Assembly: GCA_012744445.1 (NCBI GenBank)
Contig: JAAYBZ010000029.1
Location: forward strand, 1 to 46,900
Origin: Myxococcales bacterium
Lineage (GTDB): Bacteria; Myxococcota_A; Polyangia; Polyangiales; Houyiibacteriaceae
Direction of reading: 5' to 3'
Length of the DNA stretch: 46,900 bases
A model generated the notes under the pieces. It did no database searches, was not told the origin of the DNA, and saw only the letters and a program-made list of their open reading frames with translations. This document shows positions 1 to 46,900 of the stretch, in pieces (position 1 is the first letter of the stretch; the number at the start of each line of letters is the position of its first letter). The translations under genes were made by a program, and so were the position numbers.

Positions 1-58
1 CCGCGGAGGCGCACCGACGATGGCGGCGGACGCCGTGGGGGCGAACGCGGAGGGGGAG

Positions 59-694
59 ATGACCGCGTGGTCGACGAACCGGGAGTGGCCTCGCCGGACG
101 GCGGTTCTCGCCGCGCTCGCGCTCGCCCTCGTCGCGCTCTGGGCCGTCTGGAATCGCGACGCCGTGATGGCGTGGAAGGCCGGCATGAGCCCGCTCGTCT
201 ACTTCTCGGCGATGGCGCTCCTGCCTGCGATCGGGGCACCCGTGACGCCCTTCTTCATCGTCGCGGGGGCGACCTTCGGCGTCGAGGTCGGACTCCTCGG
301 CTCGGCCTTCGCGATGGCGGTGAACGCGTGGATCTGCCACACGCTCGCGACGGGCCCGCTGCGCGACGCCGCGCGGCGCCTCATGAATCGGCTCGGGCAT
401 CGCCTTCCCGAGGTCGAGACCGGAAGGGACGCGCTGAGGCTCACGGTGATGGCGCAGCTCACGCCGGGCGTGCCCGCCTTCCTCAAGAACTACGTCGCGG
501 GGGTCGCCGGGGCGCCGCTCTCCGTGTTCTTCCCGGTCGTGATGATCTTCCGCCTGGCCTACGCCGCGCCGCTGGTGCTCCTCGGCGAGTCGATCTTCGA
601 TCACGACCTCGATCGGGCCACCGTCGTGGGAGCGACGGTCCTCGTCCTCCTGGTCGCGGTGGGGCTCGCCTATCGACGGATCAAGCGGACCTGA
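59..694 (+). CDS. DedA/VTT-domain integral membrane protein
   Basis: This protein of 211 residues has several hydrophobic segments. The central block matches the VTT (SNARE-associated, TVP38/TMEM64/DedA) family: a Gly/Pro-rich re-entrant stretch reading PAIGAPVTPFFIVAGATFG, followed by a conserved QLTPGVPAFLKNYVAG motif and a C-terminal membrane segment ending in a basic tail. DedA-type proteins act in the inner membrane and are linked to lipid scrambling, proton-motive-force homeostasis and envelope integrity; the substrate cannot be read from sequence. I chose the ATG at 59 because GGAGG lies at 49-53 with 5-base spacing. An in-frame ATG at 20 with GGAGG at 5-9 is possible and would add 13 residues. 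The gene runs convergent with the thiC-cytochrome operon. Confidence 0.8.
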   Translation: MTAWSTNREWPRRTAVLAALALALVALWAVWNRDAVMAWKAGMSPLVYFSAMALLPAIGAPVTPFFIVAGATFGVEVGLLGSAFAMAVNAWICHTLATGPLRDAARRLMNRLGHRLPEVETGRDALRLTVMAQLTPGVPAFLKNYVAGVAGAPLSVFFPVVMIFRLAYAAPLVLLGESIFDHDLDRATVVGATVLVLLVAVGLAYRRIKRT

Positions 695-727
695 AACGAA
701 AAGGGCCCCGCCATGACGACGGGGCCC
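694..727 (-). terminator. Intrinsic terminator of the thiC-cytochrome operon
   Basis: A perfect 8-bp inverted repeat, GGGCCCCG at 703-710 and CGGGGCCC at 720-727, encloses a 9-base loop. Read on the minus strand it is followed by TTTTCGTTT (702 down to 694), the expected U-tract. The plus-strand side has no T run, so it mainly serves the minus-strand operon ending at 746. Confidence 0.8.
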
Positions 728-745
728 TCGAGCACGAAGCTCGGC

Positions 746-1090
746 TCAGTGGCGGATGCCGCCGATGCTGTCCACGTAGGCGAGGAGCGCCTCGAGATCT
801 TCGGGCGAGATCTTGTTCTCGTCGAAGCCGGGCATGCGCCCCTTGCCGTTGCGGACGACCGCGCGGACCTCGCCCACGGGCTCGGGATGACCGGCGATGG
901 TCGGGCCGTAGCCCTTCTCGCCGCCCGGGTGGCAGCCGTTGCAGTTCGCCCGGAAGACCTCTTCACCGCGCGCGACGTCGGTCGAGCCGATGGGGTAGTC
1001 GTAGCGTTCCGCGTCGAGCGCCGTCTCGCCCTTGGCGCCGCAACCGGCCGCGGCGAGCCCCAGGACGAGCGTGAGTGAAACGAGTCGCAT
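746..1090 (-). CDS. Small c-type cytochrome lipoprotein
   Basis: This 114-residue protein has a lipoprotein signal peptide with lipobox LAAAGC (Cys17), a single haem-c attachment motif CNGCH (residues 50-54), and a distal candidate Met ligand in GRMPGF (Met86). The rest is the compact fold of a class I cytochrome c, with a C-terminal helix rich in Leu, Ala and Val. It should be a membrane-anchored periplasmic electron carrier. The start at 1090 is supported by AAGGAGG a few bases upstream. It begins only 11 bases after thiC ends and precedes a good terminator, so it is almost certainly transcribed with thiC and shares its TPP control. Which oxidoreductase it serves is unknown. Confidence 0.85.
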   Translation of the reverse strand: MRLVSLTLVLGLAAAGCGAKGETALDAERYDYPIGSTDVARGEEVFRANCNGCHPGGEKGYGPTIAGHPEPVGEVRAVVRNGKGRMPGFDENKISPEDLEALLAYVDSIGGIRH

Positions 1091-1101
1091 CGATGCCTCC
1101 T

Positions 1102-2868
1102 TCACGCGCGGGCGTCCTTGCGCCCGAGCTGTACGAGTTTCTCTTGTTGAATGCGCCGGGCCGTATCGCCCTCGACGAAGTCGCTGTGGCAAGAGGCGCG
1201 CTCGCCCGGCTTGGCGACGGCCTTCTTGGTCTTCTGCGCGAGGCGGTGGATCTCTTCGGGCGGGAGGTTGCCGCGCTGCTCGAGGATGCGGACCTGCTCC
1301 TCGCTGAGCGCCGGCGAGCGCCGCGGCGCACCGCGCTCGAAGCCATCGGCCTTGCCCGAGTTGAACTCGGCGATCTCCTTGGAGATGCGCACCGAGCACC
1401 AGTCGTGGCCGCACATCGCGCAGAAGTCGGTGTCGACGTCGAGATCCTCGTCGTGGAAGGCACGCGCCGTGTCGGGATCGAAGCTGAGCTCGAAGTGCTT
1501 CTCCCAGTTGAGCGCCGCGCGCGCGCGCGTGAGATCGTCGTCCCAATCGCGCGTGTGCGGGATGCCGAGCGCTACGTCGGCCGCGTGCGCCGCGATCTTG
1601 TAGGCGATGCAGCCCTGCTTGACGTCTTCGGCCTTGGGCAGCCCGAGGTGCTCCTTGGGCGTGACGTAGCAGAGCATCGAGGCGCCGTGGTACGCGGCGG
1701 CCGTCGCGCCGATCGCGCTCGTGATGTGGTCGTAGCCGGGGAAGACGTCCGTCACGAGCGGCCCGAGGACGTAGAAGGGCGCGCCGTGGCAGAGCCGCCG
1801 CTCGAGCTTCATGTTGTATTCGATCTGATCGAAGGGGACGTGGCCGGGGCCCTCGATCATCACCTGGCAGCCCTTGCGCCACGCGCGCTCGGTGAGCTCG
1901 CCCAGCGCAGAGAGCTCGGCGAGCTGCGCCGCGTCGCTCGCGTCGGCGAGCCCGCCGGGTCGGAGGCCGTCGCCGAGGCTGAAGGTGACGTCGTGCTCGC
2001 GCATGACGTCGCAGATGTCCTCGAACCACGTCCACATCGGGTTCTGCTCGCCGTGGTGGATCATCCACTTGGCGAGGAGCGAGCCGCCGCGGGAGACGAT
2101 GCCGATGAGGCGATCCTTGACGAGCGGGAGGTGCTCGCGGAGCACGCCGGCGTGGATCGTGAAGTAGTCCACGCCCTGCTTGGCCTGGTGCTCGAGCGAC
2201 TCGAGGATGATCTCGCGCGTGAGGTCCTCGATGGAGCGGCCGATGATCATCGAGTAGATGGGCACGGTGCCGATGGGCACGCGCGCCGCCTTGATGATGG
2301 CCTCGCGCGTCGCGTCGAGGTCGCCGCCGGTGCTGAGGTCCATCACCGTGTCGGCGCCCCAGCGCTCGGCCCACCTGAGCTTCTCGATCTCGGCCTCGGT
2401 GCCCGAGCTCACGGGCGATGCGCCCATGTTGGCGTTGATCTTGGTGCGGCTCGCGCGGCCGATGACCATCGGCACGAGGCCGTAGCGGAGGTGCGTCTTG
2501 TTGGCCGGGAGCACCATGCGGCCGGCGGCGATCTCGTCGCGGATCTGCTCCGCGGTGAGGTGCGGCTCACGCTCGGCCGCGCGCTTCATCTCGGGCGTGA
2601 CGACGCCGAGGCGCGCGAACTCGAGCTGTGTCTTGGGCTCGAAGCCCGCGGGCGGATGCCAGCGCTCGCCGTCGAAGGTCCAGTCCTCGGGCATGAAGTC
2701 CCACGCCGTCTTCTCGCTCGGCGCGGGCATGCCCGGTGTGTCGGGCGAGGAGAACGCGAGCGGGCCGCCGATTTGGGGCGCGTTCGCGAACGAACCGGGG
2801 TTGGTGCCGGCGCGGTGGGTCGAAGGATTGAGCGCGCCGCGGAGAGGCAACTGGTATCGTTTGGTCAT
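1102..2868 (-). CDS. thiC: Phosphomethylpyrimidine synthase ThiC
   Basis: This is the 588-residue radical-SAM enzyme that converts 5-aminoimidazole ribotide to HMP-phosphate, the pyrimidine half of thiamin. It has the typical N-terminal ThiC-associated region, the conserved core (for example [19 protein letters not shown]) and the C-terminal iron-sulfur motif CAMCGHDWC, with cysteines at 483, 486 and 491. The length fits the family. The ATG at 2868 lies immediately behind a TPP riboswitch, whose 3' strand doubles as the ribosome-binding region. The enzyme is cytoplasmic and oxygen-sensitive. The next gene downstream is a small cytochrome c lipoprotein, apparently in the same transcript. Confidence 0.97.
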
Positions 2869-2869
2869 T

Positions 2870-2948
2870 GGGCTTCCCTACGCCGGTATGATCCGGATCA
2901 GGTGATGCGGGTCCATCTCAGCCCCCCACGGGGGGCGCCCCGAGCTCT
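2870..2948 (-). promoter_or_regulatory. TPP (THI-box) riboswitch of thiC
   Basis: Read on the minus strand, this element closely follows the E. coli thiM aptamer. It has CTCGGGGCGCC, a GC-rich P3 hairpin (CCCCCCGTGGGGGG), the invariant CTGAGA and ACCCGCATCACCTGATC, then GGATCATACCGGCGTAGGGAAGC split over the P4/P5 region. The aptamer ends about one base before the thiC ATG. AGGGAA is therefore both aptamer 3' strand and Shine-Dalgarno-like sequence, which suggests direct control of translation initiation. Confidence 0.95.
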
Positions 2949-3074
2949 CCACGATGGGACGTCCGATCGTGGTATCTGGGCACTGTAGCAGGGTCCGCCG
3001 CTCCCCGGTTGCCTTATGTGGTGCGCCGCGTTCCCACCTTGCGACGCCGGGCGATCCGCCCAAGAGAGGGCGTC

Positions 3075-3701
3075 GTGTTGGAACGACCTGAGCCGCAATC
3101 CGAAGTCGAATCGCTCACCTGGGAGAAGAAGGGGATCTTCCCCGTCTTCGGGCTCCTCGCGACGATGCTCGGCGTCATCTACCCCGAACGGCGCGCAGCG
3201 GCGCTCGTCCGCGGGCGCACGCGCTCCGCGGTGCTCTTCTTCGTCGCGTCGTTCTTGCCCGTCGCGATCGGCGCGTTCGCGTTCGCCCATGCGCTCGGGG
3301 GCGTGGAGCAGGAGACGCTCCTCTACGTGGCGCGCGGGGTGATCGCGAGCCTCGCCGGGGCGGTGGCGCTCGTCGGCTCCTTCACGAGCATGGCGCAGGC
3401 CGAGGGCGCCGAGCCCAAGTCCGCGCTCCGCGCCGCGCTCTTCCTCGCGTGGCTCGTGCCCCTCTTCCTCGTGGACTTCGGACCCTTCGCGACGACGGTC
3501 CTCGCCCATCCGCCCGAGCGCGCGGAGACCTTCGCGGCGCTCTGCGCGCTCGCGCCGCTCCTGCTCGCGCTGGTCGGCCTCGAAGCCGCGGCGAAGCACG
3601 GCGCCGGGCTCGCGCCGCGCTTCTCCCTGCTCATGGGCGTCGTTCCGGTGGCCCTCGCCTTCGCGGTCGGGCGCGTCGCGCTCGCCGCAGGCGGCGTCTG
3701 A
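3075..3701 (+). CDS. Polytopic membrane protein of unknown function
   Basis: This 208-residue protein has a short charged N-terminus (ERPEPQSEVESLTWEKKG) and about five hydrophobic segments separated by short loops. I do not recognise the family and see no catalytic motif. The GTG at 3075 is preferred because AGAGGG lies just upstream; an ATG at 3009 would add 22 basic residues with no good ribosome site. The gene is divergent from thiC, with the TPP riboswitch in the intergenic space. The strong coding bias and hydrophobic periodicity make it a convincing gene despite the lack of a family. Confidence 0.65.
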   Translation: MLERPEPQSEVESLTWEKKGIFPVFGLLATMLGVIYPERRAAALVRGRTRSAVLFFVASFLPVAIGAFAFAHALGGVEQETLLYVARGVIASLAGAVALVGSFTSMAQAEGAEPKSALRAALFLAWLVPLFLVDFGPFATTVLAHPPERAETFAALCALAPLLLALVGLEAAAKHGAGLAPRFSLLMGVVPVALAFAVGRVALAAGGV

Positions 3702-3749
3702 GCCTCACTTCGAGGAGCGCCCCGACGCCTCTCGAGGAGGGCGCTCGCG

Positions 3750-4004
3750 TCAGGTGGCTCTCCTGAAGAGCCGGTAGCCGCCGAGGAGGACGAGCGCGCC
3801 GACGACCGCCAGCGCGAAGCTGCGCAGATCGAAGCCCTCGATGCTGCCCCAGCCCAGGCTCGAGCCGATGAAGCCGCCGATGAGACCGCCGCCGACGCCG
3901 AGCGCCGTGGTCATGACGATGCCGCCGGGATCATCTCCCGGCATCGCGAGCTTCGCGAGCGCACCCGCGATGAGTCCGAACACAATCCACGAAAGGATGC
4001 CCAT
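3750..4004 (-). CDS. GlsB/YeaQ/YmgE-family small membrane protein
   Basis: This 84-residue protein begins MGILSWIVFGLIAGALAKL, then has PGDDPGGIVMT and a Gly-rich transmembrane hairpin (GVGGGLIGGFIGSSLGWG). This is the diagnostic pattern of the transglycosylase-associated/GlsB/YeaQ family, which is stress-induced in other bacteria and of unclear biochemical role. The start at 4004 is set by AAAGGGGGAG upstream on the minus strand; the longer in-frame extension lacks support. Three hydrophobic segments and a basic C-terminus (RLFRRAT) suggest an inner-membrane location. Confidence 0.85.
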   Translation of the reverse strand: MGILSWIVFGLIAGALAKLAMPGDDPGGIVMTTALGVGGGLIGGFIGSSLGWGSIEGFDLRSFALAVVGALVLLGGYRLFRRAT

Positions 4005-4150
4005 GGCACTCCCCCTTTCTTTCCGATGGACTCTTTGGGTGGGTGCGACGAGGTGGGAAGTCGCCATCGCGGGATGAACGACGCGGGGGCCTTCCGTGTA
4101 CGTCGCGGCGCCCTAGAGGATTCCCATCACGCCCGAGCGTAGAGGAGGGG

Positions 4151-5242
4151 ATGGGCGAGCTCGTCATGCCAGCGTTCCTGGGTCTCCGTGAGGCGACGGT
4201 GGTGAAGTGGCTCGTCTCGCCGGGCGAACGCTTGAAGCCGGGGAGGGTGGCGCTCGTCGTGGAGACGAGCCGGGGGGCGTCGCTCGTGGAGTGCACGAGG
4301 TCGGGCGTGCTGGAGGCGATCCTCGTCGAAGAAGGCGCGACCGTCCCGGTGGGGACCAAGCTGGCCGAGATCCGTGACGAGAAGCGCCCGCGCACGAACG
4401 GCGGCGCGCCATCTGCGCCGGCGCGTACGCTCTCCGCGTCTCCGACGAGCGGACGAGGGGAGACGCTCGCGGTGGAGAGCGCCGCCGCGCCCGCGCGGAC
4501 GCGGTCGGTCTCGCCCGCGCCCGTGAAGAAGCGGGAGGCCAGGTCGCGGGAGAAGCCCGAGCCCGTGCGCGAGGAAGGCGAGGCGTCCATCGAGGCGCCG
4601 GGTTCGCGGCGCGATCCGCTCGGCGAGGACGGTGCGAGCGAGCCGGCGCCGATCGAGCACCCCCGCGCGAAGCCTTCGCGTTTCGAGATCCCGCACTTCC
4701 ACCTCGGACGGACGATCGATCTGGACGCGCTCGTGCGACGCCACGCCGAGGAGGACCCTCGCGTGGCGATCGTGGCGGCCATCGCGCGCGCGCTCCGGGT
4801 CGCCAAGGGCCTCAACGGTCACCTCGTCGACGGCGGCTTCGAGCCGATCGACGAGGTGAACCTCCGCGTCGAGTTGATCCGGGGTGAAGGGCTCGCCGCG
4901 CGGATCCTCGCGCGCGCCGATGCGCTCGCACGTCATGAGCTCGCCGCGAGACTCCGCGATCGGAGCTCGGCGGAGGGCGCGGGCGCGCTCCCCACGGCGA
5001 CGGTCTCGATGCTCGGCGAGCACGGCATCGATATGGTCTTCGGACGGATCCGCCCGCCCGAGGTCGTCGCGATCGGCGTCGGTCGCGTCGCGAGGCGCGT
5101 GTTCCCCGAAGGCGAGTCCGTCGTGATCCACCCCTCCGCGCAGCTCATGGTCACGGCCGATGCGCGCGTCGTCGACGAGCGGATGGCGGCGCGCTTCCTC
5201 GAGCTCGTCGACGTCTTCCTCCACGAAGCGGCGCGCGCCTGA
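4151..5242 (+). CDS. E2 acyltransferase-like pseudoenzyme (lipoyl-type domain plus 2-oxo acid DH catalytic-like domain)
   Basis: This 363-residue protein has the layout of a 2-oxo acid dehydrogenase E2 subunit: an N-terminal lipoyl-type domain (residues 1-75, MGELVMPAFLGLREATVVKW), a long Ala/Pro/Arg-rich linker (about 80-170), and a C-terminal CAT-like acyltransferase domain (about 175-363). Both hallmark residues are missing. The lipoylation site, normally Lys in an ETDKA-type turn, reads ETSRGA with Arg41 (codon 4271-4273). The catalytic HRxxxDG signature reads DARVVDE, with Ala338 in place of His (codon 5162-5164) and Glu in place of Gly. No E1 or E3 gene is adjacent. It could be a structural or regulatory scaffold, or a decaying paralogue; the intact frame and normal codon use favour a maintained gene. 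The ATG at 4151 matches the usual E2 N-terminus. Confidence 0.8.
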   Translation: MGELVMPAFLGLREATVVKWLVSPGERLKPGRVALVVETSRGASLVECTRSGVLEAILVEEGATVPVGTKLAEIRDEKRPRTNGGAPSAPARTLSASPTSGRGETLAVESAAAPARTRSVSPAPVKKREARSREKPEPVREEGEASIEAPGSRRDPLGEDGASEPAPIEHPRAKPSRFEIPHFHLGRTIDLDALVRRHAEEDPRVAIVAAIARALRVAKGLNGHLVDGGFEPIDEVNLRVELIRGEGLAARILARADALARHELAARLRDRSSAEGAGALPTATVSMLGEHGIDMVFGRIRPPEVVAIGVGRVARRVFPEGESVVIHPSAQLMVTADARVVDERMAARFLELVDVFLHEAARA

Positions 5243-5314
5243 GTCGATCGTCGTATGTGCGTCGGGAGGCGCCCCGGCTTGACATCGCCTTCGGGTCGGC
5301 GCATCACGGCGGCT

Positions 5315-5501
5315 GCCTTCAGGTCGCCGCAAGGCGAACGGGCGTGAGGGAGAAATCTCGCGCCCGCTAGGGAAGTCGGTCCAAATCCGACGCGGTTCCC
5401 GCCACGGTAGGCGATCAAAACCCCGGCCATCATGCCACTGGGATCACTCCTGGGAAGGCGGTCGGGACCACGGTCGCGAGCCCGGAGACCTGCCTGAGGG
5501 C
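5315..5501 (+). promoter_or_regulatory. Cobalamin (AdoCbl-type) riboswitch
   Basis: The P1 helix pairs 5315-5323 (GCCTTCAGG) with 5493-5501 (CCTGAGGGC, one G-U). Inside lie the conserved core AGGGAAGTCGGTCCAAATCC, the CCCGCCACGGTAGGCG segment, the CCACTGGGA/CTGGGAAGGCG arm, and a perfect B12 box AGCCCGGAGACCTGCC at 5479-5494. It sits about 90 bases upstream of the TonB-dependent receptor at 5594. It fills most of the 351-base gap after the E2-like gene, and I see no gene in the rest. Confidence 0.96.
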
Positions 5502-5593
5502 ATCGAGCCTGATTCGTCACGGGATATGGCGCGCTCGTTCGAAGAGACTGGTCTCTTTGCGCGGCGCCCTCCTGGTCCTCGGGGTTTGGGGCC

Positions 5594-7606
5594 GTGGTTC
5601 GCAGAAAAGAGATCCTCATTTGCATCGTCGTCGCGATCGTCTCGATCGCCGGCCACTCGCGCGCCGACGACGACGAGCCCGCCTTCCGCGCCAGGGCGGA
5701 GCGCGAGCGCGGCCTCGCCTCGTTGAACGGCGAGGATCCGACGGCGTCGGGGACGGTGGTGCGGCTCGACGACCGGCTCCCCACCGGCGAAGAGCTCCGC
5801 GACGTGCTCCCGGAGATCCCCTCCGTGCGCGTGATGAGCACGGGCGCCGACGGGCAGTACACGGCGCTCGGGCTGCGGGGCACGGAGTTCAACCACACCG
5901 TCGTCCTGCTCGACGACATCCCGCTCTCCGGCCCCGAGACGGGAGGCTTCGACCTCAGCCAGCTCCCCGTGGCGGCCTTCGAGCGCGTGGAGGTCTACCG
6001 CGGGGGCGCGCCCACATTCTTCGGTGTCACCCCTGTGGGTGGTGTGCTCCGGCTGATGCCGCGCATCGGCGGCCCCGACGCCGTGCGCGCCACGCTCGGG
6101 ACGGAGTCCTTCGGCGGCTATCGCGCCGGCCTCGACTCGCGCGCGACCGTGGGCAAGGTGAGCGTCGGCGGGAACGTCGGCCTCGTCGGCGCGAGGAACG
6201 ACTACCTCTACCTCGACGACGGCGGCACGCCGTTCGACACGCGCGACGACGTCGAGCGCCGGCGTCGGAACGCCGACTTCCAGCGCGGGCACGCGATGCT
6301 CACGAGCCGCGTCGATCTCGGGCGTACGGTCATCGACGCGACGGCGCTCTACGTGGGGATGAACCGCGGCGAGCCCGGCGTCGCCTCGCGCCGCACCGAG
6401 CGCTCCAGCACCGATCTCTCGCACCTCTTCGTGATGCTCGGCGTGGATCACCGGGGCACGCTCCGCGGCGCGCGCGAATACCGGGTGCGCGCGGCGCTCG
6501 CGACCGGGACCGAGCGGCGGCGCGTGAGCGACGTCTTCGGCGAGCTCGGCTACGGCCAGGTCGACGCCGACGATCGCACGCGCGTCGTGCATGCGCGCCT
6601 CGCCGGAAGCGTCGACGCGACGCGCTTCCTCGAGCTCGTGGCCACCGCGAGCGCCCGGCTCGATCGCTTCCTCCCGGACGACGTCTTCGCGTCCTACGAG
6701 CAGGTGAAGAGCACGCGCGACACGCTCGGCGCGGGCGTCGAGGCGCGCCTCCACGGCACGCTCGGCCGCGTCCCCGTCGAGCTCCGACCCTCGGTGCGCT
6801 ACGAGTGGACGCGCGGATCGGCTACGGGGCAGGACATCCACTTCGACGAGCCCCGGCGCATCGACAGCGCGAGCCCGAGCTATCGCGTGGGCTTCGGCGC
6901 CGGCCTCGCCGAGGGCGTGAGCCTCGTCGCGAGCGCCTACTCGGGCACGCGCCTCCCGACGCTCCTCGAGCTCTTCGGCAACCGGGCGCGCTTCCGTCCC
7001 AACCCCGACCTCGAGCCCGAGCACGCGAAGGGCGGCGACGTGGGCTTCGTCGTCGCGCGTCCCTTTGAGCACGTCTCGCTCGACCTCGAGGTGCGCGCCT
7101 TCGCGGTCCGCATCGACGACGTCATCGACGTCTTCGTCATCGCGAACCACGGCCAGGTGAAGGCCATCAACCGCGACGTGGCGCGCATCTTCGGCGCGGA
7201 GCTCGGCGGGAGCCTCACGGTATGGCGTCACCTCCGCGCCATCGTCTCGGCGCACGGCCTCCACACCGAGCACGACGCGGACCTCGAGCTCCCGAACCGC
7301 CCGCGCTTCGTCGCCCTCGCGCGCCTCGAAGGGATGAGCGGGCCGCTCGGCCGTCGCGTCTACGACCTCGCCGGCTTCGTGCAGGTGAGCCACCTCGGCC
7401 GCGCCTTCTACGACGCCGCGAACCTCGTGCCCTTCGAGCCGCGCACCACCTTCGACGTAGGCGTTCGCGCCGCACTCCTCGTGCCGGGCCTCTCGGTCTT
7501 CTGCACCGTGCGCGACCTCTTCGACGTCCGCGGGATGGACTTCACCCGCAGCCCGCTCCCCGGCCGACGCTTCTCGGCCGCCATTCAATACCGAAAGGAA
7601 CTGTGA
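5594..7606 (+). CDS. btuB: TonB-dependent outer-membrane receptor, probable cobalamin transporter (BtuB-like)
   Basis: This 670-residue protein has an N-terminal signal peptide (hydrophobic ILICIVVAIVSIAG, cleavage near SRA-DD). A plug domain spans about residues 50-165, with typical plug motifs such as GLRGTEFNHTVVLLDDIPL and ERVEVYRGGAPTFFG. A long beta-barrel with alternating aromatic/charged strands runs to the C-terminus. Length and layout fit a TonB-dependent receptor. The upstream cobalamin riboswitch is the main reason to assign B12 or a related corrinoid as ligand; the barrel alone would not decide this. The start is GTG at 5594 with only a weak GGGG upstream. Its TGA overlaps the ATG of the next lipoprotein by one base, which points to translational coupling. 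Confidence 0.85.
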   Translation: MVRRKEILICIVVAIVSIAGHSRADDDEPAFRARAERERGLASLNGEDPTASGTVVRLDDRLPTGEELRDVLPEIPSVRVMSTGADGQYTALGLRGTEFNHTVVLLDDIPLSGPETGGFDLSQLPVAAFERVEVYRGGAPTFFGVTPVGGVLRLMPRIGGPDAVRATLGTESFGGYRAGLDSRATVGKVSVGGNVGLVGARNDYLYLDDGGTPFDTRDDVERRRRNADFQRGHAMLTSRVDLGRTVIDATALYVGMNRGEPGVASRRTERSSTDLSHLFVMLGVDHRGTLRGAREYRVRAALATGTERRRVSDVFGELGYGQVDADDRTRVVHARLAGSVDATRFLELVATASARLDRFLPDDVFASYEQVKSTRDTLGAGVEARLHGTLGRVPVELRPSVRYEWTRGSATGQDIHFDEPRRIDSASPSYRVGFGAGLAEGVSLVASAYSGTRLPTLLELFGNRARFRPNPDLEPEHAKGGDVGFVVARPFEHVSLDLEVRAFAVRIDDVIDVFVIANHGQVKAINRDVARIFGAELGGSLTVWRHLRAIVSAHGLHTEHDADLELPNRPRFVALARLEGMSGPLGRRVYDLAGFVQVSHLGRAFYDAANLVPFEPRTTFDVGVRAALLVPGLSVFCTVRDLFDVRGMDFTRSPLPGRRFSAAIQYRKEL

Positions 7607-8859
7607 TGCTCAGATCGAAGACCCTCTTCGCTTGGATCGCGCTCTCGCTCGTGGGGTGCGCCGAATCGACCCCGGTGCAGGATGGGGGCTCGCTCCACGC
7701 CTTCGGGAGCGACCTCCCGCGGTTCGCGGTGCTGAGCACCGACGACACCTACACGTCCACGAGCGTCGGCTTCCTCGACGCCGAGGCGAGCCCCATGGTC
7801 GAGAGCTGGATCCACAGCGGGACCGTGGCGCCCAAGCTCGTCGAGACGCTCGGCGGCGACGTGGTCTTCGTGACCGAGGAACGCGGCGACGGCACCTTCA
7901 CCCTCGTCGATCGCTTCGGCACCGACGTGATCACGCGCTTCGACCTCGCGACGGGCGAGGTCATCGGCCAGGTGCGCGTGCGCGAGTCCTTCGCCGTGAA
8001 CCCCTACGACGTCGCCTATACCGACGACGGTCGCGCCTTCCTCGTGCGCTTCGGCAAGAACCCCGATCCCGCGGCGAGCGACCTCGAGGCGGGCAACGAC
8101 ATCGTGGAGCTCGATCCCGACACCGTCTCGCTCGTGGGGCTCGATCCGGAGACGGGCACCATCGCGGGGCGCATCGACCTCTCCCCCATCGACGCGCTCG
8201 TGGGTGACACGATGACCTACGCCTCGCCCGCCTCGGCGCTCGACGTGAGCGGCTACCTCGTGGTGGGCCTCGGTCGCTTCGCGCTCGATTATTCCGCGGC
8301 GGCCGAGGGCGGCTTCGCGATCGTCGAGCCCGCGTCGGGGAACGTCGAGCTCGTCACGATCCCGGGGCTCAAGAGCTGCGAGCAGGTGCACCGCGTGCCG
8401 GGACACCCCGCGCGCTTCGCCGTGCACTGCGGCGGCATGTACGGCTCGGAGGAGCCCGACGCGGGCCTCGTGGTCTTCGAGCTCGACGCGGACGGACAGG
8501 CGACCGAGGTCGCCTCGTACCTCGCCGAGGAGGGCGGCTCACCGCTCGACTCCGTCGTCGTGCTCGACGGCGATCGCTTCTTCGGCATCCGCTTCGGCAC
8601 CTGGGATTCCAGCGCCGATCCCGACGTGGGCTACGTCGTGCGCTTCGACGACGGCGAGGCCGAGGAGGTCCTGCGCGCCTCCGCGGGCGGCGCGACGCTC
8701 GGCACGGCGGCCTTCGATCCCGAGACCGGCATCCTCCTCGTCCCCGACAAGAACGACGGAGTGATCCAGCTCCGAGCGCAGGGCGCGTCGTTCGAAGAGG
8801 TCCGCCGCTTCGCGTTCGGGCGCAGCGGCATGCGCGTCCGCGCCTTCGTCCGCCTCTGA
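7606..8859 (+). CDS. Beta-propeller-like lipoprotein coupled to the B12 receptor
   Basis: This 417-residue lipoprotein has a signal peptide with lipobox SLVGC (Cys18). The mature part shows irregular repeats of 45-60 residues containing Asp-rich turns and alternating strands, for example RFDLATGEVIGQVRV, GLDPETGTIAGRIDL, VVFELDADGQATEVASYL and AAFDPETGILLVPD. This is the pattern of a beta-propeller. No enzymatic motif is visible. It starts inside the receptor's stop codon (TGATG), with GAAAGGAA upstream, so it should be made with the receptor under cobalamin riboswitch control. By analogy, Bacteroides BtuG is a propeller lipoprotein that captures B12 for BtuB; orthology is not shown here. The 3' third overlaps the opposing AI-2E-family gene by 321 bases. 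Confidence 0.8.
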   Translation: MLRSKTLFAWIALSLVGCAESTPVQDGGSLHAFGSDLPRFAVLSTDDTYTSTSVGFLDAEASPMVESWIHSGTVAPKLVETLGGDVVFVTEERGDGTFTLVDRFGTDVITRFDLATGEVIGQVRVRESFAVNPYDVAYTDDGRAFLVRFGKNPDPAASDLEAGNDIVELDPDTVSLVGLDPETGTIAGRIDLSPIDALVGDTMTYASPASALDVSGYLVVGLGRFALDYSAAAEGGFAIVEPASGNVELVTIPGLKSCEQVHRVPGHPARFAVHCGGMYGSEEPDAGLVVFELDADGQATEVASYLAEEGGSPLDSVVVLDGDRFFGIRFGTWDSSADPDVGYVVRFDDGEAEEVLRASAGGATLGTAAFDPETGILLVPDKNDGVIQLRAQGASFEEVRRFAFGRSGMRVRAFVRL

Positions 8860-9978
8860 TCCACGCCGCGAGAGGAGCCGCCGCAGCTTCGATGGAGGCT
8901 TCGGCGGCGGCTCCGGCGCGGGGCCGTTCCAGACCTTCACCACGGCCCAGACCAGCGCGGTGATTGGCACGGCGAGGAGGGCGCCCACGATGCCGCTCAC
9001 CACGGTGCCCGCCGCGATCGCGACGAGCACCACGAGCGGGTGGAGCGAGACCGTCTGCGACATGATCACGGGCTGGAGCAGGTCGCCCTCGAGCTGGTTC
9101 ACCACGAGCACCACGCCGACGACGCCGAGCGCGACCGCCCAGCCGCTCGTCACGAGCGCGACGAGGGCGGCGAGCGCGCCCACGAGGACCGCGCCGACGT
9201 AGGGCACGAAGCTCCCGAGGAAGACGAGCACGGCGAGCGGGAAGGCGAGCGGCACGCGGAGCAGCGCGAGCCCGAGCCCGATGGCGACGGCGTCGACGAG
9301 CGCGACGATCGCCGTGCCGCGTACGTAGCCGCCGAGGACCTTCACCGAGGTCTCGCCGATGCGGTGGGCGCGCTCGCGATCCTCGCCTTCGAGTCGCTGC
9401 GTGAAGAAGCGCCACATCGCGTCGCCGTCCTTGAGGAAGAAGAAGAGGAGGACGACGACGAGCACGGTGCCGGTGAGGACGTTGACGACCGTGGTCACCC
9501 CGGAGATCGCGCCCACGCCGAATCGAGGGGTCATCACCACCTCGGTCGCGTGATCGCGGACGGCGTCCCAATCCACCTCGGCCAGGGGCCCGGGCAGGTT
9601 GGCGGCGAAGCGCCGCAGCTCGTCGTAGCCCGCCGCGGCCGCGCTCGAGAGCTCCTCCCATTGGGCCCGGACCGTGAGGATTACCACGGCGACGAGGCCC
9701 CCGAGCACGAGGAGCGCCATGAGGAGCGCCACCCACGCGGAGAGGAGCGGGGAGAGCCCGAGGCGGCGGAGCCACGAGATGAGCGGTGCGGCCGAAGAGG
9801 CGATGAGGAGCGCGACGAAGAGCGGGATCACCACCACGCTCACCTCGATCAGCGCGAGCGTCGCGACGACGACGAGGGCGAGGACCGCCAGGATCTGGAC
9901 GCTCCGGATCGACCAGCGCCCGAGCCGATCACGGAACATCGCTCGGACGGAATCGTGATCCCCCTCACGCTTTTCCAT
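8539..9978 (-). CDS. AI-2E family transporter-like membrane protein with run-on tail
   Basis: The first roughly 350 residues are a clear AI-2E/PerM/YdiK-family protein. There are paired N-terminal membrane segments, a periplasmic-type amphipathic domain (AQWEELSSAAAAGYDELRRF), and the conserved C-terminal membrane block with VLVFLGSFVPYVGA and VNQLEGDLLQPVIMS. Members are thought to export small molecules or ions; the substrate is unknown. The frame then continues for about 120 polar, Glu/Ala/Arg-rich residues to a stop at 8539. This tail lies entirely antisense to the 3' end of the lipoprotein gene, and such a tail is not typical of the family. The start is ATG at 9978, with GTG at 9987 as alternative. 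A genuine overlap or a missed stop near 8870 are both possible. Confidence 0.85.
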   Translation of the reverse strand: MEKREGDHDSVRAMFRDRLGRWSIRSVQILAVLALVVVATLALIEVSVVVIPLFVALLIASSAAPLISWLRRLGLSPLLSAWVALLMALLVLGGLVAVVILTVRAQWEELSSAAAAGYDELRRFAANLPGPLAEVDWDAVRDHATEVVMTPRFGVGAISGVTTVVNVLTGTVLVVVLLFFFLKDGDAMWRFFTQRLEGEDRERAHRIGETSVKVLGGYVRGTAIVALVDAVAIGLGLALLRVPLAFPLAVLVFLGSFVPYVGAVLVGALAALVALVTSGWAVALGVVGVVLVVNQLEGDLLQPVIMSQTVSLHPLVVLVAIAAGTVVSGIVGALLAVPITALVWAVVKVWNGPAPEPPPKPPSKLRRLLSRRGSEADEGADAHAAAPEREAADLFERRALRSELDHSVVLVGDEEDAGLGIEGRRAERRAARGGAQDLLGLAVVEAHDVAHVGIGAGIPGAEADAEEAIAVEHDDGVER

Positions 9979-10055
9979 CGCCCCCACGATAGCAAGCCGC
10001 GCGATCGCTCACATGGCGTCTTTCCCAACCCTCCCGTTCGGAATACGAATGGCCC

Positions 10056-10859
10056 GTGCGTACGGTGCGTCTTCCCACGGTCTTCTTCCTCCTCCTCACC
10101 CTCCCGGCTTCTCCGGCGTTCGCCAAGGAGCCCGCGGCCGAGACCCGCGACGACGAGATGGCGCGCACGCTCTTCAACACGGGGCGCGCGTATTTCGAGC
10201 GGGCCAAGTACGACGAGGCCGCCGAGGCTTTCGGCGAGGCCTACGCGCTCAGCGGTCGCCCGCAGCTCCTCGTGAACCAGGCGCGCGCGCTCGAGGCGGC
10301 CGGACGGGTCGAGGAGTCCATCGCCGTGCTCGAGACCTTCCTCGAGGTCGAGCAGAACGACGCGGCGGCGCGCGAGGGCGTCCACGGCATGCTCCGGCGG
10401 CTCCGCGCCGACGCCGAGCGCAGGGCGCGTGAGCGGGCGGAGGCCGAGGCCGCGCAGGCCGCCCAGGCCGAGGAGGGCGAAAAGCCCGTCGTCGATCTCG
10501 CGGAGGCGCCGGAGGAGCGCCGCTCGGTGGCGAAGATCACCGGGCTCGGCGCGATCGGTCTCGGCGCGGCTTCGGGCGTCGTCGCGCTCGCCACGGGGCT
10601 CCGCTCCCGCAACCTCCACGACTCACTCGAGCGCGCGTGCCCCATGGACGTCTGCGCGCCCGAGATGCGCGGCGACGTGGATCGCGGACATCGCCTGGCC
10701 GTCACCTCCACGGTCTTCACCTTCGTCGGCGTCGCGGCCGTGGCGAGCGGCGTGCTCGTCCTCGTGCTCACCAAGGACGCCTCCGACGATCCCCAGTCCG
10801 CCAAGGTCGAGCTCACGCCCGGCCCGGGGGCGGGCGCCGGCCTCCGCGTCACGTTCTGA
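10056..10859 (+). CDS. Secreted or membrane-associated TPR protein
   Basis: This 267-residue protein has a signal peptide (FFLLLTLPASPAFA, cleavage before KEP). Tetratricopeptide-like helices cover about residues 30-105 (ARTLFNTGRAYFERAKYDEA, EAYALSGRPQLLVNQARALE). An Arg/Ala/Glu-rich coiled region and two hydrophobic segments follow (about 160-182 and 210-232). It resembles the N-terminal unit of the TPR-PEGA protein at 16224 but lacks the PEGA domain. Such proteins are common and mostly uncharacterised in myxobacteria. The start is GTG at 10056. No clear ribosome site precedes it, while a TACGAAT stretch lies just upstream, so a very short or absent 5' leader is possible. It is divergent from the AI-2E-family gene. 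Confidence 0.75.
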   Translation: MRTVRLPTVFFLLLTLPASPAFAKEPAAETRDDEMARTLFNTGRAYFERAKYDEAAEAFGEAYALSGRPQLLVNQARALEAAGRVEESIAVLETFLEVEQNDAAAREGVHGMLRRLRADAERRARERAEAEAAQAAQAEEGEKPVVDLAEAPEERRSVAKITGLGAIGLGAASGVVALATGLRSRNLHDSLERACPMDVCAPEMRGDVDRGHRLAVTSTVFTFVGVAAVASGVLVLVLTKDASDDPQSAKVELTPGPGAGAGLRVTF

Positions 10860-10891
10860 GCGGGCGTTCGCGTCGCGGGGGCCGCTTCGCA

Positions 10892-12370
10892 TCAGATGCA
10901 GCCGACGTAGCAGGCCACGTCGAGATCCAGCTCGGTCACGAGCTCGGTCGTATCGAAGTAGGCCGTGCCCTGCGGGTTGAGGATCCGATCGATCGTGAGG
11001 ATCCGCGGGCGACCGTCGTTGCCCTCGAACTCGATGGTCCGCGTGAACTCGGGGTTTTGCCAATCGCCGTTGTCCACGCCGGGGCTGCAGGAGAGCTCGC
11101 GGCGGGGGCATCGCAGTTCCGCATCCGCTTCCGAGACGGCCGCCATGAACTGGAAGCCGGAGACGATCGAGACCGAGCACAGGGTCTTGCACGTGAAACC
11201 GGGAATGTCCGGCGCCAGCGGCGGAACGATCAAGATGTTGTAGTCGGGCTGACGACGGATCGTGCCGTCGAGATCCGTCGCGCTCGCTTGGCCGCAGCTC
11301 GTGGTGGTGCGATGCGGTCCATCCAGCGGAATCGCGATCCGACCCGAGAACGAGTGCCCGACGCTCTCGTCGACGACGGCGTCGATGCACGTCTCGATCT
11401 GCATCGGCGTGACGTCGAGCGAGAAGGTGCCCTCGGATGCGTCTCCCGAGACCGCGATGGTGATCTCCTCGCCTTCGGTGAGCGCGCGCGTGATGATGGC
11501 CCGGCGGTCGTAGCCCACCCAGCTCCTCGTTCCACGTCCGTTGCACTGGAGCGCCTCGCCGCCGCAAGCGGCGCCGGAGGCCACGAGGAGCGTGGGATTG
11601 AAGCTCCCGCCGGTCCTCACCGCTTCGATGGAATAGAAGCCGGTGGACGGGGCCACGTAGCGGTAGGTGCGCGCGCCCATGCCGGGATCGAGGCACGAGG
11701 CGAAGGGGTAGGGATCGCGTCCCTCGTTCGAGTGGGTGATCGGAAGGATCGTCTCGTCGAGGTGGGCGGCGGGGCAGGTCACCCGCTCGATCGCGAGCTC
11801 GAACGCGCCCAATTCACCGGGATGGCCGTCGACGACGACGAGGACCCGCTGCCCTGCGCCGAGGCGCTTCACGATCTCGCCCTTGCGTGTTCCGAGCGGC
11901 GCGGCGTGGCACGCGATCTCCGCGCCTTGGCAGTCGTCGTCGAGGAGGTAGAGGACGGGGTCGAAGCTGCTGCCTTCGGTGTGGAAGCGGAAGTAGTCCG
12001 TGACGGGCGCCGTCCACTCGAAGATCCGCTCGGGCGCGCCGCTCCCACCGCAGCTCCCCGCGCGAGCGCTGCTCCCGAGCGTCTCGCCCGAGGCCTGGGG
12101 CGCGAGACCCTCGAGCGTGCCCTGGACACAGGTGAGATCCACGGGGGATTCCGCGTCAGGGACGTCTGCGTCGCCGTGGCTCGCGTCGTCGGGCTCGTCG
12201 GAGCCGTCGACCTCCGCGTCCTGGCCCCCGTCATGAGCACCGTTCGCGAACGAGAACTTGCCGTAGTCGTCGAAGAAGACGCAGCTCGAGAGGACGTGAC
12301 CGAGGATCAGACAGGCTAGGACACGGTGCGACGTCGGCGCGAAATTACGGAGAGGCCAAAAGGGCGTCAA
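10892..12370 (-). CDS. Large Cys-rich surface lipoprotein
   Basis: This 492-residue protein has a lipoprotein signal peptide ending VLSSC (Cys30), then an Asp/Ala/Glu-rich flexible stretch (about 42-78). Two to three beta-rich domains follow, containing [31 protein letters not shown] and [21 protein letters not shown]. These resemble pre-peptidase C-terminal (PPC)-like beta domains in which an aromatic pattern is followed by a short Asp-rich loop. Many cysteines probably form disulfides. No enzymatic motif was found. The start codon is TTG at 12370; no better ATG or GTG precedes the hydrophobic core. The gene is convergent with the TPR gene and divergent from leuS. Function unknown, probably an outer-membrane surface protein. 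Confidence 0.7.
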
Positions 12371-12507
12371 CGAGGCTCGTCGTCGCTCCCTCGCGGTGGA
12401 TGGGCGACATGACGCGTCAGACCGGCGCGCGCATCCGCTGCCAGCGGAACCCGGCGCGCGCCCGAGGCTCGTCCCTCGCCCTCCGCGTGCTAACTATCCC
12501 GTCACCC

Positions 12508-14973
12508 ATGGATCGCTACGACCCTTCCGTCATCGAGCCCAAATGGCAGGCCTTTTGGGACGAGCACAAGACCTTCGCGACCCCGCCCGACACCGGGAAC
12601 CCCAAGAAGGCCTACATCCTCGACATGTTCCCGTACCCGAGCGGCGCGGGGCTCCACGTCGGCCATCCGGAAGGGTACACGGCCACCGACATCGTCGCGC
12701 GTGCCCGGCGTGCGCAGGGCTACGACGTGCTCCACCCGATGGGTTGGGATGCGTTCGGGCTCCCGGCCGAGCAGCACGCCATCCAGACGGGCACGCACCC
12801 GGGAGAGACCACCAAGAAGAACATCGCGACGTTCAAGCGCCAGCTCAAGATGCTGGGCTTCTCGTACGACTGGGATCGGGAGATCGACACGACCGATCCA
12901 GGCTACGTGAAGTGGACGCAGTGGATCTTCCTCGAGCTCTTCGATCGCGGGCTCGCGTACCAGAACGAGGTGCCGGTCAACTGGTGCCCGGCGCTCGGTA
13001 CGGTTCTCGCCAACGAAGAGATCGTCAACGGCGTGAGCGAGCGCGGCGGGCATCCGGTCATCCGCACGCCCGTGCGGCAGTGGATGCTGCGCATCACCGC
13101 CTACGCCGAGAAGCTCCTCGAGGGGCTCGACCTCACCGACTGGCCCACCTCCACGCGCATCATGCAGACCGAGTGGATCGGCCGGAGCGAGGGCGCCGAG
13201 GTGCGCTTCCCGGCCGTGGGCACCGATGGCGTGATCGAGGTCTACACCACGCGGCCCGACACCCTCTTCGGCTGCACCTTCGTCGTGCTCGCGCCGGAGC
13301 ACCCCCTCGTCGAGAAGCTCACCACCGACGACCGCCGCGCCGAGGTCGAGGCCTACGTCGCGGCCGCCAAGGCCAAGAGCGACCGCGATCGCCAGGCGAG
13401 CCGTGAGAAGACGGGCGTGTTCACGGGCGGCTACGCCGAGAACCCGGTCAACGGCGAGAAGGTCCCCGTGTGGATCGCCGATTACGTCCTCGCGGGCTAC
13501 GGCACGGGCGCCATCATGGCCGTGCCCGCGCACGACGAGCGCGACTTCGAGTTCGCGACGAAGCACGGCATCCCCATCCGCGAGGTCGTCTCCAAGACGG
13601 GCAAGCCCAGCGAGGCGCCGCTCACGGAGGCGATGCCCGAGCCGGGCATCGCGGTGAACTCGGGGCCCTACGACGGCCTCACGACGGCCGAGTTCAAGGC
13701 GAAGATCATCGCGGACCTCGAGGCGAAGGGGCAGGGCAAGCGCCGCATCGAGACCAAGCTCCGCGACTGGGTCTTCAGCCGTCAGCGCTACTGGGGGGAG
13801 CCGATCCCCATCTACTTCCCGGTCGAGTGCGAGGGCGATCCGCGCAAGGGCGACCCCTACACCATCGACTACTCCAAGCCCATCCCCGTGCCGCGCGAGG
13901 AGCTCCCGCTCGAGCTCCCCGAGCTCGACGACTTCCGTCCGGGCGACGATCCCCAGGGCGTCCTCGCGCGCGCCGTCGACTGGCGCTTCTTCCAGAAGGA
14001 CGGGAAGTGGTTCGCGCGGGAGACCAACACGATGCCGCAGTGGGCCGGCTCGTGCTGGTACTACCTCCGCTTCGTCGATCCCAAGAACGACGAGGCGCCG
14101 TGGTCTCCGGAGGCGGCCAAGCGTTGGCTCCCGGTCGACCTCTACGTCGGCGGCGCAGAGCACGCCGTGCTCCACCTCCTCTACGCGCGCTTCTGGCACA
14201 AGGTCCTCTACGACGCCGGTCACGTGCCCGTGCCCGAGCCCTTCCAGAAGCTCGTGCACCAAGGGATGATCCTCGGCGAGGTCGAGGCGGACGGCCGCGC
14301 GCACAAGATGAGCAAGAGCCGCGGCAACGTCGTCAATCCCGACGAGATCGTGCAGCGCTTCGGCGCCGACTCGATGCGCGTCTACGAGATGTTCATGGGC
14401 CCGCTCGAGGCGACCAAGCCCTGGAACACCTCGAGCATCGGCGGCGTGCGTCGTTTCCTCGAGCGCGTCTTCCAGGCCGCGCAGAAGGCCGACGCGAACG
14501 TCCCCCTCGAGGGTGAGCTCCTCTCGGCGGTGCACCGCACCATCCGCAAGGTCACCGAGGACATCGACGGCCTCCGCTTCAACACCGCCATCAGCGCGAT
14601 GATGGTGCTCACCAACGACCTCCTGAAGGCGCCCGCCGTGCCCAAAGAGGCCGTGGAGAAGCTCGCGCTCCTCCTCCATCCCTTCGCGCCGCACCTCGCC
14701 GAGGAGGTCTGGGAGATGCTCGGTCACGCGCCGAGCATCCAGGCCGTGCCCTGGCCGAGCTACGACCCGAAGCTCTGCGAGGAGGACGAGGTGGAGATCG
14801 CGGTCCAGGTGCTCGGCAAGGTCCGCGGCCGCGTGAAGGTGGCCAAGAGCGCCACACAGGACGAAGTCCTCGCCTTGGCGCGGGAGAACGCGGGCGTTGC
14901 GCCGCACATCGAGGGGAAGGACCTCAAGAAGGTCATCTACGTCCCCGGCAAGATCCTGAACCTCATCGTCTGA
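12508..14973 (+). CDS. leuS: Leucyl-tRNA synthetase
   Basis: This 821-residue class I aminoacyl-tRNA synthetase charges tRNA-Leu. Its N-terminus ([20 protein letters not shown]) is typical. The HIGH signature reads HVGH (residues 50-53) within [17 protein letters not shown], and KMSKS lies at residues 600-604. The CP1 editing domain (for example [20 protein letters not shown]) and the C-terminal anticodon-binding part are present. The ATG at 12508 is set by homology; an in-frame upstream extension to 12400 is not needed. There is no Shine-Dalgarno sequence before it, but TAACTAT lies at 12491-12497, so a very short leader is possible. I see no T-box upstream. The gene overlaps the next by one base. 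Confidence 0.97.
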
Positions 14974-16091
14974 TGCAGGCGGCGCGCGCGATCCTCGCTT
15001 CGCTCCTCCTCGCGCTCGCCGCGTGTGCCGGGCCGGTCTCCACCGAGCCCACGGCGCGCGCGCAGGGCGAGGCGCTCGAGCAGCGCCCGGCGGAGGTCTG
15101 TGAGCCTTCGCCGCTCGAGGCCGCCGAGCTCGAGGCGCTCGCCTTCTCGAGCCCCGAGCGGTGCGATGCGCTCGTGCGGAGCGGGCGGCTCCTCCCGCGC
15201 GCGCCCGGGACGGTGCGCTTCGGCAGCTGGAACGTCCGCTTCTTCCCGGACGGAGGGCCGAGCGGGCCGAGCAAGCCCACGGACGTGGCGTGGCTCGCCT
15301 GTGCCATCGCCTTCATGCAGGTCGACGTCCTCGCCGTGCAGGAATTCCTCGCCCCGGTGGGCGATTCGGCCGCGCGGGTGGGCGAGAAGCACCGCGAGCT
15401 CGTCGCGCGTCTCGACGCGCTCACGGGCGGGCGCTGGGCGATCGTGCTCGACGAGTGCGAGAAGAACCGTCCCGATCGCCAGCACGTGGGGTTCGTGGTG
15501 AACCGCGCGCGGGTCGAGCTCTCGCGCGTGCGGCACGTCTCCAAGATGAACCCGGACGGCGGCTGCCGGAACCTCCGGCCCGGCCTCGCGGCCGACGTGC
15601 GCGCGCCGGGCGGCCTCGATCTCCACGTGGTCTCGTTCCACGCGAAGGCCTACGCCGATGCGAAGAGCCGAGGTCGACGGGAGCACGTCTACGCCTCGAT
15701 GCGCGAGATCGTCGAGGAGATCCGCCGCGGGAGCCGCGAGACCGATCTCCTCGTCCTCGGCGACTTCAACACGGTCGGCTGCGAGGCTTGCCCCGTCCCC
15801 GAGACGCCGGAGGACGAGGCGCGCGCGCTCGCGGGGGCGGCCGAGGCGGCGGGGCTCGTGCACGTGGCCACGAACCGGCCGTGCAGTCATTTCTGGGACC
15901 GCCAGGGCCGCTTCGGCCGCCTCGATCACGTGCTCGCCGATGCCTCCATGCGCGAGCTCCGAGGGAGCGTCCGGGTGAGCGGCTTCTGCGCCGCGACCGC
16001 CTGCGCCCACCACGGAGGCGCGGCGCACGCCGCCCTCAGCGATCACTGTCCGCTCCTCGTCGATCTGGTCGACGAAGATCGTGATCCCTGA
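14973..16091 (+). CDS. Endonuclease/exonuclease/phosphatase-fold lipoprotein
   Basis: This 372-residue protein has a lipoprotein signal peptide with lipobox LALAAC (Cys18). The C-terminal two thirds carry the signature motifs of the EEP (DNase I/exonuclease III-like) metallophosphodiesterase fold: FGSWNVRFF (metal/phosphate Asn), AVQEF (metal Glu), VVSFHAKA, LVLGDFNTVG (catalytic Asp-Asn) and LSDHCPLLV (catalytic His). It should therefore be an exported phosphodiesterase acting on nucleic acid or phospholipid/inositol phosphate; the substrate cannot be told. Cysteines in the mature part suggest disulfides. Its ATG overlaps the leuS stop (TGATG), so the two may be cotranscribed even though their roles differ. 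Confidence 0.8.
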   Translation: MQAARAILASLLLALAACAGPVSTEPTARAQGEALEQRPAEVCEPSPLEAAELEALAFSSPERCDALVRSGRLLPRAPGTVRFGSWNVRFFPDGGPSGPSKPTDVAWLACAIAFMQVDVLAVQEFLAPVGDSAARVGEKHRELVARLDALTGGRWAIVLDECEKNRPDRQHVGFVVNRARVELSRVRHVSKMNPDGGCRNLRPGLAADVRAPGGLDLHVVSFHAKAYADAKSRGRREHVYASMREIVEEIRRGSRETDLLVLGDFNTVGCEACPVPETPEDEARALAGAAEAAGLVHVATNRPCSHFWDRQGRFGRLDHVLADASMRELRGSVRVSGFCAATACAHHGGAAHAALSDHCPLLVDLVDEDRDP

Positions 16092-16223
16092 TCCGCTGAA
16101 GGCGAAACCTTCGTCACCCACTAGACCGAGCGCCGAAAAATTCGTAGTGAGGACTTCGTGCCTCCGCGGGAACCCGATCGGAGCCACCGTGGTTCCAGCG
16201 GAGCTCGGCACGTGGAGGTCGAC

Positions 16224-17399
16224 TTGAACTCATCCATCGCTTTAGGGCTCGCGGTCCTCCTCCTCGCGACGAGCGTGTGCGGCGTCGTGAGAGCGCAAGC
16301 AGGGGAGTCGAGCGAAGACGAAGCGCGCGCCTTGTTCGAGAAGGGGCAGGCGGCCTTCGAGGCCAACGACTACGAGACGGCGCTCGATGCGTGGACGGCC
16401 GCGTACGAGCGGAGTGGCCGGCCGGAGCTCCTCTTCAACATCGCGCAGGTCGCGCGTCTCCTCGGGCGATACCTCGAGGAGAAGCAGGCCCTCGAGCGCT
16501 TCGTCGTCGCCCGCTCCACGCCCGCGTCGGCGCGGCGCGCCGCGCGCGCACGTCTCGCCGAGCTCCGCCAGAACGTCGACGAGCCCGAGGCGCGTGCGCT
16601 CTTCGAGCGCGGGCAGTTCGCCTATCACGACGGCGACTACGAGGCGGCGCTCGAGCTCTGGACGCGCGCGTACGAGCTCTCGGGGCGCCCGGCCATCCTC
16701 TACAACATCGCGCAGGCGCACGGACGGCTCGGGCAGTTCGTCGAGGAGAAGGAAGCGCTCGAGCACTTCCTCGAAGAGTCGAACGGCCACGAGGCGTATC
16801 GCGTGGGGGCCGAGCGGCGCATCGAGGCCATCGAGGCGCGCATCGCGCGGACGGCCGTCGTGATCGAAGGGGCGCTCGCCGGCGCGGAGGTCTACGTGGA
16901 CGGCACGTACGTGGGCACCTTGCCCTTCGACGGACCCGTCCACGTCGCGCCCGGCCGCCACCGCGTCACGGCACGCCACGAGGGCTACGTCGACGCCAAC
17001 GCGAGCGTCTCGGTGAACGCCGGCGAGGTCGCGCGCGTCGAGCTCGACTTCGAGGAGATCGTCGTCGTCGTGGAGAACGAGCCCAAGGCCTCGACCATGG
17101 CGTGGGCGCTCTGGGGCTCGGGCGGCGGGCTCGTCGTCGGTGGCGCGGTCCTCGGAGGCCTCGCCTTCGGCAAGGGCCGGGGTGCCGAGCGCGGCAGCCC
17201 CGACGCCGTCCAATCACGGAAGATGGGCATCGGCGCCGACGTCATGATCGGCGTGGGTGTCGCCACGGCGGCCACGGGCCTCGTCGTCCACTTCCTCCAG
17301 AAGAAGAGCGGAAGAGCCGAGGACGCGCCCACGGCGCCGCTCGTCTCCGTCTCGCCCACGCGCGACGGAGCCGTCCTCTCCATCACCGGGGGCTTCTGA
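16224..17399 (+). CDS. TPR-PEGA domain exported protein
   Basis: This 391-residue protein starts at TTG 16224 with GGAGG at 16214-16218 (5-base spacing), which gives the signal peptide MNSSIALGLAVLLLATSVCG. Two clearly duplicated TPR-like units of about 100 residues follow (ARALFEKGQAAFEANDYETA and ARALFERGQFAYHDGDYEAA). Next is a PEGA domain (GALAGAEVYVDGTYVGTLPF, then APGRHRVTARHEGY), and after it two hydrophobic segments (about 295-320 and 340-365). PEGA domains usually bind at the envelope or surface. The next gene, a Gly-rich lipoprotein, starts one base after this stop, so both probably form one surface-complex operon. The internal TPR duplication looks recent in residue pattern. Confidence 0.8.
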   Translation: MNSSIALGLAVLLLATSVCGVVRAQAGESSEDEARALFEKGQAAFEANDYETALDAWTAAYERSGRPELLFNIAQVARLLGRYLEEKQALERFVVARSTPASARRAARARLAELRQNVDEPEARALFERGQFAYHDGDYEAALELWTRAYELSGRPAILYNIAQAHGRLGQFVEEKEALEHFLEESNGHEAYRVGAERRIEAIEARIARTAVVIEGALAGAEVYVDGTYVGTLPFDGPVHVAPGRHRVTARHEGYVDANASVSVNAGEVARVELDFEEIVVVVENEPKASTMAWALWGSGGGLVVGGAVLGGLAFGKGRGAERGSPDAVQSRKMGIGADVMIGVGVATAATGLVVHFLQKKSGRAEDAPTAPLVSVSPTRDGAVLSITGGF

Positions 17400-17400
17400 G

Positions 17401-19137
17401 ATGACACACGTCCGCTGTTTCGCTCCGCTCGCCTTGCTCCTCTTCGCTGGCTGCACGCTCATCCTCGACAAGCAGTACGTGCCGCCCACGCCCAAGTGCG
17501 AAGGCCTCGCCGCGGGGACGCCTTGCCCCGGCGTCGACGAGAGCGAGCTCATGATCTGCCTCGACGGCCAGTGCGTGAAGAGCGAGTGCGGGGACGGATA
17601 CGTCGACGCCCGCCCCATCGCCGGCGAGGAATGCGACGAGACCTCGGCGGGATGCCTCGAGTGTCGATGGGCCTGCGCGCCCGGCGTCGACGACTGCTCC
17701 GCCTTCATCTACGTCGACGTCAACTACGACGGCGGTGGGACACCCAACGGGACGCGCGAGGCCCCGTTCCGCAACCTCGACGTCGCGCTGCAGCTTGCGC
17801 GCGAGACCGGCGCGTCCGGCGTGATCATCGGCGGCTCGCCCACCTTCGTCGAGCCGCTCCGCGTGGTCTCCGGCGTCTCCATCCACGGCGGCTACGGCGA
17901 AGCGCCGGGCTTCCGCCCGAGCGCGTCCCAGCGGCCGACGTTCCTCGTCCCGAGCGACGCGTATGACGCGGACGCGAACCGCCTGGTCGGCGCCTACGCC
18001 GAGGACGTCGAGGAGACCACGATGCTGCGTGGCATCCGCATCGCCACGGCCAACCTCACGACGCAGCGCAAGGACGGGAACGGCGCGTCCAACATCGGCC
18101 TCCTCGTGCGCGGTGGCGACGGGCTCGTCCTCGAGAACGTCGTCATCGAAGCGGGCGCGGCCGTTTCGGGTGAGGACGGAAGCGACGGCGCCCCGCCCGA
18201 CGCCTCCATGAACGGGGGCAGCGCCGTGGGACGCATGCCCGGCGCGGCACCCGCGGCCTGCAATTCCGCGTGCACCGACGCCTCGCCACCCGCGGGCCAG
18301 GGCTCCTCGGCGTGTGGTTACGGGGGCAACGCGGGATCGCCCGGGGACGACACCTATTCGCAAGGTGCCACGCGGCCGCGCGGGAACCACGGCGCGAGCA
18401 CGCCGCCGCCGACCGGAGGCGTGGGCGGCAAGAACGCGCGCAGCAGAGGCTGCTACCTGGAGCAGGACGCCACGGCGGGCGGCGACGGATCCCCGGGCCT
18501 CTCCGGGGCGGCTGGCGCGGACGGAGGTCCCGCCCCCTGGGGTGAGCTCGACGCCGAGGGTCGCTGGCTCGTCGAGCGTGGCGGAGATGGCGATCCCGGG
18601 ACGCGCGGCACGTGGGGCGGCGGTGGCGGAGCCGGCGGCGGCGCGAAGGACGACTGCATGAACGATCCCGACCTGGGCGGCCACGGCGGCGGCGGCGGCG
18701 CGCCCGGCTGCGGGGGGCGGCCGGGAACCGGCGGTGGCTCGGGCGGTGCGTCCTTCGCCGTGGTGGTGATCGGCGGCTCGATCACCGTCCGCGACAGCAC
18801 GCTCGCCGCGGGGCCGGCGGGCGCGGGCGGCTCGGGCGGCGCGGGTGGCGCGGGTGGCTCCGGGGGGCTCGGCGCCGACGGCATGCCGCCGCAACAGAAC
18901 GTCGAGTTCACCAAGGCGAAGTGGGGTGGCGCGGGCGGCCATGGCGGCGCGGGCGGTCCCGGCGGCGCCGGCGGCGGCGGGGCGGGCGGCGACTCGCACG
19001 CCATCCGCTGCGTCGACGGCGCCTTCGCCGCCGAGCGCAGCACGCTCACGGCGGCCAACCCCGCAACCGGCGGGCCGTCGCCCGTGAACGCCGGGCCCGA
19101 CGGGCGCAGCGGCGAGAGCTACGGCTGCGGCGACTGA
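17401..19137 (+). CDS. Gly-rich beta-helix surface lipoprotein
   Basis: This 578-residue protein has a lipoprotein signal ending LLFAGC. A Cys-rich EGF-like/notch-like region follows (about 35-100: CPGVDESELMICLDGQCVK, CGDGYVD, EECDETSAGCLECRWAC). Then comes a DUF1565/right-handed beta-helix-type segment (YVDVNYDGGGTPNGTREAPF, RNLDVALQLA). The C-terminal half is dominated by Gly/Ala-rich loops with GG at nearly every third position, similar in flavour to PGRS-type sequences. This layout is common in predicted surface or fruiting-body-associated lipoproteins of Polyangia. Its 3' end overlaps the opposing FHA gene by 19 bases. The GC-rich Gly codons make this region prone to spurious antisense frames. 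Confidence 0.8.
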   Translation: MTHVRCFAPLALLLFAGCTLILDKQYVPPTPKCEGLAAGTPCPGVDESELMICLDGQCVKSECGDGYVDARPIAGEECDETSAGCLECRWACAPGVDDCSAFIYVDVNYDGGGTPNGTREAPFRNLDVALQLARETGASGVIIGGSPTFVEPLRVVSGVSIHGGYGEAPGFRPSASQRPTFLVPSDAYDADANRLVGAYAEDVEETTMLRGIRIATANLTTQRKDGNGASNIGLLVRGGDGLVLENVVIEAGAAVSGEDGSDGAPPDASMNGGSAVGRMPGAAPAACNSACTDASPPAGQGSSACGYGGNAGSPGDDTYSQGATRPRGNHGASTPPPTGGVGGKNARSRGCYLEQDATAGGDGSPGLSGAAGADGGPAPWGELDAEGRWLVERGGDGDPGTRGTWGGGGGAGGGAKDDCMNDPDLGGHGGGGGAPGCGGRPGTGGGSGGASFAVVVIGGSITVRDSTLAAGPAGAGGSGGAGGAGGSGGLGADGMPPQQNVEFTKAKWGGAGGHGGAGGPGGAGGGGAGGDSHAIRCVDGAFAAERSTLTAANPATGGPSPVNAGPDGRSGESYGCGD

Positions 19138-19862
19138 GTCCAGCCGTCGAGGTCGAGGCTCGCGACGCCGAGCCGGAGCGTGTCGGATCCGCGCCGATAC
19201 TCGATGAGCATCGAGGCGTCGCGCACGCCGTGCTTCTCGAAGAGGTGCCGGATGCGGTGGGCCTCGACGCTCAGCCGGTTCTTGCTCAGCGCGAGCTCCT
19301 CGAGGATCTGCGCGCGCGGACGCCAGCCCTCTTCGTGCGCGGGCACCTCGCGCTCGCGATCCTCGAGCCGCGCGCGCGCGAGGTAGAGCAGCACACGGAA
19401 CCCCGTGCGCGCGCGGAGCTGGGCGCGGGACGCTTCGCCCTGGATCGAGAAGGCGACGGAGATGTCCTTCTCGTCGGGGCTCGTGCGGAAGTGGAGGGTG
19501 ATCTCGTCGAGATCCACGCGGCGCTGCACGGCGCTCGTCTCCACGAGGTGGGGGTGATCACTCGTCGGTCGCGGCGCCATCCGCTCGACGCGCCACTCCT
19601 CGCGCGGGTCGCCGAAGCGGACGAGATCACCCTGCGCGAGCGCCACGCGCGCGCCCGCCGGGATCGGACTCCCGTTCACGTAGGTGCCATTTCGGCTGCT
19701 GAGATCGCGGACGTACCAGCGCTCCTCGAGGAAGTGGAAGGCGGCGTGCTCGAACGAGGCGGTGGAAGAGGAGAGCCGTACGTGCGCTTCGGGTGATCGA
19801 CCGGCGATGCAGAAGGGGAGGAGGTCGACGGCGGTTCCGTTGCGATGTCGGAGCGTGGCCAT
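19119..19862 (-). CDS. FHA domain protein with C-terminal winged-helix-like domain
   Basis: In this 247-residue protein, residues 1-95 are an FHA phosphothreonine-binding domain: GRS at 21-23, SFEHA at 36-40 (the usual SRxH has Phe for Arg) and RDLSSRNGTYVNG at 52-64 with the key Asn-Gly. A linker and a helical C-terminal part follow. LSVEAHRIRHLFEKHGV and MLIEYRRGSDTLRLG near the end look like the recognition helix and wing of an OmpR/SARP-type winged helix, so DNA binding is plausible. It lies 7 bases downstream of the large kinase gene in the same direction and is probably its phospho-dependent partner. The altered SRxH position could weaken phosphopeptide binding. Confidence 0.8.
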   Translation of the reverse strand: MATLRHRNGTAVDLLPFCIAGRSPEAHVRLSSSTASFEHAAFHFLEERWYVRDLSSRNGTYVNGSPIPAGARVALAQGDLVRFGDPREEWRVERMAPRPTSDHPHLVETSAVQRRVDLDEITLHFRTSPDEKDISVAFSIQGEASRAQLRARTGFRVLLYLARARLEDREREVPAHEEGWRPRAQILEELALSKNRLSVEAHRIRHLFEKHGVRDASMLIEYRRGSDTLRLGVASLDLDGWTQSPQP

Positions 19863-19869
19863 GGTGCGA

Positions 19870-22800
19870 TCAAGGGTCGACGAGCTCTTGGAAGCCCGGT
19901 GCGTGGAGGTGTACGTATCGCGCAGGCGCGCGGATGCCTAGCCCCTCGAGCGCATCATATGCCGCGACGAGGTCGTCGTGTTTGCCGAGGAGCTGGGCGC
20001 GCCTCACGCATGCCGCCGCGGCCGCGGGCCGCATGCCCGCGCGGGCGAACGCGGCGATGGCCTCATCGAGCCGCACGATCGCGAGCTCCGCGCGGCCGTG
20101 TGCGTGCGTGATCGCCGCGGCGAGGACGTGGGCCCACCCGTCCGAGTGATCGGCCTCGTTCGCGAGGAGGCGCCGCTCGAGCCGTGCGACCCGACGATCG
20201 ATGGCCGTCGGATCGGCGACCGTGGGACGCTCGAGGAGGAGCAGTGCGCCGAGCAGGAAGGCCGCGGTGGTGTACATCCCGCGGATGCGGCCCACGGGGG
20301 AGCGCATCACCCGCTCGAGCTCGCGCACGAGGACGCGCGCCTCGGTGTCGAACGCGCGAGCTTCGTAGAGGCGCACGAGGGCGCGTGAGTTCACGAGCGT
20401 CGCGCGATCCACGTCGAACGACGTCTCGGTGCCGAGGAGGCTGCGCCTGGCCTCGAGGCAAGCCGCACGCGCGCTGTCCACGTCGTCGCGCGCAATCAGG
20501 GCGATGATGCGTTTGACGAGGAAGTAACGGACGGCGGCGACGTCTCGCCTTCGCTTCGCTTCTGCGAGCCAGGCATCGATCGTCTCGAGGTACGAGCCCC
20601 CGAGCCCGCAATGGAACATCTCGGACGAGAGCAGGAGCCGCCTGCAGATCGTGAGCTCCCAGCCGAGCTTGCGCGAGCTCTCCCGCATGGCGCGCTCCGA
20701 GGTGAGGAGCGCGGCGCTCGCCTCGCCGAAGCGTCCCGCGTGCAGCGGCACGATGCCCAGCATCATCTCCGCGTAGAGGCGATCCTCCTCGCGCGGATGG
20801 TCGGGGAGGAGGGCCCGGATCTTCCGGACGAGCAGATCGACGTCGCGCTTCGCGCGAGCTCCTCGCGCGCCGGCCGCGAAGGTCAGCTCGTCGCTCAGGG
20901 CGCGGAGGAGGTGATCGCCGGCACGGGCTCGCAACGTGAGGAGGAGATGCCGGCTCGCGCAGTACGCGCCCATCCACGGGTGCGAGGCGAGGTGCGCGAG
21001 CGTCGCCACGCCGTAGGCGCGGATCCTCATCGCCGTGATCGGAGCGAGCTGATCGTCGCGACGCATCGGCGCGTCGAGATCCCGCTCGCGGAGGCGGATC
21101 CGGGTCCACAAGAGCCCGGCCACGAGCGAAGGCGTCGAGGACGGGAGCGGCACCCCGAGCTCGGCGAGCGCGGCATGGAGCTCCACGTAGCCCGGGTCCC
21201 ACTCCCCGCACCGGAAGAGCTGCTCGGCGGCGCGGAGGCGGAGCTCGGCGGCGCGTTCGCGATCGGCGCCGTTCGCGACGGCGAGGTAGTGCGCGGCGGC
21301 CTCTCGGCACTGCCCCGCCTCCTCGTGGGCGGAGGCGGCGCGGAGCCGGAGTGCCTCGTGATCGAGCCGACCGCTCACGTCGAGCTCGAGGAGCCTCTCG
21401 AGCCAGAGCGCTTCGCTCGCGAAGGCACGCTGCGCGCGGGCGCGTTCCATGGCGCGCTCGGCGTGGGGGAGCAGGGCCTCGAAGTCGCGCGCGCGGTAGT
21501 AGTGCTCGCCGATCTCCTCCGGGGTCGAGGAGGCGAACGCGGCGAGCGCGTCGCCGAGCTCTTTGTGGATCACGCGCGCGCGATCGGGCGGCACGCCTCG
21601 CATCAGCTCCGCGCGGGTCCAGTCGTGGCTCGGCGCGAGCATCGTTCGGTCGTGGAAGAACACGCGGACGAGCCAGCGTTGCGCCTCGAGCCGTCTCGCC
21701 GCGCTCGGTACGTCGCGACGCTCGCCGAGCGCGCGCTCGAGGACGTCGAGGCTCACGGGGTGACCGGCGAGGGCGACCCAGGCGCCGAGCTCGTGGGCCT
21801 CTTCGTCGAGGAGACGCGGGGCGTGGCTCCCGCGCGCCATCCACGAGAGCACCATCGGATTCCCATGCGCGCTCTGGACGGGGATCCCTTCGCCGGCCCC
21901 GAGGCTGTCGACGAGCGCGCGCTGCGCGTCGAGCTCGAGCGGCCCGAGCGACCAGCGGAGGTCCAGGATCTCGGGACGTTGGGCTTCGACGTACCGCACG
22001 AACGGGCTCGCGTGCCGCAGATCGTCCCGCGTCAAGAAGAGGCAGAGGAGCCGCGCACCCTCGAGCTGCGGCCAGACCTCGGCGAGCACGCGCGCGCTGT
22101 CGGCGTCCGCGCATTGGAGCTGATCGATGACGAGGACGATCGGTTGCTTGCTCTGCCGATCGAGGAGCGCCTCGGTGATGCGCGTGGCGAGCGGATCGTC
22201 CCAGACGCGATGTTCGCGGAGCTGCGCGCGAGGGGGCGAGAGGCCGAGCCCCGCGAGGGCCTCTTCGATGGCGTGGAAGGAGCCGTGCTCGTTCTCGTAG
22301 CAGACGTTCGAGAGGACCAGCGGGCGCTCGCCCGATGCGACGAGCTCGTCCACGAAGGCCTGTACGAGCGAGGTCTTCCCGATGCCGGACGGTCCCGTGA
22401 TCTCGAGGGCGCGGGCGCGTCCCTGCTTGGCCTCGTCGTAGAGCGCGCGCAGTCTCGCGAGCTCCCGCCCCCGACCGAAGAACGACGCGGCGCGGGAGGG
22501 GCCGAGCTCATCGCTCGTGACGCCGAGCGTTTCGAGGACCCGCGCGGGATGGGGCCGGTCGCTCGGATCGCGCGCGAGGAGCGCGAGCGCGAGCTCGGCG
22601 AGGTCGGGGGCCGTGGCGTGGATCGCGCGCGCGAGCGGCGGGGCGGGCTCGCGACATTTCCGTTCGAGGACCTCTTGGAGTGCTCCCGCAAAGGGCAGGC
22701 GATCCGAGAGGATCTGATAGAGCATCACCCCGAAGGAGTACCAATCGCTCGCCGGCGTCGCGGGGTGCCCCTCGACGATCTCGGGAGCGACGTAGGCCGG

Positions 22801-23436
22801 CGTGCCGTAGATCGTGCGCCCGTCCGAGGAGAGCGCCGGGCTCGCGAGCCCGAAGTCCACCAGCCGGACGACGCCCTGCGCCGAGACGAGCACGTTGGAG
22901 GGCTTCACGTCGCGGTGGACGATGCCCGCGCCGTGGAGCGCGCGGAGCGCGAGCGCGAGCTGGGCGAACGCGCGCTTCGTCGCCGCCGCGCACTTCTCGC
23001 GGGGTAGACCGGCGAGGGCGACATCCATGTGACGACCTTCCACGTAAGGCATCACCAGGAACGCGGGGAAGGTCTCGGCGTAGAGCTCGAGCGCCGCGAT
23101 CACGTTGGGGTGGGCGACGTCGCAGAGACGCCGGTACTCCTGCTTGAACCGAAAGAGACCGCGGTCGTTGCGTAGGACCTTGAGCGCGACGTCGCGATCG
23201 GCGTGCTCGTCCCTTGCGAGGAAGACGATGCCGCTCCGGCCGGCGCCGAGCTCACGGATCAACCGGAAGCGCTCGCGGAGGAGGTCTCCCTCACGCGGAA
23301 GCGGCGCCACCTCCATGGCCTGTCGGGCGTCGTCTTCGAGTGATTCGGTGTCGAGGGGGCTGCCTTCGAGAGGGCTCCACCCTGGCTCGATCGAGAGCTC
23401 GAAGGGAAACGGATCCGTCGATGCGGACTCGGACAT
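19870..23436 (-). CDS. Ser/Thr kinase fused to AAA ATPase and TPR-like domain
   Basis: This 1188-residue cytoplasmic protein has three parts. An active-looking protein kinase spans about residues 55-305: Gly loop GAGRSGIV, VALK Lys86, HRDVKPSN with Asp176, DFG at 194-196 and VAPE. Next is a STAND/AAA-type ATPase (about 318-560), with Walker A GPSGIGKTS at 348-356 and a Walker B-like IVLVIDQLQCAD around 434-444. A long C-terminal helical region of TPR-like repeats runs from about 600 to 1180. No membrane segment is seen. Such proteins are thought to sense signals through the helical part and to phosphorylate partners. The downstream FHA gene fits a kinase-reader pair. The upstream region is unusually AT-rich for this genome. 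Confidence 0.88.
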   Translation of the reverse strand: MSESASTDPFPFELSIEPGWSPLEGSPLDTESLEDDARQAMEVAPLPREGDLLRERFRLIRELGAGRSGIVFLARDEHADRDVALKVLRNDRGLFRFKQEYRRLCDVAHPNVIAALELYAETFPAFLVMPYVEGRHMDVALAGLPREKCAAATKRAFAQLALALRALHGAGIVHRDVKPSNVLVSAQGVVRLVDFGLASPALSSDGRTIYGTPAYVAPEIVEGHPATPASDWYSFGVMLYQILSDRLPFAGALQEVLERKCREPAPPLARAIHATAPDLAELALALLARDPSDRPHPARVLETLGVTSDELGPSRAASFFGRGRELARLRALYDEAKQGRARALEITGPSGIGKTSLVQAFVDELVASGERPLVLSNVCYENEHGSFHAIEEALAGLGLSPPRAQLREHRVWDDPLATRITEALLDRQSKQPIVLVIDQLQCADADSARVLAEVWPQLEGARLLCLFLTRDDLRHASPFVRYVEAQRPEILDLRWSLGPLELDAQRALVDSLGAGEGIPVQSAHGNPMVLSWMARGSHAPRLLDEEAHELGAWVALAGHPVSLDVLERALGERRDVPSAARRLEAQRWLVRVFFHDRTMLAPSHDWTRAELMRGVPPDRARVIHKELGDALAAFASSTPEEIGEHYYRARDFEALLPHAERAMERARAQRAFASEALWLERLLELDVSGRLDHEALRLRAASAHEEAGQCREAAAHYLAVANGADRERAAELRLRAAEQLFRCGEWDPGYVELHAALAELGVPLPSSTPSLVAGLLWTRIRLRERDLDAPMRRDDQLAPITAMRIRAYGVATLAHLASHPWMGAYCASRHLLLTLRARAGDHLLRALSDELTFAAGARGARAKRDVDLLVRKIRALLPDHPREEDRLYAEMMLGIVPLHAGRFGEASAALLTSERAMRESSRKLGWELTICRRLLLSSEMFHCGLGGSYLETIDAWLAEAKRRRDVAAVRYFLVKRIIALIARDDVDSARAACLEARRSLLGTETSFDVDRATLVNSRALVRLYEARAFDTEARVLVRELERVMRSPVGRIRGMYTTAAFLLGALLLLERPTVADPTAIDRRVARLERRLLANEADHSDGWAHVLAAAITHAHGRAELAIVRLDEAIAAFARAGMRPAAAAACVRRAQLLGKHDDLVAAYDALEGLGIRAPARYVHLHAPGFQELVDP

Positions 23437-23564
23437 GGGGGCGGCGGACGGGTTGAACGCGGTGATCTGGGTTCCGAATTACAGGAAACATCCAGCAATT
23501 GATCTGAAATTCTGAACCCCCCCCGGGAACCTTTGGGGGATGCCCTGCGCCGCGAGCCCTGGGC
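23437..23564 (-). promoter_or_regulatory. AT-rich promoter region of the kinase-FHA operon
   Basis: This 128-base gap separates the GH113-like gene from the kinase. Positions 23470-23515 are markedly AT-rich against the local background. On the minus strand TGTAAT (23483-23478) is a good -10 candidate, but no convincing -35 lies at the usual distance. A run of eight C at 23517-23524 sits further upstream. Weak assignment. Confidence 0.35.
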
Positions 23565-24728
23565 TCACCAGCCCACGAGCCGTCGCGTCGGAAGCTCGAA
23601 CCGCGCCCCGCGCCGGAGGTCGAAGATGCCGAGCGCTTCGAGGGAGTAGGGCGCGGGGTCGACGGCGTAGGTCTCGCGATAGAGGCGTCGGAGGACGGGC
23701 TCGGCCTTCTTGAAGAGAGGGCTGAAGCCCCACTCGGCCTCTTGCGAGACGTCCCAGAGGTGGGCGTAGACGCGCCACACGAAGAAGCCGGCGAAGAACT
23801 CCTCGGGGAGGAAGGCTTCGAGGATGATCTGGAGCGCCCGCGCCTGCTCTTCCTCGTCGATGGCCACGCCCGGAAGGTCCTCGGGCCAGGTCCAGGGATC
23901 GACGCCGGCGCCCGTGCGCGTGGTGTAGCCGACCTCCACGAAGACGATCGGCCGATCGACCGCGGCCGCGAACCGCGCGAGCGACTTCACCCAGCGCGCG
24001 GCGCCTTTGCGGTAGCCCTGGTCGCTCGTGTCCTTCCCGGGGCCCACGAGCGGGTAAAAGGCGTTGATGCCCACGAAGTCGAGGAGGTCCCAGAAGACCA
24101 CGCCCTCGATCTCGTCCCAGTTGGCGCTGTAGGTGAGGAGCCCCGGGAAGATCGCGCGGATCTCGGCGATGAGCGACGCCCAGACGTCGGGGAAGCGGTC
24201 CGACCAGCTCTTGCACTCGACGCCGATGGAGAAGGCGTCGACGCCGGCCTCGGCGGCGTCACGGGCCCACGCGAGGACGAAGTCGCGATAGCTCGCCTGG
24301 TAGGCCGCCCAGCGCTCGGGCGAGCCGGGATCGATCTCCCCGCGCCAACCGAAGGTCTCGACCCAGAGGTGCGGGATGAGGAGGACTTGGAGGCCGCGCT
24401 CGTGCGCCATGGCGACGAAGCGCTTGATGCCCTCGCGGTTCTCCTCGTAGGGGGCCTCGAAGTCCATGAGGATCTCGGTGGACGAGAGGCTCCAGATGCG
24501 GCCGAAGGGCGTGATGGAGATCCAGTTCACGCCCATCTCGACGAGGTAGTCGAGGAGCGCGGCGCTCGCCTCGCTCCCGTAGCCGCGCCCCGGCTGGAGC
24601 GACGACTCGACGGGGCCCACCGTCATCCCGCGGATGCCGAGGGGGAAGGGCGATTGCGCCGCTGCGGTGCCCGAAACGAAAAAGAGGACGAATGACAGCG
24701 CCATCGTCCTCTTCGAGATGCCGTTCAC
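23565..24728 (-). CDS. GH113-like glycoside hydrolase, exported
   Basis: This 387-residue protein has a signal peptide (KRTMALSFVLFFVSGTAAA-QS) and a TIM-barrel glycoside hydrolase domain resembling family GH113 (beta-mannanase type). Features are WISITPFGRIWSLSSTEI, VLLIPHLWVETFGWRG, a candidate acid/base Glu171 in SIGVECKSW, ANWDEIEGVVFWDLLDFVG, and a candidate nucleophile Glu265 in IVFVEVGYTT. It would act in the periplasm or outside the cell on a beta-linked polysaccharide. The start is GTG at 24728, 8 bases after mglA ends; ATG at 24704 is possible, but the GTG gives a better basic signal-peptide N-region. Being the third gene of the mglBA transcript is the odd point: a polysaccharide hydrolase coexpressed with the polarity switch. 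Confidence 0.78.
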   Translation of the reverse strand: MNGISKRTMALSFVLFFVSGTAAAQSPFPLGIRGMTVGPVESSLQPGRGYGSEASAALLDYLVEMGVNWISITPFGRIWSLSSTEILMDFEAPYEENREGIKRFVAMAHERGLQVLLIPHLWVETFGWRGEIDPGSPERWAAYQASYRDFVLAWARDAAEAGVDAFSIGVECKSWSDRFPDVWASLIAEIRAIFPGLLTYSANWDEIEGVVFWDLLDFVGINAFYPLVGPGKDTSDQGYRKGAARWVKSLARFAAAVDRPIVFVEVGYTTRTGAGVDPWTWPEDLPGVAIDEEEQARALQIILEAFLPEEFFAGFFVWRVYAHLWDVSQEAEWGFSPLFKKAEPVLRRLYRETYAVDPAPYSLEALGIFDLRRGARFELPTRRLVGW

Positions 24729-24736
24729 GGAAGTGC

Positions 24737-25330
24737 TCAGCCCGCGCCGCCCTTCTTCAGCTCGGTCAGGACCAGCTTGGCGACGGCCTTGAGCGTCTCG
24801 AAGACGCCCTCGCCGGTCGCGGCCACGGCCTCGAAGTCGGGCACGCCCATCGGGTTCAGCGTGGCGCGGAGCTCCTCGACGGAGGCGACGCTCGGCATGT
24901 CCCGCTTGTTGTACTGGATGACGAAGGGGATCGTGTCGAGGTTGTAGCCCTGCTCGGCGAGGTTGTGCCGGAGGTTCTCGAGCGACTCGATGTTGGCCTC
25001 CATGCGAGCGATCTGCGAATCGGCCACGAAGACGACGCCGTCGACCCCCTTGAGGATGAGCTTGCGGCTCGCGTCGTAGAAGACCTGCCCCGGCACGGTG
25101 TAGAGGTGGAAGCGAGTCTTGAATCCGCGGATCTCGCCGAGCGCGAGCGGGAGGAAGTCGAAGAAGAGCGTGCGCTCGGTCTCCGTGGCGAGGGAGATCA
25201 TCTTGCCCTTCGCCTCGGGATTCGTCTTTTGGTAGATGTACTGCAGGTTCGTCGTCTTCCCGCAGAGGCCGGGGCCGTAGTAGACGATCTTGCAGTTGAT
25301 CTCGCGGCTCAGGTAGTTGATGAACGACAT
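24737..25330 (-). CDS. mglA: Ras-like polarity GTPase MglA
   Basis: This 197-residue protein is nearly identical in layout to Myxococcus xanthus MglA. It has P-loop [10 protein letters not shown] (residues 19-28), the intrinsic Arg finger Arg53 in [12 protein letters not shown] at 81-82 (Gln82), NKRD for guanine specificity, and the closing [13 protein letters not shown]-bound MglA marks the leading pole and drives motility machinery and pilus regulation in myxobacteria. mglB lies 10 bases upstream, in the known mglBA order. Conservation here is the strongest taxonomic clue in the window. Confidence 0.97.
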
Positions 25331-25340
25331 CGCTCGCCTC

Positions 25341-25823
25341 TCAGTCGTTGAACAGGTTGTCGATGTCGTCGTCGGTGATCTCGGCGAACGGGGCGTCGCC
25401 GGAACCGTCCTGAGCCTTGGCGAGTAGCGCCTCGAAGATCGCGTTGAGCTGCTCGCTCGCCTTCTTCACCCGCAAGCGCACGAGCCCGAGGCTGGTCTTG
25501 TTGTCGAAGATGACGACGAGGATGACCCGGTTGCCGACGAGCTGGATGTGGATGTTGCGACGCTCGCCTTCGTGGAACTGCGTCGAGAAGTCGTTCTCGC
25601 GCAGGAGCTTCGCGATGCCGCCGGTGGCGGCGATGTTGCCCGCCGTGAGCGAGGCGAGCGACGTGGTGTCCAACTGTTCGGTCTCGCCGGCTTCGGCGAT
25701 CGGTTGACCGTTCTTATCGATGATGAAAACGACTTGGGCGTTCGCTTCCTTCACCAGGCGCTCGACGATGGCCTGGATCTGGTTGAACTCCTCCTCGTAC
25801 ATCACCATCTGCGGGTTCGCCAT
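25341..25823 (-). CDS. mglB: Roadblock/LC7 GTPase-activating protein MglB
   Basis: This 160-residue Roadblock/LC7 protein matches M. xanthus MglB along its length: VMYEEEF near the start, [70 protein letters not shown] and the acidic tail [13 protein letters not shown]. As a dimer it stimulates GTP hydrolysis by MglA at the lagging pole. The start at 25823 is supported by GGAGGAG three bases upstream; the longer frame to 25856 is not needed. It is first in the mglB-mglA-GH113 operon and divergent from sppA across 92 bases. Confidence 0.96.
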
Positions 25824-25877
25824 GAACTCCTCCGACCGAGGGGACGAGCCGCACATCGGCTCGACGTGAGGCTCGAA

Positions 25878-25906
25878 GGTCTAACATCGGGGCCGAGTCT
25901 GGTAAA
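25878..25906 (-). promoter_or_regulatory. Candidate mglB promoter
   Basis: On the minus strand TTTACC (25906-25901) is followed after exactly 17 bases by TAGACC (25883-25878), placing a start site near 25871, about 48 bases before mglB. The same GATGTTAG core occurs at the candidate promoter of the kinase at 39302. Inferred by eye only. Confidence 0.4.
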
Positions 25907-25915
25907 GGGTAAGTC

Positions 25916-27637
25916 GTGCCCCTCCTCCGAACGCTGCTGATTTTCCTCCTGGACCTCCTCCGGGTCCCGTTCCTGCCGTTCCTCGTCGTCCGGCGGGGCC
26001 TGGCGCGGCGCTCGGTGCGGTGGGTCGAGCTGGATCTCGAGGGGACCGTCTACTTTTTCTCGCCCCGGCAGAGCTTCTTGCGCCGTTTCCTCCGGGCGAG
26101 GCACCGCGCCCCCTTCGTCACGGTGCGCGGGGTGGGGCGGGCGATCGACGCCGCGCTCGAGCTCCCTCACGTCCACGGCTTCGTGGTGAAGCTGCGCCGG
26201 CTGCGGGGCGGCTGGGCCGCGATCGACGCCCTCCGGGACGATCTCCTCCGCATCGCGGCCGCCGGGAAGGAGCTGGTGGTGCACCTCCCGGAGGGCGGCA
26301 CGCTCCGGGAGCTCTACTTGGCCTCGGCGGGCACGCGCATCCTCCTCGCGCCCGAGGGCACGCTCTCGCTCGGGGGGCTCTCCGTCCAGTCGCGCTACGT
26401 GAAGCAAGCGCTCGATCGCCTGGGCGTCGAGCTCGAGGTCCATCGCCGGGCCGAGTACAAGAGCGCGCTCGAATCGGTGAGCGCCGACGCGATGTCGGAA
26501 GAGAACCGGCGCCAGCTCACGGAGATGCTCGAGGCCTTCTACGGGGCGGTGCTCGAGGCGATCGCGCGCGCTCGAGGGGCGAGGCCGGAGGACGTGAGGG
26601 CGATCCTCGATCGACCGTTCGTCCGCCCGGACCAGCTCGTCGCGGCGGGCCTCGCCGATGGCCTCGCCTACGAGGACGAGCTCGCCGGCGTCCTCGAGCC
26701 CGGCGAGAGGACGCGCACGACGCCGCTCGGCCGAGCGGCCCGCATCGGGCGCGCGCGGCTCTTCCTCCCGCTAAGGAGGCCGCCCACGTTCGCCCTCATC
26801 CGCGTCGAAGGGACCATCGTCGATGGCGATGGCGGGCGCGCGTGGTTCCCTACGCTCCGCGACGAGATCCGGCGGGCGAGGGCGGATCGGCAGATCGCGG
26901 GGGTGCTCCTCTTCGTCGACTCGCCGGGCGGCAGCGCGCAGGCCAGCGACCTCCTCCACCGAGAGATCGTGCGCCTCCGCGAGAAGAAGCCGGTCGTCGC
27001 CTATTTCGCCAACGTCGCCGCCTCCGGCGGCTACTACATCGGCGTGGGCGCGCCGGAGATCGTCGCCGGTCCGCTCACCATCACCGGGTCGATCGGCGTC
27101 ATCGCCGCGCGCGTGGCCGCCGCGAGCCTCTTCGAGAAGCTCGGCGTGAAGACCGAGGTGGTCCAGACGAGCCCACACGCCGATCTCTTCGGCCCGCACC
27201 GCCACGCCACGCCGGACGAGCACGCGATGTTCGAGGACTTCGTGGAAGCCCACTACGCGGCCTTCGTGTGCAAGGTGGCCGAGGGCCGCGGCCGAACGCC
27301 CGAGGAGGTCGAGCCGCTCGCGCGAGGGCGGGTCTACACCGGGGCCGCCGCGCACGCGCTCGGCTTGGTCGACGCGCTCGGAGGGCTCGAGGTGGCCCTC
27401 GATCGCCTCGCCGCTCGCGCGTGGCTCTCGCCACGGGCGCGCCGCGAGCTCGAGCTCGTCCACCTCGGCCGCGGCCGTGCCCCCGTCCCCGAGCCCCCCC
27501 GCGAGGTCGTCGAGGCGGCGCGCCTCCTCGGGCTCGACCTCGTCCTCGATCTATTGAATCTCGCACACATGGGCGGATCCGTGCTCTACTACGCGCCGGG
27601 TCTACCGTTCGAAGCCCAGTCGAAGGAGTCATGGTGA
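25916..27637 (+). CDS. sppA: Signal peptide peptidase SppA (long, tandem-domain type)
   Basis: This 573-residue membrane protease degrades cleaved signal peptides. An N-terminal membrane anchor (residues 3-25) precedes two ClpP-like SppA domains. The Lys general base is Lys182 (AEYKSALES) in the first half and the Ser nucleophile is Ser370 (NVAASGGYYIG) in the second, as in E. coli 67K-type SppA. The GSIGV motif and IAGVLLFVDSPGGS are typical. The start is GTG at 25916 with AAAGGG just upstream. The next gene starts inside its 3' end, so they are translationally coupled. It is the first gene of a transcript that ends in an MglA-like GTPase, divergent from mglBA. Confidence 0.93.
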   Translation: MPLLRTLLIFLLDLLRVPFLPFLVVRRGLARRSVRWVELDLEGTVYFFSPRQSFLRRFLRARHRAPFVTVRGVGRAIDAALELPHVHGFVVKLRRLRGGWAAIDALRDDLLRIAAAGKELVVHLPEGGTLRELYLASAGTRILLAPEGTLSLGGLSVQSRYVKQALDRLGVELEVHRRAEYKSALESVSADAMSEENRRQLTEMLEAFYGAVLEAIARARGARPEDVRAILDRPFVRPDQLVAAGLADGLAYEDELAGVLEPGERTRTTPLGRAARIGRARLFLPLRRPPTFALIRVEGTIVDGDGGRAWFPTLRDEIRRARADRQIAGVLLFVDSPGGSAQASDLLHREIVRLREKKPVVAYFANVAASGGYYIGVGAPEIVAGPLTITGSIGVIAARVAAASLFEKLGVKTEVVQTSPHADLFGPHRHATPDEHAMFEDFVEAHYAAFVCKVAEGRGRTPEEVEPLARGRVYTGAAAHALGLVDALGGLEVALDRLAARAWLSPRARRELELVHLGRGRAPVPEPPREVVEAARLLGLDLVLDLLNLAHMGGSVLYYAPGLPFEAQSKESW

Positions 27638-28164
27638 ACCGCACTCGAATCGTCCGCGCGGCCCTCGGCCTCACGATGATGCTTTCGCTCGCGGCCTGCG
27701 GGCCCGCCACGGCGTCGGTCAAACCCGGCACGATGCCCGAAGGCGGCACGTTCCACGGCGTCTGGCACTCGCAGCAGTTCGGCCGCATGGAGCTCTGCGA
27801 CAGCCGCGGCACCGTCGTGGGCGAGTACTCGAAGGACACGCGCCACGGCCGCATCAAGGGCACCGTCCAGGGCGACCTCCTCCGTTTCGAGTGGGTCGAG
27901 GAGAAGCACGTCGTCCGTGGTCGCCCCAACGTCATGAACGGCAAGGGCTACTTCCGGCTCGTCACCACCGAGGACGGTCGCTATCGCATCGAGGGCGAGT
28001 GGGGCTACAACGAGGACGAGATCGGCGGCGGCCCCTGGTCGGCCAACCTCATCCGGGGCGCCACGCCGGACAACTGCTACGCGAGCGTCCGCAAGGGCGG
28101 CCGGGCCTCGAGCCAGGGCGACGATCCCTTCGGCGACGAAGAGTCCGAGTACGCCGATTTCTGA
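27631..28164 (+). CDS. Small lipoprotein of unknown function
   Basis: This 177-residue protein starts at ATG 27631 with AAGGAG three bases before it, overlapping the sppA stop by 7 bases. The signal peptide (RAALGLTMMLSLAAC) has lipobox SLAAC (Cys23). The mature part is beta-rich with Gly/aromatic spacing (GTFHGVWHSQQFGRMELC, GRYRIEGEWGYNEDEIGGG), suggesting a small beta-barrel or lipocalin-like fold, followed by an acidic tail (GDDPFGDEESEYADF). I do not recognise a family. Its position between a membrane protease and a Ras-like GTPase suggests a shared envelope role. Confidence 0.8.
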   Translation: MVNRTRIVRAALGLTMMLSLAACGPATASVKPGTMPEGGTFHGVWHSQQFGRMELCDSRGTVVGEYSKDTRHGRIKGTVQGDLLRFEWVEEKHVVRGRPNVMNGKGYFRLVTTEDGRYRIEGEWGYNEDEIGGGPWSANLIRGATPDNCYASVRKGGRASSQGDDPFGDEESEYADF

Positions 28165-28183
28165 GCCGACCCCGGAGTAAAGC

Positions 28184-29356
28184 GTGGCTCAAGTCAACCC
28201 GCTCACCCGCGAGCTCCTCATCAAGCTGGTCTATTACGGGCCCGGCTTGGGCGGGAAGACCACCTCGCTCCAGCGCATCCACGCATCCTCGCCGCCCGAG
28301 ACGCGCGGGCAGATCGTCTCGCTCGCGACGCCGGTGGATCGGACGCTCTACTTCGACTTCCTGCCGCTGCGTACCGACTCGATCCGCGGTCACCACGTCC
28401 GGCTGCAGCTCTTCACCGTGCCGGGGCAGGTCTATTTCAACGCCACGCGGAAGCTCGTGCTCACCGGCGCCGACGGCGTCTGCTTCGTGGCCGACTCGCA
28501 GCGCGCGCGCATGGACGCGAACCTCGAGTCGTTCGAGAACCTCGCCGAGAACCTCGAGGCGCAGGGGCGCACGCTCAGCGACATCCCGCTCGTCTTCCAG
28601 TTCAACAAGCGCGACCTGCCGGGCGTGATGTCCATCGAGGAGATGGACGCCGAGCTCAACGCGCTCGGCGTGCCCGTCTTCCCCACCTCGGCCGCGACGG
28701 GCGAGGGCGTGCTCGAGGCCCTCGACGCGCTCGTCCAGGCCGTCATCGAAGACTTCGAGCGTAAGAAGATGCTCGGCACGCAGGGCACCGCCGCCCGCAC
28801 GCCCGAGTTCTCGCGCGCCAAGGGCGGCCTCGAGGACGAGCTCGGCCGGGTGAGCCTCGAGCTCACCAGCCCCGTCGACGACCAGGCCGACACCCTCGAG
28901 GACGAGGAGCGCGCCACGATCCCGCCGGCGCCTGCGTTCCGGCCACCGCCCCCGCCCACCGTGCGCCCTGTCCCGACGAGCGCGCGCACCGCGCCTCCCG
29001 CGCCGCCCGCGGCGCCCAAGTTCAGCCTCTCGGGGCTCTTCCCGCGCGGCGGGGCCGAGGCGCGCGAGATCGAGGCGCACCTCGCCGAGGGGCGCACCAA
29101 GGAGGCCGTCGTCGCGAGCGAGGCCTTCGTCACGCGCATCCTGATGGATCTCGCCGAGCGCGCGGGCATGGAGGGAGCGCTCCGCTCACCGGCCTTCGCG
29201 GCGACGCTCCTCGGGCTCGATCCGACGGCCCTGCCGCGTCTTCGGAAGCGGGCCGCGACCGACGGCGAGCTCGATCCCAAGGAGGGGCTCGCGGCCTACG
29301 CGCTCCTCCTCGAGGTCGTGACCAAGGTCGAGCGCTTCAACCAGCAGATCGGCTGA
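28184..29356 (+). CDS. MglA-like Ras-family GTPase with C-terminal extension
   Basis: This 390-residue protein has residues 1-195 aligning without gaps to the start of the MglA at 24737: P-loop GPGLGGKTTS (19-28), Arg53 in VDRTLYFDF, Gln82 in VPGQVYF, FNKRD, then SAATGEGVLEALDAL. All residues needed for Arg-finger hydrolysis in MglA are kept. After about residue 200 comes a charged segment, then a Pro-rich linker (about 248-285) and a helical C-terminal domain (about 290-390) that MglA lacks. The start is GTG at 28184 with GGAG upstream, 19 bases after the lipoprotein. It may be a second polarity or motility switch with its own effector domain; partner and GAP are unknown. Confidence 0.88.
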   Translation: MAQVNPLTRELLIKLVYYGPGLGGKTTSLQRIHASSPPETRGQIVSLATPVDRTLYFDFLPLRTDSIRGHHVRLQLFTVPGQVYFNATRKLVLTGADGVCFVADSQRARMDANLESFENLAENLEAQGRTLSDIPLVFQFNKRDLPGVMSIEEMDAELNALGVPVFPTSAATGEGVLEALDALVQAVIEDFERKKMLGTQGTAARTPEFSRAKGGLEDELGRVSLELTSPVDDQADTLEDEERATIPPAPAFRPPPPPTVRPVPTSARTAPPAPPAAPKFSLSGLFPRGGAEAREIEAHLAEGRTKEAVVASEAFVTRILMDLAERAGMEGALRSPAFAATLLGLDPTALPRLRKRAATDGELDPKEGLAAYALLLEVVTKVERFNQQIG

Positions 29357-29384
29357 GCCCGTCGCGGGCGGGGAGGACGCCGCC

Positions 29385-29666
29385 TCAGCGGCCCTGCTTG
29401 GCGTCGCAGCGGACGATGGCGCAGTCGCGGAGCTCGGAGAGCCGCACGCGCTGGCAGAGCGTGGACAGGCACTCGTCCGCGTCCACCACGGCCGCCGACT
29501 GCGTCTCACCGGCGTCGTCGTAGCGGCAATTCGAGAGAGCCAGCCAGCGCCCGCGGTACTCGGGGTGTTTGCAGATCTCGTCCCAGGTCAGGAGCGCCGG
29601 GGACGCTTGGGGGGAGGTCTTCTGCACGGCCTCGACGAGGTTCCCAAAGAAGCGCGGGCGCCGCAA
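29385..29666 (-). CDS. Small Cys-rich protein downstream of a kinase
   Basis: This 93-residue reading frame contains six cysteines (ICK, NCR, ECL, LCQ, DCA, RCD) and the pattern EYRGRWLALSNCRYDDAG. Third codon positions are almost all G or C, as in neighbouring genes. It starts at TTG 29666, the first possible start after the TGA of the kinase at 29721, and lies in the same frame as that kinase, so the two frames are continuous except for the TGA and about 18 further codons. No signal peptide is seen with the TTG start. It may be a separate small gene or a part reached by stop-codon readthrough. Family not recognised. Confidence 0.5.
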   Translation of the reverse strand: MRRPRFFGNLVEAVQKTSPQASPALLTWDEICKHPEYRGRWLALSNCRYDDAGETQSAAVVDADECLSTLCQRVRLSELRDCAIVRCDAKQGR

Positions 29667-29720
29667 GAAAATCCAGCCGGATCGGTAGCGAAAGGTAGGC
29701 GCATAGGCGAGCCCGAGGGT

Positions 29721-31469
<1,749 letters not shown>

Positions 31470-31487
31470 GACGATCGGGCCGAGCGC

Positions 31488-31516
31488 AGTCTAACCCCTC
31501 GTAGAGGCGACCGAAA
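31488..31516 (-). promoter_or_regulatory. Candidate promoter of the zinc-ribbon kinase
   Basis: On the minus strand TTTCGG (31516-31511) precedes TAGACT (31493-31488) by 17 bases, which gives a start site near 31481 just ahead of the ATG at 31469. The -10 block GTTAGAC is shared with the mglB candidate promoter. The -35 is poor; low confidence. Confidence 0.3.
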
Positions 31517-31566
31517 GATCGAGGGACGCGCCCTCGATCCCGAGACGCACGAGCCGAAGAATCGGT

Positions 31567-32916
31567 TCATCGACGCGCGATGGCGTCGACGAGTCGGTCG
31601 AGGTCTTCCCTCTTGTGGAGCTCGGTCACGGCGACGAGCAGCTCGTGGGCGCGCGCCGGGTCGAAGCGGCCGAGGTCGATGCCCGCGAGGATGCCGTCCT
31701 GCTCGAGGCGGCCGACGACCGAGGCGGCCGTCTCGTCCTCGAAGCGGACGACGAACTCGTTGAAGGTGGGCCCGGAGAAGGGCAGCGACACCCCCGGGAC
31801 GCGCGCGAGCCGGCCCTTGAGGTACTCGGCTGCGGCGAGGCAGCGGCGCCCGGCCTCCTCGAAGCCGCGGCGGCCGAGCATGGCCGTGCGGATGGTCATC
31901 GCCAGCGCGATGAGGCCGTGGTTGGTGCAGATGTTGGACGTCGCGCGCTCGCGGCGGATGTGCTGCTCGCGCGTCGAGAGGGTGAGCACGAAGCCGCGCT
32001 TGCCCTCCTGATCGACCGTCTCGCCGCAGAGCCGGCCGGGCATCTGCCGGAGGTGCTCGTTCTTGCAGGCGAAGAGGCCCACGCCGGGGCCGCCGAACTG
32101 CGGCGGGACGGCGAGCGCCTGGCCTTCGCCCACGGCCACGTCCACGCCGAGCTTGCCCGGCGCCTCGACGAGGCTGAGCGCGTAGGGCTCGAGCGTGACG
32201 CTCACGAGGAGCGCGCCCTTCTCGGCGCAGACGGCCTTGGCGGCGCGGAGGTCTTCGACCACGCCGAAGAAGTTGGGGTAGCCGAGGATGACGGCGGCCG
32301 TCGTCCCGTCCACCGCCGCGGCGAGCGCGTCGGCGCGGGTGCGGCCGGTCTCGTCGACGGGGACGAGCTCGAGCACGCCGCCGTCGCCGAGGCCCATCAC
32401 GTAGCCGCGGATCGTCTCGAGGACGTGCGGGTGGAGCCCGGCGCTCGCCACGACGCGAGTGCGCCGCGTGATGCGCCCGGCCATGAGCGCCGCCTCGGCC
32501 GCCGCGCTCGCGCCGTCGTACATCGAGGCGTTGGCGACCTCCATACCGAAGAGCTCACAGACGAGCGTCTGGAACTCGAAGATGGCCTGGAGCGTGCCCT
32601 GCGAGAGCTCGGGCTGATACGGCGTGTAGGCCGTGTAGAACTCGCTGCGGAGGAGGAGCTGATCGACCGCCGGCGGGATGTGGTGCGCGTACGCGCCGCC
32701 GCCGAGGAACGAGAGCATCTCGGAGCCCACGTTCTTGGCCGCGAGCTCGGTGAGGTGCCTCATGAGCGAGGCCTCGTCGAGCGCGGGCTCGATGGGGAGC
32801 CGCCCCTTGAAGCGACGATCCTCCGGGATCGTCTCGAAGAGCGCGTCGATGGTGGGCACGCCGATCCGCGCGAGCATCTCGCGGATCTCTTCGTCCGTAT
32901 GCGGCAGGTATCTCAA
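31567..32916 (-). CDS. gcvPA: Glycine dehydrogenase (decarboxylating) subunit 1 (GcvPA)
   Basis: This 449-residue protein is the N-terminal half of the split glycine decarboxylase (P-protein). It has RYLPHTDEEIREML at the start, SFLGGGAYAHHIPPAVDQLL, FYTAYTPYQPELSQGTLQAI, NASMYDGASAAAEA and RERATSNICTNHGL. In split systems the PLP-binding lysine lies on GcvPB, so this subunit cannot work alone. gcvPB usually follows directly, but here the next gene is a kinase, so gcvPB must be elsewhere or replaced. The start is TTG at 32916 with GGGGTGAG upstream. It lies 39 bases after gcvH in the same direction. Confidence 0.95.
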   Translation of the reverse strand: MRYLPHTDEEIREMLARIGVPTIDALFETIPEDRRFKGRLPIEPALDEASLMRHLTELAAKNVGSEMLSFLGGGAYAHHIPPAVDQLLLRSEFYTAYTPYQPELSQGTLQAIFEFQTLVCELFGMEVANASMYDGASAAAEAALMAGRITRRTRVVASAGLHPHVLETIRGYVMGLGDGGVLELVPVDETGRTRADALAAAVDGTTAAVILGYPNFFGVVEDLRAAKAVCAEKGALLVSVTLEPYALSLVEAPGKLGVDVAVGEGQALAVPPQFGGPGVGLFACKNEHLRQMPGRLCGETVDQEGKRGFVLTLSTREQHIRRERATSNICTNHGLIALAMTIRTAMLGRRGFEEAGRRCLAAAEYLKGRLARVPGVSLPFSGPTFNEFVVRFEDETAASVVGRLEQDGILAGIDLGRFDPARAHELLVAVTELHKREDLDRLVDAIARR

Positions 32917-32955
32917 GGGCTCACCCCGGGGTGGTCGAAGGACGGAGGGACGCGC

Positions 32956-33348
32956 TCAGTGGTCGAGGCTTCCGAGGAAGGCCTCGTAACCGGCGGCGTC
33001 GAGGAGCTCGTCGAGCTCGGCGAGGTTGCTGGGCTTGATGACGATGAGCCAGCCCTTGTCGTAGGGCGCGTCGTTGACGAGCTCGGGGTTCGCGTCGAGA
33101 TCCTCGTTCACCTCGACGACCTCACCCGAGATCGGGCTGAAGAGCTCGCTCACCGTCTTCACCGACTCGATGTCGCCGAAGCGCTCGTGGGCGGTGACGG
33201 TGGCGCCGACGCTCGGGAGATCGACGAGGGTCACGTCGCCGAGCTGCTCGACGGCGTAGGCCGTGATGCCGACTCGCACGAGGTCTCCCTCGACACGGGC
33301 CCACTCGTGTTCCTTCGTGTATTTGACGTCGGTCGGGTACTGGGACAT
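32956..33348 (-). CDS. gcvH: Glycine cleavage system H protein
   Basis: This 130-residue lipoyl carrier shuttles the aminomethyl group between P, T and L proteins. Conserved features are YTKEHEWARVEGD, GITAYAVEQLGDVTLVDLP and the lipoylated Lys64 in GDIESVKTVSELFSPISGEV. In contrast to the E2-like protein at 4151, the lipoyl lysine is intact. It starts at ATG 33348, 8 bases after gcvT ends, as the middle gene of gcvT-gcvH-gcvPA. Confidence 0.97.
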   Translation of the reverse strand: MSQYPTDVKYTKEHEWARVEGDLVRVGITAYAVEQLGDVTLVDLPSVGATVTAHERFGDIESVKTVSELFSPISGEVVEVNEDLDANPELVNDAPYDKGWLIVIKPSNLAELDELLDAAGYEAFLGSLDH

Positions 33349-33356
33349 GGCAGGGA

Positions 33357-34448
33357 TTACCTCGAGCGCTTGTAGAAAGGGATCTTGACGATGCGGGCCT
33401 CGATGGCCTTGTCGCGGATCTGGATGTCGACGCGCTCCCCGACGCGGGCGAGGGAGGCGGGGACGTAGGCGAGCCCGAGGTTCTTCTCGAGCGTGGGGCA
33501 AGGACTGCCGCTGGTCACCTGACCCACGGGCTCACCGCCGCTCAGCACGGGATAGCCGTGGCGCGCGATGCCCTTGCCGATCATCTCGATGCCCACGAGC
33601 TTGCGGGTGGGCCCCTCGGCCTTGATGCGGGCGAGCGCGTCCTTGCCGATGAAATCCCCTGCGTCGAGCTTCACGGTCCAGCCGAGGCCCGCCTCGAAGG
33701 GGTTGGTCGACTCGTCGATGTCGTTGCCGTAGAGGCGGAGGGCCGCCTCGAGGCGGAGGGTGTCGCGCGCGCCGAGGCCGGCGGGGACGAGGCCGTGCGG
33801 CTGGCCCACCTCGAGGAGCCCGTCCCACACGGCGACGGCGCCTTCGTTCGCGACGAAGATCTCGAAGCCGTCCTCGCCGGTGTAGCCGGTGCGGGCGGCG
33901 CGGATGCGGTGGCCGAAGAGCGTGGCCTCGGCGGTGCCGAAGGCGGGCAGGTCGAGGAGCTCGGGGGCGCCCGCCGCGCGGATGATCTCGAGCGAGGCCG
34001 GCCCCTGGAGGGCGATGAGCGAGGTGGCATCGGACGCGTCCTCGAAGGTGACGCCCTCGAGGTTCTTCGCGAAGTGCGCGGCGATCTTCTCGCGGTTGCC
34101 CGCGTTGCAGACGATCAGCACGCGCCCCTCTTGGAGGTGATAGACGATGAGATCGTCGAGGATGCCGCCCTCGGCGTTGCAGCAGCAGGTGTAGATCGCC
34201 TGTCCCACGGGGAGCTTGGTGACGTCGTTCGTCACGAGGCGATCGACGGCCGCGAGCGCGGAAGCCCCGGTGACGTAGAGCTCGCCCATGTGCGAGACGT
34301 CGAAGAGGCCGGCCTTCTCGCGCACCGCGAGGTGCTCGGCCTTGATGCCCTCGTACTGGACGGGCATCTCCCATCCGGCGAACGGGACCATGCGCGCTCC
34401 GAGCGCGCGGTGTCTGTCGGCAAGGGGGGTGCGCTTCAGCTCCGCCAT
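33357..34448 (-). CDS. gcvT: Aminomethyltransferase GcvT
   Basis: This 363-residue T-protein of glycine cleavage transfers the H-protein-bound aminomethyl group to tetrahydrofolate and releases ammonia. Conserved motifs are [67 protein letters not shown] and GLGWTVKL. The ATG at 34448 is favoured because [18 protein letters not shown] matches the usual N-terminus; the much longer upstream frame is antisense to the neighbouring regulator. Only 48 bases separate it from the divergent sigma-54 activator. That is too short for a glycine riboswitch, and I see none. Confidence 0.97.
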
Positions 34449-34496
34449 TTCGGGCCGGACCCTAGCAGGACCGTCGGCGAATTCTAGAGGACATGC

Positions 34497-35825
34497 ATGG
34501 ACTCCGGTCGAACGCAACGCCCCACATCGGCCGCCGATGAAGGGCCCGTGACGCGATCCGAATCCTCTCGAGCGGCCGACGAGCCCGTGACCGCGAAGCT
34601 CTCGGCGATCCCCCAACCCCGCGAGCACGCCGTCCTCTACGTCGGCCGCCGAGCCGAAGGCGCGCGGCGCCGCACCATCCGCCGCCCCCTCGTGGTGGGT
34701 AGCGCCGGCGACGCCGACGTCCAGCTCGTCGATCCGGCCGTGAGCCGCGCGCACCTCCGCATCTCGCCGAGCCCACGCGGCGTGCTCGTGGAGGACCTCG
34801 GCTCGCGCAACGGCACCTACGTGGGCGGCGTGCGCGTGACGCGCGCCGAGATCTCCGGGCCCACCGTCCTCCGCGTCGGCCGCAGCGATCTCCTCGTGGA
34901 CTTCCCGCGCGAGGGCGAGGAGGACGTGGTCGCCGCCTCGCCCGCGATGCGCGAGATCTCGAGCCTCGTCGAGCGCTACGCCGCGCTCCCCTTCACCGTG
35001 CTCATCCGGGGCGAGACGGGCGTCGGCAAGGAGGGCATCGCCGAGGCGCTCCACGCGCGCGGGCCCCGGGCCTCCGGGCCCTTCGTCGCCGTGAACGCCG
35101 GCGGCTTCGTGCCCGAGCTCGTCGAGAGCCAGCTCTTCGGGCACGAGAAGGGCGCCTTCACCGGGGCGACGGCCCGGCATCGAGGCGCCTTCGAGCGGGC
35201 GCACGGCGGGACGCTCTTCCTCGACGAGATCGGCGAGCTCCCGCTCTCGCTCCAGGCGCGCCTCCTCCGCGTGCTCGAGCGCCGGGAGATCCTCCCGCTC
35301 GGCGGCGAGTCGCCCATCCGGGTCGACGTCCGCATCGTCTGCGCCACCCACCGCGATCTCGACGAAGAAGTGGCCCGCGGTCGGTTCCGGCGCGATCTCC
35401 TCTTCCGGCTCCGCGAGCTCTGCATCGAGGTGCCGCCGCTGCGCGAACGGCCCGCCGACGTGCGCGCGCTCGCCGAGCACTTCCTCCGCCGCATCGAGCC
35501 CTACGTGGGCCGCAAGGAGCTCGCCGAAGAAGCGCTGGCGAGGCTCCTCTCGCACTCCTTCCCGGGCAACGCGCGCGAGCTCCGCAACGTGCTCACGCAC
35601 GCCGCCTCGCTCTGCCCTGCCGACGTGATCCGCGAGGTCGACGTGGAGCGCGCGCTCGAGGCGGTGGGCGCGGCGTCGGTCGAGCCTTCGGGGGCGATGC
35701 TCCGCGAGGTGCTCGAGGTCTACGGGGGCAACCAGAGCCGGGCCGCCGAGGCGCTCGGGCTCCCGCGGAGCACGTTCCGAGACCGGCTCAAGCGAGACGG
35801 CGCGCGGCGCGCGGGGCGGGCCTGA
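34497..35825 (+). CDS. FHA-domain sigma-54-dependent transcriptional activator
   Basis: This 442-residue protein has an N-terminal FHA domain (about 60-125: [34 protein letters not shown], with an intact SRxH and NG), in place of the more usual receiver domain. Then comes an AAA+ sigma-54 interaction domain (about 145-375: [25 protein letters not shown] with the GAFTGA loop, and [13 protein letters not shown]). A Fis-type HTH follows ([21 protein letters not shown]). It should activate sigma-54 promoters when its FHA domain binds a phosphothreonine from one of the many local kinases, a combination common in myxobacteria. The ATG at 34497 has AGAGG 6 bases upstream. Its stop abuts the stop of the opposing gene. 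Confidence 0.95.
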
Positions 35826-36446
35826 TCAGCCGCGGCGCATCCGGAGGCGGACTTCGTCGAGGAGGGCGCGGCCGCGCGAGAAGACGCGCTCCTCGAGCGT
35901 GACGAGCTCTTCCTCCACGGCGCGTACGGCTTCGGCGTCGAGGGCGAGGCGAGGGCGCGCGGAGAAGGCGGATTCGAGCCGCTTCGCGAGCGCGCGAGGC
36001 GAGGGATCGATCGGCGAGTCGAAGGCGCGGAGGCGCGCGAGGAGGCCGTCGAGGCGCGCGTGGGCGTCGGGGGCGAGATCGAGGCCGTCGAGCTCCGCGT
36101 GGAGCGCGTCGTGGTAGGCCTGGACGGCGTCTCGATCCTCGGCGAGGAGGAGGTCGAGCACGAGCTCGGTGCCCACGTGCCCCACGGCCCGGGCGCTCCC
36201 GCGGCGCACGCCCCGCGCCTCGAGGGAGGCCGAGGTGACGGAGACGAGCTCGAGGAAGGTCGGCGCGCCGTGGAAGGCGTCGTCCACGCGGAGGTGGTGC
36301 GCGATGCCGTCGCCGAGCTCGCCGCCCGGGAGCGCGAGAGGGCGCGCGCGGACCATCCCGAAGAAGTCGGGCAACATGCTCCCGAGGAGGAAGCCGCGCG
36401 CGTCGCGCTCTTCGCGGGCGAGCACCGAATGCCCGAAGAAGTTCAT
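35826..36446 (-). CDS. AcpH/DUF479-like putative hydrolase
   Basis: This 206-residue protein begins MNFFGHSVLAREERDARGF, then LLGSMLPDFFGM and GDGIAHHLRVDDAFHGAPTF. The spacing of His and Asp residues resembles acyl-carrier-protein phosphodiesterase (AcpH)-like proteins of the HD-type metal-dependent superfamily. The second half is helical (ALHAELDGLDLAPDAHARLD). The match is by pattern only, so the reaction is uncertain. Its ATG overlaps the miaA stop (ATGA), so it is the last gene of the mutL-miaA operon. Confidence 0.6.
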   Translation of the reverse strand: MNFFGHSVLAREERDARGFLLGSMLPDFFGMVRARPLALPGGELGDGIAHHLRVDDAFHGAPTFLELVSVTSASLEARGVRRGSARAVGHVGTELVLDLLLAEDRDAVQAYHDALHAELDGLDLAPDAHARLDGLLARLRAFDSPIDPSPRALAKRLESAFSARPRLALDAEAVRAVEEELVTLEERVFSRGRALLDEVRLRMRRG

Positions 36447-37360
36447 CGTCCCTCCAAGAAGTCGAGGAGCTCGCGCCCCTCGAGGAGCGCCTCGGCGCGG
36501 CCGCGCGCGCGCACGCCCTTTTCGTTGCGGAACCAGGTGCGTTGCCGCCGCGCGTAGATGCGCGTGGCCTTGCGGATGAGGCGCTTGGCCTCGTCGAGAT
36601 CGATCTCGCCGCGCACGTGCGCGAGGAGCTCCTTGTAGCCCACCGAACCGAAGGCCCGCACCGCCTCGCCGTAGATCTCGCGGAGGCGCTTCACCTCGTC
36701 GACCCATCCGGCCGCGAACATCGCCTCGAGGCGCGCCTCGATGCGCGGCGTGAGCTCGTCGAGATCGTGGTCGAGCACGAAGAAATAGGCGTCGTAGCGT
36801 GGCGCGCCGAGCGCGTGCTCGCGGCGGATCTCGCCCACGGGCTTGCCCGTCTGCTCGAAGACCTCGAGCGCGCGCACGATGCGGAAGGCGTCGTTCTCGT
36901 GGATGTCGGCCGCGGCGATGGGGTCGATCTTGGCGAGCTCGGCGTGGAGCGCGGGCGCGCCGCGCTCGTCGATCTGGCGCATGAGGCGCGCGCGGATCCC
37001 GGGATCGGGCTCGGGGAGATCGACGAGGCCGCGGAGGAGCGCGCGGAGCCAGAGGCCGGTGCCGCCCGTGACGATGGGGACCTTGCCGCGCGAGGCCGTC
37101 TCCGCGATCGCTTCGTCGGCCATACGGGCGTAGATCATCGCGTCGATGGGCTCGCGCGGATCGATCGCGTCGATGAGCGCGTGGCGCACGCCGCGGAGCT
37201 CCTCGGCCGTGGGCTTGGCCGAGCCGATGTCGAAGTCGCGGTAGATCTGCACGCTGTCGGCTCCGATGATCTCGCCGCCGAGACGTTCGGCGAGCTCGAC
37301 GGCGAGCGCGGTCTTCCCGGAGGCGGTCGGCCCGGCGACGACGACGATCCTGGGCCTCAC
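36443..37360 (-). CDS. miaA: tRNA dimethylallyltransferase MiaA
   Basis: This 305-residue enzyme adds dimethylallyl to A37 of tRNAs reading UNN codons. It has P-loop VVAGPTASGKTALAVELA (Lys16), the substrate motif ADSVQIYRDFDIGSAKPT, HALIDAIDPREPIDAMIYA, TGGTGLWLRALLRGL and RIYARRQRTWFRNE. The start is GTG at 37360, overlapping the mutL stop by 4 bases (GTGA), with AAGGAGG upstream. The mutL-miaA order is widespread in bacteria. Confidence 0.97.
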   Translation of the reverse strand: MRPRIVVVAGPTASGKTALAVELAERLGGEIIGADSVQIYRDFDIGSAKPTAEELRGVRHALIDAIDPREPIDAMIYARMADEAIAETASRGKVPIVTGGTGLWLRALLRGLVDLPEPDPGIRARLMRQIDERGAPALHAELAKIDPIAAADIHENDAFRIVRALEVFEQTGKPVGEIRREHALGAPRYDAYFFVLDHDLDELTPRIEARLEAMFAAGWVDEVKRLREIYGEAVRAFGSVGYKELLAHVRGEIDLDEAKRLIRKATRIYARRQRTWFRNEKGVRARGRAEALLEGRELLDFLEGR

Positions 37361-39102
37361 CCGCGGCCTCCTTGGGAGGTGAGCGGCATGGTCCGCACGA
37401 GCCCCGAGGGCCGCGGCTCCATGCGCTCGACGAAGCGGACGATCTCGAGCGTGCGCTCCTCGTCGAGGCCCGCCGGCTCGCCCTCGAGCGCCGCGAGGGC
37501 CGGGAGCGCCGCGCGCGGCGAAGGCGCCTCGAGCGCAGCCACGAGCGCGGCCTCGGGCGAGGCGCCGCGGAGCGCCGCGGGGAGGGCATGGATCGCGAGC
37601 GTGGACGGCGAGAGCGCGCTCACGTCGAAGCCGAGCGCGGCGAGCTTCTCGCCCTCGCGCTCCGCCGCCGCGATGGCGTCCGGGACGTCCACGCGCGGCG
37701 GGAAGACGAGGCGCCGCGCGGGGATCGGGCCCGCGTCGAGCGCCTCGGCGAGCTGCGCTTCCACGAAGCGGGCGCCCGCGGCGACGGCGTCGATCACCAC
37801 GACGCCCTCCGTCGATTCGCAGACGAGGTATCGCCCGTGGGCGCGGCCGAGGAGCCGCCAGGCGGGCGCGGGCGCTTCGGCGGGTGCCGGCTCCTCGGCC
37901 ACGGGCGCAGGCTCCTCCCCGAGGAGCGCGGCGCCGATGCCCCATCGATCGCGCGGCGGAGAGGGGTTCTTCTCCGGCGTAAGCCGGGGTTCGGGCGTCG
38001 TCGGCCGCGCCCAGAGGTCCGACGGAGCCTCGCGCACGGCGGAGGCGCGATCGGGCTCGATCCGCCCGCCGGAGAGGCGCTCGTCCCAATAGCCCACGGG
38101 GCGCGCGAGCACGCCCACCGAGGCGCGCTCCTTACGCCGCGCGACGATGGCTTGGATCTGGCGTTGCCGTTCGTGCGCGTGGGCGAGGCGGACCTCGGTC
38201 TTCTGCGGGTGCACGTTCACGTCGACCTCCTCGGGCGGGAGGTGGATGTGCACGACGCCGATGGGGAAGCGTCCGGGTGGAAGCTCGGCGCCGTAGCCCT
38301 GGGTGATGGCGCGGACGAGCGCGGCGTCGATCACGGCGCGCCCGTTCACGAAGAGGTAGAGCTGCCGCGAATTCTGGCGGGAGGCCGAGCCGGGCCCGAG
38401 CATCGCCTCGAAGCGCAGGCCGCGCTCGGCGACGGCGATCTCCTCGAGCGGCTCGCCACGGAAGATGGCCTCGGCGCGGCCGGGGAGCCCGACGGAGGGC
38501 GCGAGCGAGCGGAGCTCTCGATCGCCGCTGCGGAAGACGAAGCGGATCTCGGGGTGCGCGAGCGCCATCCGTAGGAAGACGTCGTGGATGCGCGCGGCCT
38601 CGGCGTGCGTGGCCTTGAGGAACTTCCGCCGTGCGGGGACGTTGTAGAAGAGATCGCGCACCTCGACGGTCGTCCCGGGGGCGCCGCCGGCCGGACGGAT
38701 CACGGGCTCGGCGCCTCCTTCGACCCGCACCTCCACGCCCGCGTCGCGATCGTGCGGCCGGGTGCGGATCGAGAAGCGGCTCACCGAGGCGATCGAGGGG
38801 AGGGCCTCGCCGCGGAAGCCGAGCGTGCGCACGCGGAGGAGATCGTCGAACGTGCGGATCTTGCTCGTGGCGTGCCGCCGCACGGCGAGCTCGGCGTCCT
38901 CGGGCGCCATGCCCGAGCCGTCGTCGGCGACGCGGATGCAGCGCTTGCCGCCGTCTTCGATCTCGAGCTCGATCTTGGACGCGCCGGCGTCGATCGCGTT
39001 CTCGAGGAGCTCCTTCACGGCGCTCGCCGGGCGCTCGACGACCTCACCCGCGGCGATCTGATCGACGAGCGTATCGTCGAGGATTCGGATGCGGCTCGTC
39101 AC
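37357..39102 (-). CDS. mutL: DNA mismatch repair protein MutL
   Basis: This 581-residue protein has a canonical N-terminal GHKL ATPase: IRILDDTLVDQIAAGEVVERP, KELLENAIDAGA with Glu34, DDGSGM at 60-65 and GFRGEAL at 95-101. The transducer domain includes PARRKFLKA and EVDVNVHPQKTEVR. A Pro/Ala-rich linker (about 335-410) leads to a short C-terminal domain. There the endonuclease DQHAxxE motif is degenerate (DAVAAGARF from residue 438) and the usual CPHGRP near the end is absent (ERMEPRPSGLV). The start is GTG at 39102, divergent from the PEGA-tailed kinase. Confidence 0.95.
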   Translation of the reverse strand: MTSRIRILDDTLVDQIAAGEVVERPASAVKELLENAIDAGASKIELEIEDGGKRCIRVADDGSGMAPEDAELAVRRHATSKIRTFDDLLRVRTLGFRGEALPSIASVSRFSIRTRPHDRDAGVEVRVEGGAEPVIRPAGGAPGTTVEVRDLFYNVPARRKFLKATHAEAARIHDVFLRMALAHPEIRFVFRSGDRELRSLAPSVGLPGRAEAIFRGEPLEEIAVAERGLRFEAMLGPGSASRQNSRQLYLFVNGRAVIDAALVRAITQGYGAELPPGRFPIGVVHIHLPPEEVDVNVHPQKTEVRLAHAHERQRQIQAIVARRKERASVGVLARPVGYWDERLSGGRIEPDRASAVREAPSDLWARPTTPEPRLTPEKNPSPPRDRWGIGAALLGEEPAPVAEEPAPAEAPAPAWRLLGRAHGRYLVCESTEGVVVIDAVAAGARFVEAQLAEALDAGPIPARRLVFPPRVDVPDAIAAAEREGEKLAALGFDVSALSPSTLAIHALPAALRGASPEAALVAALEAPSPRAALPALAALEGEPAGLDEERTLEIVRFVERMEPRPSGLVRTMPLTSQGGRG

Positions 39103-39243
39103 GGTGGGTCGTTCGATATCACGGCGCGCCGCGGAGGGGCATCGAGGAGCTCGCCTCGAGGCGCCGCGATCGCGTCGGCGGAAGGGGAGATCAAAGCAGC
39201 GTAATCATTGGACAAAGCGAGTCAATCCGAGCCGCTGCCACGA

Positions 39244-39272
39244 TTGACCCCCGTGGGGGCCGATGTTAGCTT
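39244..39272 (+). promoter_or_regulatory. Candidate promoter of the PEGA-tailed kinase
   Basis: TTGACC (39244-39249) is followed after 17 bases by TAGCTT (39267-39272), which predicts a start near 39279. This lies downstream of the ATG at 39263, so it favours the kinase start at 39302. The 199-base gap to mutL holds nothing else I can name. Confidence 0.4.
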
Positions 39273-39301
39273 CGTCGCACAATTTCGCGATCGCGTCCTG
39301 G

Positions 39302-40825
39302 ATGAAGATCTGCCCCGAATGCAAGACGGAGTATCCCGGTGGGGAGGTCTTCTGCCCGGGTGACGGCGCCCGCCTCCTCGCGCTCGCCGAGGTCCCCCTC
39401 GAGAAGGGCGGCGATCCGCTCGTGGGCCGGAGCTTCGACCGCTACGAGGTCGTCCGCCGCATCGGCGAAGGCGGGATGGGGCTCGTGTACGAGGCCGTCC
39501 ACACCGGCATCGGCAAGCGCGTGGCGCTCAAGGTCCTCCGCGACGACTACACGCAGCGCCCCGAGGTGGTCGAGCGCTTCCAGCGCGAGGCGAAGAGCGC
39601 GTCGTTGATCGGCCACGAGCACATCGTCGACGTCACCGACTTCGGCGTGACGCCCACCGGCGCGAGCTATTTCGTGATGGAGTACCTCGAGGGCGAGGAT
39701 CTCGCGACGCGCCTCGAGCGCGAGCGCACGCTCCGGCCCGCGGAGGTCGTGAAGATCCTGCTCCAATGCTGCGCCGCGCTCGGAGCCGCGCACGACAAGG
39801 GCATCGTTCACCGCGACGTGAAGCCCGAGAACATCTTCCTCACGCGGCGCGGCGAAGACGGCGACTTCGTGAAGATCGTCGACTTCGGCATCGCCAAGAT
39901 GTCGGCGCTCGACGGCGCCGGCGAGCCCGGCCGGAAGCTCACCAAGACGGGCATGATCTTCGGGACGCCCGAGTACATGTCGCCGGAGCAGGCCGCGGGG
40001 AAGCCGCTCGATCACCGCGTGGACGTCTACGCGCTCGGCGTGATCCTCTTCGAGTGCCTCACCGGGCGCGTGCCCTTCGTAGGCGATTCGTTCATGGGGA
40101 TCCTCACCAAGCACCTCACCGAGGAGGTGCCGCGCCTCGCCGACGTGAACCCCGACGTCGACTGCCCGCCGCCGCTCGAGGCCGTGATGCTCCGCGCCAT
40201 GATGAAGGATCCGGCGGCGCGCTACGCGAGCATGGCGGAGATGGCCGAGGATCTGCGCGCGGCCCTCGGGGGCCGTGTGGCGCCGGAGACGCGCGAGACC
40301 TTCGAGCGCCTCCGGGAGAGCGCGTCGGCGAAGTCACGCCGCGTCGCATGGGCCGCGCTCTTCGCGCTGGCCGCGGCGGGCGTCACGGGCGCGGGGCTCG
40401 CCACGCTCGACGCCGAAGACGGGCGCGAAGCCGCGCTCGTCGAGCAGGCGACGTCGAGCCTCGCCGCCGTCGAGGCGCCTCCCGCGGAGCCCGGGCCTTC
40501 GCCCGAGGCCCCCGCGCTCCCTCCGCGCGTGTGGGTGCGTGTCGAGACCGTGCCGGCGGGCGCCGAGGCTAGCGTCGAAGGCGCGGGGCTCGCCTGCGGC
40601 CCCACGCCGTGCGAGATCGAGGTGGACGCGGGCGAGGCGATCACCATCGCCGCCGTCCGCGGACGCGCGAGCGGCAAGGCCGTGGTCACGCCCGAAGGGC
40701 GCTCGACCGTGCAGATCCTCCTGACCGAGCCCAAGCGCGTGAGACCGGCGAGCGAGAAGGCGAGCCCCGCAGCACCACCCAAGAGCGGACGGGACGATCT
40801 CAAGATCCCCGACATCTTCCGCTGA
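39302..40825 (+). CDS. Ser/Thr protein kinase with C-terminal PEGA domain
   Basis: This 507-residue protein has a short Cys motif at the N-terminus (Cys4, Cys7, Cys18: CPECKTEYPGGEVFCPGDG), a partial zinc-ribbon pattern. A complete kinase domain follows (about 48-310): GEGGMGLVYEA, VALKVL, HRDVKPEN, VDFGIAKM and GTPEYMSPEQA. A membrane segment (about 336-360) and a Pro-rich linker lead to a PEGA domain (VRVETVPAGAEASVEGAGL, then CEIEVDAG). It is probably membrane-bound with an extracytoplasmic PEGA sensor. I prefer the ATG at 39302 over 39263 because the candidate promoter would start transcription between them; the N-terminus is then directly the Cys motif. mutS2 follows after 19 bases. Confidence 0.9.
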   Translation: MKICPECKTEYPGGEVFCPGDGARLLALAEVPLEKGGDPLVGRSFDRYEVVRRIGEGGMGLVYEAVHTGIGKRVALKVLRDDYTQRPEVVERFQREAKSASLIGHEHIVDVTDFGVTPTGASYFVMEYLEGEDLATRLERERTLRPAEVVKILLQCCAALGAAHDKGIVHRDVKPENIFLTRRGEDGDFVKIVDFGIAKMSALDGAGEPGRKLTKTGMIFGTPEYMSPEQAAGKPLDHRVDVYALGVILFECLTGRVPFVGDSFMGILTKHLTEEVPRLADVNPDVDCPPPLEAVMLRAMMKDPAARYASMAEMAEDLRAALGGRVAPETRETFERLRESASAKSRRVAWAALFALAAAGVTGAGLATLDAEDGREAALVEQATSSLAAVEAPPAEPGPSPEAPALPPRVWVRVETVPAGAEASVEGAGLACGPTPCEIEVDAGEAITIAAVRGRASGKAVVTPEGRSTVQILLTEPKRVRPASEKASPAAPPKSGRDDLKIPDIFR

Positions 40826-40844
40826 ACACGAGGCGAAACACACG

Positions 40845-43193
40845 ATGGATCAGAAGGCTCTCGACGATCTCGAATGGGCGAGGCTCGAGCGCGCCGTCCT
40901 CGACCGCTGTCGAGGTCCGATGCGAACGAACGGGCACGTGCCGCTCGCGACCACCTTCGAGGGCGCGGAGATCGCCCTCGCCGAGACGCTCGAGGCCATG
41001 GAGCTCGACGCGGCGGGCACGCCCCTGATCATCGAGGGCGTCCCCGACCTCCGGCCCATCGTGGCTCGCCTGTCGCGGATGGGGGCGCTCGACGGCCCCG
41101 CCCTCGTGCAGGTCAAGCGCGCGCTCTCCGCCGCGCGGGTGCTACGGCAATTCCTCACGCGCCATCGGGCCTATTGCCCGCGGCTCTACGCGGCCTGCGC
41201 GCTCGATCCCACGCTCGACGCCGTGCTCGACGAGCTCTCGCGTCACCTCGACGAGGACGGAACGCTCTTCGATCACGCCTCGGTGGAGCTGCGCCGGCTC
41301 CGCACCGAGACGGCCAACCTCCGCGCGCGCCTGCTCGCCAAGCTCGAGGAGATCCTCGTGAAGCGCGCCGACATCCTCCAGGACTCGTTCTACACCTTGC
41401 GCGAAGGGCGTTACGTGGTGCCCGTGCGCCGCGACGCGCACGAGCGCTTCGAAGGCATCGTGCACGGGACGAGCTCGACCGGCGCCACGCTCTTCGTCGA
41501 GCCGCGCGAGCTCATCGCGCAGGGCAACCGCCTGAAGATGGCGCAGGCCGAGCAGGAGCGCGAGGAGGCCCGCATCCTCGCCGAGCTCAGCGATCACGTG
41601 CGGGACGTGCTCCCCGCGCTCGAGGCCGCGATCGACGCGCTCGATCTCGCCGATCTCCGGCAGGCGTCCGCGCGCCTCGGCGTCGATCTCGGCGGGCGCG
41701 TGTTGCCGCTCGAGCGCGAGCCCGTCCTCGATCTCAAGAACGCCAAGCATCCGCTCCTCATGCTCGAGGGAGGCGAGGTGGTCGGCAACGACATCCCCGT
41801 CTCGGCGGGCGCGGTGCTCATCCTCTCGGGCCCCAACGCCGGCGGCAAGACCGTCGCGCTCAAGACGCTCGGCCTCGCCGCGCTCATGATGCGCGCCGGG
41901 CTCCCGATCGCGTGCGCCGACGGAAGCCGCGCGGGCTTCTTCCACGAGGTGCTCACCGACGTCGGCGACTCGCAGAGCCTCGTGAAGAACCTCTCCACCT
42001 TCTCGGCGCACATGACCAACGTCGCCGCGATCCTCCGGCGCGCGCGGCGCGGATCGCTCGTCCTGCTCGACGAGCTGGCGGGCGGCACCGATCCGCACGA
42101 GGGCGCCGCGCTCGCGACGGCCATCGTCGACGCGCTCTGCGCGCAAGGCGCGGCCACGGCGGTCACGACGCACTACGAGTCGCTCAAGGCGATGGGCGTC
42201 ACGGATCCGCGCGCGCGGAACGCGTCGGTGGGCTTCGACGTGGCGACGATGCGTCCGACCTTCACGCTCACGCTCGACGTCCCCGGATCGTCGAGCGCGC
42301 TCGCGGTGGCGGCGCGCTTCGGCATCCCGCGCCACGTGGTGGAGAAGGCCGAGGAGGCGCTCCCCGAGGAGTCGCGCACCTTCGAGGCGCTCGTCGCCCG
42401 TCTCTCCGAGGCGCGCGCGAGCTACGAGGCGCGGGTCCGCGAGGTGGAGGAAGAGCTCGTCGCCGCGCGCGCGGCGCGTGAGGCGCTCGATCGCGAGCTC
42501 GAGAAGCTCAAGCGGCGCGAGGAGAAGCAGCTCACCGAGGAGGGCGCGCGGCTCAAGCAGCGCATCCGCGACGTGTCGAACGAGCTCCGCGCCGTGCGGA
42601 AGGAGATCCGGCAGGCCGCCACCGAGGCGGCCGCGGAGGCGTCGCGGAAGAAGCTCGAGGCCATCGAGCGCGCCGCGCGCGAGATCGAGGCCGAGCGCGC
42701 GCCCGTCGAGGAGCCGATCCCGCGCGAGCCGCTCGAGGACAAGGACGGGCTCAAGGTGGGCGATCGCGTCTACGTCACGCGTCTCCGCGCCGAGGCGACC
42801 GTCGTGGAGGGCCCCACGCGCGGCGAGGTCCGCGTCGCCGCCGGCGCGCTCAAGCTCTGGGTGCCGCTCTCGGAGTGCCGCGCGCCCGGCGAGGGCACCG
42901 AAGCCGCGCGGCGCGCGCCCGCCAAGCGTGCGCGCCTCGCCGAGCCCGTCGAGTCGACCGTCGACGTCCGCGGGATGCGCGCCGACGACGCGGTGGCCTG
43001 CGTCGAAGCCTTCCTCGATCGCGCCTACGGCGCTTCGCTCGATCAGGTGACCATCGTGCACGGCATCGGTGAGGGCGCGCTCCGCCAGGCGATCCGCGCG
43101 CTCCTCGGGCGGCTCGGCACCTACGTCCGCGGGCATCGCCCCGGCACGCGCGAGGAGGGCGGCGATCGCGTCACGGTCGTCGAGCTTCGGTGA
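40845..43193 (+). CDS. mutS2: MutS2 family ATPase with Smr nuclease domain
   Basis: This 782-residue protein has the MutS2 core (for example FYTLREGRYVVPVR, VHGTSSTGATLFVEP), Walker A GPNAGGKT (329-336), Walker B VLLDELAGGTDPHEG (409-410 Asp-Glu), a long coiled region (about 515-625) and a C-terminal Smr domain (about 704-782: VDVRGMRADDA, VTIVHGIGEGALRQAI). MutS2 acts on branched DNA or collided ribosomes, not mismatch repair. The Smr motif reads HGIGEG where HGKGTG is usual. The gene lies 19 bases after the kinase, so it may share its transcript. Its 3' end overlaps the opposing kinase by 23 bases. Confidence 0.95.
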   Translation: MDQKALDDLEWARLERAVLDRCRGPMRTNGHVPLATTFEGAEIALAETLEAMELDAAGTPLIIEGVPDLRPIVARLSRMGALDGPALVQVKRALSAARVLRQFLTRHRAYCPRLYAACALDPTLDAVLDELSRHLDEDGTLFDHASVELRRLRTETANLRARLLAKLEEILVKRADILQDSFYTLREGRYVVPVRRDAHERFEGIVHGTSSTGATLFVEPRELIAQGNRLKMAQAEQEREEARILAELSDHVRDVLPALEAAIDALDLADLRQASARLGVDLGGRVLPLEREPVLDLKNAKHPLLMLEGGEVVGNDIPVSAGAVLILSGPNAGGKTVALKTLGLAALMMRAGLPIACADGSRAGFFHEVLTDVGDSQSLVKNLSTFSAHMTNVAAILRRARRGSLVLLDELAGGTDPHEGAALATAIVDALCAQGAATAVTTHYESLKAMGVTDPRARNASVGFDVATMRPTFTLTLDVPGSSSALAVAARFGIPRHVVEKAEEALPEESRTFEALVARLSEARASYEARVREVEEELVAARAAREALDRELEKLKRREEKQLTEEGARLKQRIRDVSNELRAVRKEIRQAATEAAAEASRKKLEAIERAAREIEAERAPVEEPIPREPLEDKDGLKVGDRVYVTRLRAEATVVEGPTRGEVRVAAGALKLWVPLSECRAPGEGTEAARRAPAKRARLAEPVESTVDVRGMRADDAVACVEAFLDRAYGASLDQVTIVHGIGEGALRQAIRALLGRLGTYVRGHRPGTREEGGDRVTVVELR

Positions 43194-44301
43194 GTGGCGC
43201 GGGCGGGGCCTCGAGCGCGTCCGCGGGCAGGCCGTAGCGAGGCAGGAGCGCATCGAGATCGCCGAGGAGGCCGGCGATCAGGAGGAGCGCCGCCGCGAGG
43301 CCGGCCGAGATCAGCCGTCGCGCCTTCTTGTGCCGGGGCCCCGGGTTCATCAACCAGTTCATCACGGGGTTCTCCAGTCGATCCACGGCGGGGAGGGTCC
43401 CGAGCAGCGCGCGCCGGAACGAGGTCGCCGAGTCGAAGCGGTCCTGGGGATCCTTCTCGAGGGCGCGGTGCGTGACCTGGACGAGCGCGCGGGGGATGCC
43501 GCGATCGCTCGCGTAACGGGAGAGCGGCGGCGGCTCGTCGCGGATGTGCCGCGCCATCACCACCACGGCGTCCTCGTCCTCGAAGGGGAGCTGCCCCGAG
43601 AGCATCTGGTAGAGCAGGACGCCCACGCCGTAGACGTCGCTCCGCACGTCGAGCGGGCCGCCTCGCGCCTGCTCGGGCGACATGTAGCGCGGCGTCCCGA
43701 AGACCGTGCCCGCCGTGGTCTCGAGCGAGGTGAGCGTGGGATCCGAGTGGAGCGACTTCGCCACGCCGAAGTCGAGGATCTTCGCGTTGAGGCCGCCGTC
43801 GCCGTCGCAGAGGAAGACGTTGTCGGGCTTGAGGTCGCGGTGGAGGATCCCGATCGCGTGCGCCGCCTCGAGCGCCTCGAGGATCTGCACGGCCACGATC
43901 ACCGCCTCGCGCGTGGTGAGCTCCCTCCCGTCGCGGAGGCGCGCGCCCAGCGTCTCGCCCTCGAGGAGTTCCATCACGAGGTAGAGCGTTCCGTCGGGCT
44001 CGCAGCCGTGATCGATCGTGCGGACGATCCGGAAGTGCGAGAGCCGCCGCGCGGTCGCCGCCTCTTGGGCGAAGCGAGCGCGCGCGCGCTTGTACTCGAT
44101 GCCGGTGGCGCGGAGGAGCTTGAGCGCGACGGGGCGCCCTTCGTGCTCGTCGAAGGCGCGGTAGACGTCCCCCATGCCGCCCTGCGCGAGGAGCGCTTCG
44201 ATGCGGTAGCGGCCGCCGAAGACGAGCGGCCCGCCGACGCGCCCCCCGGCGGCGCCCCGCTCGACCCTCCCGCGGACGGTATCCATCTCGAGCATCGTCA
44301 T
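43171..44301 (-). CDS. Membrane-anchored Ser/Thr protein kinase
   Basis: This 376-residue protein has a kinase domain spanning about 31-300: AQGGMGDVYRAF, VALK with Lys61, LHRDLKPDN, LDFGVAK and GTPRYMSPEQA. A single membrane segment (about 327-350: RLISAGLAAALLLIAGLLG) and a short tail follow, so it resembles a minimal tail-anchored kinase without a sensor domain. The ATG at 44301 has GAGGA upstream. It is divergent from the second sppA-like gene and convergent with mutS2, which it overlaps by 23 bases. Confidence 0.92.
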   Translation of the reverse strand: MTMLEMDTVRGRVERGAAGGRVGGPLVFGGRYRIEALLAQGGMGDVYRAFDEHEGRPVALKLLRATGIEYKRARARFAQEAATARRLSHFRIVRTIDHGCEPDGTLYLVMELLEGETLGARLRDGRELTTREAVIVAVQILEALEAAHAIGILHRDLKPDNVFLCDGDGGLNAKILDFGVAKSLHSDPTLTSLETTAGTVFGTPRYMSPEQARGGPLDVRSDVYGVGVLLYQMLSGQLPFEDEDAVVVMARHIRDEPPPLSRYASDRGIPRALVQVTHRALEKDPQDRFDSATSFRRALLGTLPAVDRLENPVMNWLMNPGPRHKKARRLISAGLAAALLLIAGLLGDLDALLPRYGLPADALEAPPAPLTEARRP

Positions 44302-44378
44302 TCCTCGGCAAATTCGTGATACCGAGCCCCCCGACGATTCTCCCCAGGGTCCACGGACGGCACGGCGCCGCCGTTGGC

Positions 44379-44384
44379 TATGAT
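44379..44384 (+). promoter_or_regulatory. Strong -10 element giving a probable leaderless transcript
   Basis: TATGAT (one mismatch to TATAAT) ends 6 bases before the ATG at 44391. Transcription would then begin at or next to the A of the start codon. No Shine-Dalgarno sequence is present, and no clear -35 was found. Confidence 0.45.
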
Positions 44385-44390
44385 GCTCCC

Positions 44391-46820
44391 ATGGGAAGGA
44401 ACGTCCTCCGCTTCGCCGCCGCGCTCGCCCTCCTCCTCGTCGCCCTCGCGGCCGAGCACGCGTCCGCCCAGACGATCCGGCGCACCTCGTCCGTGATCAC
44501 GCCGGCCACGTCGCGAATCGATCCGGAGGGCGCGCTCGGCGTCGAGCTCAGCCCCGCGGCCATCGCCTTCCAGCGCAACTACGCGCTCACCTATCTCTAC
44601 GCGGGCGCGCCGGATGCTTCGACCATGCCCCTCCTCGGGCACGGCTTCTACGGCGTGGCCAAGCTCCCCTTCGGCTTCGCCATCGGCGGGACGATCGAGC
44701 GGATGCGGCCGGAGAACGCGCCCGACCATGGCCGCTTCGCCTTCGCGCTGAGCCACGGCACCGCGCGCAGCGCCATGGGTCTCGCCGTGCGCCGTACGCA
44801 GGGGGCCGGAGGGCTCGCGGGCGTGACCTCGCTCGACCTCTCCACGGTGGTGCGCGCCTCGCCTCTCCTCGCCTTCGCCCTCAACGTCCACGATCTCCTC
44901 GGCGAATCGGGCTTCACCGGCGGGGCGGGCGTCGTCCCCACGACCTTCGATCTCGCCGTGGGCGTCCGCCCGCTCGGCCGCGACGCCATGACGCTCGAGG
45001 GCGGGTTCCTCGTGGACACCGACGGAAGGGTCGCGCTCCGCGCGCTCTCGCTCTTCGAGATCCCCTACGTCGGCCAGATCAACGCGGGGTTCGAGGCGTC
45101 GGATCTCTCCGGCGTCCGTGATCTCCGCGGCACCGTCGGCCTCATCGCGCGGCTCTCGGTGCTCTCGGCCGGCGCGAGCGCGCTCTTCGGCGACGGATAC
45201 GACCGCGCGGGGCACCTCGTCATCGCCTCGCTCTCGGGTCTCCCGGCGCGCACCCTCGCCTTCGGCCTCCACGTCCTCGACGTCGAGGTCGAGGGAGACC
45301 TCTCGCCGCGGTCGCTCCTCTCGCTCCTCGAGCGGCTCGAGCACGCGCGGATCGATCCGCGCGTGGGCGCCGTCTTCCTCCGGCTGCGCGACACCGGGCT
45401 CGGTCTCGCCGACGCGCAGGACGTGCGCGCGTCGCTCACGCGCCTCCGGGCTGCCGGCAAACCCGTCGTCTGCCACCTCGCGGGCGCGAGCGGCGCCGAG
45501 CACTACGCGTGCGCCGCGTCGGACGAGACCTTCATCGAGCCCGCGGGCTATCTCCGTCTCCTCGGCATCTCCATGCAGTCCATCCACGTCAAACGCCTCA
45601 TGGACTCCATCGGGGTGCGCGCCGACTTCGTGCGCTTCGGCGAGTACAAGGACGCGCCCGAGATGTTCACCGAGGAGCGCATGAGCGCCCCGAGCCGCGA
45701 GCAGACCGAGCGCTTCCTCGACGAGGCCTACGCGCGCTGGACGAACGACCTCGCCGACGATCTCGGGAAGCCGGTTGGCGAGGTGCGGCGGCTCATCGAT
45801 CAAGGGCCGTACTTCGCCTCCGACGCGATCTCCGTCTCGCTCGTGGGCCGCGAGGGTGACGAGTTCGCCTTCAAGAGCGCGCTCGAACGGGCCACGGGGC
45901 GGAGCCACGTCGTGAAGAAGCTCCCACCGCGCCGAGACGTGGCGTGGGCCGGCGGCAAGCGCGTCGCCGTGATCGTCGTCGACGACGCCATCGTCGAAGG
46001 CGAGAACGTGGATCTCCCGATCCTCGATCTCCACCGGTCCGGTGCGAAGACGGTCGTGAAGGCCATCGAGACGGCGGCGCGTGATCCCCGCGTCCGCGCG
46101 ATCGTGCTCCGCATCGACAGCCCCGGCGGATCGGCCATCGCCTCCGATCAGATCTGGCGCGCCGTGCGCCGCGCCAAGGCCAGAAAGCCGGTCGTCGCGA
46201 GCCTCGGGAGGACGGCGGCGAGCGGCGGGTACTACGTGGCCTCGGCGGCGACCGAGATCGTCACGAACCCCTCGACGCTCACCGGCTCCATCGGCGTCTT
46301 CTTCGGCAAGGTCGACGTCGAGCAGCTCGCGGAGAAGATCGGCGTCGACGTGGAGATCCTCGCTCGCGGCGAGCGCGCCGGCGCCACGTCGCTCTTCCGC
46401 CCGTTCACGGACGAGGAGCGTGAGGCCCTCCGCGACACCGTCGAGAAGACCTACGGGCTCTTCCTCTCGCGGGTGGCCGAGGGCCGTGGGATGGACGTCG
46501 AGGCGGTGCGCGCCGTCGCCGAGGGGCGGATCCACTCCGGGGAGGCGGCGCTCGCCCTCGGGCTGGTGGACCGGCTCGGCGGGTTCGCCGACGCCCTGGC
46601 GCGCGCGAGAGAGCTCGGCGGCCTCCGCGACGACGCGCCCTTCGACTTCACCCCGAAGCGTCCTTCGGGCCTCCTCGACTACCTCGTCTCGGGCGAGCTG
46701 GGTGGTGTCCGGGAGGTCCTCCCGCGCTCGGCCGGGGCCCTCGACCTGGTCTTCGCGCTCCTCTCGGCCCCCCGCGGTACGGTCTTCGCGCTCCCCGAGG
46801 CGATCCTCTCCGTCGAGTGA
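44391..46820 (+). CDS. SppA-type protease with barrel-like N-terminal extension
   Basis: This 809-residue protein has a signal peptide (VLRFAAALALLLVALAAEHASA-QT). An extra domain of about 270 residues (30-295) consists of alternating hydrophobic strands and Gly turns (AIAFQRNYALTYLYAGA, HGFYGVAKLPFGFAIGG, LMIARLSV-like strands near 250), resembling a small outer-membrane beta-barrel. Two SppA domains follow, with base Lys420 (RFGEYKDAPEM), SPGGSAIASDQIW, nucleophile Ser611 (TAASGGYYVAS) and GSIGVFFGKVDV. The catalytic dyad is complete. Unlike the sppA at 25916 it has a cleavable-type signal, so it may act at the outer membrane. The N-terminal domain family is not recognised. Confidence 0.88.
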   Translation: MGRNVLRFAAALALLLVALAAEHASAQTIRRTSSVITPATSRIDPEGALGVELSPAAIAFQRNYALTYLYAGAPDASTMPLLGHGFYGVAKLPFGFAIGGTIERMRPENAPDHGRFAFALSHGTARSAMGLAVRRTQGAGGLAGVTSLDLSTVVRASPLLAFALNVHDLLGESGFTGGAGVVPTTFDLAVGVRPLGRDAMTLEGGFLVDTDGRVALRALSLFEIPYVGQINAGFEASDLSGVRDLRGTVGLIARLSVLSAGASALFGDGYDRAGHLVIASLSGLPARTLAFGLHVLDVEVEGDLSPRSLLSLLERLEHARIDPRVGAVFLRLRDTGLGLADAQDVRASLTRLRAAGKPVVCHLAGASGAEHYACAASDETFIEPAGYLRLLGISMQSIHVKRLMDSIGVRADFVRFGEYKDAPEMFTEERMSAPSREQTERFLDEAYARWTNDLADDLGKPVGEVRRLIDQGPYFASDAISVSLVGREGDEFAFKSALERATGRSHVVKKLPPRRDVAWAGGKRVAVIVVDDAIVEGENVDLPILDLHRSGAKTVVKAIETAARDPRVRAIVLRIDSPGGSAIASDQIWRAVRRAKARKPVVASLGRTAASGGYYVASAATEIVTNPSTLTGSIGVFFGKVDVEQLAEKIGVDVEILARGERAGATSLFRPFTDEEREALRDTVEKTYGLFLSRVAEGRGMDVEAVRAVAEGRIHSGEAALALGLVDRLGGFADALARARELGGLRDDAPFDFTPKRPSGLLDYLVSGELGGVREVLPRSAGALDLVFALLSAPRGTVFALPEAILSVE

Positions 46821-46867
46821 GCCCGACCCGAGTGGAGTCGAGCCCGGCGTCCTGATAAGAACGAAGG

Positions 46868-46900
46868 GTGCAGCTCTCCGTGGCGTCCTGGCTCGTGTTC
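46868..46900 (+). CDS. Possible 5' end of the next gene, truncated by the window
   Basis: GTG at 46868 opens a frame of 11 codons (VQLSVASWLVF) to the window edge, with GAAGG overlapping the start region; a second in-frame GTG is at 46880. This is too short to identify. The gap 46821-46867 shows no other feature. Confidence 0.25.
   Translation, partial: MQLSVASWLVF

Follow-up and report, generated by a model that had tools for sequence, protein, structure and literature searches.

On the + strand of the 46,900-nucleotide stretch of Myxococcales DNA analysed here (the window), a cobalamin riboswitch is followed by a BtuB-like receptor gene and by a lipoprotein gene that overlaps it. From the features of this locus and of its relatives, we consider it likely to be a B12-repressed outer-membrane corrinoid-capture operon, in which a BtuG-like propeller works alongside a BtuB-like transporter. 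Work on B12 capture with the help of lipoproteins has mostly treated it as an adaptation to the gut. BtuG was reported to be exclusive to Bacteroidetes (PMC6143338); the present locus and its relatives indicate that B12 capture at the cell surface by such a system, so far described from that group alone, probably occurs in other bacteria too. The system is called BtuG-like, and is not proven to be BtuG, because two aromatic residues of the ligand pocket are replaced and because, in profile comparisons, BtuG is closer to YncE propellers than to the present family.

Organization of the locus

The aptamer of the riboswitch (RF00174) extends from position 5304 to 5511 on the + strand. The Rfam cmscan match spans the full model (1-189) with 100 bits (E = 5.9e-24), against a gathering score of 31.5, and includes a complete aptamer with its B12 box. 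The perfect B12 box that the initial annotation had pointed out, AGCCCGGAGACCTGCC, was read at 5479–5494 (+), inside this match; only the start of the locus, which had been placed at 5315, has to be moved slightly upstream, to 5304. The leader between the aptamer and the receptor start (5512–5593, +) contains an 8-bp hairpin, GAAGAGACTGGTCTCTTTG. When an expression platform was sought in this leader, its folding z-score was 0.04, no better than that of shuffled sequences, and no terminator pattern was found.

The receptor gene (5594–7606, +) has a GTG start and encodes 670 amino acids, and the lipoprotein gene (7606–8859, +) encodes 417. Their junction reads TGATG (7604–7608, +), where the TGA of the receptor (7604–7606) overlaps the lipoprotein ATG at 7606; this overlap is consistent with translational coupling of both genes, as previously claimed. 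The lipoprotein carries the lipobox LVGC (7648–7659, +), with Cys18 as the putative lipidated residue. The next gene downstream, encoding an AI-2E family transporter, lies on the opposite strand, so the visible transcription unit consists of the riboswitch, the receptor and the lipoprotein.

The receptor resembles BtuB

The open reading frame at 5594–7606, annotated beforehand as a TonB-dependent receptor, indeed encodes the Pfam domains Plug (1.9e-14) and TonB_dep_Rec_b-barrel (3.1e-21). Its top NCBIfam model is TIGR01779 (TonB-B12; E = 2.2e-24), with a score of 85.9 bits that, although it is the best among the equivalogs, lies below the equivalog cut-off of 599.7 bits; for this reason we named the receptor BtuB-like and not BtuB. 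The best PDB matches were all E. coli BtuB (E = 8e-16), which is the nearest solved structure, and the next receptor followed at 3e-9. These similarities suggest a BtuB-like, putative corrinoid transporter. It shares with BtuB the plug, the barrel and the cobalamin riboswitch, whereas E. coli btuB lacks the overlapping lipoprotein gene that is present here.

The lipoprotein is predicted to be a seven-bladed propeller

Sequence searches assigned the 417-residue lipoprotein to none of the families in Pfam, NCBIfam or PHROGs, the YncE family PF21783 of Pfam included, and matched it to no PDB sequence. A single-sequence scan of genome contigs did not find its relatives, and BtuG was absent from the PDB matches obtained with phmmer even at an E-value of 10, and likewise from those of the propeller family profile. 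By phmmer against the PDB, the lipoprotein therefore shows no homology to BtuG at the BLASTP level, which is the published criterion. These single-sequence and PDB profile searches came out empty because the sequence alone is too diverged.

With the family alignment as input, AlphaFold2 produced a confident, all-beta model (mean pLDDT 94.7, pTM 0.90). Our own reading of its DSSP strand listing groups 28 strands into seven four-strand blades, closed by the C-terminal strand at residues 410–416, and these strands fit a seven-bladed beta-propeller. The model thus does not show a non-propeller fold, which would have refuted the interpretation given in the initial annotation. Homologues of this propeller were detected in 139 of the 318 genomes of the window's class, almost always one per genome, and a search with a 70-sequence profile revealed full-length homologues also in other classes of the phylum.

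Structure and profile comparisons with BtuG

A Foldseek search of the lipoprotein model against 350,542 PDB chains placed BtuG2 with adenosylcobalamin first (8bmz, E = 2.6e-9). The complex of BtuG2 with cyanocobalamin (8ptf) ranked fifth and had the highest TM-scores among the listed matches (0.61/0.73). Structures of XusB were also high in the list (9hqk, E = 5.5e-8). Since many other propellers score well, the rank of the model by itself is not proof of kinship with BtuG.

For a profile-profile comparison, BtuG sequences were gathered from Bacteroides genomes by means of their riboswitches, with their identity checked against PDB chains, and further ones were drawn from 118 genomes of the phylum of Bacteroides; BamB, lactonase and YncE propellers served as controls, the YncE profile being built from the same order. 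The propeller family aligned with BtuG at 99.0% probability (P = 2.5e-18) over 317 columns, and the alignment kept one blade register from the lipobox through blade 7. Column-shuffled BtuG profiles did not exceed 0.2%, and BamB reached 5.8 to 9.6%. In contrast, the YncE profile reached 96.8% (P = 2.4e-10) against the propeller family and could be aligned in several registers of nearly equal score; the BtuG and YncE profiles matched each other at P = 3.4e-26. Of the two, BtuG is thus the closer match of the propeller family. BtuG itself, however, matches YncE more closely than it matches the propeller family, so that membership in the BtuG family is not established. YncE is the serious rival in this comparison, and it lowers the claim of BtuG orthology. 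The initial annotation had left open an independent or a distantly related system; as judged from the profile comparisons, "distantly related" seems to fit better than "independent".

A candidate corrin-binding face

In BtuG2, the loop Asn54–Thr64 and the blade-5 loop grip the corrin like pliers (PMC10404256). When the loops of the lipoprotein were assigned to faces by propeller topology, the D-A/B-C loops were more conserved than those of the opposite face (0.395 vs 0.297, p = 0.003). The conserved loop DDTYTS (residues 46–51; 7741–7758, +) aligned to the B12-gripping loop Asn54–Thr64, and the conservation of its residues D46, Y49 and S51 fell in the 97th, 96th and 90th percentiles, respectively. 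Five columns are invariant in the family (D135, R148, G163, D165 and C275). C275 (70 of 70 homologues) and C258 (69 of 70) form a conserved cysteine pair and putative disulfide (8377–8430, +) at the loop aligned to the blade-5 loop of BtuG2, which maps after C275.

The aromatic Trp194 of BtuG2 aligned to a conserved F or Y at residue 229. On the other hand, Trp272 and Tyr335 of the upper-ligand pocket are not kept, being aligned to Ser312 and Gly385, and the conserved set of corrin contacts of BtuG2 was not found as a whole in the alignment of the propeller family. From the alignment, the candidate binding face appears to be the same as that of BtuG2, with residues that are partly different. 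Both families are acidic, with a mean net charge of −24 for the propeller family and −17 for BtuG; in a crude test for a negative face like that of BtuG2, the acidity of the D-A/B-C face, counted per residue, did not exceed that of the opposite face.

The gene neighbourhood is conserved across the phylum

We examined 101 loci that encode the propeller: the one in the window, 80 from its class and 20 from other classes of the phylum. In 73 of them the propeller gene directly follows a gene from the family of the window's receptor, and in 76 a cobalamin riboswitch lies upstream. Since the genomes carry only a few of these riboswitches each, the latter association exceeds chance. Both elements were present upstream in 61 of the 101 loci and at least one of them in 88; when only loci with at least 2.8 kb of upstream sequence were considered, 78 of 85 had a receptor and/or a riboswitch. 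Among the loci from other classes, 18 of 20 had the adjacent receptor and 15 of 20 the riboswitch. The 13 loci with neither partner upstream include six for which the stretch examined reaches less than 2.4 kb upstream, and one of the 13, L040, has a receptor downstream. These counts agree with the proposal of a conserved order of riboswitch, receptor and lipoprotein, and show that the homologues are mostly found beside these elements and not away from them.

The arrangements vary. The stop-start overlap is found again in homologous loci, and we also observed riboswitches directly before the lipoprotein gene, as well as receptor genes located downstream or in divergent orientation. Because the association persists although gene order varies, it is less likely to be explained simply by the inheritance of a single operon.

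A second lipoprotein family associated with cobalamin riboswitches

Outside the window, the same genome contains a second locus, C147, where two cobalamin riboswitches are oriented divergently and a gene for a 233-residue lipoprotein lies behind one of them. Matches to the family of this lipoprotein were obtained in 80 of 193 genomes of the class. In 26 of the 101 loci, a gene of this second family precedes that of the propeller, and 18 of these loci also have the adjacent receptor. The best PDB match of its profile was to 8blw, in the C-terminal, BtuH-like part of BtuG1, with a weak E-value of 0.023; with hhalign, the match to BtuH reached 85.9% using the family profile and 3% using the single sequence. 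The C147 lipoprotein was modelled with moderate confidence (pLDDT 85), and its top Foldseek match was again 8blw, a BtuG-BtuH fusion (E = 2.8e-5, TM 0.40), followed by discoidin-like domains. The similarity to BtuH (PMC8941943) and the BtuG1 fusion is weak, and, in contrast to these, the C147 protein stands alone, without Ig/PKD domains. These findings hint at a link to BtuH but do not prove it. Taken together with the match of the propeller to BtuG2, they mean that two unrelated lipoprotein families of these genomes both point to the B12 system of Bacteroides.

Membrane location

The lipobox cysteine was aligned in 67 of 70 homologues, and none of these 67 has a lysine at +2; in M. xanthus, 8 of 12 inner-membrane lipoproteins carry lysine at this position (PMC3222651). 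The absence of the +2 lysine fits an outer-membrane sorting of the propeller lipoprotein. A surface export signal of the Bacteroidetes type (MKWD-like) was not found after Cys18, where the window sequence reads C-A-E-S-T; its absence is expected, because this signal is specific to Bacteroidetes.

Proposed mechanism and alternative explanations

According to the model that we favour, a scarcity of corrinoids would permit expression of the operon through the riboswitch, and B12 would repress it. The propeller would then be anchored in the outer membrane, most likely facing outward, and use the face formed by its D-A/B-C loops to bind corrinoids. Like BtuG with BtuB in Bacteroides, it would serve the BtuB-like transporter, with which it would be co-translated, as a lid or hand-over partner. 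The BtuG/BtuBG system of Bacteroides (BT1954; PMC6143338, PMC10404256) shares with the window the lipoprotein, the seven-bladed propeller, the adjacent btuB and the cobalamin riboswitch, and the corrin-gripping loop of BtuG2 maps to the conserved loop of the propeller family. It differs in belonging to another phylum, in its pocket residues and in the lack of any similarity at the BLAST or Pfam level; the propeller of the window is further distinguished by its conserved Cys258–Cys275 pair and by having no Bacteroidetes export signal. We see an even chance that BtuB, the BtuG-like lid and the BtuH-like lipoprotein under cobalamin riboswitches make up a complete, phylum-wide myxobacterial counterpart of the Bacteroides surface machinery, shared by ancient descent or by transfer, with a re-tooled corrin pocket.

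The origin of the propeller could be explained otherwise. YncE/YVTN propellers (PF21783), which also have seven blades, belong to the same fold superfamily, and we know of no link between them and B12 uptake. It is quite conceivable, if on balance somewhat doubtful, that the propeller was recruited independently from this superfamily, so that its likeness to BtuG would reflect functional convergence and not shared descent as a B12 binder. The closer match of BtuG to YncE than to the propeller family and the loss of two aromatic pocket residues agree with such a recruitment, but the propeller family matches BtuG better than YncE and in one clear register, while the YncE register is ambiguous, and the second lipoprotein family also points to BtuG1/BtuH of Bacteroides.

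Two other readings concern what the propeller does. A location in the periplasm or on the inner leaflet of the outer membrane, where the protein would act as a BtuF-like relay taking B12 from the receptor, or as a receptor scaffold, and not in external capture, seems improbable: the missing export signal would allow it, and myxobacterial surface-export signals are poorly known (PMC3222651), but among solved structures the protein is most similar to BtuG2, an extracellular lid, whose corrin-gripping loop is the counterpart of its most conserved loops. To our knowledge, XusB is not found behind cobalamin riboswitches. This xenosiderophore lipoprotein is, as here, a propeller partnered with a TonB-dependent transporter, and it binds iron-siderophores (PMC13142918). 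Its high position in the Foldseek list and the score of the receptor below the BtuB cut-off would suit a pair that imports a siderophore or another metal chelate, like XusB of Bacteroides fragilis, with the riboswitch as a mere regulatory cross-link; we regard this as very unlikely, given that the riboswitch is kept upstream in 76 of 101 loci and that BtuB is the best PDB and NCBIfam match of the receptor.

Significance and physiological context

No myxobacterial propeller paired with BtuB was described in the literature that we searched (subscription papers and preprints were outside its scope). B12-binding proteins with the DUF4465 domain were recently shown to be broader in distribution, occurring in several phyla including Myxococcota (PMC13398666). 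With a phylum-wide operon of riboswitch, receptor and propeller, lidded uptake of B12 would become a general strategy and two protein families outside Pfam coverage would gain a function; such an operon would also make it possible to test how corrins are bound by a propeller with different residues.

The genome encodes a B12-dependent MetH (1683 bits). The only TP_methylase matches in it, named from our own reading of the three sequences, were a CobA-HemD-type fusion, RsmI and one radical-SAM false match; in this search of the 94%-complete assembly, no dedicated corrin-ring methyltransferases were found. The organism thus appears unable to make the corrin ring. With MetH present and only the CobA-HemD-type and RsmI methylases found, an importer is probably needed, and the organism probably imports corrinoids. 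Since no corrin-ring synthesis is apparent, yet MetH depends on B12, the capture system may be essential for the organism of the window.

A second lipoprotein family often accompanies the propeller gene

We observed that the operon of the BtuG-like propeller lipoprotein often also encodes a member of a second lipoprotein family (26 of the 101 loci with propeller homologues), whose closest structure is BtuG1/BtuH. The representative of this family in the window's own genome is a 233-aa lipoprotein encoded on the plus strand of contig C147 (positions 11636-12334, corresponding to 7637-8335 of L034, the stretch of this contig that was retrieved), and its gene is preceded by a second cobalamin riboswitch. 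Opposite this gene, a divergent cobalamin riboswitch is followed on the minus strand (L034:3021-6698) by genes for a DUF7151 lipoprotein, a roughly 440-aa secreted protein and another lipoprotein, whose N-terminus is DUF7151-like.

At L053 (3119-3320) there are divergent cobalamin riboswitches; one of them lies upstream of the propeller lipoprotein gene, and the other precedes apparent corrinoid assembly genes, judged by eye to be CobQ-like, CobO-like and CobT-like ORFs. At L061, the riboswitch at 5460-5589 is divergent from the propeller operon, with a small lipoprotein of about 219 aa encoded behind it. At L047 and L113, as well as at L046, the receptor gene and the propeller gene are each preceded by a separate cobalamin riboswitch.

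Other genes in the window

The plus-strand gene directly upstream of the cobalamin riboswitch in the window (4043-5242) encodes a stand-alone protein that resembles 2-oxoacid dehydrogenase acyltransferases and carries a lipoyl domain. The minus-strand gene at 10892-12370 encodes a 492-aa protein, apparently a lipoprotein or secreted protein, for which the Pfam comparison gave no match. Also on the minus strand, a TPP riboswitch (2858-2952) is located in front of thiC (1102-2868); the window thus contains two vitamin riboswitches, at most 2.5 kb apart.
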